From Acidocella sp. KAb 2-4 (GTDB taxonomy: Bacteria; Pseudomonadota; Alphaproteobacteria; Acetobacterales; Acetobacteraceae), in assembly GCF_020567705.1 (NCBI RefSeq), contig NZ_JAJDJU010000009.1, forward strand, positions 1-64,000: a stretch of DNA of 64,000 bases, read 5' to 3'. The translations under genes were made by a program, and so were the position numbers. The notes under the pieces were generated by a model. It saw only the letters and a list, made by a program, of their open reading frames with translations. It made no database searches and was not told the origin of the DNA. Within the stretch, counting starts at the first letter, position 1. The number at the start of each line of letters is the position of its first letter. This document shows, piece by piece, positions 1 through 64,000 of the stretch.

Positions 1-158
1 ACCACCGCAGGCTGGCGCGCGGGAGGCTCTTGCTTGGCCAGCGCTGGCAGCAGCACGCCTAGCGCCGCGGCCTCCAGCAGCAGCCCCACGCCCAGGGCCG
101 CCATGAAGCGGCGGCCATCGCCTTCCGGTTTCAGCCAGATTCCGTCATCCGACGTCAT
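1..158 (-). CDS. tonB: TonB energy transducer, N-terminal fragment (cut by window edge)
   Basis: The minus-strand reading from the ATG at 158 runs off the window start, so only about 52 residues are visible. They comprise a short hydrophilic N-terminus, then an uncharged hydrophobic stretch rich in Ala, Leu and Gly (about residues 19-40), then a Pro/Ala-containing linker beginning. That is the expected layout of a TonB protein: one inner-membrane anchor followed by a proline-rich periplasmic part. Its start overlaps the stop of exbD by four bases (ATGA), indicating translational coupling. TonB would transmit the proton-motive force gathered by ExbB/ExbD to the outer-membrane receptor encoded upstream in the same operon. 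The C-terminal TonB domain is outside the window, so the call rests mainly on context. Confidence 0.7.
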   Translation of the reverse strand, partial: MTSDDGIWLKPEGDGRRFMAALGVGLLLEAAALGVLLPALAKQEPPARQPAV

Positions 159-568
159 GGCTGACCATCCGGCACAGGCTGCGCGGCGATCCCGATATCG
201 GTGACGTTGGCTTTGCGCGCGGCGTCGATCACGCTCATGAAGTTCTGAAACGCCGTTGTCTTGTCAGCGGCGATCGTCACTTCTGTCTGCGCCGGGTTGC
301 CGTCGGCGGCGAACATGGCGGTAAGCTGAGCGGGCGTTACCACCTGGTCCTTCACCTTCATCGTACCGTCAGGCAGCACGTTGACGATGAATTTCGGATG
401 CGGCAGCTGGTCGGTCTGGCTCGCCGTGGGCAGTTGCAGGCTGACCCCGGCATTCGGGATCATCTGCAACGTGACGATGATGAAGAACACCAGCAGGAAC
501 AGCATCACGTCGATCATCGGGATGATCTCGATGCGCGCCTTGCGGCGCTCGAAATAGCGCATATTCAT
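155..568 (-). CDS. exbD: ExbD/TolR family biopolymer transport protein
   Basis: A 137-residue protein from the ATG at 568, which lies 8 bases after the exbB stop; a longer reading to 619 would overlap exbB and adds only a basic, low-complexity N-terminus. The N-terminus carries the ExbD signature ARIEIIPMIDVMLFLLVFFI, a short cytoplasmic tail followed by one transmembrane helix containing the proton-conducting Asp. A periplasmic domain of about 95 residues follows, with the usual DKTT-type segment. ExbD works with ExbB as the proton-driven motor for TonB. It sits between exbB and tonB, overlapping the latter by four bases. TolR is the alternative in the same family, but the TonB receptor neighbour favours ExbD. 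Confidence 0.9.
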   Translation of the reverse strand: MNMRYFERRKARIEIIPMIDVMLFLLVFFIIVTLQMIPNAGVSLQLPTASQTDQLPHPKFIVNVLPDGTMKVKDQVVTPAQLTAMFAADGNPAQTEVTIAADKTTAFQNFMSVIDAARKANVTDIGIAAQPVPDGQP

Positions 569-575
569 GGCGGGT

Positions 576-1250
576 TCAGACCGTGGCGTAAGCGGGCGCG
601 CTGTGCGGCGCGGCGGCATGGCTGACGGCGGCTACCGGTGTGGTGCCGAGGCGGTTGACGATCATCGTCTTCAGCGAGTCCAGCTGATGCACGATCAGCC
701 GCACCTGGTTGGAGAGCGCGTTGAAGCCGGTGAGGCCGAGCATGGCGATGAACAGGCCGAAGGCGGTGGCGACCAGCGCGTCGGCGACGCCGCCCGTGAC
801 CTCGGCCGGAGCGTGGCCGGGCTGGGCAAGCACGTTGAAGGCATGGAACATGCCGATGATGGTGCCGAACAGGCCGAGCAGCGGCGCGAGGGTGACGACG
901 GTGTCGAGCACCCAGAGGCGGCGGTCGAGTGAGGGGGCGATGAGCATGATCGCCTCATCGAGATGCCCGGCGATGGTCGCGGCATCGGCGCCGAGATGGC
1001 GGGCGGCGGTGTCGAGCAGCGCGGCCTCGGGGAGCTTGCCGGCGGTGTCGCGCAGCGCCGCAAGTTCGCCCTGGCGTAGCGTGGAAAGCTCAGCCGTGGC
1101 GCGGATCACCGATTGGCCGAACACGATCGTGCGGCGCAGGGACCAGAAGCGGTCGAGGATTACGGCCAGCGCCACCAGCAGCAGCGCGGCGAGAATATAC
1201 AAAACCCCGTCCGAATAATTCGCGAGGTAAACGATATAAGAAAGCGTCAT
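576..1250 (-). CDS. exbB: MotA/TolQ/ExbB proton channel family protein
   Basis: A 224-residue inner-membrane protein. A first transmembrane helix lies near residues 13-32 (YILAALLLVALAVILDRFW), followed by a cytoplasmic loop and two further helices in the conserved block TLAPLLGLFGTIIGMFHAF (about residues 120-140) and VADALVATAFGLFIAMLGL (about 155-175). This block is the MotA/TolQ/ExbB domain. The size and helix arrangement match ExbB. It forms the proton-conducting complex with ExbD and powers TonB. It lies downstream of the TonB-dependent receptor with a hairpin between them and is followed by exbD after 7 bases. Confidence 0.92.
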   Translation of the reverse strand: MTLSYIVYLANYSDGVLYILAALLLVALAVILDRFWSLRRTIVFGQSVIRATAELSTLRQGELAALRDTAGKLPEAALLDTAARHLGADAATIAGHLDEAIMLIAPSLDRRLWVLDTVVTLAPLLGLFGTIIGMFHAFNVLAQPGHAPAEVTGGVADALVATAFGLFIAMLGLTGFNALSNQVRLIVHQLDSLKTMIVNRLGTTPVAAVSHAAAPHSAPAYATV

Positions 1251-1290
1251 ATCCGGTCTCCTGTCGCCGGGCGGGGATTTGCCCCGCCTG

Positions 1291-1330
1291 CGAAAAATAA
1301 ATGGCGGAGCCTGGCGGTCGCCAGACTCCG
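1291..1330 (-). terminator. Hairpin with T-rich tail between receptor gene and exbB
   Basis: Read on the minus strand, 12-base arms (1319-1330 and 1305-1316) pair with a single mismatch, and the sequence then runs into a T-rich stretch (CATTTATTTTT, about 1294-1304). This has the form of an intrinsic terminator or attenuator. A second GC hairpin lies just beyond it (about 1271-1287). It would reduce read-through from the receptor into exbBD-tonB, giving more receptor than motor. It is recognised by eye; the folding energy was not computed. Confidence 0.5.
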
Positions 1331-1343
1331 CGGGGTGGGACGT

Positions 1344-3659
1344 TTAGAAGTTGATGGGCACAGAGAGGCTGACGAAGGCCGACACGCCGGGCAGCGTGTA
1401 GTACCAGAGCTGGCCCGCGGCATCGGTGCCGTTGTCGAAGATCACCCTCTGATTGTTGGTGATATTGTCGACGTTCACTTTCAGCTTCACCTGGTTCAGG
1501 TTGGGGCTGAGGTGGTTGAACGTGTACCCGGCGGCGAGGTTAACGACGTTGTACGGATCATACCACCCGCCCGGAGACTTGCCGCCGGCAGGGCTGCTGG
1601 CATAGGCGCCGATCCCGGTGTTGCCGGAGTACTCGCCACCCGTCCACTGGTCGATGACGGAGGCGTAGATGCCGTCGCGGTCGTAGATCAGGCCGAAATT
1701 GGCCGTGCCCTGCGGGGCTTGGGTGATTTGGATGTTGGTGGAGGTGCGGAAGGCTTGGTTATAGCCGGCATTGGCGAAAGCGGTCAGGCCGAAATCAAAG
1801 GTGTAAGCCGCTTCACCCTCGATGCCACGATAGATCGTGCCACCGACGTTCGTGTAATATTTGTTGGCCCCAGATCCGACCTTCTCCAAGAAGTTTTCGA
1901 AGTGGATGGTGTAGATGTCGCCTGACAGCGCAAGGTGCTGATCCTGGTAAGCCATCCCCCCCTGGAAGTTGATCGTGGTCTCAGGCTTGAAGGTGGTGGA
2001 ACTCAGGTTCTCAATGTAAAGCGTGTTCAGATTAGGCGCGAGGAAGCCCTCCGCCCCTTGCACATAAGCCGAGAGGTTCGGATTGAAGCTGTACTTCAAT
2101 TCCACCGACGGCAGTGCCTTACCCCAGGTATGGTCGAAGCCCTGGGCCAAGCCGGTCCCCTGGTTCACGGGGGCGTTCAGCGCGCGGCGGAACATCGCGT
2201 ATTTCACGCCCGCCGTCACCGTCAGCCCGTCGATCGGCTTCCAGTCAAACTGGCCGTAAGGCTGGAAGGTGTAGAGCTGATTATGCTGCAGACGGTCGAT
2301 CGGGTTGGTGCCATTGGAATAGTTGGGCACGTTGCCCGCATTCAGGATCACTTCCTGCTGGAAGCGGGTGTTCACCTGATGGTCGAACCAGAACCCGGCC
2401 ATCAGGTCGCCCCAGGCGAAATCCTTTTCCAGACGCTGGATGGTGCCGACCGAGCGGTAGTCCATCATCATTTGCTGCCCGGGAACGCCGGTCACCAAGG
2501 CGCCGCCCGGCGTGTAGGCAACCAGATTGGGAACAGCGCCAGCGGGCAGCGGCTGGCCGGGCAGGCCCTGGCCGTTGGCATCGGCGCCGTTCAGGCCGTG
2601 ATGGTAATAGCCGTAGGTGTAGATCTTGCCGTCATACAGAAAGCCATTTCCGAAATTCGACTGGACGTCGATATATTCCATATCATTGGTGATATGGTCG
2701 GTGTTGTACCTGTAATAGGCTTGGCTGGTGGGGTCGGTGTTGTTGCCGTAATCCGGGCCGAACAGCGCGATCTGGTCTGAGGTTGCGCCGGTATCGAAGC
2801 TCTGGAACAGCCGGTTGTAATCGGCCAGCAGCGTTACCGTGGTGCTGGTACCCACGGGGATCACGACCTTGCCGAAGAAGTTGGTGCGCTCCTGCGGCGT
2901 GTTGGTCTTGCCGCCATTGCTGGCGATGTGCTCGGCATCGACCACGGCGGAGGCGCCATTGGCGCTCTGGATGGCGCCAGTGTTCAGCGTGGCGCCGCCG
3001 ATGTTGGTGCCCCAGCTGCCCCATTCGCCATAGGGCGTGATGCTGCGCTGCGCGGTGGGGTCGATGGTGCGGATCGACATGGTGCCGCCAAAGGTGGCGT
3101 CACCCACGGTCGAAGCCGTGCCGGGCCCGCGGTCCACGATCACCTGGCCGATCTGCTGATTGGTGAAGAACGAGGTGGAGTGATGCGTGAAGTCGTTGGA
3201 GTCGCCAACGGGAATGCCGTCGAACGTAACGTTGTACTGGCCATCTTGGAAGCCGCGCATGACCGGGCCGTTGGCCTCCTGCAGGCCGGGGCCGTTGGGG
3301 CTGATGGCGGAGACCGACGGGGTGAGCGTGGCGATGGTCACGTAGCTCTCAGTGCCGGTGGTCATGTTGGAGATGGTGTTCTTGGTCACCTGCGATGTCG
3401 GCTGCGAGGCGTTCAGCGGCGCTTTCGACGGCGCCTCATAAGGCGCGGTGCCGGGGGTGTTGACGAGATCGGCGGCGCTGCCCGTGCCCACGGAGAGAAC
3501 GGAGCCGAGGTCGAGATTGACCGGCGCGTTGCTGGCGGTCTGCGCCATGGCGGGTGCGGCGGCGATGCCGATGGCGCCGCCAAGCCCCAAATACAGACAG
3601 CGCAGCGAGCAGACGCTGCGCAGAGCGGCGCGGCGCCGGGTTCCCCAGAGACCAGACAT
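1344..3659 (-). CDS. TonB-dependent outer-membrane receptor
   Basis: A 771-residue protein with an N-terminal signal peptide ending near AMAQ (about residue 40). An N-terminal plug domain follows, including GPVMRGFQDGQYNVTFDGIP (about residues 130-150) and VIVDRGPGTASTVGDATFGG. The rest is a long beta-barrel that ends in an aromatic-terminal strand with C-terminal Phe (VSLSVPINF), the usual outer-membrane assembly signal. The length fits the family. It imports a large ligand, commonly a ferric siderophore, haem, cobalamin or a glycan, powered by the ExbBD-TonB genes just downstream. The sequence does not identify the ligand; no cobalamin riboswitch or clear Fur box was seen upstream. An RpiR-type sugar-sensing regulator is transcribed divergently, which leaves a sugar-related ligand possible. 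Confidence 0.88.
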   Translation of the reverse strand: MSGLWGTRRRAALRSVCSLRCLYLGLGGAIGIAAAPAMAQTASNAPVNLDLGSVLSVGTGSAADLVNTPGTAPYEAPSKAPLNASQPTSQVTKNTISNMTTGTESYVTIATLTPSVSAISPNGPGLQEANGPVMRGFQDGQYNVTFDGIPVGDSNDFTHHSTSFFTNQQIGQVIVDRGPGTASTVGDATFGGTMSIRTIDPTAQRSITPYGEWGSWGTNIGGATLNTGAIQSANGASAVVDAEHIASNGGKTNTPQERTNFFGKVVIPVGTSTTVTLLADYNRLFQSFDTGATSDQIALFGPDYGNNTDPTSQAYYRYNTDHITNDMEYIDVQSNFGNGFLYDGKIYTYGYYHHGLNGADANGQGLPGQPLPAGAVPNLVAYTPGGALVTGVPGQQMMMDYRSVGTIQRLEKDFAWGDLMAGFWFDHQVNTRFQQEVILNAGNVPNYSNGTNPIDRLQHNQLYTFQPYGQFDWKPIDGLTVTAGVKYAMFRRALNAPVNQGTGLAQGFDHTWGKALPSVELKYSFNPNLSAYVQGAEGFLAPNLNTLYIENLSSTTFKPETTINFQGGMAYQDQHLALSGDIYTIHFENFLEKVGSGANKYYTNVGGTIYRGIEGEAAYTFDFGLTAFANAGYNQAFRTSTNIQITQAPQGTANFGLIYDRDGIYASVIDQWTGGEYSGNTGIGAYASSPAGGKSPGGWYDPYNVVNLAAGYTFNHLSPNLNQVKLKVNVDNITNNQRVIFDNGTDAAGQLWYYTLPGVSAFVSLSVPINF

Positions 3660-3949
3660 GTTTATCTTCCTTCCTGTTGTGCGTAAGCGTAGCGGCTGCT
3701 ACCAAACTTTCTGCCGTGTGAAATTTACGACTTGGTGATTCTTTTGTTGCGGCCGTGTGACACAGTAGCGAAGGTCTTGGATTAGGTCGGGCGGCGGCGC
3801 GGTCTTTCGCGCTGGAACCGGCGGGGATATTGACGTAGTATGTGCTACAGAAATCCGCGGTGCCGGCTTGGCATGGGGAAAAATGCCAGCCGCCCCGACG
3901 GTCGTGGCAGAGAGGGATGGATCATGCGCATGTCCAGGACACGAAAATA

Positions 3950-4888
3950 ATGACGCAAAAGGCCAAGCCAGCCCTGCCGGTTCCGTCCACGTCCGGTGGG
4001 GACGAGCAGCCACCCGACCGTCTTGCCGCGCAGCTGGGCGCGCTGGAGGCCGGCATGCCGCCCGCCATGTTGCGCGTGGCGCATTTTCTCAACCGCAACC
4101 GGGTTGCCGTTCTCGCTCATTCGGCAGCGGAACTGGCGGGCATGATCGGCACATCCGATGCGTCGGTCGTGCGCGCCGTGCAGGCCCTGGGATTTCGCGG
4201 CTTGGCCGAACTGCGCCAGTCCATTGCGGCGTCCATCGCCAGCCATTCGGCGCCGGTGAGCCAAATGCGCCAGACCTTGGCGGAGGTGGATGGCGAGACG
4301 GGCGGCGAGGAGGTGGCTGATCTCGTCATCGACACGCACGCGGAATCGTTGGCGAAGTTGCGGACAAAGCAGGCGCGCGCGCAGATTCATGCCGCCATCC
4401 GCGTGCTGCACCCGGCCGAGCGGATCGTCATCTATGCCGCGGGGCCATCGCGCCCGCTGGCTGAATATTTGCGGATCCTGTTGGGCCGGCACGGGCGGGC
4501 AGCCAAGGTGATCGGCCAGGGGGGGCTCGCTCTGGCCGATGAGTTGCTCGACCTCTCGGCGCGCGACGGCCTGCTGATTTTGTCGTATGGCGAGCCATAC
4601 CGGGAGGTGCTGCGGGTGGTGACCGAGGCGCAGCAAGCCCTGATCCCTATCGTTTTGGTTACGGATACGCCAGATTCGAAAATTGCCACCGCGGCACAGG
4701 CCGTTATCGCCGCCCGGCGTGGCCGCGCCGAGCGTGTGGCCCTGCACGGCGCGACACTGGTGGCGCTGGAGGCGCTGGTGATGGGGCTGGCGGCGGCGAG
4801 CCGCGAGCGCACCATGCGCACGCTCGCGCGGCTCGGCACCTTGCGCGCGGCGCTCGGCCGTCCGGGCTCGCGGGGGGGCGCGGACTGA
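3950..4888 (+). CDS. MurR/RpiR family transcriptional regulator
   Basis: About 312 residues from the ATG at 3950, chosen because AGGA lies about ten bases before it; an in-frame ATG at 3917 is also possible. The N-terminal part is an RpiR-type helix-turn-helix (AELAGMIGTSDASVVRAVQALGF-like region, about residues 55-85). A SIS sugar-phosphate isomerase domain follows (from IVIYAAGPSRPLAEYLRILL, about residue 160, to the ALIPIVLVTD segment). Such proteins bind phosphosugars or related ligands and control nearby catabolic genes. It is divergent from the TonB-dependent receptor, separated by about 290 bases, so that receptor operon is the natural candidate target. This is inference from position. 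Confidence 0.85.
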   Translation: MTQKAKPALPVPSTSGGDEQPPDRLAAQLGALEAGMPPAMLRVAHFLNRNRVAVLAHSAAELAGMIGTSDASVVRAVQALGFRGLAELRQSIAASIASHSAPVSQMRQTLAEVDGETGGEEVADLVIDTHAESLAKLRTKQARAQIHAAIRVLHPAERIVIYAAGPSRPLAEYLRILLGRHGRAAKVIGQGGLALADELLDLSARDGLLILSYGEPYREVLRVVTEAQQALIPIVLVTDTPDSKIATAAQAVIAARRGRAERVALHGATLVALEALVMGLAAASRERTMRTLARLGTLRAALGRPGSRGGAD

Positions 4889-5023
4889 ACGCCGCCGCCG
4901 GGGGCAATAAGGCGCAACATTTCGTATCTCGCTGTTGCCTCTCCATTGTGGCTATGGCGTGGCGCGACATGGTTCATTGTGCTTATAACGATGCCGCCGG
5001 CAGGCCGGCTTCCAGGAGTGACG

Positions 5024-5725
5024 ATGAGACGCACGCATATCGAGACCCATCTGATGGAACGCACTGGCTGGTTGCGCGCCGCCGTGCTCGGCGCCAATGA
5101 TGGCATCATTTCCACCTCCAGCCTAATTCTCGGCGTCGTCTCGGCTGGCGGCGTTCGGCATGATGCGCTGGTGGCCGGTGTGGCGGGGTTGGTGGCGGGG
5201 GCGATGGCCATGGCGGCGGGGGAATATGTCTCCGTCAGCTCACAGGCCGATACCGAAGGCGCGGCCCTGGCCAAGGAGCGGCACGAACTGGCCACGGAGC
5301 ATGCCTTAGAGGTCGCGGAGCTGGCGCATATCTATGAACAGCGCGGCGTTGAGCCCGGGATGGCGCGGGAGGTCGCGCTGCAGTTGATGGCGCATGATGC
5401 GCTGGCCGCCCATGCGCGCGATGAGCTCGGCATTTCCGAATTGACGACAGCGAATCCGATTCAGGCGGCGATGGCATCGGCGGCCACCTTCTCCATCGGG
5501 GCGGCCGCGCCGCTGATTCTCGTGGTGGTGTTGTCCATGCCCTGGCTAATGCCGGGCATTGGCTTCGGCGCGCTACTGTTTCTGGCGCTGCTGGGGGCGG
5601 TGGGTGCCAGGGCGGGCGGCGCGCCCATGGCCAAGCCGGCTCTTCGCGTCGCCTTCTGGGGCGCGCTGGCGATGGCCGCAACCACAGGGATCGGCCATTT
5701 GTTTGGTGTGGCAACACAAGGTTGA
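5024..5725 (+). CDS. VIT1/CCC1 family (DUF125) membrane transporter
   Basis: A 233-residue protein from the ATG at 5024, which has AGGAGTG at 5014. The N-terminus, with MERTGWLRAAVLGANDGIIS, is the VIT family signature (first helix with the conserved Asn-Asp-Gly). A Gly/Ala/Met-rich helix with MAAGEYVSVSSQ follows. Between helices 2 and 3 there is a long charged region (about residues 70-135, with many Glu and His) typical of the cytoplasmic metal-binding domain. Two or three hydrophobic helices end the protein. The family moves Fe(II) or Mn(II) out of the cytoplasm. A cytochrome b561 gene follows after four bases, so the two are probably co-transcribed. Confidence 0.88.
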   Translation: MRRTHIETHLMERTGWLRAAVLGANDGIISTSSLILGVVSAGGVRHDALVAGVAGLVAGAMAMAAGEYVSVSSQADTEGAALAKERHELATEHALEVAELAHIYEQRGVEPGMAREVALQLMAHDALAAHARDELGISELTTANPIQAAMASAATFSIGAAAPLILVVVLSMPWLMPGIGFGALLFLALLGAVGARAGGAPMAKPALRVAFWGALAMAATTGIGHLFGVATQG

Positions 5726-5729
5726 GAAC

Positions 5730-6293
5730 ATGACGATGATGAAGATAACACCGAGTGCCGCCAGCTTGTCCGCCACGCGCCATGACGGCCTCACCATCGC
5801 TCTGCATTGGCTTACCGCGGCGTTGGTGGTGCTACAGTTTTTGCTCGCGGAAACCTGGGATTTCTTCCCCAAACCGGCCCGGCACTTGATGATCGTGGGG
5901 CATATTTCCTTTGGGTTGGTGCTGGCGGCGGTGTTTGGAGCGCGTCTGCTGTGGCGCGCCACGCCAGGGCGGCGGCATTTCAACGATGGGCCGGATCTCG
6001 CCAGCCGCGCGGCACGCTTGATGCACCGCTTGCTTTACCTCCTGCTGGGGGCTGAAATCATCCTGGGGGTGTTCACGCGCTGGACCGACAATCATCCGCT
6101 AACCCTGTTCGGGCTGCTGATTCCATCGCCCTTTGGCACTTTCTCGAAGGTTACCGGCGAATGGGTTGATCAGATCCATGACATCACGGCGTGGAGCATC
6201 ATCATCCTCGCAGGCGCACATGCCGCCATGGCGCTGGTGCATCATTATCTGATGCGTGATGACGTGCTGCGGCGGATGATGCCGGGACGCTAA
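5730..6293 (+). CDS. Cytochrome b561 family protein
   Basis: A 187-residue inner-membrane protein from the ATG at 5730 with an AAGG-type ribosome site overlapping the end of the VIT gene. It has four hydrophobic helices with the expected haem-ligand histidines: one in helix 1 (LTIALHWLTAALVVLQFLL), one in helix 2 (IVGHISFGLVLAAVFGARL) and one in the last helix (IILAGAHAAMALVHHYL). The length and the sequence ending HHYLMRDDVLRRM match the bacterial b561 family. These proteins pass electrons across the membrane, commonly from quinol to periplasmic acceptors or superoxide. Coupling to the upstream metal transporter suggests a role in metal redox, which is inference. Confidence 0.9.
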   Translation: MTMMKITPSAASLSATRHDGLTIALHWLTAALVVLQFLLAETWDFFPKPARHLMIVGHISFGLVLAAVFGARLLWRATPGRRHFNDGPDLASRAARLMHRLLYLLLGAEIILGVFTRWTDNHPLTLFGLLIPSPFGTFSKVTGEWVDQIHDITAWSIIILAGAHAAMALVHHYLMRDDVLRRMMPGR

Positions 6294-6372
6294 CCTGGCG
6301 CGATGGAGGGGAGACATGAATGCCCGGCTCGGCGTACGCGGCGACAGCCGCGCGGGGCCGTGAGATCGGGCA

Positions 6373-7257
6373 TTATGCCGATCCTGTCGCGCCACTTAAC
6401 CACTCGAAGAAAATACTGACAGGGCCGATATCGAGTGACTCCCGGCAGACCGCAAAATAATTATACTCATTGTTGATCGTACGATCGGATAATTTAACGA
6501 GGCGGCCGGTCTCCAGATCGTCCTGGATGATGGCTGTGGGGCAAAGCGCAATCCCTTGGCCCGCAAGCACAGCGGCCCGCAGCAGGTTGAAATCCTCGAA
6601 GATGATGTCTGCGGCCGCGCCGGTCTTCACCGGGTAGGCATCGCCAAGCCAGGCGCGCCAGCCTCCCGTATCTGTATCATGTAGCAGATTGCAGCGGGCA
6701 ACATCGCCGGCGTCGTTCAATCTTGGGTGGCTGTCGACAAAACTTTGGCTGCAAACTGGCGCGCTCGCGCCGGACAGGATTTGTATCGCATGCATCTTCG
6801 GCACAACGGGCATGTCTCTCGCATAAATAATCGCGATATCAACGTCCTCAAAGTTAATCTCATGGCCAAAAATGGCGTAAATAATCTTCAGGTCGATTTT
6901 TGGCTCAAGCTCGCGAAAGAGCGGGAGCCTGGGGATCAGCCAGCAAATCGCAACCGAGGGAATAACCGCAACCGTTAGTTGCTGGTTTTTGTTTTTTCGG
7001 CGCACCTCCTGGCAAGCGCGGTCAATGTCGGAAAACGCGAGGCGCAGCGCGCTGGCCAACGAAACCGCGTGAGCGTCAAACTTAAGCTGCTTTCCACGCC
7101 GCTCGAACAGACTTATCCCGAGCCATTCTTCAAGATGTCGCATCTGATGACTGATCGCTGATGGCGTGACGCTCAACTCTTCGGCAGCGCCGTAGAACGT
7201 TCCATGCCGGAACACCGCGTCAAATACCTTTAGAGCGTTTAACGGCGCATACCCCAC
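6373..7257 (-). CDS. LysR family regulator (GcvA-like), candidate regulator of creatinine genes
   Basis: A 294-residue protein starting at a GTG at 7257 with AAGGGG about six bases upstream. The N-terminal helix-turn-helix (PLNALKVFDAVFRHGTFYGA, then VTPSAISHQMRHLEEW) is the GcvA-like LysR type, and an effector-binding domain follows (from about residue 90). It is transcribed away from the creatininase gene, and immediately upstream of its start lie two copies of an 11-base motif (7276-7307). LysR regulators normally control the divergent operon in response to its substrate, so creatinine or a breakdown product is the likely inducer. The neighbouring cytochrome gene is convergent and probably unrelated. 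Confidence 0.88.
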   Translation of the reverse strand: MGYAPLNALKVFDAVFRHGTFYGAAEELSVTPSAISHQMRHLEEWLGISLFERRGKQLKFDAHAVSLASALRLAFSDIDRACQEVRRKNKNQQLTVAVIPSVAICWLIPRLPLFRELEPKIDLKIIYAIFGHEINFEDVDIAIIYARDMPVVPKMHAIQILSGASAPVCSQSFVDSHPRLNDAGDVARCNLLHDTDTGGWRAWLGDAYPVKTGAAADIIFEDFNLLRAAVLAGQGIALCPTAIIQDDLETGRLVKLSDRTINNEYNYFAVCRESLDIGPVSIFFEWLSGATGSA

Positions 7258-7275
7258 CCTCGGCCCCTTTTTCTT

Positions 7276-7307
7276 GAGATTTTCTCACTATACGGTGAGA
7301 TTTTCTC
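7276..7307. promoter_or_regulatory. Tandem GAGATTTTCTC operator, likely LysR binding site
   Basis: GAGATTTTCTC occurs at 7276-7286 and again at 7297-7307, start to start 21 bases, two DNA helical turns. Each copy is itself an inverted repeat (GAGA, three T, TCTC). The pair also creates a TCTCAC/GTGAGA inverted repeat over 7283-7300. It lies 19 bases before the LysR start codon, the usual autoregulatory position. A TTGACA hexamer follows at 7310 on the plus strand and could be the -35 of the creatininase operon, although that would imply a leader of about 400 bases. Confidence 0.6.
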
Positions 7308-7737
7308 CTTTGACAAGCGGTTTATATTGAATAAAACTAAATATAGCAGCTCCTGAACGCCTTGGGAATATCCGCAGCGCCAACGCTAACGACGGTTTTC
7401 CGATGTCTCCGGTGGATGTTGCGGCCGGGGGGGGGCCGGATTTTCCGGTGCAAGAGTTAAGCAAGCAAGGATTAAACGGGAAATGGAAAAGTCTACAAAC
7501 AAAAGAAAATATCTATTGCTAACAAGTGGTCGTGAGCCAGCTCCCGCTCTCCCAGAGCAAGCCTGAACGAATCGCTTCAGCCTTATCGTTGTGTGCTGGG
7601 GGCGGGGTTTTCAGGCGTGACAACGTTTTGCGTCTTTTATGGCAACGCGTAGCAGAAAGCCGGGCCAATAACCGGTCAATTAAGATAAAACGCGCGACAC
7701 GGCGGATTGCCGTTTTCAATACGAGGAACATGTTCTT
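7308..7737. other. Intergenic region upstream of creatininase
   Basis: This stretch holds no ORF with convincing codon use. It contains a TTGACA hexamer at 7310, an AT-rich segment (7321-7350), a GC-rich run with nine G (about 7427-7435), and the ribosome site GAGGAA at 7723 before the creatininase ATG. The two short ORFs that could be read here (about 70 residues, both strands) lack ribosome sites and resemble no family I know. A long regulated leader is possible, but I see no recognised riboswitch. Confidence 0.4.
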
Positions 7738-8520
7738 ATGGTTAACGTGATGATCGATGAATTGGCGTGGACCGAATACCGCCGCCGCGTGGTTGACGAG
7801 CGCCAGCCCGTGTTGATTCCGTTGGGGGCGTTAGAGCAACACGGGCCGCATATGTCGATGAACCCGGATGTGGTCATCCCCTCTGCCATTTCTGGCGCCG
7901 TGGCAAGGAATATTGGCGCTCTCGTCGCGCCGGCCTTCGCATATGGCGCCAAGTCACAGCAGAAGAGTGGTGGTGGCAATCATATGTGTGGCACCACCAG
8001 TCTGGACGGGCACACGCTGAGCCTCGCGCTGAAGGATGTCCTGAAGGAGTTTGGCCGCCATGGCGTGCGCCGGATTGCTGTGATCAACGGTCATTACGAA
8101 AATCTTCCCTTCGCTACCGAGGGGGTTGAGCTCGCAATTCAGGAACTCAAATGGAGCGGCATAGATGATTTTCGGGTGATCATCATCTCCTACTGGGACT
8201 TCGTGACGCAGGAGACGATCAAGAAGGTTTTTCCTGACGATTTCACGGGATGGGATGTCGAGCATGGCGGCATACTCGAAACATCGCTGATGCTGCATCT
8301 GAAGCCGGAAATGGTCGATATGTCGCTGGCGCCCATTCAGGCACCGGCAAAATTCCCGCCCTATACCGTGTTCCCGCCAATTCCGGAGTGGACCCCAGAA
8401 TCGGGTTGCCTTTCTTCGCCCGCGGCGGCGACCGCGGAAAAAGGTCAGATCCTTTTCGACGTGACGGTGGCGGGGATATCGGAGGCTCTCAAGCACGAGC
8501 CGTGGTGGCAGCCGTCATAA
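7738..8520 (+). CDS. Creatininase (creatinine amidohydrolase)
   Basis: A 260-residue protein with GAGGAA nine bases before the ATG. It hydrolyses the creatinine ring to creatine (EC 3.5.2.10). From memory the sequence follows the Pseudomonas putida enzyme closely across its full length: the ALEQHGPHMSMNPDV segment carries the metal ligands Glu33, His35 and Asp44, INGHYEN carries His119 and Glu121, and the WDVEHGGILETS segment carries the active-site Trp172 and His176. The motif KSQQKSGGGNH is also shared. These residues separate it from the broader creatininase-like family that includes mycofactocin proteins. It starts a cluster with a permease, creatinase and sarcosine oxidase, which supports the substrate. 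Confidence 0.95.
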   Translation: MVNVMIDELAWTEYRRRVVDERQPVLIPLGALEQHGPHMSMNPDVVIPSAISGAVARNIGALVAPAFAYGAKSQQKSGGGNHMCGTTSLDGHTLSLALKDVLKEFGRHGVRRIAVINGHYENLPFATEGVELAIQELKWSGIDDFRVIIISYWDFVTQETIKKVFPDDFTGWDVEHGGILETSLMLHLKPEMVDMSLAPIQAPAKFPPYTVFPPIPEWTPESGCLSSPAAATAEKGQILFDVTVAGISEALKHEPWWQPS

Positions 8521-8555
8521 AGCGACAAAACACAAAAAAATCGGAGGAAAACGTA

Positions 8556-9977
8556 ATGAGTTATACGATAAAGTCAGACAAGGTTGGCGCGATAGAGCAG
8601 CACGGCATCGACCCGATACCGACCACGGATCGTCACGGATCACCGTTTGAACTTTTTAAATTATGGGTCGGCGCCAACGTCAACTACGTCGTCATCGTCA
8701 CAGGCGCGTTCGCATTGTCGGTGGGGGTGACATTCGTTCAAGCCGTGACCGCGATCTTGCTTGGCAATCTGATTGGCTGCCTGATGGTTGGTCTCACCTC
8801 GATCCAAGGCCCGAGAACGGGCACCTCGGGGATGATGACATCGCGGGTCAGCTTCGGGCAGTTGGGCTCTATGCTGCCAAAGATCGTCAACGTCGTATCA
8901 GCTCTGAGTTGGTTCTCAATCAACTCCATTGTCGCGACGCAAGCGCTTAATGAGCTATTTAATATCGCCGGATATACCGGGCATAGCGCCGTGTGGGTCG
9001 CACTTGGTATCGTTCTCGCGGCAGAGATCATTGTTGCCGTCTACGGTCACGCCACGATTATCGCGGCTGAGGGTCTCATTGCCGTGGTCCTGGCGGTGCT
9101 GTTCCTGGGCCTGGCATACTTCGTTGTGCCGCACGTGCCGATGCAGCAGATGCTGACGTTCAACTCTCATCAAGGCACGTTCAGCGCATGGCTTGTGGCG
9201 CTGGGGATCATCGTATCCTACCCGATTGGCTGGACGAATTTTGCCTCCGATTACAGCCGGTATTTCCCGCCCACAATGAGCTGGCAGAAGATTGCCCTCT
9301 CCGCTGGTCTCGGCCAGTTTGTTTCCCTTACGCTGTGTGAGATCATTGGCGTGGTGTTTGCGATTGCCGTCGGTGGTAACCTTGGCAATGATCCTGTCAG
9401 CCAGCTTGGACATTTTCTGCCGACCTGGTTCATGGTGCCGTTGCTGATCGCCGTGATATTTGGCGGTGTCGCGGCCAATGTTCCCAACGGTTACACTGCC
9501 AGCCTTGGGCTGCTTGCTCTGCGCCTGCCCATGACGCGTGTTGTCTCTCTGGCCGTCATTGCCTTGTTTACCGTGTGTGTTCGTGTCGCGGTTGTGTATT
9601 ATGGCGAGTTTTTCGATGTCTATCAGAACTTCTTAAATTACATGGTGTTCTGGACCGGCCCCTGGGCGGCAATTGTGATTGTCGACTACTTCATGCGTGA
9701 CGGAAATTACAGTTCGGTCGATATGATGAAATGGGGTAGCGGGCGTTATTGGTATCGCAATGGCATATTCTGGCCCGGTGTTACCGCTTTCGCGGCGGGC
9801 ATCATCATGTCGCTCGTTTTTTCTAATTCAGAAACATACGCAAGCCCGCTGATGACGAATGTGTTGGGGTGGGGAGATCTGAGCTTCGAAGCCGGTATAC
9901 TTTCCGCTGCCCTGGTTTATTGGGCGTTGGCGAAATCTAAATATAAGGCTGGAGCGTTTGCGGAGGTTCGTGGATGA
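8556..9977 (+). CDS. NCS1 family permease, probably for creatinine
   Basis: A 473-residue integral membrane protein from the ATG at 8556, preceded by GGAGG nine bases upstream. About twelve hydrophobic helices are visible. The N-terminal SPFELFKLWVGANVNYVVIV and the ATAILLGNLIG / GPRTGTSGMM segments are typical of the purine-cytosine permease (CodB/PucI) branch of nucleobase:cation symporter-1. Placement 35 bases after creatininase and upstream of creatinase argues that it imports creatinine, which resembles the cytosine ring in size and chemistry. That substrate is inference; the family itself carries cytosine, allantoin, hydantoins and purines. Confidence 0.88.
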   Translation: MSYTIKSDKVGAIEQHGIDPIPTTDRHGSPFELFKLWVGANVNYVVIVTGAFALSVGVTFVQAVTAILLGNLIGCLMVGLTSIQGPRTGTSGMMTSRVSFGQLGSMLPKIVNVVSALSWFSINSIVATQALNELFNIAGYTGHSAVWVALGIVLAAEIIVAVYGHATIIAAEGLIAVVLAVLFLGLAYFVVPHVPMQQMLTFNSHQGTFSAWLVALGIIVSYPIGWTNFASDYSRYFPPTMSWQKIALSAGLGQFVSLTLCEIIGVVFAIAVGGNLGNDPVSQLGHFLPTWFMVPLLIAVIFGGVAANVPNGYTASLGLLALRLPMTRVVSLAVIALFTVCVRVAVVYYGEFFDVYQNFLNYMVFWTGPWAAIVIVDYFMRDGNYSSVDMMKWGSGRYWYRNGIFWPGVTAFAAGIIMSLVFSNSETYASPLMTNVLGWGDLSFEAGILSAALVYWALAKSKYKAGAFAEVRG

Positions 9978-10461
9978 TGCATGGAAACACCGAGTTGGTT
10001 TAGTCGACTGTTTTTGGTGGAGATGGATAGATCTGCGAATGATCGTTCGTCTTCCACGACAGAGATCGGCTGACTATAGACGATAATCAATCGTGCCCTG
10101 ACACGGGATATGAAAAAGCGATCGAGCAGTCGAGTCGTCGATATCAGTTTGATTTTTTGCAGCCGGACACGACGTGTCCGGCTGCTCTTTATTTGATCGC
10201 GGTAAAATGATCCGAAGATTAAACGCGAAAATTGCATGAGTTTGATCGCCTGGCGATGTAAAAACAAATCGAAATATTCTGAATTTCATTGGTATTTACT
10301 TGTGATTTCAGTGTTGAGCGTCGCAGCGATTGATGTGTTCTCAAAAGAGAAAAACTCATCTTGTCGATGAAAACTTATCATTTGACGTTTTCCAGAATAC
10401 TTAACAATTTAAGCCCAGGCGGATGCGCCGGCGATGAAAAAATCTAACGGAGAAAATGGTT
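9978..10461. other. Intergenic region between permease and creatinase
   Basis: An AT-rich gap with no credible ORF. It holds an intrinsic terminator at 10159-10193, a palindrome-like element TTCTC-AAAA-GAGAA at 10338-10351 whose arms resemble the GAGA/TCTC arms of the LysR motif upstream of creatininase, a TTGACG hexamer at 10382, and a GGAG ribosome site at 10449. It probably contains a second promoter, so creatinase and downstream genes can be transcribed independently of the creatininase-permease pair. Confidence 0.45.
10159..10193 (+). terminator. Intrinsic terminator after the permease gene
   Basis: A perfect 11-base stem (GCAGCCGGACA at 10159-10169 with TGTCCGGCTGC at 10175-10185) with a five-base loop is followed by TCTTTATTT. 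This is a strong rho-independent terminator shape, about 180 bases after the permease stop. Confidence 0.75.
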
Positions 10462-11670
10462 ATGGAACGGGAGCGTTTACAGGATTTCACGAATAATGGC
10501 GTGAAGGTACAGCCGACCTTCTCGGCGGGTGAGATGACCCGGCGTCTGACCTCGATTCGCAACCATATGGCGGCGAATAAGATTGATGCGGCTTTGTTCA
10601 CGTCGTATCACAATATCTGCTATTATTCCGATTTCACGTATTGTTATTTTGGCCGCCGTTATGGCTTGCTCGTCGATCACAACAACTCGACCAGCATCTC
10701 GGCAGGCATTGATGGTGGCCAGCCCTGGCGCCGCACCTTTGGCGGTAATGTCACCTATACGGACTGGCAGAAGGATAATTATTTCCACGCCGTCCGCCAG
10801 TTGGTTGGTGGTGTCAAGCGTCTGGGCATTGAATTCGACCACGTCAACATTGACCTGCTCAACCTGCTCAAGGCCGAGTTCCCGACCATCGAATTTGTTG
10901 ACATTGCCTATCCTGCACAGCGTCTGCGTATGATCAAGTCGGCTGAGGAAATCGAGCACATCACCAAGATGGCGAAGATTGCCGATATCGGCGGTGCGGC
11001 TTGCGTTGAGGCGACCAAGGTTGGTGTGCCGGAGCATGAGGTGGCGCTGCACTCGACCGCGACGATGGTGCGTGAAATCGCGAATACCTGGCCGCATGCG
11101 GAATTGATGGACACCTGGACTTGGTTCCAGTCCGGCATCAACACCGACGGCGCGCATAATCCGGTCACGAGCCGTAAGATCGAGCGCGGCGACATCCTCA
11201 GCCTGAACTGTTTCCCGATGGTGGCTGGCTACTACGTAGCTCTGGAGCGCACGCTGTTCGCGGAGACCGCGACCGACGAGCATATCCGTCTGTGGGACTT
11301 CAATTGCCGTGTGCATGATCGCGGCAAAGACCTGCTGGTGCCGGGCAATAAATGCTCCGACGTGGCGAAGGAACTGAATGAGATGTACGCCACCGAGGGG
11401 CTGCTGCAATACCGCTCCTTCGGCTATGGCCACTCCTTCGGCGTGCTTTGCCACTACTACGGCCGCGAGGGCGCGCTCGAGCTGCGCGAAGATTGCGACA
11501 CCGTGCTGGAGCCGGGTATGGTCGTATCGATGGAGCCGATGATCACCATCCCCGAGGACAAGCCGGGTGCCGGTGGTTATCGCGAGCACGACATTCTCGT
11601 GATCACCGAGGGCGGCAACCGTAACATCACCGGTTTCCCCTACGGTCCTGAGCACCTGATCGTGAAGTAA
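10462..11670 (+). CDS. Creatinase (creatine amidinohydrolase)
   Basis: A 402-residue enzyme that splits creatine into sarcosine and urea (EC 3.5.3.3). It belongs to the pitta-bread fold (M24-like, metal-free) family. The start is set at the second ATG, 9 bases after GGAG; with it the catalytic histidine of the INTDGAHNPVT motif is His232, the same number as in the Pseudomonas enzyme, and the length is nearly identical (402 versus 403). Other recognisable blocks are FTSYHNICYYSDF, IDGGQPWRRT, the ELMDTWTWFQSG segment and FGYGHSFG. It stands between the permease and glyA, with its own upstream AT-rich region and a large hairpin after its stop. Confidence 0.96.
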   Translation: MERERLQDFTNNGVKVQPTFSAGEMTRRLTSIRNHMAANKIDAALFTSYHNICYYSDFTYCYFGRRYGLLVDHNNSTSISAGIDGGQPWRRTFGGNVTYTDWQKDNYFHAVRQLVGGVKRLGIEFDHVNIDLLNLLKAEFPTIEFVDIAYPAQRLRMIKSAEEIEHITKMAKIADIGGAACVEATKVGVPEHEVALHSTATMVREIANTWPHAELMDTWTWFQSGINTDGAHNPVTSRKIERGDILSLNCFPMVAGYYVALERTLFAETATDEHIRLWDFNCRVHDRGKDLLVPGNKCSDVAKELNEMYATEGLLQYRSFGYGHSFGVLCHYYGREGALELREDCDTVLEPGMVVSMEPMITIPEDKPGAGGYREHDILVITEGGNRNITGFPYGPEHLIVK

Positions 11671-11676
11671 TGTCCC

Positions 11677-11710
11677 GCGGCGTGGCGGGTTCAAGGCTCC
11701 GCCACGCCGC
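11677..11710 (+). terminator. Twelve-base-pair hairpin between creatinase and glyA
   Basis: GCGGCGTGGCGG at 11677-11688 pairs perfectly with CCGCCACGCCGC at 11699-11710 around a ten-base loop. No T-run follows (AATGCTTTAAATTTTG), so it may be a weak terminator, an RNA-stability element protecting the creatinase message, or a processing site rather than a full stop before glyA. Confidence 0.5.
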
Positions 11711-11754
11711 AATGCTTTAAATTTTGAAAACGACGGATGGGGAGGGGCAAGCTC

Positions 11755-13077
11755 ATGGATGTTATTGCAAACATCAAGACCGAGCAGGTTGTCGCATCAC
11801 AGGATGTGCGCGAATTTTTTGACCTTGATTTGGCGCGTAGCGATGCAGCGATCGCGGATGCCCTTCGGCACGAGCTTGGCCGCCAGCGCCACGGGCTTGA
11901 GCTGATCGCCAGCGAAAACATCGTCTCGCGTGCGGTTTTGCAAGCGCAAGGCAGCATTCTGACGAACAAATACGCCGAGGGTTATCCGGGCAAGCGCTAT
12001 TATGGTGGCTGCGAGCATGTCGATGTCATCGAGCAGCTCGCGATTGACCGTGCCAAGCAACTGTTCGGTTGTGAGTTCGCCAACGTGCAGCCGCATTCGG
12101 GGGCGCAGGCCAATGGCGCGGTGCTGTTCGCGCTGTTGCAGCCGGGCGACACCATCATGGGCATGAGCCTGGCCCATGGCGGGCATTTGACGCATGGCGC
12201 CGCCCCGACGCTTTCCGGCAAATGGCTGCATGCCGTGCAGTACGGGGTCAGCGCCGAGACGCAGACCATCGACTACGACCAGGTGGCGGCGCTGGCGCGT
12301 GAGCACCGCCCGAAGCTGATCATTGCCGGTGGCTCGGCCATTCCCCGCGTCATCGATTTCGCCCGCTTCCGGGCGATTGCCGATGAGGTGGGCGCGTATC
12401 TGATGGTCGATATCGCCCATATCGCCGGCCTGGTGGCGGCGGGTGTGCATCCCAGCCCGTTCCCGCACGCGCATGTGGCCACCAGCACCACGCATAAAAC
12501 ATTGCGCGGCCCCCGTGGCGGCCTCATCCTCACCAACGACGAGGCGCTGGCCAAGAAGTTCAACTCGGCGGTGTTCCCTGGCCTGCAGGGCGGCCCGTTG
12601 GAGCACGTGATCGCGGCCAAGGCGGTGGCCTTTGGCGAGGCGCTGAGCCCCAAATTCAAGACCTACGCGCAGGCGGTGGTCGCCAACGCTGCCGTGCTGG
12701 CCGAGCGTCTGGCCGGCAATGGCTGCGGCATCGTCTCCGGCGGCACCGACACGCATCTCGTGCTGGTGGATTTGCGGCCCAAGGGGCTGACCGGCAAGGC
12801 GGTTGAACAGGCGCTCGACCGCGCTGGCATCACCTGCAACAAGAACGGCATCCCGTTCGATCCGGAGAAGCCGATGATCACCTCCGGCATCCGCCTGGGC
12901 ACGCCGGCCTGCACCACGCGCGGCTTCGGCACCGCCGAGTTCGTGCAGGTGGCGGACCTGATCGTGGAAATGCTCGACGTCATCGGCAAGCCTGCCGAGG
13001 AGGCCGTAACCGCGGCGGTGCGGCAGAAGGTCAACACGCTGTGTGAAGCCTTCCCGCTTTATCCGTCGCTCAGCTGA
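11755..13077 (+). CDS. glyA: Serine hydroxymethyltransferase
   Basis: A 440-residue PLP enzyme from the ATG at 11755 with GGGGAGGGG about nine bases upstream. Hallmarks include [15 protein letters not shown] near residue 45, [43 protein letters not shown] and the PLP-lysine block [14 protein letters not shown] (about residue 240). It interconverts serine and glycine with methylene-tetrahydrofolate. In this cluster it would combine the glycine from sarcosine with the methylene group released by sarcosine oxidase to give serine for SdaA. A housekeeping glyA probably exists elsewhere; this copy is a catabolic one by context. Confidence 0.96.
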
Positions 13078-13147
13078 GAGATCCCCGCGGCAGCGGGATT
13101 TCCAAAACCAACACAAACCAACCCGAAGCTTAAGGCGTCACCATCTC

Positions 13148-14401
13148 ATGCAACGCTACTCCGCTCTCGCGCTGATCAAGCAGTCGCTGAACGGCCACAA
13201 AGGCTGGAAGCCTCAATGGCGCGATCCCGAACCCAAATCGTCTTACGACGTGATCATCATCGGTGGTGGTGGTCACGGCCTCGGCGCCGCCTATTACCTG
13301 GCCAAGAAGCATGGCATCCGCAATGTCGCGGTGCTGGAGAAGGGCTGGATCGGCGGCGGCAATACCGGCCGCAACACCACCATCATCCGCTCGAATTACC
13401 TGTTCGATGAGAGCGCCGCGCTCTACGATCACGCGCTGCAGATGTGGGAGGGCCTGTCGCAGGACCTCAACTACAACGTCATGTTCTCGCAGCGCGGCGT
13501 GCTGATGGTGGCGCATAACGTACACGACGAGCAGAGCTTCAAGCGCCACGTTTATGCCAACCGCCTGAACGGCGTTGACAATGAGTGGCTGACGCCGGAA
13601 CAGGCGAAGGCCTTCTGCCCGCCGTTGAACATCGCGCCAGGCATGCGCCATGCCGTCACCGGCGCGGCGCTGCAGCGCCGGGCGGGCACGGCCCGCCACG
13701 ATGCCGTGGCCTGGGGTTACGCCCGCGGCGCCGACGCGCTGGGGGTCGATATCATCCAGAATTGCGAGGTCACCGGCATTGAGCGCGACGCCACCGGCCG
13801 CGTGACGGGTGTGCAAACCACGCGCGGGCGCATCGGCGCGCGCAAGATCGGCGTCAGCGCCGCGGGCAGCACCTCGCTGGTGATGGAGATGGCCGGGCTG
13901 CGCATGCCGCTGGAGAGTTATCCGCTGCAGGCGCTGGTGTCGGAGCCGGTGAAGCCGATCTTCCCCTGCGTGGTGATGTCCAACACCATCCACGCCTATA
14001 TCAGTCAGTCCGACAAGGGCGAGCTGGTGATCGGCGCGGGCACGGATTCCTATGTCTCCTACAGCCAGCGCGGCGCGCTGCATATTCCGATGCACACGCT
14101 GGAGGCGATCTGCGAGCTGTTCCCGATCTTCCGCCGTATGCGGATGATGCGCAACTGGGGCGGCATTGTCGATGTCACGCCGGACCGCTCGCCGATTTTG
14201 GGCAAGACCCCGGTGCCTGGTTTGTACGTGAATTGCGGCTGGGGCACGGGCGGCTTCAAAGCCACCCCAGGCTCGGCGGATCTGCTCGCCTACACCATCG
14301 CCAAGGACGAGCCGCACCCGATCAACGCCCCATTCAACCTCGAGCGCTTTGGCGCCGGCCGGCTGATCGACGAAGCCGCCGCCGCCGCGGTCGCCCATTG
14401 A
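13148..14401 (+). CDS. soxB: Sarcosine oxidase, beta subunit
   Basis: A 417-residue flavoprotein from the ATG at 13148 (longer readings overlap glyA). The N-terminal dinucleotide-binding motif [18 protein letters not shown] begins near residue 39. [18 protein letters not shown] is the typical SoxB block, and [14 protein letters not shown] near residue 183 contains the histidine that in this family carries covalent FMN. It is the FAD/FMN subunit of the heterotetrameric enzyme that oxidises sarcosine to glycine with transfer of the methyl carbon to tetrahydrofolate. The order soxB-D-A-G is the standard one for this operon. Confidence 0.95.
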
Positions 14402-14414
14402 AGGACGCCAAGCA

Positions 14415-14684
14415 ATGCTCCTAATTCCCTGCCCCTATTGCGGCAACCGGCCCGAGATCGAGTTCGCCTATGGCGGCGAGGCGCACGTCGTGCGCGCCGC
14501 CGATCCTCGCAAGGAGGACGACGCGGCCTGGACCGAGTTCCTCTATTTCCGGAAGAACCCGCGCGGCGACCATGCCGAGCGCTGGCGCCACGCGTTTGGC
14601 TGTGGCCGGTTCTTCAACGTCAAGCGCAACACCTACACTGACCATATCGAGGCGAGTTATCGCATCGGGGAGACGCTCCCATGA
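14415..14684 (+). CDS. soxD: Sarcosine oxidase, delta subunit
   Basis: An 89-residue protein, the normal size for SoxD. The zinc ligands Cys6, Cys9, His59 and Cys63 are all present (PCPYCGNRPE near the start and RHAFGCGRFFNVKRNT later). It is a small structural subunit of the heterotetrameric sarcosine oxidase. It starts 13 bases after soxB and overlaps soxA by four bases (ATGA). Confidence 0.95.
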   Translation: MLLIPCPYCGNRPEIEFAYGGEAHVVRAADPRKEDDAAWTEFLYFRKNPRGDHAERWRHAFGCGRFFNVKRNTYTDHIEASYRIGETLP

Positions 14685-17659
14685 CGCAGCCCTATCGGCT
14701 TTCCGCAGGCGGCCGGATCGACCGCGCCCGCACGCTCACCTTCAGCTTCGACGGCAAGCGCTACACCGGCCATCCCGGTGACACGCTCGCCTCGGCCCTG
14801 CTCGCCAATGGCGTGCATCTCGTTGGCCGTTCGTTCAAATATCACCGCCCCCGCGGCATCCTCACCGCTGGCGGCGAGGAACCCAACGCGCTGGTCGGCG
14901 TCGGGCGCGATGATGCGCATTTCACGCCCAATCTGCGCGCCACCCAGGTCGAGCTCTATGATGGCCTGACCTCCGAGAGCCAGAACCGCGCGCCCTCGCT
15001 GGAGCGTGATTACGGCGCGATCAACGATGTATTCTGGCGCTTCTTCCCGGCCGGGTTCTACTACAAGACCTTCATGTGGCCGCGGAAGGCGTGGACGAAG
15101 TTCTTCGAGCCGCGCATCCGCGAGATGGCCGGCCTCGGCCGCTCGCCCCAAACCCCGGATGCCGCCCGCTACGCCCAGCGCTTCGCGCATTGCGACGTGC
15201 TGGTGGTCGGCGCGGGCCCGGCGGGCCTCGCCGCCGCCCTGGCCGCCGCCAAGACCGGCGCGCGGGTGATCCTGTGCGATGAGCAATCCGAGGCAGGCGG
15301 ATCGCTGCTGGCCGAGCCCGACGCGCAGATCGACGGCCTGCCCGCCGCCGAATGGCTGAAGACCGCGCTGGCCCAGCTCGCCGCCTATCCGCAGGTGAAG
15401 CTGCTCACCCGCACCACCGCCTTCGGCTACTTTCCGCACAACATGATCGGCCTCGCCCAGGCGCTGACCGACCACGAGGGCGAGCGCAGCGACGCGCAGC
15501 CGCGCGGCCGGCTGTGGCAGGTGCGCGCCAAGCGCGTGGTCATCGCCGCGGGCGCCATCGAGCGGCCGCTGGTGTTCCCGGATAATGACCGGCCCGGCAT
15601 CATGCTGGCCGAGGCCGCGCGGATCTATCTCGAGCGCTACGGCGTGCTGCCCGGCCGCCGGGCGCTGATCTTCACCGCGCATGATGGCGCCTACCGCACA
15701 GCGCTGGCGCTGCACCGCGCCGGCTGCGCGATCGCCGGCATCGTCGATCTGCGGCCGAATGCGGGCGGGCCCTGGGTGGCCGCCGCGCAAAAGGCGGGGC
15801 TGGCCATATACCCGGCCTCGACCATCGCCACCACGGATGGGCGCCTGCGCATCACCGGCGCCACCATCAAGCCGATCGCCGGCGGCAGCGGGCAGCGCGT
15901 GAGCTGCGACACGCTGCTGATGTCGGGCGGCTTCACGCCGAGCGTGCATCTGTTCTCGCAAAGCCGCGGCAAGCTGGTGTTCGATGCCACGCTGGACGCC
16001 TTCCTCCCCGGCGCGCCGGCCGAGGCATGTAGCGTCGCCGGCAGCGCCGCGGGTGTGCCGTCTCTGGCCGAGGTTCTGGCCTCGGGCGCCGAGGCGGGCG
16101 CCGCCGCCGCGGGGGGCAGCGCTGTCAGCTATCAGGTGACCAACGCGCCGGTGGCGCAAGGCGGCTTCATCGGCGCCGTGCCCTATCATGGCGATCCCGG
16201 TTCGGTCCGCGCCTTCCTCGACTACCAGAACGACGTCACCGCCAAGGACATCGCGCTGGCGATGCGCGAGGGCATGAAGTCGGTCGAGCATGTCAAGCGC
16301 TTCACCACCAACGGCATGGCCACCGATCAGGGCAAGCTGTCGAACATGAACGCGCTCGGGATCATGTCGCCCGTGCTGGGCAAGCCGGTCCCCGCGATCG
16401 GCACCACCACCTTCCGCATGCCCTATACGCCGGTGCCGTTCGGCTATTTCGCGGGCTATGCGCGCGGGGAACTCTTCGAGCCCGAGCGCCGCACCGCGAT
16501 CCATAGCTGGGCCGAGGCCCAGGGCGCGGTGTTCGAGGATGTCAGCCTGTGGAAGCGCGCCCGATACTTCCCGCGCGGCTCCGAGGACATGCACAAGGCG
16601 GTGGCGCGCGAATGCCGCGCCGTGCGCAACGGGGTTGGCATTTTCGATGCCTCCACCCTGGGCAAGATCGAGGTCGTCGGCCCCGATGCCGCCGAGTTCC
16701 TCAACCGCATGTACATCAACGCCTGGACCAAGCTGCAGCCCGGCAAGCTGCGCTACGGCATCCTGCTGCGCGAGGACGGCTTCGTCATCGATGACGGCGT
16801 GATCGGCCGCATCACCGATACGCGGTTCCATGTCACCACCACCACCGGCGGCGCGGCCCGCGTGCTGACGATGATGGAGGATTACCTGCAGACCGAGTTC
16901 CCCGAACTCAATGTCTGGCTGACCTCGACCACCGAGCAATACGCGGTGATCGCGGTGCAGGGGCCGATGGCGCGCAAGGTCGTGGCGCCGCTGATCACGG
17001 GGGCGGATATCTCCGCCGAGGCGCTGCCGCATATGAGCATGGTGGAATGCAAGATCGCCGGTGTCCCGGCCCGCCTGTTCCGCGTCAGCTTCACCGGCGA
17101 GCTCGGCTTCGAGATCAACGTGCCCGCCGATTACGGCCGCGCCGTGTGGGAGGCGCTGATGGCCAGCGGCAAGCCGTATGACATCACGCCCTATGGCACC
17201 GAGACCATGCACGTGCTGCGCGCCGAGAAGGGCTACATCATCGTCGGCCAGGAGACCGACGGCACGGTGACCCCGGATGATGTCGGCTATGCCGGCATGA
17301 TCGGCAAGGCCAAGCCGGATTTCGTCGGCAAACGCGCTCTGGCCCGCAAGGCCTTTGCCGAGCAGACCAACCGCAAGCAGCTCGTTGGCCTGCTCACCGA
17401 CGACCCCACGCTCGTGCTCGACGAGGGCGCGCATATCGTCGCCGATCCCGCGCAACCCAAGCCGATGACCATGCTCGGCCACATCACCTCCTCGTATTGG
17501 AGCGAGACGCTTGGCCGCTCCGTCGCCCTGGCGCTGCTGCGCGATGGCCGGGCGCGTACCGGCGAGCAGCTCTACGTGCCGCTCGCCACCGGCAATGCCC
17601 GCGTCAGCGTCGTCGCGCCCGTCTTCTATGATCCGGAAGGAACCAGGCTCAATGGATAA
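14681..17659 (+). CDS. soxA: Sarcosine oxidase, alpha subunit
   Basis: A 992-residue subunit in the usual order: an N-terminal ferredoxin-like region without iron-sulphur cysteines (FDGKRYTGHPGDTLASALLA, about residues 24-43), an NAD-binding dinucleotide fold (VLVVGAGPAGLAAALAAA, GAGPAG at 177-182), and a C-terminal GcvT-like aminomethyltransferase domain (roughly 610-990) that binds tetrahydrofolate. The GcvT part takes the methyl-derived carbon from the imine intermediate to make 5,10-methylene-tetrahydrofolate. It overlaps soxD by four bases and soxG by eight bases. Confidence 0.96.
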   Translation: MTQPYRLSAGGRIDRARTLTFSFDGKRYTGHPGDTLASALLANGVHLVGRSFKYHRPRGILTAGGEEPNALVGVGRDDAHFTPNLRATQVELYDGLTSESQNRAPSLERDYGAINDVFWRFFPAGFYYKTFMWPRKAWTKFFEPRIREMAGLGRSPQTPDAARYAQRFAHCDVLVVGAGPAGLAAALAAAKTGARVILCDEQSEAGGSLLAEPDAQIDGLPAAEWLKTALAQLAAYPQVKLLTRTTAFGYFPHNMIGLAQALTDHEGERSDAQPRGRLWQVRAKRVVIAAGAIERPLVFPDNDRPGIMLAEAARIYLERYGVLPGRRALIFTAHDGAYRTALALHRAGCAIAGIVDLRPNAGGPWVAAAQKAGLAIYPASTIATTDGRLRITGATIKPIAGGSGQRVSCDTLLMSGGFTPSVHLFSQSRGKLVFDATLDAFLPGAPAEACSVAGSAAGVPSLAEVLASGAEAGAAAAGGSAVSYQVTNAPVAQGGFIGAVPYHGDPGSVRAFLDYQNDVTAKDIALAMREGMKSVEHVKRFTTNGMATDQGKLSNMNALGIMSPVLGKPVPAIGTTTFRMPYTPVPFGYFAGYARGELFEPERRTAIHSWAEAQGAVFEDVSLWKRARYFPRGSEDMHKAVARECRAVRNGVGIFDASTLGKIEVVGPDAAEFLNRMYINAWTKLQPGKLRYGILLREDGFVIDDGVIGRITDTRFHVTTTTGGAARVLTMMEDYLQTEFPELNVWLTSTTEQYAVIAVQGPMARKVVAPLITGADISAEALPHMSMVECKIAGVPARLFRVSFTGELGFEINVPADYGRAVWEALMASGKPYDITPYGTETMHVLRAEKGYIIVGQETDGTVTPDDVGYAGMIGKAKPDFVGKRALARKAFAEQTNRKQLVGLLTDDPTLVLDEGAHIVADPAQPKPMTMLGHITSSYWSETLGRSVALALLRDGRARTGEQLYVPLATGNARVSVVAPVFYDPEGTRLNG

Positions 17660-18218
17660 TCTTGCAGAGACGACCTCGCTGTCGCGGCTCTTTGCGCTCA
17701 GCGGCCAGGCCGGCGACCGGCGTTGCCGCCCCGTCACCGGCGGCGCCCGCTTCTCGCTGCGCGTGAAGCAGGCATCGCTCGGCGCGGCGGGCGAGGCCCT
17801 GGGCCTCGACCTCACCGGGCCGATCAACCGCGCGGTCAGTTCGGGCCAGCGCACCGCGCTGCGCCTCGGCCCCGATGAGTGGCTGCTGCTGCTCGCGGAG
17901 GCCGACGCCGCCAGCGTCGCCGCCAGCTTGGCGCAACGGCTGACCGATGGGCTCTATTCGCTCGCTGATATCAGCCACCGGCAGACGGGCATCGCGCTCG
18001 AGGGCGCGGCGGTCACCGATCTCCTCAACGGCGGCTGCCCGCTTGATTTCGACCTCGCCGCCTTTCCGGTCGGCATGGCCACGCGCACCATCTTCTTCAA
18101 GGCCGAGATCGTGCTGTGGCGCCAGGATACGGCGCGCTTCCACATGGAAGTCTGGCGCTCCTTCGCGCCCTATGTGTGGTCGCTGCTGGCCAATGTCGGC
18201 CGTGAATACGCGGATTAA
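17652..18218 (+). CDS. soxG: Sarcosine oxidase, gamma subunit
   Basis: A 188-residue protein from the ATG at 17652, which overlaps the soxA stop by eight bases. It has the SoxG features RLGPDEWLLLL (about residue 78), DISHRQTGIALEGA (about residue 105), the segment LLNGGCPLDFD, and a C-terminal FHMEVWRSFAPYVWSLL. It is the smaller non-flavin subunit of the tetramer, related in fold to a GcvT fragment. The position last in soxBDAG is conserved. Confidence 0.93.
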   Translation: MDNLAETTSLSRLFALSGQAGDRRCRPVTGGARFSLRVKQASLGAAGEALGLDLTGPINRAVSSGQRTALRLGPDEWLLLLAEADAASVAASLAQRLTDGLYSLADISHRQTGIALEGAAVTDLLNGGCPLDFDLAAFPVGMATRTIFFKAEIVLWRQDTARFHMEVWRSFAPYVWSLLANVGREYAD

Positions 18219-18221
18219 CCG

Positions 18222-19589
18222 ATGATCAGCGCCTTTGATCTGTTCAAGATCGGCATCGGCCCCTCCTCGTCGCATACCGTTGGGCCGATGCGCGCCGCCC
18301 ATCTCTTCACGGGCGGGCTGAAGGAGGCGGGGCGCTTGTCCCGCGTCACGCGGCTGCGGGTGACGTTGTATGGCTCCCTGGCCTGGACAGGCAAAGGCCA
18401 CGCCACCGATAAAGCCGTGGTCCTCGGCTTGGCGGGTGAGTTGCCGGAGACGGTCGATCCCGACCATGCCGATGCGCTCGTCGCCGAGATCGCCGCGCGC
18501 GGCGTGCTCAAGCTGGAGGGCAGGGACATCGCCTTCGCCCCGGCCGAAGACATCGTGTTCGACCGCGAGACGGCGCCGCCGCGCCATCCCAACACCCTGG
18601 CCTTCGAGGCATTCGATGCCGCCGGCGCCCTGGTCGCCGCCGAGCGCTGGTGCTCCGTCGGCGGCGGTTTCGTCACCCGCGAGGATGAACCCGCCGATCT
18701 CGGCGCGATTACCACGCAGGTGCCCTATCCGTTCGCCAACGCGGTCGATCTGCTGCGCATCGGCCAGGAGACCGGGCTGACCATCGCCGAGATCGTGCGC
18801 GCGAACGAGGTGGCGCTGCGCCCGGCGCCCGAGGTGCTGGCGCATGTCGACCGCGTGATCGCCACCATGATGGCGGCGATCGATCGCGGCCTGCAGGGCG
18901 AAGGCGTGCTCCCTGGTGCGCTCAAAGTCCCCCGCCGCGCCCGCGCCCTGCGCAAGCGGCTGGAGGCCGATACCAGCCGCAACGATCTCGCCCCGCATGA
19001 GAAGATGGACTGGGTCAGCCTGTTCGCCATGGCGGTGAACGAGGAGAACGCCGCCGGCGGGCGCGTCGTCACCGCGCCCACCAACGGCGCGGCCGGCGTC
19101 ATTCCCGCGGTGCTGCGCTATTACAGCGACATGTGCCCCGGCGCCTCGCATGAGGGCATGCGCAATTTCATCTTCACAGCCACCGCCATTGGCGGCCTGT
19201 TCAAAACCAATGCCTCGATTTCCGGCGCCGAAGTCGGCTGCCAGGGCGAGGTCGGCGTCGCCTCCTCGATGGCGGCGGCGGGGCTGGCGGCGGCGCGCGG
19301 CTGCACCAATGCGCAGGTCGAAAACGCCGCCGAAATCGCCATGGAACACCATCTCGGCATGACCTGCGACCCCGTCGGCGGGCTGGTGCAGATCCCCTGC
19401 ATCGAGCGCAACGCCTTTGGCGCGATCAAGGCGATCAGCGCCGCCTCGCTCGCCCGCCGTGGCGATGGCTCGCACATCGTCTCGCTCGACCAGGTGATCG
19501 CCACCATGCGCCAGACCGGCGCCGATATGAACACCAAATACAAGGAGACCTCGCTCGGCGGCCTCGCCGCCAATTTCATCGAGTGCTGA
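18222..19589 (+). CDS. sdaA: L-serine ammonia-lyase (single-chain, iron-sulphur)
   Basis: A 455-residue enzyme converting L-serine to pyruvate and ammonia. The N-terminal beta domain begins FDLFKIGIGPSSSHTVGPMRAA. The alpha domain has APTNGAAGVIPAVLRYY and cysteines that ligate the catalytic 4Fe-4S cluster, including those in GCQGEVG, MTCDPVGGLVQIPC. The length matches the single-chain bacterial type. It lies three bases after soxG and completes the path sarcosine to glycine to serine to pyruvate. The next gene begins inside its stop region. Confidence 0.95.
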   Translation: MISAFDLFKIGIGPSSSHTVGPMRAAHLFTGGLKEAGRLSRVTRLRVTLYGSLAWTGKGHATDKAVVLGLAGELPETVDPDHADALVAEIAARGVLKLEGRDIAFAPAEDIVFDRETAPPRHPNTLAFEAFDAAGALVAAERWCSVGGGFVTREDEPADLGAITTQVPYPFANAVDLLRIGQETGLTIAEIVRANEVALRPAPEVLAHVDRVIATMMAAIDRGLQGEGVLPGALKVPRRARALRKRLEADTSRNDLAPHEKMDWVSLFAMAVNEENAAGGRVVTAPTNGAAGVIPAVLRYYSDMCPGASHEGMRNFIFTATAIGGLFKTNASISGAEVGCQGEVGVASSMAAAGLAAARGCTNAQVENAAEIAMEHHLGMTCDPVGGLVQIPCIERNAFGAIKAISAASLARRGDGSHIVSLDQVIATMRQTGADMNTKYKETSLGGLAANFIEC

Positions 19590-20518
19590 GCACTCCGGCC
19601 CGCCCGCAACCGCAAACGGATTTGAACGAGATGCACGAGGAGATGACGGCGGCGATGCAATGGAACTGTCTGGACGGGTTGTCGATGGAGGCCACTGCCC
19701 GCGACCTCCCGAACCTCGCGGCGATGGCGTCCCGCTTCGCGCCAGGCACCATCGTCGCCATTCCCTATCTGGCCAGTGAGTCCGACACCGACCGGCTCGA
19801 CGCCGCGGCCGCCATCCGCGAACTGGGCTTCACGCCCATGCCCCACATCGCCGCGCGCCGCCTAACCAGCCGCGACGCGTTAGAGCGCCTGCTGGAAGGC
19901 TGGGCGGCACGGGCCAAGGTCGAGCGGATGCTGGTGCTGGCGGGCGATTGCGCGCGCCCGGCGGGCCCGTTCGAGGACGCGCTGGCGCTGCTGCAAACCG
20001 GCCTGCTCCCGCGTCATGGGGTGCATACCGCCGTGATCTCCGGCTACCCGGAAGGCCACCCCAAAATCCCCGACCCGCGCCTCGCGCGCGCCATGCGCGA
20101 CAAACTTGCCGCCATCGCCGATCAGGGGCTCGCCGCCGAAATCGCCACGCAATTCTGCTTTTCCGCCGAGCGGCTGCTGGACTGGCTGGAGGAGCTGCGT
20201 GCCGGGGGCGTGCTGGCGCCGGTCCGCTTGGGCATTCCAGGCCCCGCCAATTTGCGGACCCTGCTGCGCTACGCCGCCCTGTGCGGCGTCAGCGCCTCCG
20301 CCGCTGTGCTCGCCCGCTATGGCTTCTCCCTGACCAAGCTGCGCAGCCATGCTGGCCCCGACCAGCTCGTGCACGCGCTGGCCAGCGGCCTCGCGCCAGG
20401 GCGTCACGGCCAGGTCTTCGCGCATTTCTATCCATTCGGCGGCATGTCGAGCCTCGGCGCTTGGCTTGACCGCCAGCGCTTCGTGCATGCGCCTCTCGTC
20501 AAGGTGGGAATTTCATGA
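19583..20518 (+). CDS. Methylenetetrahydrofolate reductase-like protein
   Basis: A 311-residue protein, read from a GTG at 19583 that overlaps the sdaA stop; an ATG at 19631 is an alternative and no start has a strong ribosome site. It has a MetF-like barrel: EATARDLPNLAAM near the start, VAIPYLASE, LVLAGDCARPAGPFEDALALL (matching the RGDxP region, here in altered form), SGYPEGHPKIPD, ATQFCFSAERLLDWL and GIPGPANLRTLLRYA. These last blocks are typical of the MTHFR fold. Gene clusters for sarcosine or dimethylglycine use often carry such a divergent homologue, which may process the one-carbon units released here. Exact reaction unknown. Confidence 0.78.
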   Translation: MLSTPARPQPQTDLNEMHEEMTAAMQWNCLDGLSMEATARDLPNLAAMASRFAPGTIVAIPYLASESDTDRLDAAAAIRELGFTPMPHIAARRLTSRDALERLLEGWAARAKVERMLVLAGDCARPAGPFEDALALLQTGLLPRHGVHTAVISGYPEGHPKIPDPRLARAMRDKLAAIADQGLAAEIATQFCFSAERLLDWLEELRAGGVLAPVRLGIPGPANLRTLLRYAALCGVSASAAVLARYGFSLTKLRSHAGPDQLVHALASGLAPGRHGQVFAHFYPFGGMSSLGAWLDRQRFVHAPLVKVGIS

Positions 20519-21366
20519 CCGTCTCCTACACGCTCAGCTTCTCCTGTCCCGACCGCGCGGGCATCATCGCCCAGGTCAGCGGCGCCATCTTCGAGCATCA
20601 CGGCAATATCCGCGTGCTCAACCAGTTCAACGACCCCGATACCGGCCTGTTCTTCATGCGCATGGCGTTCGTCACCGATTGCGTGCGGGACGAACTGGAG
20701 CGCACCCTGGGCGCTCTCGCCCAGAGCCTACAGATGAAATGGGAGCTGCGCTCGAAAGACGAGCGCCAGCGCGTGCTGCTGCTGGTCTCCAAATTCGACC
20801 ATTGCCTCGCCGATCTGCTCTACCGCACCCGCATCGGCGAGCTGGACATGGAGATCTGCGGCATCGTCTCCAACCATCCCAAGACCGCGCTCAAGGTCAC
20901 CGAGCTCGGCGCCATTCCGTTCCACCATTTGCCGGTGGGGGCGGAGAACAGAGCGGCGCAGGAAGCGCAAATCCTAGGCCTGGTCAAAGACCTCAACATC
21001 GATCTCGTGATCCTCGCCCGCTACATGCAGATCTTGTCGGATTCCTTCGCGGCGGCGCTCAGCGGGCGCTGCATCAACATTCATCACAGCTTCCTGCCCA
21101 GCTTCAAGGGCGCCAAACCCTATCACCAGGCCTATGCGAATGGCGTGAAGATGATCGGCGCCACCGCTCATTACGTCACCGCCGATCTCGATGAAGGCCC
21201 GATCATCTACCAGGATGTCGAAGCCGTCAGCCACGCCGACATGCCCGATGACCTGGTGCGCAAGGGCCGCAATATCGAACAGCGCGTGCTCTCCCGCGCC
21301 GTCTCTTGGCACCTCGCCCAGCGTGTGCTGATGAATGGCAATAAAACCGTCGTATTCTGGAGTTAA
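20515..21366 (+). CDS. purU: Formyltetrahydrofolate deformylase
   Basis: A 283-residue enzyme with an N-terminal ACT domain (YTLSFSCPDRAGIIAQVSG, residues about 4-80) and a formyltransferase-fold catalytic domain with INIHHSFLPSFKGAKPYHQA and GATAHYVTADLDEGPII. It hydrolyses 10-formyl-tetrahydrofolate to formate and free folate. In this cluster it would drain the methylene/formyl pool produced by sarcosine oxidation, returning tetrahydrofolate to SoxA. It overlaps the preceding gene by four bases (ATGA). Confidence 0.95.
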   Translation: MTVSYTLSFSCPDRAGIIAQVSGAIFEHHGNIRVLNQFNDPDTGLFFMRMAFVTDCVRDELERTLGALAQSLQMKWELRSKDERQRVLLLVSKFDHCLADLLYRTRIGELDMEICGIVSNHPKTALKVTELGAIPFHHLPVGAENRAAQEAQILGLVKDLNIDLVILARYMQILSDSFAAALSGRCINIHHSFLPSFKGAKPYHQAYANGVKMIGATAHYVTADLDEGPIIYQDVEAVSHADMPDDLVRKGRNIEQRVLSRAVSWHLAQRVLMNGNKTVVFWS

Positions 21367-21398
21367 GGGGATGATCCTGGCATGAGGGCCGGAGCGCC

Positions 21399-22595
21399 AT
21401 GGGCGCGACCATGACGCCAAGCCGCGTCGTGGCGCACAGGATGCCGGGGTTTCCGGTCATCCGCACGGCTCTCAGCGGCTTACTGGCCATGTTCGTGGGC
21501 ATTGGCGTGGCGCGTTTCAGCTTCGCCCCCTTGGTGCCGGCGCTGGTCAAGGCGCAATGGTATAGCGCATCTAGCGCCTTCTGGTTCGCAACGGTCAATC
21601 TCGCGGGTTATTTCATCGGCGTCGCCGCCATCCGCGCGTGGCGCGGCGCTTATCCGGCCAAACCGGCGATGGTGCTGGCCATGGGTCTCACCGCCGCCGC
21701 CACCTTGTGCTGCGCGCTGAACTGGGGGCCAGCCTGGTTCGGGTTCTGGCGGCTGGTGTCGGGGCTCACCGGCGGGGTGCTGATGGTCCTCATGGCCTCC
21801 GCCGTCGTCGGGCGCGCGCCGCCCGCTTCCCGCGGACGGGTCAGCGGGTTTGCCTTTTCAGGAATGGGCGCGGGCATGACCTTCAGCTCCTTGGCGATCC
21901 CGCATCTGCTGCTCCACGGGCTGGTGTTCACCTGGGCGGCGCTCGGCGCGCTCTGCGCGGGCGCCACGCTGATTGTGGCGCTGATCATGCCGCCCGCGCG
22001 CATCGAGCCGCCGCAACGGCATGCGGCCAAGGGCTCGCCGCCGCTCGTGGTGGTGTTGCTGATTTCAGCCTATGCGTTTTCGGCCCTTGGTTTCATGCCG
22101 CATATGTTGTTCTGGTCGAGCTTCATCGCGATCGGGCTGGGGCGCGGCGTCGCCGCTGGCGCGGTGATGGCTGCCTGGATCGGGCTGGCCGCCACGCTAG
22201 GGCCGCCATTATTGGGCCGCGCAGCCGATCGCTTCGGCTTTCTGCCAACGCTGGCGGCGGGGTTTTTGATCATGGGCGGGGCTGTCGCCATCCCCCTGTT
22301 CACCGATGCCGCCCCGGCCCTGGTCGTTTCGGCCCTTTGCGTCGGGGCGGTGGCGTTGGGCACAGTCATGCTGGTCGCCGGCGCCATTGCCGGGATGGTG
22401 CCGCCCGCGCGTCTCTCCACGGATTGGGGCTTGGCGGCGATGACTTACGCGATCACGCAGATCACCGCCGCCGCCTTGCTCTCGCATTTATTCCGGCTGA
22501 CGGGGAGTTACGGCATTCTGTTCCGGGTCGGCGTCGGCGCGCAGGCGCTGGGCTTGCTGTTCATCGCACTGGCCGCGTGGATGGCGCGGCGCTGA
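21399..22595 (+). CDS. MFS transporter, YbfB/YjiJ family
   Basis: A 398-residue membrane protein with about twelve helices and GGAG four bases before the ATG. The N-terminus (LSGLLAMFVGIGVARFSFAP, then LVPALVKAQWYSASSAFWFA and NLAGYFIGVAA) is characteristic of YbfB/YjiJ-type major facilitator proteins, a branch without a settled substrate. It follows purU by 32 bases and could be the last gene of the creatinine region, perhaps exporting or importing an amino acid or organic acid, but this is speculative. Its 3' end overlaps the convergent DUF488 gene by 35 bases. Confidence 0.85.
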   Translation: MGATMTPSRVVAHRMPGFPVIRTALSGLLAMFVGIGVARFSFAPLVPALVKAQWYSASSAFWFATVNLAGYFIGVAAIRAWRGAYPAKPAMVLAMGLTAAATLCCALNWGPAWFGFWRLVSGLTGGVLMVLMASAVVGRAPPASRGRVSGFAFSGMGAGMTFSSLAIPHLLLHGLVFTWAALGALCAGATLIVALIMPPARIEPPQRHAAKGSPPLVVVLLISAYAFSALGFMPHMLFWSSFIAIGLGRGVAAGAVMAAWIGLAATLGPPLLGRAADRFGFLPTLAAGFLIMGGAVAIPLFTDAAPALVVSALCVGAVALGTVMLVAGAIAGMVPPARLSTDWGLAAMTYAITQITAAALLSHLFRLTGSYGILFRVGVGAQALGLLFIALAAWMARR

Positions 22596-22977
22596 GGGCC
22601 GTGCCGCGCCGATGCTGCGCATCCGCGATAAATGAGGCCAGAACCAGCGCGTGATTATGCGCTGTGTCACGGGCGCCATAGAGCAATGTCACGCGGCCGT
22701 GCCGGAGCAGCGCCGCCAGCGCGGCCAATGGCTCATCCTTGGCTTTGAGTTCCTGGCGGTAAAGCCGCTGGAATTCCGCCCAGCGCGCCGGATCATGGCC
22801 AAACCACTGGCGCAGCGCCGCGCTGGGCGCGATCTCCTTCAGCCAGAGTGTCAGCGCCGCATTCTCCTTGCGCAAACCGCGCGGCCATAGCCGGTCCACC
22901 AGCACGCGCGCGCCGTCGCTGGTTGCGGGCGGGTCATAGACCCGTTTGACGTGCAGATCAGGGTTCGCGGTTGTCAT
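22561..22977 (-). CDS. DUF488 family protein
   Basis: A 138-residue protein from the ATG at 22977 (a GTG six bases upstream is also in frame). It has the family blocks VKRVYDPPATSDGARVLVDRLW cut short at VDRLWPRG, LWLKEIAPSAALRQWFGHDP, and VTLLYGARDTAHNHALVL. The DUF488/YeaO type is widespread; function is not established, though it is often found near metal or redox genes. It is convergent with and overlaps the MFS gene. Confidence 0.88.
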   Translation of the reverse strand: MTTANPDLHVKRVYDPPATSDGARVLVDRLWPRGLRKENAALTLWLKEIAPSAALRQWFGHDPARWAEFQRLYRQELKAKDEPLAALAALLRHGRVTLLYGARDTAHNHALVLASFIADAQHRRGTALSAAPSTRPVR

Positions 22978-23167
22978 TCTCACGCCGCCTCATGTGGCTG
23001 AAATCATGGACCATATGGAGATAGGCGACCATGTCAGGATTGCGAGCCCGGTGCCCGCCGGAGATCTGGCATGTAAAAGGAAAAATTGATTAAATATGCG
23101 TTTCATATGAAGATTTTTTAGCTCAAAGCCAAGGCGGCCGCGTGTCGGCCCGCGCAAGGGGGATGGT

Positions 23168-24013
23168 TTGGATATCAACGCGGCGCGGACATTTCTGGAA
23201 ATCGTGAAGACCGGCAGCTTTGTTAGCGCGGCGGCCAATCTCAACCTCACCCAGACCGCGGTAAGCGCGCGGGTGCGCGTGCTGGAGCAGCAGCTCAACT
23301 GCGCGCTGTTCGTGCGCGCCAAGACGGGTGCGCAGCTCACACGCGAGGGGCGGGAGTTCCAGCGTTACGCCGCGACACTGGTGCAGGTGTGGGAGCGCGC
23401 CTGCCAATCTGTGGCGCTGCCGCCGGGGCGTGAGTTGGCTGTCACCCTGGGCGCGGAGTACAGCGTGTGGAATCCGCTGATCCGCGACTGGCTGGTGTGG
23501 ATGCATGATGAATGCCCGGAGATCGCGGCCAATATCCGCATCGATGCGGCCGCCCGGTTGCTGGAGCAGGTGCAGAGCGGCGCGCTCGATATCGCCGTGG
23601 TGTATGACGCCCAGCGCCGCCAGGGGGTGATCAACGATCTGCTGATCGACGACAAGCTGGTCTTTGTGCGCAAGGCGGGCGAGCAGGGAGAGGTGGCGCC
23701 CGAGGCGCATGTGCGGGTGGATTGGGGCGAGGCCTTCGCCGCCGCGCATGAGGCGGCGTTTCCCGAACTGGCCCACGCCGGCATCGCCATCAGCCACGGT
23801 CCGTTGGCGCTCGATTACATCCTGGCCGTGGGCGGCAGCGGCTATTTCCGCTTGAGCGTGGCGCGCCCGCTGCTGGCGAGCGGGGCGCTGGCGCTGGTGC
23901 CGCACAGCCCGGTCTTCTCGTATTCAGTGTACATGGTGCATTCGTCCAAGGCGGATGAGGACACGCTGGCCCGCATCCGCGCCGGGCTGCGTGCGGCGGC
24001 TACGGTCCGGTAG
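23168..24013 (+). CDS. LysR family transcriptional regulator
   Basis: A 281-residue protein read from a TTG at 23168, since the helix-turn-helix begins directly there (MDINAARTFLEIVKTGSFVS, then LNLTQTAVSARVRVLEQQL) and a G-rich ribosome site lies about eight bases upstream. The effector domain follows from about residue 90. Its 3' end overlaps by 14 bases the convergent end of an aromatic-acid type efflux operon. In E. coli such pumps are controlled by a LysR protein (AaeR), so this is a plausible regulator of the FUSC/HlyD operon, although its orientation is unusual. Confidence 0.85.
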   Translation: MDINAARTFLEIVKTGSFVSAAANLNLTQTAVSARVRVLEQQLNCALFVRAKTGAQLTREGREFQRYAATLVQVWERACQSVALPPGRELAVTLGAEYSVWNPLIRDWLVWMHDECPEIAANIRIDAAARLLEQVQSGALDIAVVYDAQRRQGVINDLLIDDKLVFVRKAGEQGEVAPEAHVRVDWGEAFAAAHEAAFPELAHAGIAISHGPLALDYILAVGGSGYFRLSVARPLLASGALALVPHSPVFSYSVYMVHSSKADEDTLARIRAGLRAAATVR

Positions 24014-25421
24014 TTTTCCAGCCGCCGCCCAGGGCGAGAAATACGGCGATCTGGCTCTGCGTGACATCGGTTTGCGCCGTGGCCACGGTGAGTTGCGCCG
24101 CCGCCAGTGTCTGCTGCGCGGTTAGCGCCGTGAGCGCGTCTACCCGCCCGCCAGCGCGAAGCGCGGCCTGATCCGCCGCGACTTTGGCGGCGTCGTCACG
24201 CGTGGCGCTGAGATCGCCCAGCCGGTTGAGCTGCGCGCCGTAGGATTGCAGGGCGGTCTGGGTTTCCAGCAGGGCCTTGAGCACCGTGCCGTCGAACGCG
24301 GCGAGGCTGGCGCGGGTGGCCGCCTTGGCAGCGGCGATGCGCGCGCGGGTGGCGCCTTGGTTGAGATCCCAGCTGATCATCGGCCCCAGGGCGAAACGGT
24401 TGGTTAGCGGCGAGAAGGCGTTGGCGGCCACGCCGGTCGAGCCGATCGAGGCGCCGAGGCGGATATCGGGGTAGAGATCAGCTGTCTCCACGCCGATGCG
24501 CGCGGTGGCGGCGGCCAGATCGCGCTCCGCCTCCCGCACATCGGGCCGCCGGCGCAGCAGCGCGCGCCCATCGCCGACCGGGATCGGCTGGCGCAGGCGC
24601 AAGGGGCGGGTGCAGGCGAGCCAGGCGGGATCATACGCCGCGGGCGGCTGGCCCAGCAGCGTGCTGAGCCGGTAGGCGGCGTTGAGCCGCTGGGCCTGCA
24701 ACACGGGCAACTCGGCTTGCAGCGTGCCCACATCCTCTTGCTGCTGGTCCACGTCGAAATCCACGGCGCGGCCATCGGTGCGCAACAAGGCGACGAGGCT
24801 GGCGCGCTGCTGCTGCAAGGCGATGACATTTTGCAGCGCCGCGATCTCGTTGCCGTCGTCGCAGATTTCGGCATAGGCGCGGGTGGTTTCCGCCGCCACG
24901 TTCACGCGTACGAGGTCGCGGGCGTCGGCGGCGGCCTCGCTGGTGGCGGTGGCGGCTTCCACGCCGCGGCGGATGGCGCCGAACAGGTCGAGATCATAGC
25001 CGACGGAAATGCCGGTATTGTATTCCTCCATGCGCGGAGGCTGTACGTTTTGCAGCACCGCCTGCGCGGAATCCTGCGCGTAAATGGCGGTGGCGGCGGC
25101 GGAGGCGCTGAAGCTGCGGCTGTCGCGCGTTTCGGTGATGAGGGCGTAGGTGCGTTCCAGATTTGCCTGCGCCTCGCGGATATTGGTGTTTTTGGCAAGT
25201 GCTTCCGGCACCAGCCGGTCCAATACCGGGTCGCTGTAGAGCTGCCACCAATCATCCGGCGGCGCGGCGGGCTGGGTGCCGCCTCTGGCGGGAAAGGCAA
25301 GCTGAGATGCAGGCGTGTTGACCAGCGCGTTGCCGGGCAGCTTGTAATCGGGGCCGACGGTGCAGCCACCGAGCAGCAGGCCCAGCGCCAGCGCGGCGCG
25401 GCGCGGCACGCGGCTCACCAT
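24000..25421 (-). CDS. Efflux outer-membrane factor lipoprotein (NodT/OprM family)
   Basis: A 473-residue protein from the ATG at 25421 (GGAG six bases upstream). It has a signal peptide with lipobox LLLGGC near residue 20, followed by the CTVGPDYKLP start typical of the NodT family. Two OEP repeats with long helices follow. It forms the outer-membrane channel of a tripartite pump with the HlyD and FUSC proteins encoded upstream in the same operon. It overlaps the HlyD gene by seven bases. Confidence 0.92.
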   Translation of the reverse strand: MVSRVPRRAALALGLLLGGCTVGPDYKLPGNALVNTPASQLAFPARGGTQPAAPPDDWWQLYSDPVLDRLVPEALAKNTNIREAQANLERTYALITETRDSRSFSASAAATAIYAQDSAQAVLQNVQPPRMEEYNTGISVGYDLDLFGAIRRGVEAATATSEAAADARDLVRVNVAAETTRAYAEICDDGNEIAALQNVIALQQQRASLVALLRTDGRAVDFDVDQQQEDVGTLQAELPVLQAQRLNAAYRLSTLLGQPPAAYDPAWLACTRPLRLRQPIPVGDGRALLRRRPDVREAERDLAAATARIGVETADLYPDIRLGASIGSTGVAANAFSPLTNRFALGPMISWDLNQGATRARIAAAKAATRASLAAFDGTVLKALLETQTALQSYGAQLNRLGDLSATRDDAAKVAADQAALRAGGRVDALTALTAQQTLAAAQLTVATAQTDVTQSQIAVFLALGGGWKTTGP

Positions 25422-26314
25422 GGCCAACTCCGGCGTTCCACCGGCGCGCCGGGGCGGGGTTCGATATCCACCGTCGCGGTGGTGCCGACGATCAGGCGCA
25501 CATGGTCGGGCACATGGTCGATGGCGACGCGCACCGGAATGCGCTGCGCCAGCCGGACCCAGGTGAAGGAGGGGTTGATGTTGTCGAGCGTGTTCGGCTG
25601 ATCGTCGCGTTCGCGGTCCACCACCCCGGCGGCGATGCTCTCGACATGCCCCTCAAGTGGTTCCGCTACGCCCATCAGCCGCACTGTCACCTTGTCGCCC
25701 ACCTGCACGGCGGGCAGTTTGGTCTCCTCAAAATAGCCTTCCACGCGCAGCGTATCGGTATCCACCATGGCCATCACGCCTTGCCCGGCGGTCAGGTAAT
25801 CGCCGGGCTGCAAGGTCATGTTGGAGACCACGCCGTTGACCGGCGCGCGCAGCACCGTGCGGTCGAGATTGAGCTGCGCCACGGCGAGCGCGGTTTTCGC
25901 CTGGGCCACGGCCATCTTCAGCAGATCCACCTTCTCCTGGCCGAGTTCCGTGGTTTCGGTATCGACCTCGGAGGACAGCGCATGGTTGCGGTTATCGATG
26001 CGGATCGCCTCGGCCAGCGCAATCTGCTGGCTTTGCAGTTTCTCCGCGGCGTCGTCGCGGGCGAGCAGATAGCGCGACTGGTCGATGATGATGAGTGGCT
26101 GGCCCTGTTTCACCACCTGGTTGTCCTGCACCAACACGCTGGTCACCCAGCCGCCCACATCCGGCGCGACGCGCACGATATCGGCCTGCACCTTGCCGTC
26201 GCGCGTGGTCGGCTCGACTTCATAGCGGAGCCAGAGGCCGAACAGCGCGAGCAGAGCGATGCCGAGCAGGAGCAGGCTGAAAACGGTTTTGCGGAATGTG
26301 TCTGAGGATATCAT
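25415..26314 (-). CDS. HlyD family periplasmic adaptor (AaeA/EmrA-like)
   Basis: A 299-residue protein from the ATG at 26314, which overlaps the preceding DUF1656 gene by four bases. One N-terminal transmembrane helix (FSLLLLGIALLALFGLWLRY, residues about 12-31) precedes a biotinyl-lipoyl domain half (VAPDVGGWVTSVLVQDNQVV KQGQ in two parts), a short helical hairpin and the beta-barrel with RAPVNGVVSNMTLQPGDYL. It links the inner-membrane FUSC pump to the outer-membrane channel. Confidence 0.92.
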   Translation of the reverse strand: MISSDTFRKTVFSLLLLGIALLALFGLWLRYEVEPTTRDGKVQADIVRVAPDVGGWVTSVLVQDNQVVKQGQPLIIIDQSRYLLARDDAAEKLQSQQIALAEAIRIDNRNHALSSEVDTETTELGQEKVDLLKMAVAQAKTALAVAQLNLDRTVLRAPVNGVVSNMTLQPGDYLTAGQGVMAMVDTDTLRVEGYFEETKLPAVQVGDKVTVRLMGVAEPLEGHVESIAAGVVDRERDDQPNTLDNINPSFTWVRLAQRIPVRVAIDHVPDHVRLIVGTTATVDIEPRPGAPVERRSWPW

Positions 26315-26535
26315 CGTATCGTCACAAGGGGCAGGAGCAGATCGGCGAGGGCGGAAACGCCCCACCAGAGCAGGAGAAACAAGGCGATATCGAGCAGCCC
26401 GGTCTGCCAGAGCTGGCGCTCCAGCGGCAGGCGTTGCAGCGCGAGCCGGACGGTGAAGGCGAGAATCCCCCCGATGATCGCCCAAACCAGCGCGGCGGGC
26501 ATGTACACGCCGAAGATATCAAGCTCGTCGATCAT
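26311..26535 (-). CDS. DUF1656 small membrane protein (AaeX-like)
   Basis: A 74-residue protein with two hydrophobic helices (about 10-30 and 45-70), starting MIDELDIFGVYMPAALVWAI. This is the DUF1656 family, which is almost always encoded between FUSC pumps and their HlyD partner, as AaeX is in E. coli. Its function is unknown, perhaps an assembly subunit. It overlaps both neighbours by four bases. Confidence 0.92.
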   Translation of the reverse strand: MIDELDIFGVYMPAALVWAIIGGILAFTVRLALQRLPLERQLWQTGLLDIALFLLLWWGVSALADLLLPLVTIR

Positions 26536-28604
26536 GCGCGGCTGTCCGGCTGGTAGTCGGGCGCGGCGGGGAACAGGTTGCAGCGCATCCCCACCAGAGC
26601 CAGCACGGCCTGGTGGCGCAGGCGCGCGTCGCTTATGCCGCCCGCCTCGTCCAGCGCGGTGTCGATGGCGTGCAGGAACGAGGCGGGCGGAGGCAGCGCT
26701 GCTCGCCGCTTATGGCGCGCGGTGAACAGGGCGGCGATTTCCTCCAGCACGTGCGCCATGGCGCGGCGCGCGCTTGGCTTCGCGGCGCCCGTCGCCCGGC
26801 GCAGATGCAGCAGGTTGCGCCCTAGGCGCAGCTCGGCCAGCCCGTTAAACCCGCGCAACGGATCACTCGGCCCAGTCAGCGTCATGCGCGCGGCGATCTG
26901 CCCCAGCCGGTCCACGGCGCGGGCGGTCCAGGCGCCGGTTTCCAGGCGCTGTTGGCTACCGGCCAGGGTGGCGATGTCGCGCCAGCTGGCATGGATCATC
27001 CGCCGCGCCACCCAGCTCACCCCCACCGCCCGGAACAGCCGCGCGACGATGACAGCGATGGCGATGCCGACGATTTGGGCGCTGGCGGTGTTCATGAACA
27101 CGCTGAAATCGCCCTGATAACGGGCGAGCAGGTCGAGCTCGATGATCAGCCCGGCGAGCATCGGCAGGGCGATGGCGGCGGTGGCTGGCCGGGCCTGCAG
27201 ATAGCCGAGCCACAAAAAGGGCGGGGCGAGAAACGCAATCAGCAGCGTGTACCCCTCGATCACGGGCAAGATGACGAAATCGTAAAACGCGGCGAGCGGG
27301 TAGGTGATCAGCGTGGCCAGAAGATAGCGCAGGATCTGGGGCGAGGGGTCCTCCTGCACCGCGAAGGACAGGGTGATCATGGCGGCGAAGGCGGCGGTGG
27401 TGGAGCCGGAGGGCCAGTTCAGCATGATCCAGAGCGTGCAATACAGGATCAGCGCCGCCGCGGTGGCGAGGCCGGAGAGAATGGCCAGCGTGTGGTCACG
27501 CTCGATATGCAGGTGCCGCGGCGCGGCGTCGATCAGCCCGAGATGCTGGGCTGTCTCCGCTGTGGTGCCGCTGAGGGCGCGGAACAGCAGCCGCGCCTCG
27601 CGCAGGCTGTCGATGCATTCGGCCATGCGCTCGCACAGGCTGGCGGTGAGCAGGGCGTGCCAACCGCCGGCATGATCATATTGGCGCGAGAGGGCGCGGA
27701 ATTTCGCGGCCAGGATAACGGCCTCCTCCAGCGGTACGCCGGCCGGCGCGCCCAGCCATTGCGTGGCGGTGTCGATGAGGGCGGCGACATCCGCGCGGAG
27801 CGCACCGCTCCGGCGCAGCAGAGCCAGCCGGTCGGCGGCCGCCGAGGCGAGCGAGAGCAGCCGCGCCAGGCGCTCGCGCACTGCCCAGACGAGACGGCGG
27901 CTGAGCAGGGCGCCGCTGCTGTCATAGGGCAGATGCAGGGCGATCATGCCGAGCTCGGTGATGTCGGTGGCCAGGCGCTTGAGATGCGCGGCCTCCAGCG
28001 GGCCGTGCTCGGTGCCGATCACATCCGCCGTCCACACGCAGGCATCGAGCACGAAGACCCGCATCCGCGCCTGCACGATGCGCGCGGCGGGCCAAGGCTT
28101 GAACACCGCATGCGCCAGGGTCACGGCGACGATGGCGACGCTCATCTCCTCCACCCGCGCGATGGTGCTGAAGAAAATATCGCCCGGCGTGTCGAGATAC
28201 GGAAAGGTGAGAATGGCCGAGCTGAACCCAGCCATCTGGAACAGGAAGGCGCGGGGCGTGCGGTCCAGCACCGCGAAATACAGGCACAGCCCAACCCAGG
28301 AGGATAGCACCAGGATCAGCAAGACCGGCGCGTTCTGCAAATTGGGCACGGTGAGAATCGCCGTAACCCCGCCCACGGCGAGGCCCGCCAGCCGGTACAG
28401 CACCTTGGGGCGCATGGCGCCCGACATCGGCTGCGCGGTGACGTAGATGGTCAGAAGCGCCCACCAGGGGCGGTCCAGGCTGGAGGCGAAACAGACGCCA
28501 AGCGTGAGCGCCGCCGCGGCATAGCTGCCCAGGCTGAACAGGAGATTCTGCGGATCAAACGGCCATGGCGGCAGTACCGCGCGTTTGGCAAGGCTGGAAC
28601 TCAT
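26532..28604 (-). CDS. FUSC family inner-membrane efflux protein (AaeB-like)
   Basis: A 690-residue protein with two groups of membrane helices separated by a long soluble segment: helices near residues 25-175, a cytoplasmic part, and a second cluster near 375-540. This repeated layout, and the N-terminus FDPQNLLFSLGSYAAAALTL, is the fusaric-acid resistance/AaeB family. Such pumps export aromatic carboxylic acids. It starts the operon FUSC, DUF1656, HlyD, outer-membrane factor. The start codon is the ATG at 28604 with a weak ribosome site. Confidence 0.9.
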   Translation of the reverse strand: MSSSLAKRAVLPPWPFDPQNLLFSLGSYAAAALTLGVCFASSLDRPWWALLTIYVTAQPMSGAMRPKVLYRLAGLAVGGVTAILTVPNLQNAPVLLILVLSSWVGLCLYFAVLDRTPRAFLFQMAGFSSAILTFPYLDTPGDIFFSTIARVEEMSVAIVAVTLAHAVFKPWPAARIVQARMRVFVLDACVWTADVIGTEHGPLEAAHLKRLATDITELGMIALHLPYDSSGALLSRRLVWAVRERLARLLSLASAAADRLALLRRSGALRADVAALIDTATQWLGAPAGVPLEEAVILAAKFRALSRQYDHAGGWHALLTASLCERMAECIDSLREARLLFRALSGTTAETAQHLGLIDAAPRHLHIERDHTLAILSGLATAAALILYCTLWIMLNWPSGSTTAAFAAMITLSFAVQEDPSPQILRYLLATLITYPLAAFYDFVILPVIEGYTLLIAFLAPPFLWLGYLQARPATAAIALPMLAGLIIELDLLARYQGDFSVFMNTASAQIVGIAIAVIVARLFRAVGVSWVARRMIHASWRDIATLAGSQQRLETGAWTARAVDRLGQIAARMTLTGPSDPLRGFNGLAELRLGRNLLHLRRATGAAKPSARRAMAHVLEEIAALFTARHKRRAALPPPASFLHAIDTALDEAGGISDARLRHQAVLALVGMRCNLFPAAPDYQPDSRA

Positions 28605-29020
28605 GCTCTGTCAGACGAGGCGGATGGGGTTGCGTGATGTGGCGAAGAGGCGGCGGGGCGCGCGGGTGGCGAGGTGGCCGCGCGGACAAAGCATCATCAA
28701 CATTCCATATCATCAACCAGTCATGATCGCGGCGCAGGCTGACGCCCCACCGCCGCCGGGGTTGTCTGGCAGGCGGCCGCAACGAAAACAAATTCATATT
28801 TTTTTTGGTTAACAGCAAAAAAATTCGTGTTTGTGCGGGAGCGGGGACAAAGCTGTGGTACGCCCCCGGCGGCGTGCAAAAACGCTCCAAAGACCAGGCG
28901 ATCCTCAGCAATTATTTATTTTTGTTGGCAGCAATGCGGAAATCGAAACGCGCGCCGGGTTGCGGAATTCTGGGGGTGGTATAAAGAATCATTTTATATG
29001 AACCTTTAAGGTCGAATGTC
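28605..29020. other. Intergenic region between efflux operon and globin genes
   Basis: A divergent promoter region without a credible gene. It contains eight T at 28799-28806 and seven A at 28817-28823 forming an AT-rich inverted element, and an NsrR-like operator at 28984-29006 directly before the globin ribosome site (AAGG at 29009). The left half presumably carries the promoter of the efflux operon. Confidence 0.5.
28984..29006 (+). promoter_or_regulatory. NsrR-like operator before the two globin genes
   Basis: AAGAATCATTT (28984-28994), one central T, then ATATGAACCTT (28996-29006). The two 11-base arms match in inverted orientation at 8 of 11 positions. The 11-1-11 layout and the sequence resemble the known NsrR consensus AAGATGCATTT and its complement. 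NsrR is an iron-sulphur nitric-oxide-sensing repressor that commonly controls hmp. The position just before the truncated haemoglobin start suits a repressor. No nsrR gene is visible in this window. Confidence 0.6.
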
Positions 29021-29434
29021 ATGCATGTTGCCGAGGGTCTCGATGATGCCAGCCTCGCCCGGCTGGTGGACCGCTTTTACGCCCGGGTGCGTGAGGATGA
29101 CCTGATCGGCCCGCTCTTCAACCGGGCGATCGCCGATTGGTCCGCGCATCTCGACAAGCTGGCGGCCTTCTGGTCGTCGGTGATGCTCACCTCGGGGCGC
29201 TACAAGGGCCAGCCCTTGCCCGCCCATCTGCGCCATCAGGCCGAGATCACGCCCGAGATGTTCGGGCGGTGGCTGGCCTTGTGGGAAGATTGCGCGGTGG
29301 ACTCCCTGCCGCCCGCCGCCGCCGCGGCGGTCATCGCCAAGGCGCACCGCATCGCGGCCAGCTTGCAGATGGCGCTGTTCGAGCTGCTGCCCCCCGTGCC
29401 GCCCCGGCCTGCGGGCGTGGGCGCCAGCCGCTAA
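29021..29434 (+). CDS. Group III truncated haemoglobin
   Basis: A 137-residue globin starting at the ATG at 29021 with AAGG nine bases upstream. The motif LVDRFYARVREDDLIGPLFN, DWSAHLDKLAAFWSSVML, SGRYKGQPLPAHLRH with the proximal-side His, and MFGRWLALWEDC are those of the group III (P-type) truncated haemoglobins. It probably binds oxygen or nitric oxide in the cytoplasm. It is followed by a flavohaemoglobin gene after 88 bases, and the upstream NsrR-like site suggests nitrosative-stress control of both. Confidence 0.9.
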   Translation: MHVAEGLDDASLARLVDRFYARVREDDLIGPLFNRAIADWSAHLDKLAAFWSSVMLTSGRYKGQPLPAHLRHQAEITPEMFGRWLALWEDCAVDSLPPAAAAAVIAKAHRIAASLQMALFELLPPVPPRPAGVGASR

Positions 29435-29522
29435 GCCGCGCCTCCCATTTTTCACCTGCCGCACCGGCTGCCGCATGGCGCCCGGCCGGCCTCTTTACGG
29501 CCTCAACCAAGGAGTGTTCCCC

Positions 29523-30701
29523 ATGCTTACCCCCGCGCAAACCGCCATCGTTAAGGCGACCGTTCCGCTACTGGAGACCGGCGGCGAGGCGCTGACCACG
29601 CATTTCTACAAGGTCATGCTCGGTGAGTATGCCGAGGTCCGCCCGCTGTTCAACCAGGCGCACCAGGCCAGCGGCGCGCAGCCGCGCGCGCTCGCCAACA
29701 GCGTGCTGCAATACGCCAAGCACATCGATAATCTCGGCGCGCTCGGCAATCTCCCGGCCCAGATCATCCAGAAGCATGTCGCCCTGCAGATCCAGCCCGA
29801 GCATTACCCCATCGTCGGCACCTGCCTGCTGCGCGCGATCCGCGAAGTGCTGGGGCCGGGCATCGCCACTGATGAGGTGATCGAGGCCTGGGGCGCGGCG
29901 TATTGGGACCTTGCCAATCTGCTGATCGGCGCGGAGAAAGCCGAGTATGACCGGCTCGCCCTGGCGCCGGGCGGCTGGCGTGGCGCGCGGGCCTTCCGCG
30001 TCGCCCGCAAGGTGGCCGAAAGCGCCGAGATCGTGTCGCTGTACCTGGAGCCGGTGGATGGCCAGCCGGTGGTCGATTTCACGCCGGGCCAGTATCTCGG
30101 TCTGCGCCTGGTGATCGACGGCCAGGAGGTGCGCCGCAACTACTCGCTCTCCGCCGCGCCAAATGGCCGCTCCTACCGCATCAGCGTGAAGCGTGAGCAG
30201 GGCGGTGTCGTCTCCAACTACCTGCACGACCAGGTGGCCGAGGGCGCGGTGCTGGAGGTATTCCCGCCGGCGGGCGAGTTCGTGCTGCGCGATGGCGCGG
30301 CGCCGCTGGTGCTGATCAGCGGTGGTGTCGGCATCACCCCGACTCTGGCGATGGCCGAGGCCGCGCTGGCCAAGGGCGACCGCGAGGTGATCTTCCTGCA
30401 CTACGCCCGCAACAAGGAGGTTCACGCCTTCGGCAAGACGCTGAAGGATTGGGCGGCGCGCTATCCGAAGTTCCGCAATTTCATCGTGTATGAGCACGGC
30501 GAGGCGGACAAGGTGGACGCGCTGGGCCGCCCCACGCCCGAGCAGTTGCAGCGCTGGCTGCCCGCCGGGCTCGATTGCGACGTGTATTTCCTCGGCCCCA
30601 AGCCGTTCATGGCGGCGATCAAGCGCTTCCTCGCCGCGCTCGGGCTGCCCGATGAGCGCCGCCGCTATGAGTTCTTCGGCCCGGCTGAGGCGCTGAACTG
30701 A
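29523..30701 (+). CDS. hmp: Flavohaemoglobin, nitric oxide dioxygenase
   Basis: A 392-residue protein from the ATG at 29523 with AAGGAG about seven bases upstream. Residues 1-135 form the globin domain (LTPAQTAIVKATVPLLETGG, HVALQIQPEHYPIVG with the proximal His). Residues about 150-255 form the FAD domain (RNYSLSAAPNGRSYRISVKR, GVVSNYLHD). The C-terminal NAD(P)H domain has LVLISGGVGITPTLAM and ends YEFFGPAEAL. It converts NO and O2 to nitrate. Length and domain order are standard for Hmp. Confidence 0.96.
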   Translation: MLTPAQTAIVKATVPLLETGGEALTTHFYKVMLGEYAEVRPLFNQAHQASGAQPRALANSVLQYAKHIDNLGALGNLPAQIIQKHVALQIQPEHYPIVGTCLLRAIREVLGPGIATDEVIEAWGAAYWDLANLLIGAEKAEYDRLALAPGGWRGARAFRVARKVAESAEIVSLYLEPVDGQPVVDFTPGQYLGLRLVIDGQEVRRNYSLSAAPNGRSYRISVKREQGGVVSNYLHDQVAEGAVLEVFPPAGEFVLRDGAAPLVLISGGVGITPTLAMAEAALAKGDREVIFLHYARNKEVHAFGKTLKDWAARYPKFRNFIVYEHGEADKVDALGRPTPEQLQRWLPAGLDCDVYFLGPKPFMAAIKRFLAALGLPDERRRYEFFGPAEALN

Positions 30702-30728
30702 GCCAGCCTGCAGCCGAGGCATCATCGC

Positions 30729-30765
30729 GCAGGGTCCCGCAAGGGGCCCTGTTCGCGTTTTATGT
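30729..30765 (+). terminator. Probable terminator after hmp
   Basis: CAGGGTCCC and GGGGCCCTG (30730-30738 and 30743-30751) form a nine-pair stem with one G-T pair and a GCAA loop, followed by TTCGCGTTTTATG. The T-run is short, so termination strength is uncertain; it suits the convergent hmp and nrsF ends. Confidence 0.5.
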
Positions 30766-30830
30766 TGGGGGAATTTTAACTTTCCGCGTCTAGCGTCGTC
30801 ATGTTGAGGCGGTTTTGGGAGCGTGGGATC

Positions 30831-31478
30831 TCACGCGTGCAGAGCGGTGAGCCCCAGCCGCGCGGCCAGGGCGCCGAGCATGGTGAACAGCGCCACGCTG
30901 CCCATCTGCCAGACCAGAACCATCATCATCGTATCCGCCGCGTGGAACAGCGGCAGCGCCAGCTCGGCGGCGGCGGCGGCGGCCATGGCCCCGCACAGGC
31001 AGGCATGTGTGGTGCGGAATTTGGCCGAGCGGCGCAACAGCCAGACCATCGCCACGGCCGGCATCAGCGCGGTGATGGCGATGGCGGGCACGCAAATCCA
31101 GTCCGCGTGCAGTTCCAGCGCGGCGCCGTTCGTTTGCACGGCGAGCACGAAGCATTGCCGGCCCAGTTCGGCCAGCCAGAGCAGGAAGGCGGCGACCGGC
31201 ATCAGCAGCTTCCAACCCGGCTCGTCCGGCCGGCCGGCGCAGAAGGCGGCATAGGCCGAGATCACCGTGGTGGCGGCGGCCAGGATTTCGGCAGTGGCGA
31301 AACGCGGCTGCATGAGCAAGGCGAGCAGATGCGGGCGCGGCCCCATCACCAAAACCATCACGGCCAGCACCGGCAGCGTGACCAGCAGCCAACGTGCGGT
31401 GAGCGCGCCCGGCGGCAGGGCCCGGCGCACGGGTTTGGCGTTCTGCGCCAATTGGGCGATCAGATCTTCAGTTTTCAT
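30831..31478 (-). CDS. nrsF: NrsF family (DUF1109) membrane anti-sigma factor
   Basis: About 215 residues from the ATG at 31478, preceded by AAAGGGGG. The N-terminus MKTEDLIAQLAQNAKPVRR is the NrsF signature, and six hydrophobic helices follow. In Caulobacter NrsF holds SigF at the inner membrane until chromate, cadmium or copper type stress releases it. The gene overlaps the sigma factor gene by 11 bases, so they are translated in coupled fashion. The charged N-terminal segment would contact the sigma factor. Confidence 0.9.
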   Translation of the reverse strand: MKTEDLIAQLAQNAKPVRRALPPGALTARWLLVTLPVLAVMVLVMGPRPHLLALLMQPRFATAEILAAATTVISAYAAFCAGRPDEPGWKLLMPVAAFLLWLAELGRQCFVLAVQTNGAALELHADWICVPAIAITALMPAVAMVWLLRRSAKFRTTHACLCGAMAAAAAAELALPLFHAADTMMMVLVWQMGSVALFTMLGALAARLGLTALHA

Positions 31479-32037
31479 CACTGCCCCCTTTCAGGGCCTG
31501 TTTCAGCCTTTGCATGGCTCTGAAGGATGCCACTTTCAAGGCGGAGATCGACAGGCCGGTCTCGGCTTCCGCCTCCTTCAATGAGAGTTCTCGCAGTTTG
31601 AGCATCTCCAGCACTTGCCGGTCGCGCGCACCCAGCCCCGCCAGCGCGTCCATGACGCGATGCTGGTCGGCGTCTTGCTCCTGGGTGTCGCGCGTCATCA
31701 GCGCCCCCGCATCGGGGGAGATATCGTCGATCGCCGTTTCGCGCCCGCTATGGCGCTGGCGGTGGCGGCGCACATCCGCGCCGCGCAGCTTCATGATGCC
31801 GAACAGGAAGGGCTGCGCGGGGCGGTCCGGGTCGTAGAGATGGCGGTTTTGGTGCAGGGCGAGCAATGTTTCCTGCACGATGTCCTCGATGTCGGCGGCG
31901 CTGGAGCCGGGCCAGCGTGCCCGCGCGCGCCGTCGCAGCCAGGGCAAGGCGGCAGCCAGCAGCCTGGCATAAGCGCGCGCGTCGCCATCTTGCGCCGCGG
32001 CCAGCCAGACGCGCCAATTTGGATCCTCGTCCGACAT
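31468..32037 (-). CDS. sigF: ECF sigma factor, SigF-like
   Basis: A 189-residue sigma factor from the ATG at 32037, preceded by GGGAGGAAGA; longer readings lack support. Region 2 is visible in the segment IEDIVQETLLALHQNRHLYD, and region 4 in RQVLEMLKLRELSLKEAEAE plus LSISALKVASFRAMQRLKQAL. The next gene encodes NrsF, its expected membrane anti-sigma factor, so I assign it to the SigF group described in Caulobacter. Three identical GTAACC-N16-CGAA promoters in the neighbourhood, including one ahead of its own operon, are the probable targets. Confidence 0.9.
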   Translation of the reverse strand: MSDEDPNWRVWLAAAQDGDARAYARLLAAALPWLRRRARARWPGSSAADIEDIVQETLLALHQNRHLYDPDRPAQPFLFGIMKLRGADVRRHRQRHSGRETAIDDISPDAGALMTRDTQEQDADQHRVMDALAGLGARDRQVLEMLKLRELSLKEAEAETGLSISALKVASFRAMQRLKQALKGGSDEN

Positions 32038-32098
32038 TCTTCCTCCCGAGCGGTGCGACGCTACCGCCTGCATGGGGGGTTGCCAATCCGCAATGGCG

Positions 32099-32740
32099 CT
32101 ACTCATCGCTCAACGCCAATTTATCGCGCAGGCGGGCCAGCTTGGCGGGCAGGTCAATGCGCGCGGTGCTGAGGATATCGAGGCGCTCATCGGCCAGAGG
32201 ATCGGCCGGGGCGATTTGCGCGCCGTGGCGGGTCAGGCGCGCATCGCGCCGGCGCAGCAACGCGACGATTTCGGGGCGGTAGAGGACAAACAGCGCGCCG
32301 AGCGCGCGGTTCACGGGCTCCGGCCCAGGGGCGTCGTGCCAGCGCATCTGGGGCAGCCGCGGGATCAACGCCTCGGCGGGGTGAAACTCATCCGCGGTGA
32401 CCCAAAGATTGGTGGTGAAGACGCGGGCAGGGCGGCCGGTTTGGTCCAGCCCGATGGCCGCGACATGGGTGAGGCGGCCCGTTTCCTTGCCACGCAGGAA
32501 GCAATGGATATGCCCGCTCTCCACACGCCCGCGATGGGCATGGAAATAGTATTGCGCGCCGGTGGCGGGATCGCTCACATCGTCGGGCGGGTAATGGGTC
32601 AGCGCCTCGAAGGCGGCGCCGTCGAGCAGCGTGGTGACAAGATTGCGCCCCGCGGTTTCGAGTTCGCCGAGCGCCGCCACCAGTTCGACAGCCGCTTGCA
32701 CCTGGTCGTCCGGCGGCATCTTGGGTTGGCGGGGAATCAT
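32099..32740 (-). CDS. Conserved protein of unknown function in the sigF operon
   Basis: A 213-residue protein from the ATG at 32740 with GGAG eight bases upstream; a longer reading would run through the Cys-repeat gene and is rejected. There is no signal peptide or membrane helix, so it is probably cytoplasmic. Notable blocks are EALTHYPPDDVSDPATGAQY, then YFHAHRGRVESGHIHCFLR, with several His (HAH, GHIH), THVAAIGLDQTGRPARVFTTN cut at that point, and WVTADEFHPAEALI. The His-rich centre could bind a metal. I do not recognise the family with certainty. Its place between the Cys-repeat peptide and sigF suggests a role in the same stress response. Confidence 0.75.
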   Translation of the reverse strand: MIPRQPKMPPDDQVQAAVELVAALGELETAGRNLVTTLLDGAAFEALTHYPPDDVSDPATGAQYYFHAHRGRVESGHIHCFLRGKETGRLTHVAAIGLDQTGRPARVFTTNLWVTADEFHPAEALIPRLPQMRWHDAPGPEPVNRALGALFVLYRPEIVALLRRRDARLTRHGAQIAPADPLADERLDILSTARIDLPAKLARLRDKLALSDE

Positions 32741-32798
32741 GGCGTGTCTCCAGGGGGTGAAAGCGGGCGCGGTACGAATGACCGCGCCCCGCCAGGCG

Positions 32799-32999
32799 TT
32801 AGTTGCTCTTGCCGGCGCAGGCGCCAGTCTTGCCCGCACACGCGCCAGTCTTACCGGCGCAGGCGCCAGTCTTGCCCGCACAGCTCGCGCTGGTCTGGCC
32901 GGCGCAGGCGGCATGCGCCAGCATCGGGGTGGTGGCGGCGACCAGACCACCGAGCGAGACAGCGGCACCGAGGGTCAGCATGGAGGCTTTGAATTTCAT
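32799..32999 (-). CDS. Exported Cys-Ala-Gly repeat peptide, candidate metallophore precursor
   Basis: A 66-residue protein with AAGG about nine bases before the ATG. Residues 1-30 are a signal peptide (KFKASMLTLG, hydrophobic core, cleavage near AHA-A). The mature part is only about 36 residues and contains five Cys-Ala-Gly units, ACAGQTSAS then SCAGKTGACAGKTGACAGK-type repeats, with cysteines at 32, 40, 47, 54 and 61. The CAGQ tetrad also occurs in the DUF2282 bufferin precursor encoded at 34534. The layout (signal peptide plus short repeats with regularly spaced Cys) resembles low-complexity MNIO substrates of the HvfA type, whose repeat is different (EGKCG). It is the first gene of the sigF operon and has a SigF-type promoter. 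Function as a modified copper or metal chelator is inference. Confidence 0.8.
   Translation of the reverse strand: MKFKASMLTLGAAVSLGGLVAATTPMLAHAACAGQTSASCAGKTGACAGKTGACAGKTGACAGKSN
32821..32883. repeat. Three 21-base tandem repeats inside the Cys-repeat gene
   Basis: Three in-frame 21-base units at 32821-32841, 32842-32862 and 32863-32883 each begin GCGCCAGTCTT, with a partial unit before 32821. They encode the seven-residue repeat containing CAGKTGA. Units alternate between two closely similar versions, suggesting duplication of a 42-base block, so the copy number may vary between strains. Confidence 0.85.
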
Positions 33000-33057
33000 G
33001 GCAATAACCTTTTCTAGAGCGCGGTGACCGGACCATCCGGGTGCCGCTGATAAGGAG

Positions 33058-33083
33058 TTCGCCGCGAGGCGCGGTCTGGTTAC
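33058..33083 (-). promoter_or_regulatory. SigF-type promoter of the Cys-repeat/sigF/nrsF operon
   Basis: On the minus strand GTAACC (33083-33078) and CGAA (33061-33058) are separated by exactly 16 bases. The -10 element lies 58 bases before the ATG of the Cys-repeat gene. The same elements and spacing occur at two other promoters in this region (33960 and 34460). From memory, GTAACC and CGAA-like elements match the SigF promoter reported in Caulobacter. This makes the sigma factor operon self-activating. Confidence 0.78.
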
Positions 33084-33125
33084 AGGGGGGCGAAAATTTT
33101 TTTGGCCGCGCTATATTGGGCAATC

Positions 33126-33941
33126 ATGCCGCCCCTGTCGCAAGAGGCCGCCGCGCTGCGGCCCGTCATCTCGTTTGGTTTGTTGTTCCTGCTGGCCGGG
33201 GCTGAGGCGCTATGGCCGCGGCGGCCGCGCGCGCTCTCGCGCTGGGGGCGCTGGCCGGGGAATCTCGGCATCGCGGCGCTGGGCGCGCTGGCGGTGAAGC
33301 TGGCGTTTCCGGTAGCGGCCCTCGGTGTCGCCGCGCTCGCCGCGCGGGCGTGCTGGGGCGTGCTGAATTTGGCGTCCATGCCGGAGGGTTTGAAGATCGT
33401 CACGGCGGTTCTGGCGCTGGATTTCGCCATTTATATCCAGCACCGCGTATTCCATGCCGTGCCGGTATTGTGGCGGCTGCACCGTATGCACCATGCCGAT
33501 CTCGATCTCGATGTTACGTCCGGCGCGCGCTTTCACCCGCTGGAGATCATGCTCTCCATGCTCATTAAGATGGGCGTGGTGTTGCTCATCGGCGCACCGC
33601 CCCTCGCGGTGCTGCTGTTCGAAATCATCCTGAACGCGACAGCGATGTTCAACCACAGCAACCTCGCCCTGCCACCCGCGCTGGATGGCGTGCTGCGTCT
33701 CGTGCTGGTCACGCCGGACATGCACCGCGTGCATCATTCGGTGATTCGCGCCGAGACCGACAGCAATTTCGGCTTCAATGTGCCATGGTGGGACCGGCTG
33801 TTTGCCACCTATCGCGCGCAGCCGGCGCAGGGGCAGCTTGGCATGATGATTGGGTTGCCCGCCTTCCGCAAGCCCGGCGCTTCCCGCCTGGATGCGCTGC
33901 TGGTGCAGCCCTTCCTGACGCCGGATGACGGCGCAGCCTGA
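33126..33941 (+). CDS. Sterol desaturase / fatty acid hydroxylase superfamily protein
   Basis: About 271 residues from the ATG at 33126 (a TTG at 33102 is also in frame). It is a membrane protein with hydrophobic helices in the N-terminal half and the di-iron histidine motifs of the family: HRVFH (in YIQHRVFHAVPVLWRLHRMH), HRMHH, and HRVHHS (in TPDMHRVHHSVIRAETDSNF). These ligate a non-haem di-iron centre that hydroxylates or desaturates lipid chains. It lies between the two SigF-type operons but has no such promoter on its own strand, so its link to them is not proven. Confidence 0.88.
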   Translation: MPPLSQEAAALRPVISFGLLFLLAGAEALWPRRPRALSRWGRWPGNLGIAALGALAVKLAFPVAALGVAALAARACWGVLNLASMPEGLKIVTAVLALDFAIYIQHRVFHAVPVLWRLHRMHHADLDLDVTSGARFHPLEIMLSMLIKMGVVLLIGAPPLAVLLFEIILNATAMFNHSNLALPPALDGVLRLVLVTPDMHRVHHSVIRAETDSNFGFNVPWWDRLFATYRAQPAQGQLGMMIGLPAFRKPGASRLDALLVQPFLTPDDGAA

Positions 33942-33959
33942 AAATACCTGGTATCTTCT

Positions 33960-33985
33960 GTAACCTGTGCAGGCGATGTGGCGAA
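33960..33985 (+). promoter_or_regulatory. SigF-type promoter of the small secreted protein gene
   Basis: GTAACC at 33960-33965 and CGAA at 33982-33985 with a 16-base spacer, identical in layout to those at 33058 and 34460. The -10 element lies about 50 bases before the ATG at 34035, similar to the other two. Confidence 0.78.
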
Positions 33986-34034
33986 CATTGAGATGTAGCG
34001 ACATTCCGCGCTGCATTTCGATCAGGAGACTACC

Positions 34035-34370
34035 ATGAAACAGCAAAGCTTCGCCGTGATCATCCTCACCGTCGCCTTCGGCATCGGCGCCAGCCTTCCC
34101 GCGCAGGCGGCATCCTTCGCCACCCGGGTTCCCACCGTGAGCGTGAATGTGGCGGCCGTGGAATCGCAGGCCCAGTTGGCACAGACCCTCGCCGCGCAAG
34201 GCTATAGCCATATCACACTGAGTTCGGCCCGGCCCAGCCTTGAAAATCCGCATCCCGAGCTCAGCCCGTCCAACACCCAGCATTGCGCCTTGACGCCGGT
34301 GCATAATGGCTGGAACGGCGTGGCGCAAAAGAGCGGCGAGACCGTGCAGGTTTATGTGACCGGCCTATAG
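34035..34370 (+). CDS. Small secreted protein, SigF-controlled, unknown function
   Basis: A 111-residue protein with CAGGAG about nine bases before the ATG. Residues 1-26 are a signal peptide (FAVIILTVAFGIGASLPAQA, then A-S). The mature part of about 85 residues has one Cys (HCALTPVHNGWNGVAQ) and the segment LAQTLAAQGYSHITLSSARP, which faintly recalls PepSY-like folds. I do not recognise the family. The gene is a single unit with its own SigF-type promoter and a strong terminator, so it is likely an abundant periplasmic member of the stress response. Confidence 0.8.
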   Translation: MKQQSFAVIILTVAFGIGASLPAQAASFATRVPTVSVNVAAVESQAQLAQTLAAQGYSHITLSSARPSLENPHPELSPSNTQHCALTPVHNGWNGVAQKSGETVQVYVTGL

Positions 34371-34398
34371 CGCCGAGCCCCGCATGACGTTGTCCGGC

Positions 34399-34437
34399 AA
34401 AAAGCCGGCCCGGCCCCAGCGCCCGGCCGGCTTTTTT
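34399..34437 (+). terminator. Intrinsic terminator after the small secreted protein
   Basis: AAAAAGCCGGCC at 34399-34410 pairs with GGCCGGCTTTTTT at 34425-34437 around a GC-rich 14-base loop that can extend the stem. The run of six T makes it a textbook intrinsic terminator, and it separates this gene from the bufferin operon promoter just downstream. Confidence 0.85.
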
Positions 34438-34459
34438 GTGCGGTTTTTGGATTCCGCCT

Positions 34460-34485
34460 GTAACCTTTCGCCGGATCGGCGCGAA
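34460..34485 (+). promoter_or_regulatory. SigF-type promoter of the bufferin operon
   Basis: GTAACC at 34460-34465 and CGAA at 34482-34485 with a 16-base spacer. The flanking CTGTAACC is also shared with the promoters at 33960 and (minus strand) 33083. The -10 element is 48 bases before the bufferin precursor ATG. Confidence 0.8.
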
Positions 34486-34533
34486 TAGTCAGATGCAGCC
34501 GCACCTTGCGGCCTGAACCACAAGGAGATCAGT

Positions 34534-34809
34534 ATGGAACGCCGCAATTTCGCCGCCAAAATTCTCGCCGCCGCCGCGGGCATCGCCGCCGTCGCCACCC
34601 CGATTGCCGCCAATGCGCAAACCTCCGGCGCCAAGCTGGAAAAATGTTACGGTATTAACGCCATCGGCCGCAATGACTGCGCCGCCGGCACCCATTCCTG
34701 TGCCGGCCAGGCGACCATGGCGCGCGATCCCGCCTCCTTCGTGCTACTGCCAACCGGTGACTGCTCGAAGATCGCTGGCGGCTCCCTGACCCCCGGTAAA
34801 GCCTCGTAG
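34534..34809 (+). CDS. DUF2282 bufferin-type metallophore precursor
   Basis: A 91-residue protein with AAGGAG about eight bases upstream. Residues 1-28 form a signal peptide (KILAAAAGIAAVATPIAANA, cleavage near NAQ). The mature part has the four conserved cysteines of the DUF2282 family at 38 (EKCYGI), 49 (NDCAAG), 56 (HSCAGQ) and 77 (GDCSKI), and ends AGGSLTPGKAS. In Caulobacter such peptides (GigA/BufA) are modified by the adjacent MNIO enzyme, exported and bind copper. The next genes are that enzyme and its partner, so this is a RiPP precursor with high probability. Confidence 0.93.
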   Translation: MERRNFAAKILAAAAGIAAVATPIAANAQTSGAKLEKCYGINAIGRNDCAAGTHSCAGQATMARDPASFVLLPTGDCSKIAGGSLTPGKAS

Positions 34810-34818
34810 AGCCGCGCG

Positions 34819-35658
34819 ATGGCACCGCCAGTTTCCGCTGGGATTGGGCTGCGCCTGCCGCACCACGCCACGTTTCTGGCGAGCAAGCCGGATACAGGGT
34901 GGGTGGAAGTGCATAGCGAGAACTATTTCAGCGCGCCGGCGCTGGCGGTGCTGACCCGCGTGCGGGAGGATTATCCGGTCTCGCTGCACGGCGTCGGGCT
35001 TTCACTTGGCAGTGCTGATGGGGTGGATGCGGCACATCTCGCCCGCCTGCGGGCGCTGGCGGAGCGCATCGAGCCCGTGCTGGTTTCGGAGCATCTCGCC
35101 TGGACCGGCGTCAACGGCGTGCATCTCGCTGATCTGCTGCCGCTGCCGCTGCACGAGGATAGTCTCACCCTTTTCTGCCGCAACGTCGAGCGCACGCAGG
35201 AGGCGTTGAAGCGCCGTATCCTTGTGGAAAACCCGTCGACCTATCTGCGTTTTCCGGAATCCACGATACCGGAGCCGGAATTTCTGACCGAGCTGACGCG
35301 CCGTACCGGCTGCGGGTTGATTTGCGATATCAACAACATCCATGTCGGCGCGCATAATCACGGATGGAACGCGCACACCTATTTGCGCGCCCTGCCTGCC
35401 GCAGCGGTGGCGGAATATCATCTGGCCGGGCACATGGCGGGCGACGGCGCAACCGCCGGGTTGCTGCTGGACACGCATGACCGCGAGATCGCCGAGCCTG
35501 TCTGGGCGTTGTTTGAAGATGCGCTCAGCATCATCGGCCCGCGCCCGGCGATGATCGAGCGCGACGCCCATCTCCCGCCCCTCGCAGACTTGCTGGCCGA
35601 AGCCTGGAAGGCGCAAACCATGCTCGAGAGGAGCGCCGCCAATGCTCTCGCTGCTTGA
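34819..35658 (+). CDS. MNIO (DUF692) family multinuclear iron RiPP maturase
   Basis: A 279-residue TIM-barrel enzyme starting nine bases after the precursor stop. Family blocks with the metal ligands are present: EVHSENYFSAP, SLHGVGLSLG, VSEHLAWTG, ILVENPSTYL, CDINNIHVGAHNHG, EYHLAGH and LLLDTHDREIAEPVW. MNIO enzymes use two or three iron ions to convert precursor cysteines into oxazolone-thioamide or thiooxazole-type groups. Its target should be the DUF2282 peptide and possibly the Cys-repeat peptide at 32799. It overlaps the DUF2063 gene by 17 bases. Confidence 0.95.
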   Translation: MAPPVSAGIGLRLPHHATFLASKPDTGWVEVHSENYFSAPALAVLTRVREDYPVSLHGVGLSLGSADGVDAAHLARLRALAERIEPVLVSEHLAWTGVNGVHLADLLPLPLHEDSLTLFCRNVERTQEALKRRILVENPSTYLRFPESTIPEPEFLTELTRRTGCGLICDINNIHVGAHNHGWNAHTYLRALPAAAVAEYHLAGHMAGDGATAGLLLDTHDREIAEPVWALFEDALSIIGPRPAMIERDAHLPPLADLLAEAWKAQTMLERSAANALAA

Positions 35659-36385
35659 GCGTCAGCAGGCATTTCAGGCGATGCTGCTGGCCTCCAGCAG
35701 CGATGAGCGGCAAGCCGGCATCGCCGTGTACCGCAACAACATACGCGCCGCCCTAACCCTCGCCCTGCGCCTGAGCTTTCCCGCGATCCTGCGGCTTTTG
35801 GGCGAGGATTGTTTCCGCGCCCATGCGGCGCGGTTCATCTGCGCGCAGCCGCCACGCGAGGGCGATCTGCACCTTTATGGCGACGCCTTTGCCGCCGCGC
35901 TCGCGGGTTCGCCGCTCGCGGCGGCGCTGCCTTACCTCGCCGATGTGGCCCGGCTCGACTGGGCGGCGCATCGCGCCTTGCACGCCCCATTGGCCGCGCT
36001 GCTCACTCCGCAAGCCCTGCGCGCTGCGCAGGGGGATAGCGTCTTCGTCGCGCAGCCCTCGCTCTCGCGGCTCACCCTGCGCCGCGATGCCCGCGCGATC
36101 TGGACGGCGGTGCTTGAGCAGGACGACGCCGCGCTCGCCCGCATCGTACCGGACCCCGGCGAAATCCATGTCATGGTCATGCGCGGCCTGGGCGGATTGG
36201 AGATTTTCGAGGTCTCGCCAGAGATATTCGCCTTCGCCGGGGCGCTCGTTCAGGGCCTCACGCTGGAACAAGCCTGCGCCGGCATGGGCGATGCCGAGGC
36301 CGCCGAGGCGCTTGGCTTGTGTCTCACCCGCAACTTATTCACCGGTTTCACGCCAACAGGAAGGGAGGAACTTCCATGTCCATAG
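35642..36385 (+). CDS. DUF2063 family MNIO partner protein
   Basis: A 247-residue protein with GAGGAG nine bases before the ATG, which lies inside the MNIO gene. The N-terminus LLERQQAFQAMLLAS followed by GIAVYRNNIRAALTLALRLSF is the DUF2063 (HvfC/BufC/GigC) domain, which supplies precursor recognition to the MNIO enzyme in characterised systems. The C-terminal half is a second helical domain. It overlaps doxX by 10 bases, so the four genes are translationally linked. Confidence 0.93.
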   Translation: MLSLLERQQAFQAMLLASSSDERQAGIAVYRNNIRAALTLALRLSFPAILRLLGEDCFRAHAARFICAQPPREGDLHLYGDAFAAALAGSPLAAALPYLADVARLDWAAHRALHAPLAALLTPQALRAAQGDSVFVAQPSLSRLTLRRDARAIWTAVLEQDDAALARIVPDPGEIHVMVMRGLGGLEIFEVSPEIFAFAGALVQGLTLEQACAGMGDAEAAEALGLCLTRNLFTGFTPTGREELPCP

Positions 36386-36846
36386 CCGCGACACTCGGCC
36401 AGCCTTCGCATCTTCTCGCGCGCCTGACCAAACTCGTTGGTCTGTTCAATCATTTTCCCTATGCGGTGGTGGCGCTCACGGCCCGCGTGGCGCTGGCGCA
36501 GGTGTTCTGGAGCTCGGCGCGGACGCACCTCGCCAGCTGGGACACGACGCTCTACATGTTCGCCAACTCCTACCAGGTGCCGCTGCTGCCGCCGATATTG
36601 GCGGCTTATCTGGCGGTGGCGCAGGAGGTGGCGATGCCGCCCTTGCTGCTGCTCGGGCTCGGCACCCGTTTCGCCGCGCTGGCGCTGCTCGGCATGACGG
36701 CGGTGATCGAAATTTTCGTCTATCCGCAGGCTTGGCCGACGCATATCCAGTGGGCCGCGATGATGCTCGTGCTGATCTCGCAAGGCGGCGGCAAATTCTC
36801 GCTCGACGCGCTGATTGCCCGGCTCGCCCGCTCGCGTCTATCGTAA
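36376..36846 (+). CDS. DoxX family membrane protein
   Basis: A 156-residue protein from the ATG at 36376 with AAGGGAGGAA upstream. Four hydrophobic helices are visible, with the DoxX-type segment LTARVALAQVFWSSARTHL near the first helix and EVAMPPLLLLGLGTRFAALA later. It is the fourth gene of the gigABCD/hvfABCD-like order (precursor, MNIO, DUF2063, DoxX). Its role in metallophore systems is unknown, perhaps membrane redox or export. An MFS gene follows after 21 bases with no terminator. Confidence 0.92.
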   Translation: MSIAATLGQPSHLLARLTKLVGLFNHFPYAVVALTARVALAQVFWSSARTHLASWDTTLYMFANSYQVPLLPPILAAYLAVAQEVAMPPLLLLGLGTRFAALALLGMTAVIEIFVYPQAWPTHIQWAAMMLVLISQGGGKFSLDALIARLARSRLS

Positions 36847-36867
36847 CATTAAATCGGGAGCCCGCTC

Positions 36868-38241
36868 ATGGAAACGCCAAGCGCCGACGCCGCTGTGCTC
36901 GATACCCTCTCCGGCCTGCGCTGGAACCGCTTTCACACCGTGGCCGTGCTGCTTTTCGGCCTCGGCTGGGCGCTGGACGCGTTTGAGGTCACGCTGATCG
37001 GCAATGTCATGGGGGCGCTGCGGGCGCGGTTCCAGCTGGGGGCGGATGGCATGTCGCTGTTGCTGGCGGCCTGGTTCGTGGGGCTGATGTTCGGGGCCTC
37101 CGGCTTCGGCGTGCTGTCCGACAGGTTCGGGCGGCGGCGGGTGTTTCTGATCAGCTTGGTGGTGTACGGGCTGGCGACGCTCGCGACCGGCTTCGCGCCC
37201 AATCTCGGCAGCCTGCTCGCGTTGCGGCTGATCGCCGGCCTGGGCGTGGGCGCCGAATATTCCGCCATCAATGCCGCCATCACCGAGCTGGTGCCAAGCC
37301 GCTCGCGTGGCCGTGCCGCGGCGCTGGTGCTGAATTTCTGGCCGCTCGGCAGCTTCGCGGCGGCGCTGCTGGCATGGCTGGTGTTCGCCGCGCTGCCGTC
37401 CGATCTCGGCTGGCGCGTGGTGTTTGGGTTGGGCGGCGTGGTGGCGCTCTCGGCCGCCTGGTTCCGCCGGCACTTGCCCGAGAGCCCGCGCTGGCTGCTG
37501 CAAGTGGGGCGTGGAGACGATGCGCGCGCCATCGTGGCGGGGATCGAGGCCGGGCTGACCAACATTACCCCGCCCGCCGCCGCGCCGGTGATCAGGCGCG
37601 TGCGCCGTGAAGCCGGGCAGCTTTCGCGCCTGCTGCGCCAATATCCGGGGCGTCTGGCCCTGGGCGCGATTCTCGATTTTGCCGAGGCTTCAGGCTATTA
37701 CGGCCTGTTCGCGTTCCTGCCCGTCGTGGTTCTGCCGGCGCTGCATCTGCCCCCGGCCTCGCTGCCGCTTTTCTATCTCGCGGGCAGTGTGGGCGCCGCC
37801 ATTGGCGGGTTGGCGGCGGCCGGGCTGCTCGACCGTGTGGGCCGGAGCTGGACGGTGGGGGGCTTCTACCTAGCCACCGCGCTCGGGCTGGTCGGCTTTG
37901 CCGCTATCACCTCATGGGGGGCGGGCGCGATCATGCTCGGCTTCGCGCTGGTGAATCTGCTCGCCACCGGCAGCTGGATCGCCGCCTATCCGACATTCTC
38001 TGAATTATTCCCCACCGCCTTGCGCGCCACGGGCATCGGCGCCTCGGTCACGGTGGGGCGGGTGGGCGCCGCGCTGGCGCCGTTTGCCGTGGGCTATGTG
38101 GGCGCGCGCAGCATGGCGGCGGCGCTGTTGCTGCTGGCGGGCGCCTGGGCGCTGGGGGCGGTGGCGATTCTGGTCTGGCGGCTGCGTGGTGGCATTGAGG
38201 CGCGCGGGCTGGCCCTGGAGAGTCTGGCGCCCCATGGCTGA
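36868..38241 (+). CDS. MFS transporter (sugar/aromatic-acid symporter type)
   Basis: A 457-residue protein with about twelve helices. It has FGLGWALDAFEVTLIGNVMG in helix 1 (the D-x-F-E motif of this branch), SDRFGRRRVFLISL in loop 2-3, and LRLIAGLGVGAEYSAINAAI in helix 4. The branch contains benzoate, shikimate, sialate and sugar carriers. It follows doxX by 21 bases and overlaps the radical-SAM fusion gene by eight bases, so it belongs to the same transcription unit. Its substrate could be a small molecule that is processed or exported by this pathway; nothing in the sequence fixes it. Confidence 0.88.
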   Translation: METPSADAAVLDTLSGLRWNRFHTVAVLLFGLGWALDAFEVTLIGNVMGALRARFQLGADGMSLLLAAWFVGLMFGASGFGVLSDRFGRRRVFLISLVVYGLATLATGFAPNLGSLLALRLIAGLGVGAEYSAINAAITELVPSRSRGRAAALVLNFWPLGSFAAALLAWLVFAALPSDLGWRVVFGLGGVVALSAAWFRRHLPESPRWLLQVGRGDDARAIVAGIEAGLTNITPPAAAPVIRRVRREAGQLSRLLRQYPGRLALGAILDFAEASGYYGLFAFLPVVVLPALHLPPASLPLFYLAGSVGAAIGGLAAAGLLDRVGRSWTVGGFYLATALGLVGFAAITSWGAGAIMLGFALVNLLATGSWIAAYPTFSELFPTALRATGIGASVTVGRVGAALAPFAVGYVGARSMAAALLLLAGAWALGAVAILVWRLRGGIEARGLALESLAPHG

Positions 38242-39931
38242 ACTGATCCTCAACGCGCCGGTGTTGCTGTTTGGCGGGCCTTACAGCAACATCCAGGCCC
38301 TGGAAGCGCTGTTTACCGCCGCGCGGCGGCACGGCATCCGGCCCGATCACATGATCTGCACCGGCGATATCGTCGCCTATGGCGCTGATCCCGCCGCTTG
38401 CATCGGCATGATCCGCGCGGCGGGTGTGGCCGCCATCAGGGGCAATTGCGAGGAGCAGCTCGCCGCGGACGCCGCCGAGTGCGGCTGCGGCTTCACCCCT
38501 GGCTCCGCCTGTGACCGTTTGTCGGCGGCGTGGTTCACCCATGCCCGCCGCGCGGTGAGCGATGGCGACCGCGCCTGGATGGCGGCGCTGCCCCGGCGGC
38601 TGGATCTGCGCCTGGGCCGCCATCATCTGGCCGTGGTGCATGGCGCGCCCAGCCGCATCAACAGGTTTCTCTTCGCCTCCGACCCAGATGAAATGTTTCT
38701 CGACGAGATCGCCACCACCGGGGCGGACGGCGTGATCGCCGGGCATTGCGGTCTGCCCTTCACGCGGCATCTGCCGGGCGGCGCGGTGTGGCACAATGCC
38801 GGGGCCATCGGCATGCCGGCCAATGACGGCACGCCGCGCGGTTGGTACGCGATCATCGAGGAGCGGGGCGAAGACCTCGCCTTCAGCCTGCATCCGCTGG
38901 ATTACGCCCATCACGAAGCCGCCGCCGCCATGCGCCACGCCGGGCTGCCCGAGGATTATGCGGCCGCGCTGGAAACCGGCATCTGGCCCAGCCTCGATAT
39001 CCTGCCCCATGCCGAGCGCGCCGCCACGGCCACGCCGCTGCCCGCCGCCCCCAAGGCCGATGCACGCGTGGCGCTGGAGCGGCTGGAGACGCTGTGGTTC
39101 AACACCGGCACGCTTTGCAACCTGGCCTGCAAGGATTGTTATATCGAGAGCAGCCCGCGCAACGACGCGCTCTCTTGGCTGCGCCTGGCTTCGGTGCGGC
39201 GGCTGCTGGATGAAGCCGCCGCGCGCCACCCGGAATTGCGTGAAGCCGCCTTCACTGGCGGCGAACCGTTCATGAATCCCGAGATCATGCCCATGCTCAC
39301 CCTGGCGCTTGAGCGCGGCCTGCGCGTGCTGGTGCTGACCAACGCGATGACGCCGCTGCGCCACCATCTGCCCGCGCTGCGTGCCCTGGCGGAGCGGGAT
39401 TTGCATTTGCGCGTGTCGCTCGACCATTACACCGAAGCCGGACACGCCGCCTTGCGCGGCCCGCGCGCCTGGGCGGCGGCTTTGGAAGGGATATCCGCGC
39501 TGTTCGCCGCCGGGTTCGCGCCCTCCATCGCGGCGCGGTTTGACCGCGCCCGCGAGAATGAAGCCGCCACCCGCGCCGGTTTCGCCGCCTTGTTCGCCGC
39601 CCAGGGCTGGGAGATTGATGCTGCTGACGATCAGCATCTGGTTCTGTTTCCGGAGATGAGTGCGCCCCCCGCCGCACCCGGCGTGAGCGCCGCCGCCTGG
39701 GCGGCGCTGCATCCGCGCGGCGCGGACGCGATGTGCCGCACCGCCCGCATGGTGGTGCAGCGCAAGGGCGAGGCGGATATCGCCATCACCGCCTGCACGC
39801 TGCTGCCCTTCGCGCCGCGCTTCTCGCTTGGCCGCACTTTGGCCGAGGCGGCCCGCCCGGTCACGCTGGATCATCCGCATTGTGCGCGGTTCTGCGTGTT
39901 CGGGGCGTCGTCCTGCATGAGCGTCCGATGA
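38234..39931 (+). CDS. Metallophosphoesterase-like / radical SAM fusion protein
   Basis: A 565-residue protein from the ATG at 38234, which overlaps the MFS stop. Residues about 5-225 follow the YfcE-type metallophosphoesterase fold: TGDIVAYG at 43-50, RGNCEE near 69-74, VVHGAP near 135-139 and AGHCGLPF near 169. The first metal motif, normally D-x-H-G-N, is altered to GGPYSN (residues 14-19), and the last GHxH lacks its second His, so phosphatase activity is doubtful. Residues about 285-565 are a radical SAM domain with Cys295, Cys299 and Cys302 (CNLACKDC), a GGEPFMNPEI motif, and a C-terminal cysteine set (550, 554, 561) that could bind an extra cluster. It overlaps the next gene by four bases. 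Confidence 0.85.
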   Translation: MAELILNAPVLLFGGPYSNIQALEALFTAARRHGIRPDHMICTGDIVAYGADPAACIGMIRAAGVAAIRGNCEEQLAADAAECGCGFTPGSACDRLSAAWFTHARRAVSDGDRAWMAALPRRLDLRLGRHHLAVVHGAPSRINRFLFASDPDEMFLDEIATTGADGVIAGHCGLPFTRHLPGGAVWHNAGAIGMPANDGTPRGWYAIIEERGEDLAFSLHPLDYAHHEAAAAMRHAGLPEDYAAALETGIWPSLDILPHAERAATATPLPAAPKADARVALERLETLWFNTGTLCNLACKDCYIESSPRNDALSWLRLASVRRLLDEAAARHPELREAAFTGGEPFMNPEIMPMLTLALERGLRVLVLTNAMTPLRHHLPALRALAERDLHLRVSLDHYTEAGHAALRGPRAWAAALEGISALFAAGFAPSIAARFDRARENEAATRAGFAALFAAQGWEIDAADDQHLVLFPEMSAPPAAPGVSAAAWAALHPRGADAMCRTARMVVQRKGEADIAITACTLLPFAPRFSLGRTLAEAARPVTLDHPHCARFCVFGASSCMSVR

Positions 39932-41976
39932 ACCGGCGCCACCGCCTGCTGGCGCTCGGCCTGCTGGTGCTGCTCGGCGTGGTGCTGACCATGCATTTGC
40001 GTGTGCCCGATCTGGCGGTGCTGCGGCAGGCTCTGGGGGCGCATCCGGTGCTCGGCCCAGCCGTGTTCTTCGCTGCCTATGTCGTCATCACCGCGCTGTC
40101 ATTGCCCATCGCCACGCTCCTTTCGCTCGCGGCCGGGGCGCTGTTCGGGGTGGCCGAGGGTAGCGTGCTGGTCTCCTTCGCCGCCAGCCTCGGGGCCAGC
40201 CTCGCTTTTCTCGCTTCCCGGTTTCTGCTGCGCGATTTCGCTCTGGCGCGGTTTCCCGGCCTGTTCGCGCGCGTCAATGCGGGCATCGCCCGAGATGGCG
40301 CGTTCTACCTTGTTTCGCTGCGGCTGGTGCCGGCCATTCCCTTTTTCGCGCTCAATTTGCTGGCCGGGCTGACCAACCTGTCTCTGGGCCGCTTCTATCT
40401 CGCCAGTCAGATCGGCATGCTGCCCGCGACGGTGATTTTCGTGAATGCCGGGGCGGGCCTTGCCGGGCTGGCCGGGCACGGGCCAGTGCTGACCCCGCGT
40501 CTGGCCACCGGGCTCGTGCTGCTGGCGCTGCTGCCGGTGCTGGCGCCGCGGTTGCGCGACGCGCTGACCGCGAAGCATCTTTACGCGCGCTGGCGAAAAC
40601 CGAAGCGCTTCGAGCGCGATATCGTCGTGATCGGCGGCGGCGCGGCTGGGCTGGTGGCGTCTTACGTGGCGAGCGCGCTGAAGGCCAAGGTCACGCTCAT
40701 CGAGCGCGCCGAGATGGGCGGCGATTGCCTGAATACGGGCTGCGTGCCGTCCAAAGCTCTGCTGTACGCCGCTCGCGCGGGACAGGATTTCACCGCCGCC
40801 CGCGCAGCGGTGCGCGCGGCGGTGGCCGGCATCGCGCCGCATGATTCACGCGCGCGCTATACCGCGCTCGGCGTGGATGTGCGCGAGGGGCAGGCCTTCA
40901 TCGAAACGCCCTGGCAGGTGCGGGCGGGCTGCGAACGCATCACCACCCGCGCCATCATCATCGCAGCAGGCGCGGCGCCGGTCGTGCCTCCGATTCCGGG
41001 GCTGGCCGATTGCGCCTACGCCACCTCGGAGACGCTGTGGGACATCGACGCCCTGCCGGCGCGGCTGGTGATTTTGGGCGGCGGGCCGATCGGCTGTGAA
41101 ATGGCACAGGCCTTCGCCTTGCTGGGCAGCGCGGTGACGCTGGTGGAAGCCGCGCCCCGCCTGCTGGTGCGTGAGGATGAGGAGGTCTCCGCCCTGATCA
41201 TGGCCTCGCTTCGGGCCGCGGGCGTTGAGGTGCGCACGGGCCATCGCGCCATCGCCGCCAGGCCCGGCTTCCTGCGGGTGGCGGGGGAGCAGGGAGAGGT
41301 GGACCTGCCCTTCGACCGGCTGTTGCTGGCCATAGGCCGAAAGCCACGGGTGAGCGGTTACGGGCTGGAGGAATTGGGCATTCCGCTGACCAAGCCCGGC
41401 ACCATCGAGACCAATGACGGGCTGCAAACGCTCTATCCCAATATCTTCGCCTGCGGCGATGTCGCGGGGCCTTACCAGTTCACCCATATGGCGGGCTATC
41501 AAGCCGGATTCGCCGCGATCAACGCGCTGCTCGCGCCATTCTGGCGGCTGCGCCCACGCTACCATGCCGTGCCCGCCGTCACCTTCACCACCCCCGAGAT
41601 TGCCCGCGTGGGCCTGAACGAGCAGGAGGCCAAGGCCCGCAATGTCGCTTACGAGGTGACGCGTTACGTGTTCACCGAACTCGACCGCGCAATCACCGAG
41701 GCCGACATCGCCGGCTTCGTGAAGGTGCTGACCAGGCCTGGCAGCGACAAGATATTGGGCGCGACGATCGTTGGCACCGATGCGGGGGAAATGCTTACCG
41801 GCTTCACCATTGCCATGCAGCACGGGCTGGGATTGAAGAAGCTGCTTGGCGTGATCTACCCCTATCCGACGCGGGGCGAGGCGATCCGCGCCGTGGCCGG
41901 GCAATGGCGGCAGGCGCACGCGCCGGGCGGCGCGCTGGTGTGGCTGGAGCGCCTGCACCGCTGGCGTCGGGGATGA
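39928..41976 (+). CDS. VTT-domain (TVP38/TMEM64) and pyridine-nucleotide-disulfide oxidoreductase fusion
   Basis: A 682-residue protein. Residues about 1-210 are membrane-embedded in the SNARE-associated/VTT (DedA-like) pattern, with LSLPIATLLSLAAGALFG and SLRLVPAIPFFALNLLAGLT. Residues about 230-680 form a mercuric-reductase-like flavoprotein: VVIGGGAAGLVASYVA, the redox-active pair Cys267 and Cys272 in GGDCLNTGCVPSKALL, LGGGPIGCEMAQAFALLG, FACGDVAGPYQFTHMA, and the dimerisation domain. There is no N-terminal mercury-binding domain or C-terminal Cys pair, so mercury reduction is unlikely. It may reduce a disulfide or quinone at the membrane. It overlaps both neighbours by four bases. Confidence 0.88.
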   Translation: MNRRHRLLALGLLVLLGVVLTMHLRVPDLAVLRQALGAHPVLGPAVFFAAYVVITALSLPIATLLSLAAGALFGVAEGSVLVSFAASLGASLAFLASRFLLRDFALARFPGLFARVNAGIARDGAFYLVSLRLVPAIPFFALNLLAGLTNLSLGRFYLASQIGMLPATVIFVNAGAGLAGLAGHGPVLTPRLATGLVLLALLPVLAPRLRDALTAKHLYARWRKPKRFERDIVVIGGGAAGLVASYVASALKAKVTLIERAEMGGDCLNTGCVPSKALLYAARAGQDFTAARAAVRAAVAGIAPHDSRARYTALGVDVREGQAFIETPWQVRAGCERITTRAIIIAAGAAPVVPPIPGLADCAYATSETLWDIDALPARLVILGGGPIGCEMAQAFALLGSAVTLVEAAPRLLVREDEEVSALIMASLRAAGVEVRTGHRAIAARPGFLRVAGEQGEVDLPFDRLLLAIGRKPRVSGYGLEELGIPLTKPGTIETNDGLQTLYPNIFACGDVAGPYQFTHMAGYQAGFAAINALLAPFWRLRPRYHAVPAVTFTTPEIARVGLNEQEAKARNVAYEVTRYVFTELDRAITEADIAGFVKVLTRPGSDKILGATIVGTDAGEMLTGFTIAMQHGLGLKKLLGVIYPYPTRGEAIRAVAGQWRQAHAPGGALVWLERLHRWRRG

Positions 41977-42635
41977 GCGTCTCCGTCGTCATCCCCACGC
42001 TGAACGAGGCGGAGCATCTGCCCGCGCTGCTGTGCGATTTGCGCGCGGGCGGGGATCTGGTGGCGGCGGTCATCGTGGCTGATGGCGGCAGCACGGATGC
42101 CACGGTCGAGAGCGCGGCGGGGGCGATGGTGGTCGCCGGGCCGCCAGGGCGCGGCGGGCAGTTGCGCCGTGGCGCCGCAGCCGCGCCTACCCCCTGGGTC
42201 TGGCTGCTGCACGCCGATTCACGCTTGCCGGAAGGCTGGCCCGCGGCGGTGCGCGCCTGCCTGGAGCACCCCGAGCGCGCCTGGTATGCGCGCCTGCGCT
42301 TCGCCAGCGCCGATCCGCGCGCGCGGTTGCTGGAAGCCGGGGTGGCGCTGCGCTGCGCATTACTGCGCCTGCCTTATGGCGATCAGGGCTTGTTGATCCA
42401 CCGTGCCCTGCTCGACGCCATCGGCGGCATCCCGGAAGTCCCGCTCATGGAGGATGTGGTCCTGGCCCGGCGGTTGCGGCGGCATCTGCGCCCGATGCGG
42501 CTGGCCATCACCACCGATGCCAGCGCCTATGTCCGCGATGGCTGGTTGCGCAGGGCGTTCGGCAATCTCTGGCGGCTGGGGTGTTTCTGGGGCGGGGCGA
42601 GCGCCACGGCGCTGGCGGCGCGGTATAAACGATGA
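41973..42635 (+). CDS. Family 2 glycosyltransferase, rSAM/selenodomain-associated type (TIGR04283)
   Basis: A 220-residue protein beginning MSVSVVIPTLNEAEHLPALL, the start of a GT-A glycosyltransferase, with ADGGSTDATVESA and the DxD-type LLHADSRLPEGW. The conserved GDQGLLIHRALLDAIGG and the PLMEDVVLARRLRR block match the TIGR04283 group, described with arsenosugar-biosynthesis and radical SAM genes. It probably transfers a sugar or related group onto a product of the upstream radical SAM enzyme. It overlaps both neighbouring genes by four bases. Confidence 0.88.
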   Translation: MSVSVVIPTLNEAEHLPALLCDLRAGGDLVAAVIVADGGSTDATVESAAGAMVVAGPPGRGGQLRRGAAAAPTPWVWLLHADSRLPEGWPAAVRACLEHPERAWYARLRFASADPRARLLEAGVALRCALLRLPYGDQGLLIHRALLDAIGGIPEVPLMEDVVLARRLRRHLRPMRLAITTDASAYVRDGWLRRAFGNLWRLGCFWGGASATALAARYKR

Positions 42636-43225
42636 GCCTGGCCGTGGCCGTGGTGTTCGCGCGCATTCCGCGCCTTGGTGTCGGCAAGCGCCGGCTGGCG
42701 CGCGAGGCGGGTGACCGCGCGGCGCTGAATTTCGCCCGGCATAATCTGCTGCGGCTGCTGCGGCGGCTGCGCGGCTTGCGCGGGGTGGAACTGGTCCTCG
42801 CCGCCGCGCCCGACCTTCATGCCCGCTTCGCCGCCCCCGGTTTCCGGCGCATCGGCCAGGGCCGGGGCGATCTCGGCGTGCGGATGCAGCGCATCTTCAA
42901 TCGCTTTCCACGCCGGCGCGTGGTGCTGGTGGGGAGCGATATTCCCGGCATCCAAGCCGCGGATATCCGTGCGGCGCTGCGCCGGCTGCGCGGCGCGGCG
43001 GCGGTGTTTGGCCCCGCCGCCGATGGCGGTTACTGGCTAGTCGGGTTGTCAGGCCGCCGGGTGGCCGCGCCCTTCGCCCGCGTGCGCTGGTCCTCGCCCT
43101 ACGCTCTGGCCGACACGCTGTGCAATTTGCCCCGGCGCGAGGCGGCTTTCCTGCGCCGCCTCAGCGATGTCGACGATGCGGCGAGCCTGCGCGCCGCCAT
43201 GCTTGCCTCGCCGCTGCAAAGATGA
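42632..43225 (+). CDS. DUF2064 glycosyltransferase-like, rSAM-associated transferase 1 (TIGR04282)
   Basis: A 197-residue protein with VFARIPRLGVGKRRLAREAG at the N-terminus, then LVLAAAPD, GRGDLGVRMQRIFNRFP, VVLVGSDIPGI and AVFGPAADGGYWLVGLS. These are the hallmarks of DUF2064, a nucleotidyl/glycosyltransferase-like group that pairs with TIGR04283 in arsenosugar-type clusters. It ends the tight chain of overlapping genes that starts at the bufferin promoter. Arsenic methyltransferase and ArsS, the usual partners, are not seen in this window. Confidence 0.88.
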   Translation: MSLAVAVVFARIPRLGVGKRRLAREAGDRAALNFARHNLLRLLRRLRGLRGVELVLAAAPDLHARFAAPGFRRIGQGRGDLGVRMQRIFNRFPRRRVVLVGSDIPGIQAADIRAALRRLRGAAAVFGPAADGGYWLVGLSGRRVAAPFARVRWSSPYALADTLCNLPRREAAFLRRLSDVDDAASLRAAMLASPLQR

Positions 43226-43283
43226 CTAAAGCTTTGCCCTGAGAGGGAGGCAGGGCCCATCCGCGGCCCGTAAGGTAAGTTGG

Positions 43284-43901
43284 ATGGCTCGCCCGCGCGC
43301 GCAGGATTACGAGGTTAAACGCTCGGCGATTTTGCATCGCGCCGCCGAACTCTTCGCGCGGTTCGGCTATGCCGGCACCTCCATCAACATGATCGCCGAG
43401 GCCTGCGGCGTCTCCAAGGCGTTGCTCTACCATTATTACCCGGACAAGGCGACGGTGCTGGTCGATATTCTGTCGAGCCATCTGCGGCAGCTTGTCGAGA
43501 CGGTGGAGCGCGCGGCGGCCGCCGCGCCGCCGGATGAGCGTGTCTACGCCATCGCCCTCGCGCTGCTCGATTGCTACCGTGCCGCCGATGCCGAGCATCA
43601 GGTGCAGATCGCCGCGCTCAAGCTGCTGCCGGTGGTGCAGCAGGAAGAGCTGCGCGCGATCGAGCGGCGTCTGGTGACGCTGATGGCCGATGCCATCGCC
43701 GCTTCGGTGCCCGAGATCGGCCACGGCCCGCTGCTCAAGCCCGTCACCATGTCGGCCTTCGGCATGCTCAACTGGCACTACCTGTGGTTCCGCGAGGGGC
43801 GGGGGCTGAGCCGCGCGCAATATGCGCGGCTGGTCACGCATATGATCCTCTCCGGCGCTGCCCCGGCCGCCGCCGCCATCCAGGCCGACCAGATTACTTA
43901 A
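43284..43901 (+). CDS. TetR family transcriptional regulator
   Basis: A 205-residue regulator. Helix-turn-helix near residues 14-60 (ILHRAAELFARFGYAGTSIN, then IAEACGVSKALLYHYYPDKA). The rest is a ligand-binding helical domain. It precedes a MaoC hydratase gene by 19 bases and is near an enoyl-CoA hydratase, so it probably senses an acyl-CoA, as PaaR and FadR-like TetR proteins do. The inverted repeat at 45199 is a candidate operator. Confidence 0.88.
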   Translation: MARPRAQDYEVKRSAILHRAAELFARFGYAGTSINMIAEACGVSKALLYHYYPDKATVLVDILSSHLRQLVETVERAAAAAPPDERVYAIALALLDCYRAADAEHQVQIAALKLLPVVQQEELRAIERRLVTLMADAIAASVPEIGHGPLLKPVTMSAFGMLNWHYLWFREGRGLSRAQYARLVTHMILSGAAPAAAAIQADQIT

Positions 43902-43920
43902 TGATGGGAATGAAACAAGC

Positions 43921-44373
43921 ATGAGCCCCGCTGCCACCGGACTTGCCCCCTGCGCCTATGCGGTGGGCGAGGAATTCTCCCGCATCTTGCAGTTCACGCC
44001 AGAGCTGGTGCGCGAATTCGCGCTGCTCGGCGGCGACACCAACCCGCTGCATCACGACGAAGCCCGCGCCCGTGCCAGCCGCTTTGGCGGGCTCATCGCC
44101 AGCGGCGGCCATTGCACGGCGGTGATGATGGGGCCGGTGGCGGATTTCATGACCAGCCGCGGCAATGCACTGGGGCTGGAGTTCAGCTTCCGTTTTCTCA
44201 AGGCGGTGCCCGCCACGGCGGCGTTGACGCTGTCCTGGCGCATCATCGAGATCACGCCCAAGCTGAGCCTGAGCGGCTATCTCATCAGCTTCGAGGGCGC
44301 CCTTCGCGGCGCTGACGGCACCGTGTTCGTCTCCTCGCGCTGCACGGGGTTGTCGATGACCGGGCCCGTGTGA
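43921..44373 (+). CDS. MaoC-like dehydratase/hydratase
   Basis: A 150-residue hot-dog-fold protein with FTPELVREFALLGGDTNPLH followed by HDEARA and the SRFGGLIASGGHCTAVMMGP segment, the catalytic Asp/His hydratase motif of MaoC proteins. It would hydrate an enoyl-CoA. It follows the TetR gene and is convergent with the enoyl-CoA hydratase, whose stop lies three bases away. Together they suggest a small fatty-acid or aromatic-acid (phenylacetate-like) degradation module. Confidence 0.88.
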   Translation: MSPAATGLAPCAYAVGEEFSRILQFTPELVREFALLGGDTNPLHHDEARARASRFGGLIASGGHCTAVMMGPVADFMTSRGNALGLEFSFRFLKAVPATAALTLSWRIIEITPKLSLSGYLISFEGALRGADGTVFVSSRCTGLSMTGPV

Positions 44374-44375
44374 GC

Positions 44376-45161
44376 TTATCGCGCCCGCCCCGTGAACCGC
44401 GCCGGGCGCTTCTCGGTGAAGGCCCGCACGCCCTCTTGATGATCCGGTGTGTACCCGGCCTCGCGCTGCAAATCGCGCTCAAGGTCGAGCTGCGCGTCGA
44501 GCGCGTTGCCGCTCGAGGCATTCAGCGCCGCCTTGGTCATCGCCAGCCCCTGGGTGGGCTGCGTGGCCAGATGCGCGGTCAGCGCCCGCGCCTCGTCGAG
44601 CAGCGCGGTGTCGTCCACCGCTTTCCAGATCATCCCCCATGCCGCCGCCTGCTCGGCGCTCACCGGCTCGGCCAGCAGCATTAGCGCGCGGGCGCGGGCC
44701 TCGCCGATCAGCCGGGGCAGGAAGAAGGTGCCGCCGGCATCCGGCACCAGCCCGATCTTGGCGAAGGCCTGGATGAATTTCGCCGAGCGCGCGGCGAGCA
44801 CGATGTCGCAGGCCAGGGCGACATTGGCGCCCGCCCCGGCGGCGACCCCGTTAACGGCGCAGACCACCGGCTTGCGCAGCGCGCGGATACGCCGCACCAG
44901 CGGGTTGTAGAGCGTGTCGAGCGCGGCGCCGAGATCGGGCGGGGCGGCGCTTTCGGCGCTGTCGCCCAGATCATGCCCGGCGCAAAACCCGCGCCCGGCC
45001 CCGGTGAGCAGCACGGCGCGGCAGTCATCGCTGGCGGCGGCGTCAAGCGCCGCGGCCAAGGCGTGGTGCAGCTCCTCGTTGAAGGCATTCAGCCGCTCGG
45101 GCCGGTTGAGGGTCAACTCGGTCCAACCCTCATGCTGGGATACTAGCACCGTTGCGTTCAC
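44376..45161 (-). CDS. Enoyl-CoA hydratase/isomerase family protein (PaaG-like)
   Basis: About 261 residues from a GTG at 45161 with GGAGGAA about six bases upstream; this fits better than an in-frame ATG at 45194. Crotonase blocks: LTLNRPERLNAFNEELHHAL, VLLTGAGRGFCAGHDLGDSA (oxyanion-hole region), VCAVNGVAAGAGANVALACD and LIGEARARALMLLAEPVSAE. The spacing and the Asp in GHDLGD resemble PaaG, the 1,2-epoxyphenylacetyl-CoA isomerase of phenylacetate breakdown, but a general enoyl-CoA hydratase is also possible. Confidence 0.9.
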   Translation of the reverse strand: MNATVLVSQHEGWTELTLNRPERLNAFNEELHHALAAALDAAASDDCRAVLLTGAGRGFCAGHDLGDSAESAAPPDLGAALDTLYNPLVRRIRALRKPVVCAVNGVAAGAGANVALACDIVLAARSAKFIQAFAKIGLVPDAGGTFFLPRLIGEARARALMLLAEPVSAEQAAAWGMIWKAVDDTALLDEARALTAHLATQPTQGLAMTKAALNASSGNALDAQLDLERDLQREAGYTPDHQEGVRAFTEKRPARFTGRAR

Positions 45162-45198
45162 CTGTTCCTCCGATTTCGGGCGGTCCAGCCCCATTTAA

Positions 45199-45218
45199 TT
45201 AACCGATCATTCGATTAA
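45199..45218. promoter_or_regulatory. Inverted-repeat operator upstream of the enoyl-CoA hydratase
   Basis: TTAACCGA-TCAT-TCGATTAA at 45199-45218: two eight-base arms with one mismatch. It lies 38 bases before the GTG of the enoyl-CoA hydratase gene and in an AT-rich patch, typical for a TetR-type acyl-CoA-responsive operator. The regulator at 43284 is the likely binder. The match to any known consensus has not been tested. Confidence 0.55.
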
Positions 45219-45344
45219 AAAGTTAATCCAATGGCCGGTCCTGTCAACATTGGCCATCGCCCGGCGATGTTTCCCTGGCGTTAATCGTTTTGACGTTATG
45301 TCCAAAGCCGTAAATGCAAAAGCGGGCTTGGGATCATTCGTCGC

Positions 45345-46409
45345 ATGGCACATGAGGACACGGCAATCGTTGATGCTCCCGCGCCTGCCTGGCACGACAG
45401 GGCGGTGCTGGACATCATCGCCGGCCTGCTGAAGATTCATGGCTTTCCGGAATTTTTCGATGCGGCGGCGGCGGCGCTGGCGCGGCTGGTCGGGGCCGAT
45501 GGCGCGGCCCTGGTGGTGCCCGACGGGGCGGACCGGTTGCGCTACCGGCTGTTTCATGGGCTGGAGACGCTCGGCCAGGCGCCGATCACCAAATTCAGTT
45601 TCCCCGCGCAGCGCGGTACGGTGGGGCAGGTGCTGGCCACGGGCGAATATCGCTTCACCGCCGATTATGCCGCGAGCGAGGCGGCGATGCCCGAATTCAT
45701 CGCCGCTGGGCTGTTCGCCAATCTGGTGCTGCCGCTGGGCGGGCCGAGCGGGCCGCTCGGCGCCCTCGCGGTGGCGTGGCTATATCGCAAGCCGCCACCG
45801 TTAACCGCTGACGCCCTCGCCTATGCCGAGTTCTTCGCGGCCCTGATTGGCAATGCGCTGTACCGCGAGGGGCTGGAGCGCCAACTCGAACACCGCTCGC
45901 TCACCGACCCGCTCACCGGCCTGCCGAATCGCCGCATGTTCATGCTGCGCCTGCGCGAAGGGCAGCGCCGCGCGATCCGCAACCAGTCGCTGATGGTGCT
46001 CGCGGTTCTCGACCTTGATGGTTTCAAGGCGATCAACGATGTTTACGGCCACGCCATGGGCGATCAGCGGCTCTGCCAAGCCGCCGAGGCGATGCGTCGC
46101 AGCATCCGCGAGGTGGACATGGTCGCGCGCCTCGGCGGGGATGAATTCGTTATCATCCTCGAAGATATCTGTTCGGTGCGGGAGGTGCGGGCCATTCTCC
46201 GGCGCATCGTGGCGGCGGTGGCCAATAACGAGGGCAACCGGGACTCGCCGCAGAAACTGACCGCCAGCCTCGGGGCCAGCGTTTATCCGCTGGATTTCGT
46301 GGCGCCGGATACCCTGCTCAAACACGCCGATCAGGCCATGTACCGCGCTAAGCGCGACGGCGGTAATCAATACGCGCTCTACGACGAGCATCTCGGCGGC
46401 AGCCTTTAG
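45345..46409 (+). CDS. GAF-GGDEF diguanylate cyclase
   Basis: A 354-residue cytoplasmic protein. A GAF sensor domain covers about residues 20-170 (LVGADGAALVVPDGADRLRY, then FPAQRGTVGQVLATGEYR). A GGDEF domain follows from about 190 (DPLTGLPNRRMFMLRLREGQ, LDLDGFKAINDVYGHAMGDQ, active site ARLGGDEFVIIL). The inhibitory I-site RxxD (REVD) lies five residues before GGDEF, so both activity and product inhibition are expected. It makes cyclic di-GMP in response to an unknown signal bound by GAF. Neighbours give no clear link. Confidence 0.93.
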   Translation: MAHEDTAIVDAPAPAWHDRAVLDIIAGLLKIHGFPEFFDAAAAALARLVGADGAALVVPDGADRLRYRLFHGLETLGQAPITKFSFPAQRGTVGQVLATGEYRFTADYAASEAAMPEFIAAGLFANLVLPLGGPSGPLGALAVAWLYRKPPPLTADALAYAEFFAALIGNALYREGLERQLEHRSLTDPLTGLPNRRMFMLRLREGQRRAIRNQSLMVLAVLDLDGFKAINDVYGHAMGDQRLCQAAEAMRRSIREVDMVARLGGDEFVIILEDICSVREVRAILRRIVAAVANNEGNRDSPQKLTASLGASVYPLDFVAPDTLLKHADQAMYRAKRDGGNQYALYDEHLGGSL

Positions 46410-46516
46410 CGGCGCCCGGAGGGATGCGCGATTGCCCCACCCGCAGCGCTGTGGCAGGAGGTTGCGCATAATCGACAACAGGGCGGAGCGCCGGGTGCGG
46501 CGACAGACGAGGGCCG

Positions 46517-48028
46517 ATGAATTTACCCAGCTTCGAGAATGTCAGCGACATCGTCTTTTATCACGCCGAGCGCCAGCCAGAGGCGCCAGCCCTGATCATG
46601 GGGCGCGAGACGCTCTCTTATGCCCAATATGCCCGGCTGGTCGCCCAGGCCACGGTTTATCTGGGCGAGCGCGGGCTTAAACAGGGCGACCGCGTGGGGC
46701 TCAGCATGGTCAACAGCCTGGAGCATAGCATTCTGCTGCTGGCGCTGCTGCGCATCGGGGCGACACCCATCGAGCTTTCCATCGACCTCGACCGCGCCGG
46801 CTTCGCCGCCCTGGTTACCCGTTACCAGATGGCCGCGACTTTCACTGATATTGGCGGCCCGTCCTCCAACGCGCCGCTGGCGCTGCAAATCGGCCTGGGC
46901 TGGCGCGCGGAACTGGCCACCCTGCAGGGTGACCGGCGCTGTGCCGCGAGCGGGGATGAGATCTTCATGATTTCGCTGAGTTCGGGCAGCACCGGGATTC
47001 AGAAAGGCGTTGTCGTGAGCCATGCGCAGCGGCTGCGGCGGATGCAGGTCTATGCCGAAACCGAACCCTATTGGCGGCCCGAGGCGCCCTTGCCTGTGAT
47101 ATTGGCGGCGGCGCCGAATAATGGGCTGATCACCCATTTCTTCCCGGTGCAATTGATGATGGGCGGGGTCTGCATCCTGCTGCCACTGTATCGCCGGCTG
47201 ATCGATCTGGCCCGTGAATGCGCAAGCTGGGGGGAGGTGATCTGCCCGATGCCGCCCGGCTTGGCGCTGGAGATGCTCGCTTTCGCCACCCCCGGCGAAA
47301 AGCTGTTTCCCGAGATGGCGGCGCTCGTCATGGCCGGGCAGCCATTGGCCGCGCACCATAAGCTGGCGCTGCTCGAGCAGCTCACCCCGCGGGTTTACGA
47401 TGTTTACGGCTCGTCGGGCTATGGGCTGGTGTCGATGATCGGCGCCTCCGAGCAGGCTGAACATGCCGAGAGTGTCGGGCGGATCATCATGCATCCCGGC
47501 GTCGAGGTGGAGTTCCTGGGCCCCGATGGGCAGCCCGTGCCCGCCAGCACCGGCGGGCAGATGCGCATGCGCGGCCCGACCATGGCGCAGGGGTTCTTCC
47601 ATGCCGAGGATAACAGCCGCGGCACCGAGCGGTTCCTCGACGGCTGGTATTATCCCGGCGATGTCGCGCGGGTGGATGAGCAGGGCTACCTGGTGCTGCT
47701 CGGGCGGCTGGCCGATGCCATCAGGCTGGGCAACCGGACGATTTATCCGGGCGAGGTGGAAAGCGTCATCACCCGCCACCCCGATGTGCTCGACGCGGCC
47801 GTAGTGAGTCGGCCGGTGCCGGGCGGGAGCGCCGAGCTTTGCGGCTTCATCGTCGCGCGCCCGGGCGCCAACAGGCACGCCATCGCCACCCATTGCCGCA
47901 AGCAATTGCCAGCGGAGAAACAGCCTAAATACCTCATCTATCTTGACCGCATGCCGGTTAGCCCCGGCGGCAAGCTCGACCGTCCGGCGCTGCGCGCGAT
48001 GCCCGTGAGTCTGCCCGCCCCGCTATGA
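46517..48028 (+). CDS. Class I adenylate-forming enzyme (AMP-dependent ligase)
   Basis: A 503-residue ligase with GAGGG before the ATG. Motifs in order: ISLSSGSTGIQKGVVVSH (the Ser/Thr/Gly-rich phosphate loop, about residue 153), YDVYGSSGYG (acyl-site region), DGWYYPGDVARVDEQGYLVL (about 375), GRLADAIRLGNRTIYPGEVE, and the catalytic lysine in VSPGGKLDRPAL near the C-terminus. It activates a carboxylic acid as an acyl-AMP, then most likely to acyl-CoA. It stands between a cyclase gene and a DNA glycosylase gene with no pathway context, so its substrate cannot be told. Confidence 0.9.
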   Translation: MNLPSFENVSDIVFYHAERQPEAPALIMGRETLSYAQYARLVAQATVYLGERGLKQGDRVGLSMVNSLEHSILLLALLRIGATPIELSIDLDRAGFAALVTRYQMAATFTDIGGPSSNAPLALQIGLGWRAELATLQGDRRCAASGDEIFMISLSSGSTGIQKGVVVSHAQRLRRMQVYAETEPYWRPEAPLPVILAAAPNNGLITHFFPVQLMMGGVCILLPLYRRLIDLARECASWGEVICPMPPGLALEMLAFATPGEKLFPEMAALVMAGQPLAAHHKLALLEQLTPRVYDVYGSSGYGLVSMIGASEQAEHAESVGRIIMHPGVEVEFLGPDGQPVPASTGGQMRMRGPTMAQGFFHAEDNSRGTERFLDGWYYPGDVARVDEQGYLVLLGRLADAIRLGNRTIYPGEVESVITRHPDVLDAAVVSRPVPGGSAELCGFIVARPGANRHAIATHCRKQLPAEKQPKYLIYLDRMPVSPGGKLDRPALRAMPVSLPAPL

Positions 48029-48130
48029 GGTGGGCGGCGTCTTGCCTCTGGCGGCGCGGGCCATGCGCGGCGCCGATCCGGCGATGATGGCGCATTGGGG
48101 GCGGACCGCGTTCGATCTGTGGAGGCAGGC

Positions 48131-48730
48131 ATGAGCGAGACCACACCCGGCCCGGATGGCCGCCCACGCTGCGCATGGTGCATGGCGACGCCGGATTATC
48201 TGCGATACCACGATACCGAATGGGGCTTCCCCGTGGCGGATGATACCCGCCTGTTCGAGAAGCTGTGCCTGGAGGGCTTCCAGTCCGGCCTGAGCTGGCG
48301 CACCATTCTCGCCAAGCGGGAGAATTTCCGTAGCGTGTTTAAGGGCTTCGAGATCGAGGCGGTGGCGCGTTTCGGGCCCGCTGATGTCGCCCGGCTGCTG
48401 GCCGACCCCGGCATCGTGCGCCACCGGGGCAAGATCGAAGCCGCCATCAACAACGCCAAACGAGCGCGGGAGCTGGTGGCCGAGGCTGGGTCGCTGGCCG
48501 CCTTCATCTGGCGCTTCGCGCCGCCCGCGCCGGCCGGGCTGCGCCATATCGCCACCTCGCCAGAGTCCATCGCCCTCTCCAAGGCTCTGAAGGCGCGCGG
48601 CTGGGCCTTTGTCGGCCCCACGACCATTTACGCCTTCATGCAAGCCATGGGGCTGGTCAATGACCATGCCGAGGGCTGCGCCATCCGCCCCGAAGCCGAG
48701 CGCGCCCGTAAAGCCTTCCCCCGGCCCTGA
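48131..48730 (+). CDS. tag: DNA-3-methyladenine glycosylase I
   Basis: A 199-residue protein from the ATG at 48131 with GGAGG six bases before it. The Tag signature is clear: CAWCMATPDYLRYHDTEWGF (with zinc Cys residues), RLFEKLCLEGFQSGLSWRTI, FVGPTTIYAFMQAMGLVNDH and the downstream HAEGC zinc ligands. It removes 3-methyladenine from alkylated DNA. The length is normal. Confidence 0.95.
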   Translation: MSETTPGPDGRPRCAWCMATPDYLRYHDTEWGFPVADDTRLFEKLCLEGFQSGLSWRTILAKRENFRSVFKGFEIEAVARFGPADVARLLADPGIVRHRGKIEAAINNAKRARELVAEAGSLAAFIWRFAPPAPAGLRHIATSPESIALSKALKARGWAFVGPTTIYAFMQAMGLVNDHAEGCAIRPEAERARKAFPRP

Positions 48731-48737
48731 CTCTCAT

Positions 48738-48949
48738 CGAAACCGGTATTTTAAAAAATATCGAAAATTTTTTGGTTTCGAGGGGGTGTAGCCCTGGATT
48801 CGCCCTTTTTCCGGCGGTACAACAATTCTGGGCTGAAGCGTGAGCCAGATCGGTCAACGTAAAAGACGGGCGAGGCTCTTACGAACATTGTTTCGGCGAG
48901 AGGTTTGTCTGCTTGCGCCGCGCGGGCGCTCACAAACAGGGGATTACGC
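48738..48949. other. AT-rich gap between tag and the indolepyruvate oxidoreductase
   Basis: Contains an inverted repeat CGAAACC / GGTTTCG (48738-48744 and 48774-48780) around A- and T-runs, which may end tag transcription or mark the promoter of the next gene. The ribosome site AGGGGA precedes the oxidoreductase start at 48950. Confidence 0.35.
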
Positions 48950-51900
48950 ATGTCGTCCAAGCAGGACATCACGAATATTTTCACGCAGGAAGAAGGCGTT
49001 ATCAGCATTGGCGGCATCGACGCCCTGGTTCGTCTGACGCTTGACCAGATCCGCATGGATGCCCGCCGTGGCCTCAAGACCGGCATGTTCGTTTCGGGCT
49101 ATCGCGGCTCGCCGGTCGGCATGCTCGACGCCGCCTTGCTGCGCCAGCAAAAATTGCTGATCAAGAACAATATCCATTTCGTTGATGGCCTGAACGAGGA
49201 CCTCGCCGCCACCGCTGTGTGGGGTACGCAGATGCTGCACGCCGTGGGCCAGCAAAAGCTCGATGGCGTGACCGGCATGTGGTATGGCAAGGCGCCGGGC
49301 GTGGACCGGTCGGGCGATGCGCTGAAGCACGCCAATTATACCGGCATCGACAAGAATGGCGGCGTGCTCGCCATCGCGGGTGACGACCCGAGCTGCAAAT
49401 CCTCCTCGCTGTGCAGCCAGTCCGAGCCGATGCTCTATCATGTCGGCATCCCCTCGCTATATCCGGCCGACCAGCAGGAAATTCTCGATTTCGGCCTGCA
49501 TGGCTACAACATGTCCCGCCTCGCGGGCTTGTGGATGGGCATGAAGATCGTCACCAACATCGCCGATGGCGCGGGCGAGGCCGAGGTTTCGCTCGACCGC
49601 CTGAACTTCGTGACGCCCGACCTCACCTTCGACGGCGTGCCCTTCCTGCCCAACATGAACCTGGGCATGAATGTGCGCTCCGAGGCGCTGGAGATGGAGC
49701 AGTCGCTCTACACCCGCCGCCACGAGATCATCAAACGCTACGCTGCCGCCAACAACCTCAACCGCGTGGTGCTGCGTAACGAAAACGCCTGGCTCGGCAT
49801 CATCACCGCCGGCAAGACCTATCACGATGTCAAGCAGGCCTTCTTCGAGCTGGGTCTGAATGATGACGATCTGAAGCGCCTGGGCGTGCGCATCCTCAAG
49901 ATGGGCATGCTGTTCCCGATGGAGCCATCGGTGGTGCGCGATTTCGCGCAGGGGCTGGAGGAGATCTTCGTCATCGAGGAGAAACGTCCGTTCCTCGAAA
50001 TGTTCGCCAAGAACGTGCTCTACGGCACCGCCAACGCGCCGCGCGTGGTCGGCAAGTTCGACGAGCAGGAGCGCGAGCTGCTGCCGCATTACGGTGAGTT
50101 CGAGTCCGACGTGATCGCCCGCGCCCTGGTCCAGCGTTTGTCGCGCAAGGGGCGCATCGAGTCCGCCGAGGCGTGGCTGAACCGGCTGGACGAGATCAAG
50201 GTCCGCGACAAGGTGGCGACGATGACGCGCACCGCCTGGTATTGCTCGGGTTGCCCGCACAACTCCTCCACCGTGGCGCCCGAGGGCGCGGTGGTGTCGG
50301 CCGGCATTGGCTGCCACACCATGGCGATGTGGATGGGCCGCAACACGGTGATGGGCACGCATATGGGCGCCGAGGGCGCGCAATGGATCGGCATGCAGCC
50401 TTTCACCGATCTCAAGCACATCTTCCAGAACATGGGCGACGGCACCTATGCCCATTCGGGCAGCCTCGCCATCCGCTATTGCGCCTCGACCAACGCCAAC
50501 ATCACCTTCAAGCTGCTCTACAACGCCCATACCTCGATGACCGGCGGGCAGGAGATCATGGGCGCGCATAAGGTGGCCGAGGTGGTGGCCGAGCTGCTCG
50601 CCAATGGCGTCAAGAAGGTGATCGTCACCGCCGATGACCCCAACCGCTACAAGGGCCTGACCCTGGCCGGCGGCACCGAAATCTGGCACCGCGACCGGCT
50701 GGACGAGGCGCAGCGCGCCCTGGCTGCCGTCGAGGGCACCACGGTGCTGATCCACGACCAGGAATGCGCCGCCGAACTGCGCCGCGCCCGCTCGCGCGGC
50801 AAGGCCGAGGAACCCGCGCAGCAGATGATCATCAATGAACGCGTCTGCGAAGGCTGCGGCGATTGCGGCGAGGTCTCCAACTGCATGAGCGTGGAGCCGG
50901 TGGACACCGAGTTCGGCCGCAAGACGCGCATCCACCAATCCTCGTGCAACAAGGATTATTCCTGCGTGAAGGGCTTCTGCCCGTCCTTCCTCACCGTCAC
51001 CCCGAACCCCGAGCCGGTGGAGGGCGATAAGCCGAAGAAGAAAAAGAAGGGCCGCATTCCGGCACTCACCCGCGAGCTGTCGCAGCCCGCGTTCAAGGTG
51101 GATACCTCGGTCGGCTTCAATGTGCATCTGATGGGCATTGGCGGCACCGGCTCCGTCACCGTGGCGGCGACCATCGCCAACGCGGCGCGGCTGGAGGGGC
51201 TGCATGTCATCAGCCTGGACCAGACGGGCCTGGCGCAGAAGGGCGGCGCGGTGATCTCCGACGTGAAGGTGAGCCACAAGCCGTTCGATGGCTCCAACAA
51301 GATCACCGACGGGCGCACCGATCTGTATCTCGGCTTTGACATCCTCAACGCCACCGATCCCAAGAACCTCGATAAATGCCTGTCCGGGCGCACCATCGCG
51401 GTGGTCTCCACCACCAAGACGCCGACCGGCCACAATGTCACCAACCGCCACAAGCCGTTCCCGGTGGTGGAGCCGCTGGTGGCGGCGATCAACAACGTCA
51501 CCCGCCGCGAGGACAACGTGTTCCTCGACGGCCAGGCGCTGGCTGATGGGCTGTTCGCGGACTCCATGGCCACCAATTTGTTCATGGTCGGCGTCGCCTA
51601 TCAGGCGGGCGGCATCCCGCTGAAGGCGGAATCGCTGGAGCAGGCCATCCGCATGGCGGGCGTGGGCGTCGAGCAAGGCATCGCCGCCTTCCGCTGGGGC
51701 CGCATGTCGCTGGCGGACCGCGACTTCGTGCTGGCCGAGATCGCCAAATACGCCCCGGCCGTGACCGTGCCGGAACTTTCGGCCGCGGCGCAGCGGATCG
51801 TCGGGAGCATCGGCGCCGAGGGCGAAGTGCGGCGTCTGGCCGAGGCCCGCGTGCCGGAGCTGATCGCCTATCAGAATGAGGCTTATGCCCAGCGCTATGC

Positions 51901-52453
51901 CGACGCCCTGCGCGCCGTGGTGGCGGCCGAGGCCAAGGCCAAGCCGGGCAGCACCGCGCTTGCCGAAGCGGCGGCGCGCAACTTGTACAAACTGATGGCC
52001 TATAAGGACGAGTACGAGGTGGCGCGCCTGCACAGCCTGCCGGAGTTCCAGGCCGAACTGAAGGCGATGTTCCCCAACGGCTACAGCGTGAAGTACAACC
52101 TCGCCCCGCCGATGATGGCCAAGCGCGACCCCGCCACCGGCCATCTGCGCAAGCAGGAATACGGCCCCTGGATGGGCAAGGCGTTCAACGTGCTGGCGAG
52201 GTTCAAGGGCCTGCGCGGCACCGCGCTAGATGTGTTTGGCAAGACCGAGGAACGCCGCACGGAGCGCCAACTGATGGCCGACTACCTGCAAACCCTGGGC
52301 AATATCTCCGCCCGCCTCACCGCCGCGAATTACGACACGGCGGTGGCGCTGGCCAATATCCCGGATGAGATCCGGGGCTATGGCCATGTGAAGGAGAAGG
52401 CGATCGCCGAAGCCGCCATCCGCAAGGCGGAATTGCAGGCGGCCTTCAACTAA
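48950..52453 (+). CDS. Indolepyruvate:ferredoxin oxidoreductase, fused alpha-beta type
   Basis: A 1167-residue protein from the ATG at 48950. The N-terminal part has the pyrimidine-binding domain (GMFVSGYRGSPVGMLDAALL) and a TPP-binding block around residue 425 (SGCPHNSSTVAPEGAVVSAG). Ferredoxin-type cysteines follow near 635-680 (CEGCGDCGEVSNC, CNKDYSCVKGFC). The C-terminal third is the gamma-type domain beginning GFNVHLMGIGGTGSVTVAAT. It decarboxylates aryl- or branched-chain 2-oxo acids to acyl-CoA, passing electrons to ferredoxin or flavin. Such single-chain forms are common in Proteobacteria. It ends at a strong terminator, convergent with hutU. Confidence 0.93.
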   Translation: MSSKQDITNIFTQEEGVISIGGIDALVRLTLDQIRMDARRGLKTGMFVSGYRGSPVGMLDAALLRQQKLLIKNNIHFVDGLNEDLAATAVWGTQMLHAVGQQKLDGVTGMWYGKAPGVDRSGDALKHANYTGIDKNGGVLAIAGDDPSCKSSSLCSQSEPMLYHVGIPSLYPADQQEILDFGLHGYNMSRLAGLWMGMKIVTNIADGAGEAEVSLDRLNFVTPDLTFDGVPFLPNMNLGMNVRSEALEMEQSLYTRRHEIIKRYAAANNLNRVVLRNENAWLGIITAGKTYHDVKQAFFELGLNDDDLKRLGVRILKMGMLFPMEPSVVRDFAQGLEEIFVIEEKRPFLEMFAKNVLYGTANAPRVVGKFDEQERELLPHYGEFESDVIARALVQRLSRKGRIESAEAWLNRLDEIKVRDKVATMTRTAWYCSGCPHNSSTVAPEGAVVSAGIGCHTMAMWMGRNTVMGTHMGAEGAQWIGMQPFTDLKHIFQNMGDGTYAHSGSLAIRYCASTNANITFKLLYNAHTSMTGGQEIMGAHKVAEVVAELLANGVKKVIVTADDPNRYKGLTLAGGTEIWHRDRLDEAQRALAAVEGTTVLIHDQECAAELRRARSRGKAEEPAQQMIINERVCEGCGDCGEVSNCMSVEPVDTEFGRKTRIHQSSCNKDYSCVKGFCPSFLTVTPNPEPVEGDKPKKKKKGRIPALTRELSQPAFKVDTSVGFNVHLMGIGGTGSVTVAATIANAARLEGLHVISLDQTGLAQKGGAVISDVKVSHKPFDGSNKITDGRTDLYLGFDILNATDPKNLDKCLSGRTIAVVSTTKTPTGHNVTNRHKPFPVVEPLVAAINNVTRREDNVFLDGQALADGLFADSMATNLFMVGVAYQAGGIPLKAESLEQAIRMAGVGVEQGIAAFRWGRMSLADRDFVLAEIAKYAPAVTVPELSAAAQRIVGSIGAEGEVRRLAEARVPELIAYQNEAYAQRYADALRAVVAAEAKAKPGSTALAEAAARNLYKLMAYKDEYEVARLHSLPEFQAELKAMFPNGYSVKYNLAPPMMAKRDPATGHLRKQEYGPWMGKAFNVLARFKGLRGTALDVFGKTEERRTERQLMADYLQTLGNISARLTAANYDTAVALANIPDEIRGYGHVKEKAIAEAAIRKAELQAAFN

Positions 52454-52479
52454 GGCCCCCCGACAAGACTGACGCAATG

Positions 52480-52515
52480 CCCGTGCCGGGGATGACCCGG
52501 CACGGGTGTTTTATT

Positions 52516-52517
<2 letters not shown>
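52480..52517 (+). terminator. Terminator after the indolepyruvate oxidoreductase
   Basis: CCCGTGCCGGG at 52480-52490 pairs perfectly with CCCGGCACGGG at 52496-52506 (five-base loop), then TGTTTTATTTTA follows. The convergent hutU stop lies immediately next to it, so it may also reduce antisense read-through. Confidence 0.88.
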
Positions 52518-54173
<1,656 letters not shown>

Positions 54174-54177
<4 letters not shown>

Positions 54178-54956
54178 GAGCAAAGTCCTTTCAGGATGGT
54201 TTCAAGAACCGGCTGGATCGGCGCCGGCGAGAGGATGGGTGTGGGCCAGTTTTCGGGGGCCGGGGCGGCGGGCTCATCCATGTAGCCGCGCATGGCGAGT
54301 TCCATCTGGATGGCATGCACGCCCCGCGCCGGGTCGGCGTAATGGCGGGTGATCCAGCCACCCTTGAAGCGGCCGTTCAGCACCCAGGAAAAGTGGCTTT
54401 CGGCGCAGGCCTCCACCACATGCGCTGCCCGCGCCGGGGCGCAGGAGCGGCCATCATTGGTGCCGATGTTGAATTGCGGCAGCTCGCCCTCGAACAGCCG
54501 GGGGATGCGGCTGCGGATGGAGTGGCAGTCATACAGCGTGATTTCGTCATGCAGCCCGCGCAGCCGGGCGATCTCCGCCGAGAGCGCGTGGTGATAGGGC
54601 CAGAAATAGCGTCCCAGCCGCCGTGTGGTTTCGGCCTCGTCCGGCGCCGCGCAGAGCGGTTCGCCATCGAAGGTCTCGGTTGGGCAGAGCCCGGTGGTGG
54701 CCTGGCCCGGATAGAGCGAGACGCCCGAGGGATCGCGGTTCAGGTCGATCACCGTGCGCGAGACAGTGGCGCGGATGATGGTGGCGTCCAACGCCTCGGC
54801 GAAGGCGTAGAGTGCTGGGATATGCCAGTCGGCATCCTTGCGCGCCAGCCAGTCGGAAGCAAACGCGCCGGCAAATTCCTCCGGGATTTCGGTGCCCGCA
54901 TGCGGCATCGAGAGGATGAGCGGCGCCTTGCCCCGGCGCAGCGTGAACAGGCTCAT
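54174..54956 (-). CDS. hutG: N-formylglutamate deformylase
   Basis: A 260-residue zinc hydrolase with [37 protein letters not shown], and [20 protein letters not shown] carrying metal ligands. It ends the pathway that passes through formimidoylglutamate deiminase (HutF): N-formylglutamate gives glutamate plus formate. Found between hutH and hutU and coupled to each by four-base overlaps. Confidence 0.95.
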
Positions 54957-56461
54957 GCCACCCCCGGCAGGCGCGGATCATCGAGCGCCCCGGCGGCGAG
55001 CAGGGCGATTGCGGCCTCGATATCCGGGGCGAAATGTCGGTCATCGTCCAGATGCGGTACCTGGGCGCGGAGTTTCGCGCGCGCCGCCTCCAGCGGGGCG
55101 GAGGATTTCATCGGCCAGAAATCGCAGCCCTGGGCAGCGGCCAGCCACTCGATGGCCAGCACCCCGCGCAGATTATCCGCCATCTCGCGCAGACGGCGCG
55201 CGCCATGCGCGGCCATGGAGACGTGATCCTCCTGATTGGCGCTGGTCGGAATCGAATCCACCGAGGCAGGGAAGGCGCGGGTCTTGTTCTCCGAGACCAG
55301 GGCGGCGGCGGTGACTTGCGGGATCATGAAGCCCGAGTTCAACCCCGGCTTGGGGGTGAGGAAGGCGGGCAGGCCCGACAGCGCCGGGTCCACCAGCATG
55401 GCCAGCCGCCGCTCGGCCAGCGAGCCGATCTCGCAGATCGCCATGGCGATGATATCCGCCGCGAAGGCCACCGGCTCGGCGTGGAAATTGCCGCCCGAGA
55501 GCGCCACCGCCGGGCCGGTGAAGATCAGCGGATTATCGGTCACGCCATTGGCCTCGGTCTCCAGCGTCGCGGCGGCCTGGCGCAGAATATCCAGCACCGC
55601 GCCCATCACTTGCGGCTGGCAGCGTAGGCAATACGGGTCCTGCACGCGCGGGTCGTCCACTCGGTGCGAGGCGCGGATCTCGCTGCCCGCCATCAATTCG
55701 CGCAGCGCGGCGGCCACCTCCGCCTGGCCCTTGTGGCGGCGCACGGCGTGAATGCGCGGGTCGAACGGCGCGTCAGTGCCCCTGGCGGCGTCGGTGGAGA
55801 GCGCGCCGGTGATTAGCGCGGCGCGGAACAGGCGCTCGGCCTCGAACAGCCCGGCGAGCGCGTTGGCGGTGGAGAATTGTGTGCCGTTGAGCAGCGCCAG
55901 CCCTTCCTTGGGTCCGAGCGTCAGCGGCGTGAGCCCGGCCTCGGCCAGCGCCTGCGGGGCGGGGACGCGCACGCCGCGCACGAAAAACGCGCCAACGCCG
56001 AGCATCGCGGCGGTCATATGCGCCAGTGGCGCGAGGTCGCCCGAGGCGCCCACCGAACCTTGGCACGGCACCACCGGGATCAGGTCTTTCTCGAGCAGCG
56101 CGGCGAGCATCCGCACCGTTTCCACACGCACGCCGGACGCCCCCTGGCCGAGCGAGCCGAGCTTGAGCGCCAGCATCAGCCGGGCCACGGGCACCGGCAT
56201 CGGCGCGCCCACCCCGGCGGCGTGGCTGAGCACCAGATTGCGCTGCAAGGTGGCGAGATCCGCCGCCGCGATGCGCACCGAGGCGAGTTTTCCAAACCCG
56301 GTATTGATGCCGTAAACCGGCTCGTCACGAGCCAGGATTTCGTCCACCGCCGCCGCGCCCGCGGCGATCACCGGAATCGCGCCTTCGTCCAGGCTGAAAG
56401 CGGCGCCTTGATAAAGATCGCGCCATTGGGCCAGCGTGACGGCGCCGGGGGTAAAAATCAT
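54953..56461 (-). CDS. hutH: Histidine ammonia-lyase
   Basis: A 502-residue enzyme. The autocatalytic MIO triad Ala139-Ser140-Gly141 lies in [26 protein letters not shown] near residue 50 and [18 protein letters not shown] near 385 are standard. It removes ammonia from histidine to give urocanate, the first step. It overlaps hutG and hutI by four bases. Confidence 0.97.
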
Positions 56462-57630
56462 GACACACTCCAGATTCGTTGATAAAGCGGATTAAAACCC
56501 ATGCGGTACACCAGCTCCGCCGGATGCTCGATGTCCCAGATCGCGAGATGGCATTTCGCCCCCTGGCGCAGCACGCCCACATCGGCCCGGCCCAAAGCGG
56601 CGGCGGCGTGGCGGGTGACGCCGAGCAGGCATTCGGTGATGGTGAGGCGGAATTGCGTGGCGGCCATGTTCATCGCCAGCAGCAGCGAGAAGAGCGGCGA
56701 GGTGCCGGGGTTGAGGTCGGTGGACACCGCCATGCGCACGCCATGGCGGCGCAGCGCCTCGATCGGCGGCAGGCGTGTCTCGCGCAGGGTAAAGAAGGCG
56801 CCCGGCAGCAGCACCGCCACGGTGCCCGATTGCGCCATCGCCCGCACGCCGTCTTCGTCGGTGTATTCCAGATGGTCCGCCGAGAGCGCGTTGAAGCGCC
56901 CGGCCAGGGCGGCGCCGTGCAAATTGGAGAGCTGGTCGGCATGCAGCTTCACCCGCAGCCCGTGCGCGGCGGCGGCAGCGAATACCTGCGCGATTTCCTC
57001 AGGCGAGAAGGCGATGGTCTCGCAGAACGCATCCACCGCGTCAGCCAGCCCGTGGCGCGCGACATGCGGGATCATTTCCTCGCAAACCAGGCGGAGATAA
57101 TCCGCGCGCGGCATGTCCGGCGGCACTGAATGCGCGCCAAGGAAGGTGGGGGAGATATCCGCCACGTCGCCCAGCGCGCGGGCAACCGTGAGGCATTTAT
57201 ACTCCGCCTCGGGGGCGAGCCCGTAGCCCGATTTCACCTCCACCGTGGTCACGCCCTCGGCCAGCAACGGGGCCAAGCGATGGCGCGCGGCGGCCTCCAG
57301 CGCGGCGGGGCTGGCCGCGCGGGTGGCGCTCATGGTGCCAAGAATGCCGCCGCCCTGGCGGGCGATCTCCTCGTAGCTGGCGCCGTCCAGCCGCGCCTCG
57401 AACTCCGCCGCGCGGTTGCCGGCATAGATCAGATGCGTGTGGCAATCGATCAGCCCGGGCGTGATCCAGCGCCCGGCGCAATCCACCACCTCATCGGCCG
57501 GCAGCGCGCGCACCGGCCCGGCATAGACGATCCGCCCCGCCTGCTCGGCCACCATGCCATGCTCCACCACGCCCAGCCCGGGCAGGGCGGGGTCCATGGT
57601 GGCGAGACGGGCATTGGTGAAAACGCGCAT
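56458..57630 (-). CDS. hutI: Imidazolonepropionase
   Basis: A 390-residue amidohydrolase from the ATG at 57630 with AAGG about eleven bases upstream. [20 protein letters not shown] carries the first metal His pair, [35 protein letters not shown] and [11 protein letters not shown] carry the remaining ligands. It converts imidazolonepropionate to formimidoylglutamate. First gene of the minus-strand hut operon, beginning next to the HutC palindrome. Confidence 0.96.
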
Positions 57631-57660
57631 CGTGAATCGGCCTTGGCGGGGGTGGAAAAG

Positions 57661-57672
57661 TTGTATATACAA
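57661..57672. promoter_or_regulatory. HutC operator palindrome
   Basis: TTGTATATACAA at 57661-57672 is a perfect 12-base palindrome, of the TTGTATATACAA type known for HutC. It sits between the divergent hutI (start 57630) and hutF (start 57699), so one site can repress both hut operons until urocanate binds HutC. Confidence 0.85.
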
Positions 57673-57698
57673 TATCTGCGTCTGAAGGAGCTTGTCCA

Positions 57699-58976
57699 GT
57701 GCCAAATTTCATCTTCCGTCACGCTTTGTTGCCCGATGGCTGGCATGAGAATGTGCGCCTGAGTGTCGAGGGCGGGGTGATTGCCCGCATCGAGGCCGGT
57801 GTGCCGGGCGGTGCCGGCATCGCATTGCCGGGGATGCCCAATCTGCACAGCCATGCCTTCCAGCGCGCCATGGCGGGGCATGCCGAGCGGCGCGGTCCCT
57901 CAGGGCGGGATAGTTTCTGGACGTGGCGGGAACTGATGTACCGGCTGGCGCTGAATCTTTCGCCCGAGGATATGGAGATCGCCGCGACCCAGGCCTTCAT
58001 CGAGATGCTGGAAGGCGGATTCACCGCCGTGGCGGAGTTCCATTATCTGCACCACGCGCCCGATGGCGCGCCCTATGCCGATATCGGCGAGATGGCGGCG
58101 CGGCTGGCGGCGGCGGCAGCAGCGGCGGGGATCGAGTTGCTGCTGCTGCCGGTGTTCTATGCCCATGCCGGGTTTGGCGGCGCCGCGCCCTTGCCCGAGC
58201 AGCGGCGCTTCATCAACACGCTGGAGAGCTATGCCCGGCTGCACGAGCGCTGTGCCGCGCAGGCCCCCACCGGAGTCGCCCCGCATTCGCTGCGCGCCGC
58301 CACGCCGCCCGAACTGGAGGCGCTGACGGCGCTGGCGGGCGCGCGGCCGTTGCATATTCATATCGCCGAGCAGACCGCCGAGGTGGAAGCCTGCCTGGCC
58401 TGGACCGGCCAGCGCCCGGTGGCGTGGCTGCTCGACCACGCGCCGGTGGGGCGGAATTGGTGCCTCGTGCACGCCACCCATGTTACGCCCGAGGAGGCCG
58501 CCGGCATGGCCGCCAGCGGCGCGGTGGCCGGGCTGTGCCCGATCACCGAGGCGAATCTGGGCGACGGTATCTTCCCCGCCGCGCAATTTTCCGGCGCCTG
58601 GGGCATTGGCTCCGATTCCAATGTGCTGATCGATGCCGGGCGGGAGTTGCAGATGCTCGAATATTCCCAGCGTTTGGCCCGGCGCGGGCGCAACATGATG
58701 GCCGCCACCGCGGCGGGCCTTTACAACGCCGCCGCCGCGGGCGGGGCGCAGGCGCTGGGGCTGGCGGGCGGGCTGGCGGTTGGCGCCTCGGCCAGCTTCG
58801 TCACCCTGGCCGGCGATGACCCGGAGACGGCGCTGGCCCAGGCGGTGTTCTGCGCCCGCGCCCCGGCGGTGCGTGATGTTTGGGTACGTGGGCGCCAAGT
58901 GGTGGCGGATGGCTGGCACCCCCTTGCATCCGCCGCCCGCGCGCGGTTTGACGACATGGTGAACAGACTGGTCTGA
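57699..58976 (+). CDS. hutF: Formimidoylglutamate deiminase
   Basis: A 425-residue amidohydrolase read from the GTG at 57699 with GAAGGAG nine bases before it. [20 protein letters not shown] carries the first metal histidines, [15 protein letters not shown] is typical for HutF, followed by [37 protein letters not shown] and [20 protein letters not shown]. It produces N-formylglutamate and ammonia, so histidine is degraded by the five-step route ending in HutG rather than by HutG-type formiminoglutamase. Confidence 0.96.
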
Positions 58977-58977
58977 A

Positions 58978-59712
58978 ATGAACGCCAAGCCCCCGAAACT
59001 CTACGAGCAGGTGAAGCAATATCTGCTGGACGGCATCGCCGCCGGCCGCTGGCCGGAGGGCGGGCGCATCCCGTCGGAATTCGAACTGATGGAGACGCTC
59101 GGCGCCTCGCGCATGACCGTGCACCGCGCCCTGCGCGAGATGTCGGCTGACGGGATTTTGCTGCGCGTGCAGGGAGCGGGCACTTATGTGCAGCCCCGCG
59201 CCCCGCGCTCCACGCTGCTGGAGGTGTATGATATCGCCGAGGACATCGCCGCGCGCGGCCATGCCCACAGGGCCGAGGTGCTACGGCTGGAGGCGATCGC
59301 CGCCGATGCCGCCCTCGCCGCCGAATTCGGGCTGAAACCGCGAGCCCGGCTGTTCCACTCCGAGATCGTGCATTACGAGGATGGCGCTGCGGTACAGTTG
59401 GAGGAGAGGATCATCTCCCCGGCCTTCGCGCCCGATTATCTGGCGCAGGATTTCACACTGGTCACGCCCAACCGCTATCTGCAATCCATCGCCCCGCCTG
59501 ACGAGGTGGAGCACATCATCCACGCGGTAACGCCGGATGCGCGGGTGCAGGAACTGCTCGGCATTGGCCCGCACGAACCCTGCCTGCGCCTGCAACGCCG
59601 CACCTGGGCCAAGACCAGCCCGGCCACCAGCTCGGTGCTCACGCATCCGGGCAGCCGCTACAGCCTGGGCAGCCGCTACCGCCTGGGCGAATGGACGCCC
59701 CGGCCCGGATAG
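58978..59712 (+). CDS. hutC: HutC, GntR family histidine-utilisation repressor
   Basis: A 244-residue regulator. A winged helix-turn-helix at the N-terminus (PPKLYEQVKQYLLDGI, IPSEFELMETLGASRMTVHR) is followed by a UTRA ligand domain (from about residue 90). The end has a duplicated GSRYSLGSRYRLG, an apparent 18-base in-frame duplication of the normal single HPGSRYRLG motif. It begins one base after hutF and represses the divergent hut promoters via the palindrome at 57661. Confidence 0.95.
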   Translation: MNAKPPKLYEQVKQYLLDGIAAGRWPEGGRIPSEFELMETLGASRMTVHRALREMSADGILLRVQGAGTYVQPRAPRSTLLEVYDIAEDIAARGHAHRAEVLRLEAIAADAALAAEFGLKPRARLFHSEIVHYEDGAAVQLEERIISPAFAPDYLAQDFTLVTPNRYLQSIAPPDEVEHIIHAVTPDARVQELLGIGPHEPCLRLQRRTWAKTSPATSSVLTHPGSRYSLGSRYRLGEWTPRPG

Positions 59713-59723
59713 GCGCTTTCTGC

Positions 59724-60182
59724 TTAATCCGGCCCCGTAAGCGGCCTGAATGCCCGCTTGGTCGAGCGCGGCGTGCTCAGCAGCAGATTGGTCTCGCTGT
59801 TGGTGACGCCGCGGATCAGGCGGATGCGCCGCAGCACCACGTCAAACTCCGCCAATGTGGCGGCGCCGAGTTCCACCACCAGGTCCCAGCGCCCGTTGGT
59901 GGTGTGCACGGCGATGATCTCGGGCAGGCCGAGCATTTGGCGGATGACCTTGTCGGTCTCATGCCCCTCGATCTCCACCAGCATGACGCCGCGCACCGGC
60001 AGTTCCACGAGGTCGGATTTCAACACCGCCGTGTAGCCCAGGATGGTGCCGTTCTGCTCCAGCCGCTCCATGCGCGCCTTCACCGTAGCGCGGGAGACGC
60101 CGAGATCCGCCGCCAGGGTGGTCAGGCTCTCGCGCCCATTATGGCGGAGTTTTGTCAGTAATTGCTGGTCAAGCTCGTCCAT
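59724..60182 (-). CDS. Lrp/AsnC family transcriptional regulator
   Basis: A 152-residue protein from the ATG at 60182; a GTG at 60212 in frame is less likely because the family usually begins at the MDELDQQLL segment. Helix-turn-helix with LTTLAADLGVSRATVKARME (about 20-45) and the RAM effector domain (AVHTTNGRWDLVVELGAATL). It is divergent from arginase and so likely controls arginine or ornithine breakdown in response to an amino acid. Confidence 0.9.
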   Translation of the reverse strand: MDELDQQLLTKLRHNGRESLTTLAADLGVSRATVKARMERLEQNGTILGYTAVLKSDLVELPVRGVMLVEIEGHETDKVIRQMLGLPEIIAVHTTNGRWDLVVELGAATLAEFDVVLRRIRLIRGVTNSETNLLLSTPRSTKRAFRPLTGPD

Positions 60183-60206
60183 GATCTTCCAATATGCGAA
60201 ATTATC

Positions 60207-60222
60207 TTGCACAAAATGCTAA
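60207..60222. promoter_or_regulatory. Possible Lrp-type site between regulator and arginase
   Basis: TTGCACAAAATGCTAA has TTGCA/TGC-AA arms that are nearly symmetric around an A-rich centre, resembling AsnC/Lrp half sites. It is located 25 bases before the regulator start and 99 bases before arginase. The fit is imperfect. Confidence 0.35.
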
Positions 60223-60320
60223 CGCAATCCTACAAAACTGACAATAATCCCCGTTTATTCTGGCGGATTGGCGCGGTACTCTGCTTTTCAACTGGCAATC
60301 ATCGCCGGAATGGGGAACGT

Positions 60321-61253
60321 ATGAACACGCGACATTGCAAATTGATCGGTGTGCCGGTGCAGGATGGCGCCGGAAGGCTGGGCTGTGAGATGGGCCCCAG
60401 CGCTTTGCGTACCGCCGGGCTGGCCCAGGCGCTCACCGGGCTTGGCCACCGTGTCACCGATCTTGGCACGCTGGCGCCGCCACCGCCGCTGGCCGTCTCT
60501 CATGCCAACGCGGCGATCAAGAATCTGGCCCAGGTGGCCGCCTGGGTGCAGGCGGCGGCGGAGATCGCCTACACCGCCAGCGAGGATGGCATGTGCATCT
60601 TCATGGGCGGCGACCATAGCATGAGCGCGGGCACGGTGGCGGGGCTTGCCCGCCGCGCCGCCGCGCAGGGACGCCCGCTCTTCGTGCTGTGGCTGGACGC
60701 GCACACCGATTTCCACAGCCTGCAGACCACGGCCAGCGGCAATCTGCATGGCGTGCCGGTGGCTTACCTCACCGGCCAGCCCGGCTTCGCCCCTGGTTTC
60801 CCCATCCCCCACGCGCCCGTGCCGCTGGAGCAGGTGGCGATGCTCGGCGTGCGCAGCGTGGATGAGGCGGAGCGGCGGATGATCGCCGGTACCGGGCTGA
60901 CGGTGTTCGACATGCGCGCCATCGACGAGCATGGCGTGAAGGCGCTGCTCTCCAGCTTCCTCAACCGCGTGAGCGCGGCCAATGGCTTGTTGCATGTCAG
61001 CCTTGATGTCGATTTCCTCGACCCCGCCATCGCCCCCGCCGTGGGCACCACGGTGCCCGGCGGCGCCACCTTCCGCGAGGCGCATCTGGTGATGGAGATG
61101 CTGCATGATAGCGGCCTGGTGAGCAGCCTCGACCTCGCCGAACTCAACCCGTTTCTCGATGAGCGCGGCCGCACCGCGACGCTGCTCGTCGATCTGGTGG
61201 CCAGCCTGATGGGCCGCCGCGTCATGGACCGTCCAACCTGGAGCTTCCAATGA
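60321..61253 (+). CDS. rocF: Arginase
   Basis: A 310-residue manganese hydrolase from the ATG at 60321 with GGGGAA about five bases upstream. The metal-binding motifs GGDHSMSAG, WLDAHTDFHS and SLDVDFLDP are all present. It starts KLIGVPVQDGAGRLGCEMGP. It converts arginine to ornithine and urea. Its product is handled by the next gene, ornithine cyclodeaminase, whose start overlaps its stop by four bases. Confidence 0.96.
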   Translation: MNTRHCKLIGVPVQDGAGRLGCEMGPSALRTAGLAQALTGLGHRVTDLGTLAPPPPLAVSHANAAIKNLAQVAAWVQAAAEIAYTASEDGMCIFMGGDHSMSAGTVAGLARRAAAQGRPLFVLWLDAHTDFHSLQTTASGNLHGVPVAYLTGQPGFAPGFPIPHAPVPLEQVAMLGVRSVDEAERRMIAGTGLTVFDMRAIDEHGVKALLSSFLNRVSAANGLLHVSLDVDFLDPAIAPAVGTTVPGGATFREAHLVMEMLHDSGLVSSLDLAELNPFLDERGRTATLLVDLVASLMGRRVMDRPTWSFQ

Positions 61254-62293
61254 AACCGCCCGCCGATCTGAACATCGTCCCCTTCGTCAGCGTCGACAAC
61301 ATGATGAAGCTGATCCTGCATATCGGCATCGAGACCTTCCTGGTCGAGCTCGCCGGATATGTGGAGGAGGATTTCCGCCGCTGGGAGCATTTCGACAAGA
61401 CCGCCCGCGTCGCCGCGCATTCCACCGAGGGCGTGATCGAGCTGATGCCCGCCAGCGATGAGACGCTATATGCCTTCAAATACGTCAACGGCCACCCGAA
61501 GAACACGCGCGAGGGCCGGCAGACGGTGACCGCGATGGGGCTGCTCGCCGATGTCGGCACCGGCTATCCCACGCTGCTCTCGGAGATGACGCTGCTCACC
61601 GCGCTGCGCACCGCCGCGACCTCGGCGATGGCGGCGAAATATTTGGCGCCGCAGGATGCGCAGACCATGGCGATCATCGGCAATGGCGCGCAGTCGGAGT
61701 TCCAGGCCATGGCGTTCCGCGCGCTGCTCGGCGTGAACAAGCTGCGGCTCTACGATATCGACCCCGCAGCGACGCGCAAATGCATGGGCAATTTGGCGAA
61801 ATTCGGCTTCGAGATGGTCGCCTGCGGGTCCTCGGCCGAGGCCGTGCAAGGGGTGCAGATCATCACCACCTGCACCGCCGACAAGCAATACGCCACTATT
61901 CTCAACGACAACATGGTGGGCGCGGGCCAGCACCTCAACGCCATTGGCGGCGACTGCCCCGGCAAGACCGAACTGCACCGCGACATTCTGCTGCGCTCTG
62001 ACATCTTCGTGGAATATACGCCGCAGACGCGCATCGAGGGCGAGATCCAGCAACTCGCCGGGGATCATCCGGTGCAGGAGCTGTGGCAGGTGATCAACGG
62101 CACCGCGCCGGGCCGCCGCTCGGCCTCGCAGATCACGCTGTTCGACTCCGTCGGTTTCGCCATCGAGGATTTCTCCGCCCTGCGCTATGTTCGCGACAAG
62201 GTGCGCGATACGCCGTATTTCGAGAAGCTCGACATGCTGGCCGATCCGGACGACCCGCGCGACCTGTTCGGCATGATTCTGCGCGCCGCCTGA
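61250..62293 (+). CDS. Ornithine cyclodeaminase
   Basis: A 347-residue NAD-binding enzyme: VKYVNGHPKNTREGRQTV-like region (FKYVNGHPKNTREGRQTVTA), MALLADVGTGYPTLLSEMT-type block, and a Rossmann motif MAIIGNGAQSEFQAMAFRAL, plus the conserved NAIGGDCPGKTELH. It turns ornithine into proline and ammonia. The mu-crystallin/OCD family also contains alanine and lysine cyclodeaminases, but the arginase partner makes ornithine the likely substrate. Confidence 0.93.
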   Translation: MKPPADLNIVPFVSVDNMMKLILHIGIETFLVELAGYVEEDFRRWEHFDKTARVAAHSTEGVIELMPASDETLYAFKYVNGHPKNTREGRQTVTAMGLLADVGTGYPTLLSEMTLLTALRTAATSAMAAKYLAPQDAQTMAIIGNGAQSEFQAMAFRALLGVNKLRLYDIDPAATRKCMGNLAKFGFEMVACGSSAEAVQGVQIITTCTADKQYATILNDNMVGAGQHLNAIGGDCPGKTELHRDILLRSDIFVEYTPQTRIEGEIQQLAGDHPVQELWQVINGTAPGRRSASQITLFDSVGFAIEDFSALRYVRDKVRDTPYFEKLDMLADPDDPRDLFGMILRAA

Positions 62294-62324
62294 GCGCGGC
62301 GCGATACTTCAGCAGCGAGGCGCC

Positions 62325-64000
62325 ATGACGGAACTGACAGATTATCCCATCGCCGTTGTCGATGACGCGCTGGCCGCCGGCGCGCTGTCGTCGCGCGCCA
62401 TCGCCACGCTGATCGCGGCGTTCGAGGAACGTAACCACGCCGTGCTCACCGGCATCACCCTGGCCGATGCCCAGGCCGGGCGGGTACTCTACACGGGGCT
62501 CTCGGCGGTGCTGATCGGCATTGACGGCTTCGCCAGCCGCGAGGCGCTGATCGGCACGCTTAGCGCGCTGCTCGCCCAGGCGCTGGCGCGCGCGCCGGAT
62601 CTGCCGGTGTTCCTCTATGGCGAGCGGCGGATTCAGGAAAACCTGCCCACCGGGCTGATGCGCCAGATCGACGGCTATCTCTATCTGCATGAGGACACGC
62701 CGGGCTTCATCGCGGGTTATGTCTCCAGCACCATCCACCGGTATCTGGAGGCGATGCTGCCGCCCTTCTTCAAGGCGTTGAAGCGGTACACTTCGGGCGG
62801 CAAATATTCCTGGCACACGCCCGGCCATGGCGGCGGTGTGGCGTTCATGCGCTCGCCGGTCGGGCAGGCGTTCCATCGCTTTTTCGGCGAGACCACGCTG
62901 CGCGCCGATCTCTCCGTTTCGGTGCCCGATCTCGGCTCGCTGCTCGACCATACCGGCCCGGTGCGCGAGGCCGAGCGTGAGGCGGCGCAGAGCTTCGGCT
63001 CCGATGCGACATTCTTCGTCACCAACGGCACTTCCAGCGCCAACAAGATCGTCTGGTCCGGGCTGGTCGCCCCCGGCGATTATGTGCTGGTGGACCGCAA
63101 CTGCCATAAATCGCTGGTGCATGCGCTCATCATGACCGGGGCGCGGCCAGTGTATCTGCGCCCCAGCCGCAACGCCTATGGCATTATTGGGCCGATCCCG
63201 CGTTCGGCGTTCTCGGTCGAGGCGCTGGCGGAACAATTGCCGCCGGGCGCGCGGCTGCGCATCGCCACCATCACCAACTCCACCTATGACGGGCTGTGCG
63301 TGAACACCGCCGAGGTGGCGCGCGCCCTGGCGCCGGTGACGGATGCCCTGCATTTTGACGAGGCCTGGCTGGCGCAGGCGCGGTTCCATGAGTTCTATCA
63401 TCGCTTCTACGCGATGAGCGTGCCAGTGGAGGAGGGCACGCCGCTGATCTTCTCCACCCAATCGACGCATAAGGTGCTGGCCGCGTTCTCGCAGGCCTCG
63501 ATGATCCACATCAAGGAAAATCCGGCCGCGCCGCTCGACCGCGACAATTTCAACGAAGCCTACATGATGCATTCCTCCACCTCGCCCTGGTACGGCATCG
63601 TCGCCGCCTGCGACGTGGCGGCGCGCATGATGCGTGGCACCGCCGGGCGCACGCTGGTGGATGAGACGCTGCAGGAGGCCTCGGAATTCCGCGCCAGCAT
63701 CGCCGCCATTGGCGAGGAGGCGCGCGGCACAGGCGAGTGGTGGTTCCGGCTCTGGCAGCCGGAGGAGACCGCGCTCTCGCAGCCGGGCTGGACACTCAAG
63801 CCCGGCGAGGCGTGGCACGGCTTTGACGATGTGAGCGAGGATTTCACTCTGCTCGACCCGGTGAAGGTCACGATCCTCTGTCCTGGCCTGGCGCCGGACG
63901 CGCCGGGCATCCCGGCGCCGATCGTGGCGAAATTCCTGTGGTCGCGCGGGATCGTCGTGGAGAAGGTGGGGCTGTACCATTTCCTCATCCTGTTCACGCT
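62325..64000 (+). CDS. Orn/Lys/Arg decarboxylase, class I fold (3' end outside window)
   Basis: The reading frame from the ATG at 62325 is open to the window end, about 558 residues. Residues about 1-130 form the receiver-like wing domain (YPIAVVDDALAAGALSSRAI, PVFLYGERRIQENLP). The PLP domain starts KRYTSGGKYSWHTPGHGGGV and includes FGSDATFFVTNGTSSANKIV, DEAWLAQARFHEFYHRF and the PLP lysine in STQSTHKVLAAFSQASMI. This is the large bacterial basic amino acid decarboxylase family. It would make putrescine, cadaverine or agmatine; by context with arginase, ornithine is plausible, but arginine or lysine is not excluded. The C-terminal domain is cut off. Confidence 0.92.
   Translation, partial: MTELTDYPIAVVDDALAAGALSSRAIATLIAAFEERNHAVLTGITLADAQAGRVLYTGLSAVLIGIDGFASREALIGTLSALLAQALARAPDLPVFLYGERRIQENLPTGLMRQIDGYLYLHEDTPGFIAGYVSSTIHRYLEAMLPPFFKALKRYTSGGKYSWHTPGHGGGVAFMRSPVGQAFHRFFGETTLRADLSVSVPDLGSLLDHTGPVREAEREAAQSFGSDATFFVTNGTSSANKIVWSGLVAPGDYVLVDRNCHKSLVHALIMTGARPVYLRPSRNAYGIIGPIPRSAFSVEALAEQLPPGARLRIATITNSTYDGLCVNTAEVARALAPVTDALHFDEAWLAQARFHEFYHRFYAMSVPVEEGTPLIFSTQSTHKVLAAFSQASMIHIKENPAAPLDRDNFNEAYMMHSSTSPWYGIVAACDVAARMMRGTAGRTLVDETLQEASEFRASIAAIGEEARGTGEWWFRLWQPEETALSQPGWTLKPGEAWHGFDDVSEDFTLLDPVKVTILCPGLAPDAPGIPAPIVAKFLWSRGIVVEKVGLYHFLILFT

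Follow-up and report, generated by a model that had tools for sequence, protein, structure and literature searches.

The 64,000-nucleotide stretch of DNA analyzed here (the window) carries a short gene for a putatively exported peptide with regularly spaced cysteines, and the question it raises is which protein, if any, acts on those cysteines. The initial annotation proposed that the MNIO enzyme encoded at 34819 modifies the peptide in trans, which would make it a second copper-binding RiPP. In this work, we compare the peptide and its genomic setting with those of relatives and with known cysteine-peptide systems, and we consider the gene directly downstream of the peptide gene, which encodes a DUF6969 protein and was absent from the earlier description.

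The peptide gene and its SigF promoter motif

The minus-strand open reading frame at 32799..32999 encodes 66 amino acids, with the translation MKFKASMLTLGAAVSLGGLVAATTPMLAHA|ACAGQTSASCAGKTGACAGKTGACAGKTGACAGKSN (signal peptide|mature part). The predicted signal peptide (assigned by eye and with a crude script) ends in AHA, and the remaining 36 residues hold five cysteines, at residues 32, 40, 47, 54 and 61 (spacing 8, 7, 7, 7), in a tract that reads CAGQTSASCAGK(TGACAGK)x3 and comprises one CAGQ and four CAGK units. The translation thus agrees with the original description of a 66-residue product made of a signal peptide and about 36 residues with cysteines at a period of seven (eight once) embedded in CAGK/CAGQ. 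The repeat is beyond chance, since a six-frame reading of 1882 kb of partly overlapping sequence gives 5 reading frames with at least three C[AS]G[KQ] units, namely the peptide and four orthologues. Relative to its close relatives at L022, L023, L024 and L026, the gene differs synonymously at 26-28 of its 66 codons and nonsynonymously at 5-8, with all five cysteines kept, while the more diverged L021 differs by 8 synonymous and 8 nonsynonymous changes over the first 38 codons. Since the differences from the close relatives are mostly synonymous, the codon comparison identifies 32799..32999 as a real gene, selected as a protein. No Pfam family matches the peptide at its cut-off; there is a composition match alone (MSSP, 13.5 bits, cut-off 21.2) and none to DUF2282 (PF10048). 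No NCBIfam model matches at an E value of 1, those for BufA2 (NF050166) and CefA (NF038108) included. A second copy was not found in the same genome, where the search returned four weak matches (E 0.3 to 4.6).

The peptide gene is the first of a same-strand run, peptide-DUF6969-sigF-nrsF, in agreement with its earlier placement in a sigF operon. The DUF6969 gene (32099..32740, minus strand; PF22308, 180 bits, cut-off 27) follows after a gap of 58 bases. Next comes the gene for the ECF sigma factor SigF (31468..32106, minus strand; Pfam Sigma70_r2 and r4_2), whose start may be near 32037, as the relatives at L021 and L027 begin at the equivalent of MSDEDPNW. The run ends with the anti-sigma factor NrsF (30831..31481, minus strand; PF06532, 83 bits, cut-off 26.8), on which the NCBIfam NrsF model reaches 22 of 300 bits, far under its cut-off. 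The exact motif TGTAACC-N16-CGAA was found three times in the window, against 0.01 expected: at 33058..33084 (minus strand), 58 bases before the ATG of the peptide; at 34459..34485 (plus strand), before the bufferin operon; and at 33959..33985 (plus strand), before the reading frame at 34035. The peptide and DUF2282 genes therefore do have a promoter motif of the same type, as had been noted. In Caulobacter, GTAACC-N16-CGAA is the motif of SigF, which responds to chromium and cadmium and has NrsF as its negative regulator (PMC3511200); control of the peptide gene by SigF in the present host would be consistent with this arrangement.

The bufferin operon starts with the precursor BufA1 (DUF2282; 34534..34809, plus strand; PF10048, 76 bits, cut-off 22.4), followed on the same strand by the MNIO maturase BufB (34819..35658; NF050167, 354 bits, cut-off 310), its DUF2063 partner BufC (35642..36385; PF09836, 70.5 bits, cut-off 27.2) and a DoxX/HvfX-like membrane protein (36379..36846; PF07681, 52 bits, cut-off 23.6). 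The initial annotation was right in placing an MNIO maturase beside the DUF2282 precursor, and right that CAGQ occurs at a conserved cysteine of the latter: the HSCAGQ of BufA1 includes one of the precursor's two central cysteines, which in Buf1 are those that carry the modification (PMC12452194). Two other genes lie in this region. A fatty acid hydroxylase (33126..33941, plus strand) is encoded between the peptide gene and the bufferin operon and is matched in 6 of the best 80 of at least 544 DUF6969 loci, and an exported 111-residue protein with one cysteine and its own SigF motif (34035..34370, plus strand; no family in Pfam or NCBIfam) was found again, among the same 80, only in L021.

DUF6969 and the exported cysteine tracts around it

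Among the matches listed from named genomes, those nearest to the window come from Acidocella, which is therefore probably its genus or a close neighbor. In the 38 genomes of the host genus, a convincing peptide is present in 11 (the search gave 13 matches at an E value of 0.01, with G579 and G600 left out as weak and the peptides of G577 and G584 accepted on scores alone). DUF6969 is present in 16 of the 38, including 11 of the 11 peptide-bearing ones (Fisher 4e-6); the other 5 of the 16 gave no peptide match.

The same association extends well beyond the genus. From named genomes, at least 544 DUF6969 relatives were confirmed, of which the best 80 were kept as loci, near copies included. In 54 of these best 80 of at least 544, a crude fixed motif finds a cysteine tract within 3 kb of DUF6969, and reading frames with the motif number 65 in 494 kb near the gene and 5 in 814 kb far from it. 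In 14 more of the 80, shorter or looser tracts are seen by eye, a post hoc count that takes in forms such as the Acidiphilium versions of the peptide, which retain two cysteines only. In the other 12 of the best 80, neither the motif nor inspection by eye reveals a tract; two of these 12 loci begin close to the end of a contig. A stricter count of exported peptides around DUF6969 gave 51 in 231 kb near and 19 in 1027 kb far, with antisense reading frames on both sides. The tract takes different forms in different hosts: CAGK in Acidocella relatives, NPCAAK in Gallionella and Sideroxydans, CKGC in Legionella, NPCNPC in Tepidicaulis, GNPCAPK in Afipia, and others. In 17 of the 54 tract loci (from the best 80 of at least 544), the 200 bases ahead of the tract gene contain an exact SigF motif. 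The 80 also include a cyanobacterium (Vulcanococcus, L099) with DUF6969 and no tract within 3 kb.

An even draw of 397 Pseudomonadota genomes, in which DUF6969 occurs in 22, gave a comparable picture. Of the 22 DUF6969 places outside the host's own genome, 20 were taken (G358 and G421 were left out), and the original motif finds a tract in 12 of 20, or in 11 of 18 once two loci that overlap the best-80 set (L129 with L094, L135 with L097) are removed. With an NPCAAK query, DUF6969 is present in 11 of the 22 matched genomes and in 11 of the 375 others (Fisher 4e-10), a count that retains all 22 matches, although several, being arginine-rich or interrupted by stops, look spurious. Five genomes (G206, G235, G259, G309 and G330) have real NPC tracts and no DUF6969 match, so DUF6969 is not universal. 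Four of them, G330, G309, G259 and G235 (loci L172, L173, L176, L168 and L188), each encode both an NPC-type peptide and a tract-bearing cytochrome. On a DUF6969 tree with 73 rows, the label for a tract needs 10 changes, against a mean of 10.5 for shuffled labels, and does not cluster beyond the shuffles.

The signal peptides connect these different tracts. A profile HMM was built from 24 signal peptides, chosen by hand among NPC-type proteins, and compared with a crude set of 249 exported reading frames as negatives (four truncated copies of Acidiphilium test peptides, included in this set, were put aside). All 11 signal peptides of CAGK/CSGK type score 14.8-32.4 bits, against 13.8 for the best other exported reading frame. 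The window peptide ranks 6 of 262 with 23.3 bits, while BufA1 and the 34035 protein score 9.1 and 8.9. Additionally, two intermediates, L027 and L029, mix the types, with CAGQ/CSAAK and PCAAQ/PCQAK tracts upstream of orthologous DUF6969 genes. Because of its position before DUF6969, these intermediates and the common signal peptides, the CAGK peptide belongs, by sequence comparison, with the DUF6969-linked exported cysteine tracts, and it shows all three features that define the set: DUF6969 within 3 kb, a signal peptide of the common family, and at least three close cysteine units (here five). The retention of the signal peptide while the tract drifts may reflect a leader recognized by a partner, or common descent only.

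The DUF6969 protein itself has no signal peptide that could be seen by eye, and is therefore expected to stay cytoplasmic. A set of histidines with one aspartate (H49, D57, H67, H69, H77, H79 and H92) is invariant in all 55 aligned sequences. Its AlphaFold2 model is confident (mean pLDDT 94.1), and fold comparison of this model gave no information on activity. In the open PMC literature we found neither the name DUF6969, nor six of the tract strings, nor a match to cytochrome/repeat terms; an earlier notice, for example in supplementary tables, is possible.

Some tracts near DUF6969 are parts of larger proteins, in which the fusion partner is a cytochrome c domain of SoxA/TsdA type (PF21342), cytochrome P460 or a BLH phosphatase domain. 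Cytochromes c of SoxA/TsdA type that have an NPCAAK tract at one end or at both are encoded near DUF6969 in L085, L073, L093, L094, L096, L060, L046 and L090 (assigned by domain scan in L085 and by likeness in the other seven), and proteins resembling cytochrome P460, with NPCAA-type tracts of some length, in L053, L057, L067 and L077 (above cut-off in L053, below it in L057 and by eye in L067 and L077). In L079 and L087, exported proteins of BLH-phosphatase type with NPCAA tracts (L079 by likeness to L087) adjoin DUF6969 and a sulfur transporter. Within about 10 kb of DUF6969, the best 80 of at least 544 loci contain NrsF in 26, SigF in 25, a DsbD-type membrane gene in 23 and MNIO in 11; a sulfur transporter (PF04143) is upstream in 4 of the same 80. 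The DsbD-type gene separates the peptide gene from DUF6969 in several Acidocella relatives; the window and L021 do not have it at this place.

Comparison with MNIO loci and known cysteine peptides

The peptide shares features with several described systems. Like the bufferins BufA1 (DUF2282) and BufA2, which are MNIO-modified copper RiPPs, it is a small cysteine peptide with a Sec-type signal; SigF/NrsF genes also accompany BufA1, and CAGQ or CKGQ stands at cysteines in these precursors. It differs from them in the lack of a DUF2282 or BufA2 match, in the tandem tract and in having DUF6969 as its partner rather than the MNIO-DUF2063 pair. With the EGKCG repeats of HvfA, oxazolin and fontiphorin (the captophorins, whose motif groups are EGKCG and Lys-Cys/Cys-Lys; PMC13097082) it has in common the exported tandem cysteine repeats, but its sequence contains neither EGKCG nor a Lys-Cys/Cys-Lys dyad, and its gene does not stand before an MNIO gene. 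The contrast between a CAGKTGA-type repeat and the EGKCG of HvfA, drawn at the outset, is thus correct. CefA, a RiPP with a cysteine at every fifth position (NF038108), also has cysteines that recur at a constant interval in a low-complexity sequence, whereas the period here is seven; the CefA model reaches the wider-set tract of L057 below threshold (22.3 bits, cut-off 30). The CxxxxC family, as described by Antoine et al. 2025 (PMC12452194), likewise combines a signal peptide with periodic cysteines, and differs in being defined beside MNIO genes; it may overlap with the NPCAA tracts. In sum, the peptide system resembles a bufferin system in its presumed working, yet it fails every bufferin, HvfA and CefA sequence test made here.

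In its gene order, the peptide does not directly precede the MNIO gene; it forms a divergent unit with its own promoter motif, and DUF6969 is the next gene. Within the genus, MNIO is found in 8 of the 11 genomes with the peptide and in 2 of the 27 others, although two of the eight are imperfect (a partial match in G577 and a stop in G601). The three peptide genomes where MNIO is missing are G580 (98% complete) and G592 (93%), which have looser peptides, and G596 (80%), whose peptide is strict CAGK. Strict CAGK peptides were read in five genomes (G000, G587, G596, G603 and G607), and MNIO is present in all of these but the incomplete G596, so that MNIO may act on the CAGK form. That peptide, DUF6969 and MNIO occur together in the genus is as expected, since they are parts of one island.

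Beyond the genus, Acidiphilium and other relatives have the peptide and DUF6969 and no MNIO. Where a genome has DUF6969 with a tract close to it, MNIO is present in 36 of 66 (17 of 35 loci chosen by eye plus 19 of the 33 remaining tract loci, with two genomes in both, MNIO-negative), near the 176 of 397 in the phylum draw. In those 397 Pseudomonadota genomes, NPCAAK tracts are not associated with MNIO (8 of 22 matched genomes against 168 of 375, p 0.5), and DUF6969 has no clear association with it (13 of 22 against 163 of 375, p 0.19). For a control, 20 MNIO loci were taken from genomes with no DUF6969 match (the first listed, one per genus, from a score-sorted list). Exported peptides with a cysteine run occur in 15 of these 20, by eye mostly bufferin-type precursors, compared with 47 of the best 80 and 13 of the 20 phylum-draw DUF6969 loci. 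The cysteine-unit motif also matches 8 of the 20 MNIO loci, because BufA2-type precursors carry CKGQ. A tandem xPC run, in turn, is present in 49 of the best 80 and 13 of the 20 DUF6969 loci (antisense matches unsorted) and in 3 of the 20 MNIO loci, apparently antisense there; on these motif counts, the tandem xPC tract is what distinguishes DUF6969 loci from MNIO loci. DUF6969 is the stricter and steadier genomic partner of the peptide, more so than MNIO, and its link to the peptide is an association in genomes rather than evidence of function.

The proposal of an MNIO substrate in trans is consequently supported in part. The exported multi-cysteine peptide, the SigF motif, the adjacent bufferin operon and the CAGQ match all agree with it, and MNIO tracks the peptide in the genus, while NPCAAK tracts do not track MNIO across the phylum. 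Homologues in genomes with no MNIO gene, which the initial annotation had named as evidence against itself, were found in some cases, namely in G580, G592, Acidiphilium and other relatives, and 30 of the 66 tract genomes have no MNIO; several of the genomes concerned are incomplete.

A proposed DUF6969-linked exported poly-cysteine peptide and the alternatives

Our best reading, which we hold with about even confidence, is that the gene encodes a SigF-induced, exported poly-cysteine peptide that works with DUF6969. The peptide would belong to a wide range of poly-cysteine tracts exported by Sec, with DUF6969 as their steadiest partner. Metals, or other thiol-reactive stress, would free SigF from NrsF, and the freed SigF would switch on the peptide-DUF6969-sigF-nrsF run together with the neighboring bufferin operon. 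Before the precursor is exported, DUF6969 would most likely meet it in the cytoplasm, possibly by recognizing the conserved signal-peptide sequence, and would modify, metallate or shield the cysteines of the tract, which may then serve as a periplasmic sink for soft metals or thiols beside bufferin. A more specific form of this idea, which we put forward only tentatively, is that DUF6969 acts as enzyme or metallochaperone for a so far undescribed, MNIO-independent class of exported poly-cysteine RiPPs and proteins, in which the signal peptide also serves as the leader and the tract is a portable module that has also been grafted onto cytochromes and phosphatase-like domains.

Modification of the CAGK cysteines in trans by BufB and its DUF2063 partner, giving a second copper-binding RiPP, seems to us rather unlikely, even though it has several points in its favor. 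BufB and its own precursor adjoin the peptide gene behind a SigF motif, the HSCAGQ of that precursor holds one of the two central cysteines modified in Buf1 (PMC12452194), and BufA2-type precursors beside MNIOs likewise carry CKGQ/CAG motifs. One MNIO pair is reported to have accepted several cysteine contexts, and not others (PMC13097082), and within the genus, where peptide and MNIO go together (8 of 11 against 2 of 27), MNIO is missing from a single one of the five strict CAGK genomes read, one that is 80% complete. Against this stand the 3 of 11 genus peptide genomes that lack MNIO and the partial or stop-containing MNIOs of G577 and G601, the 30 of 66 DUF6969-and-tract genomes where it is missing, and the absence of an association between NPC tracts and MNIO in the 397 genomes; moreover, the MNIO operon already contains a precursor of its own, and the peptide is matched by no MNIO-substrate model.

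The tract might instead never be modified and act as a plain, metallothionein-like thiol peptide in the periplasm, with DUF6969 acting in regulation or in another step. A simple sink would permit the wide drift of the tract (CAGK, PCAAK, CKGC, NPCNPC) with its cysteines kept, and the DsbD-type membrane genes in 23 of the best 80 of at least 544 loci could keep exported thiols reduced; the strong and wide link to DUF6969 and the common signal-peptide family would nevertheless be left with no reason, and we regard this explanation as improbable. The fused cytochromes and the neighboring sulfur transporters bring up a third possibility, a role in sulfur handling: the exported cysteines would carry sulfane sulfur, or serve the fused cytochromes as thiol substrates, and metal stress would be secondary. 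The fusions to PF21342 cytochrome c, cytochrome P460 and the BLH phosphatase domain suggest this, as does PF04143 upstream in 4 of the best 80 of at least 544 loci, whereas the run in the window contains no fused-cytochrome, phosphatase or transporter gene and Caulobacter SigF answers chromium and cadmium (PMC3511200), and we give it the smallest chance of all.

If the reading of a SigF-induced peptide that works with DUF6969 is true, there would be a second widespread exported cysteine-peptide system beside the MNIO bufferins, with a common SigF switch in many alphaproteobacteria. The histidine-rich DUF6969 would become a candidate handler of exported cysteine peptides and gain a testable role, for which a short peptide with one partner gene would be a minimal test case. 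It would also be a warning that cysteine peptides encoded near an MNIO need not be MNIO substrates.
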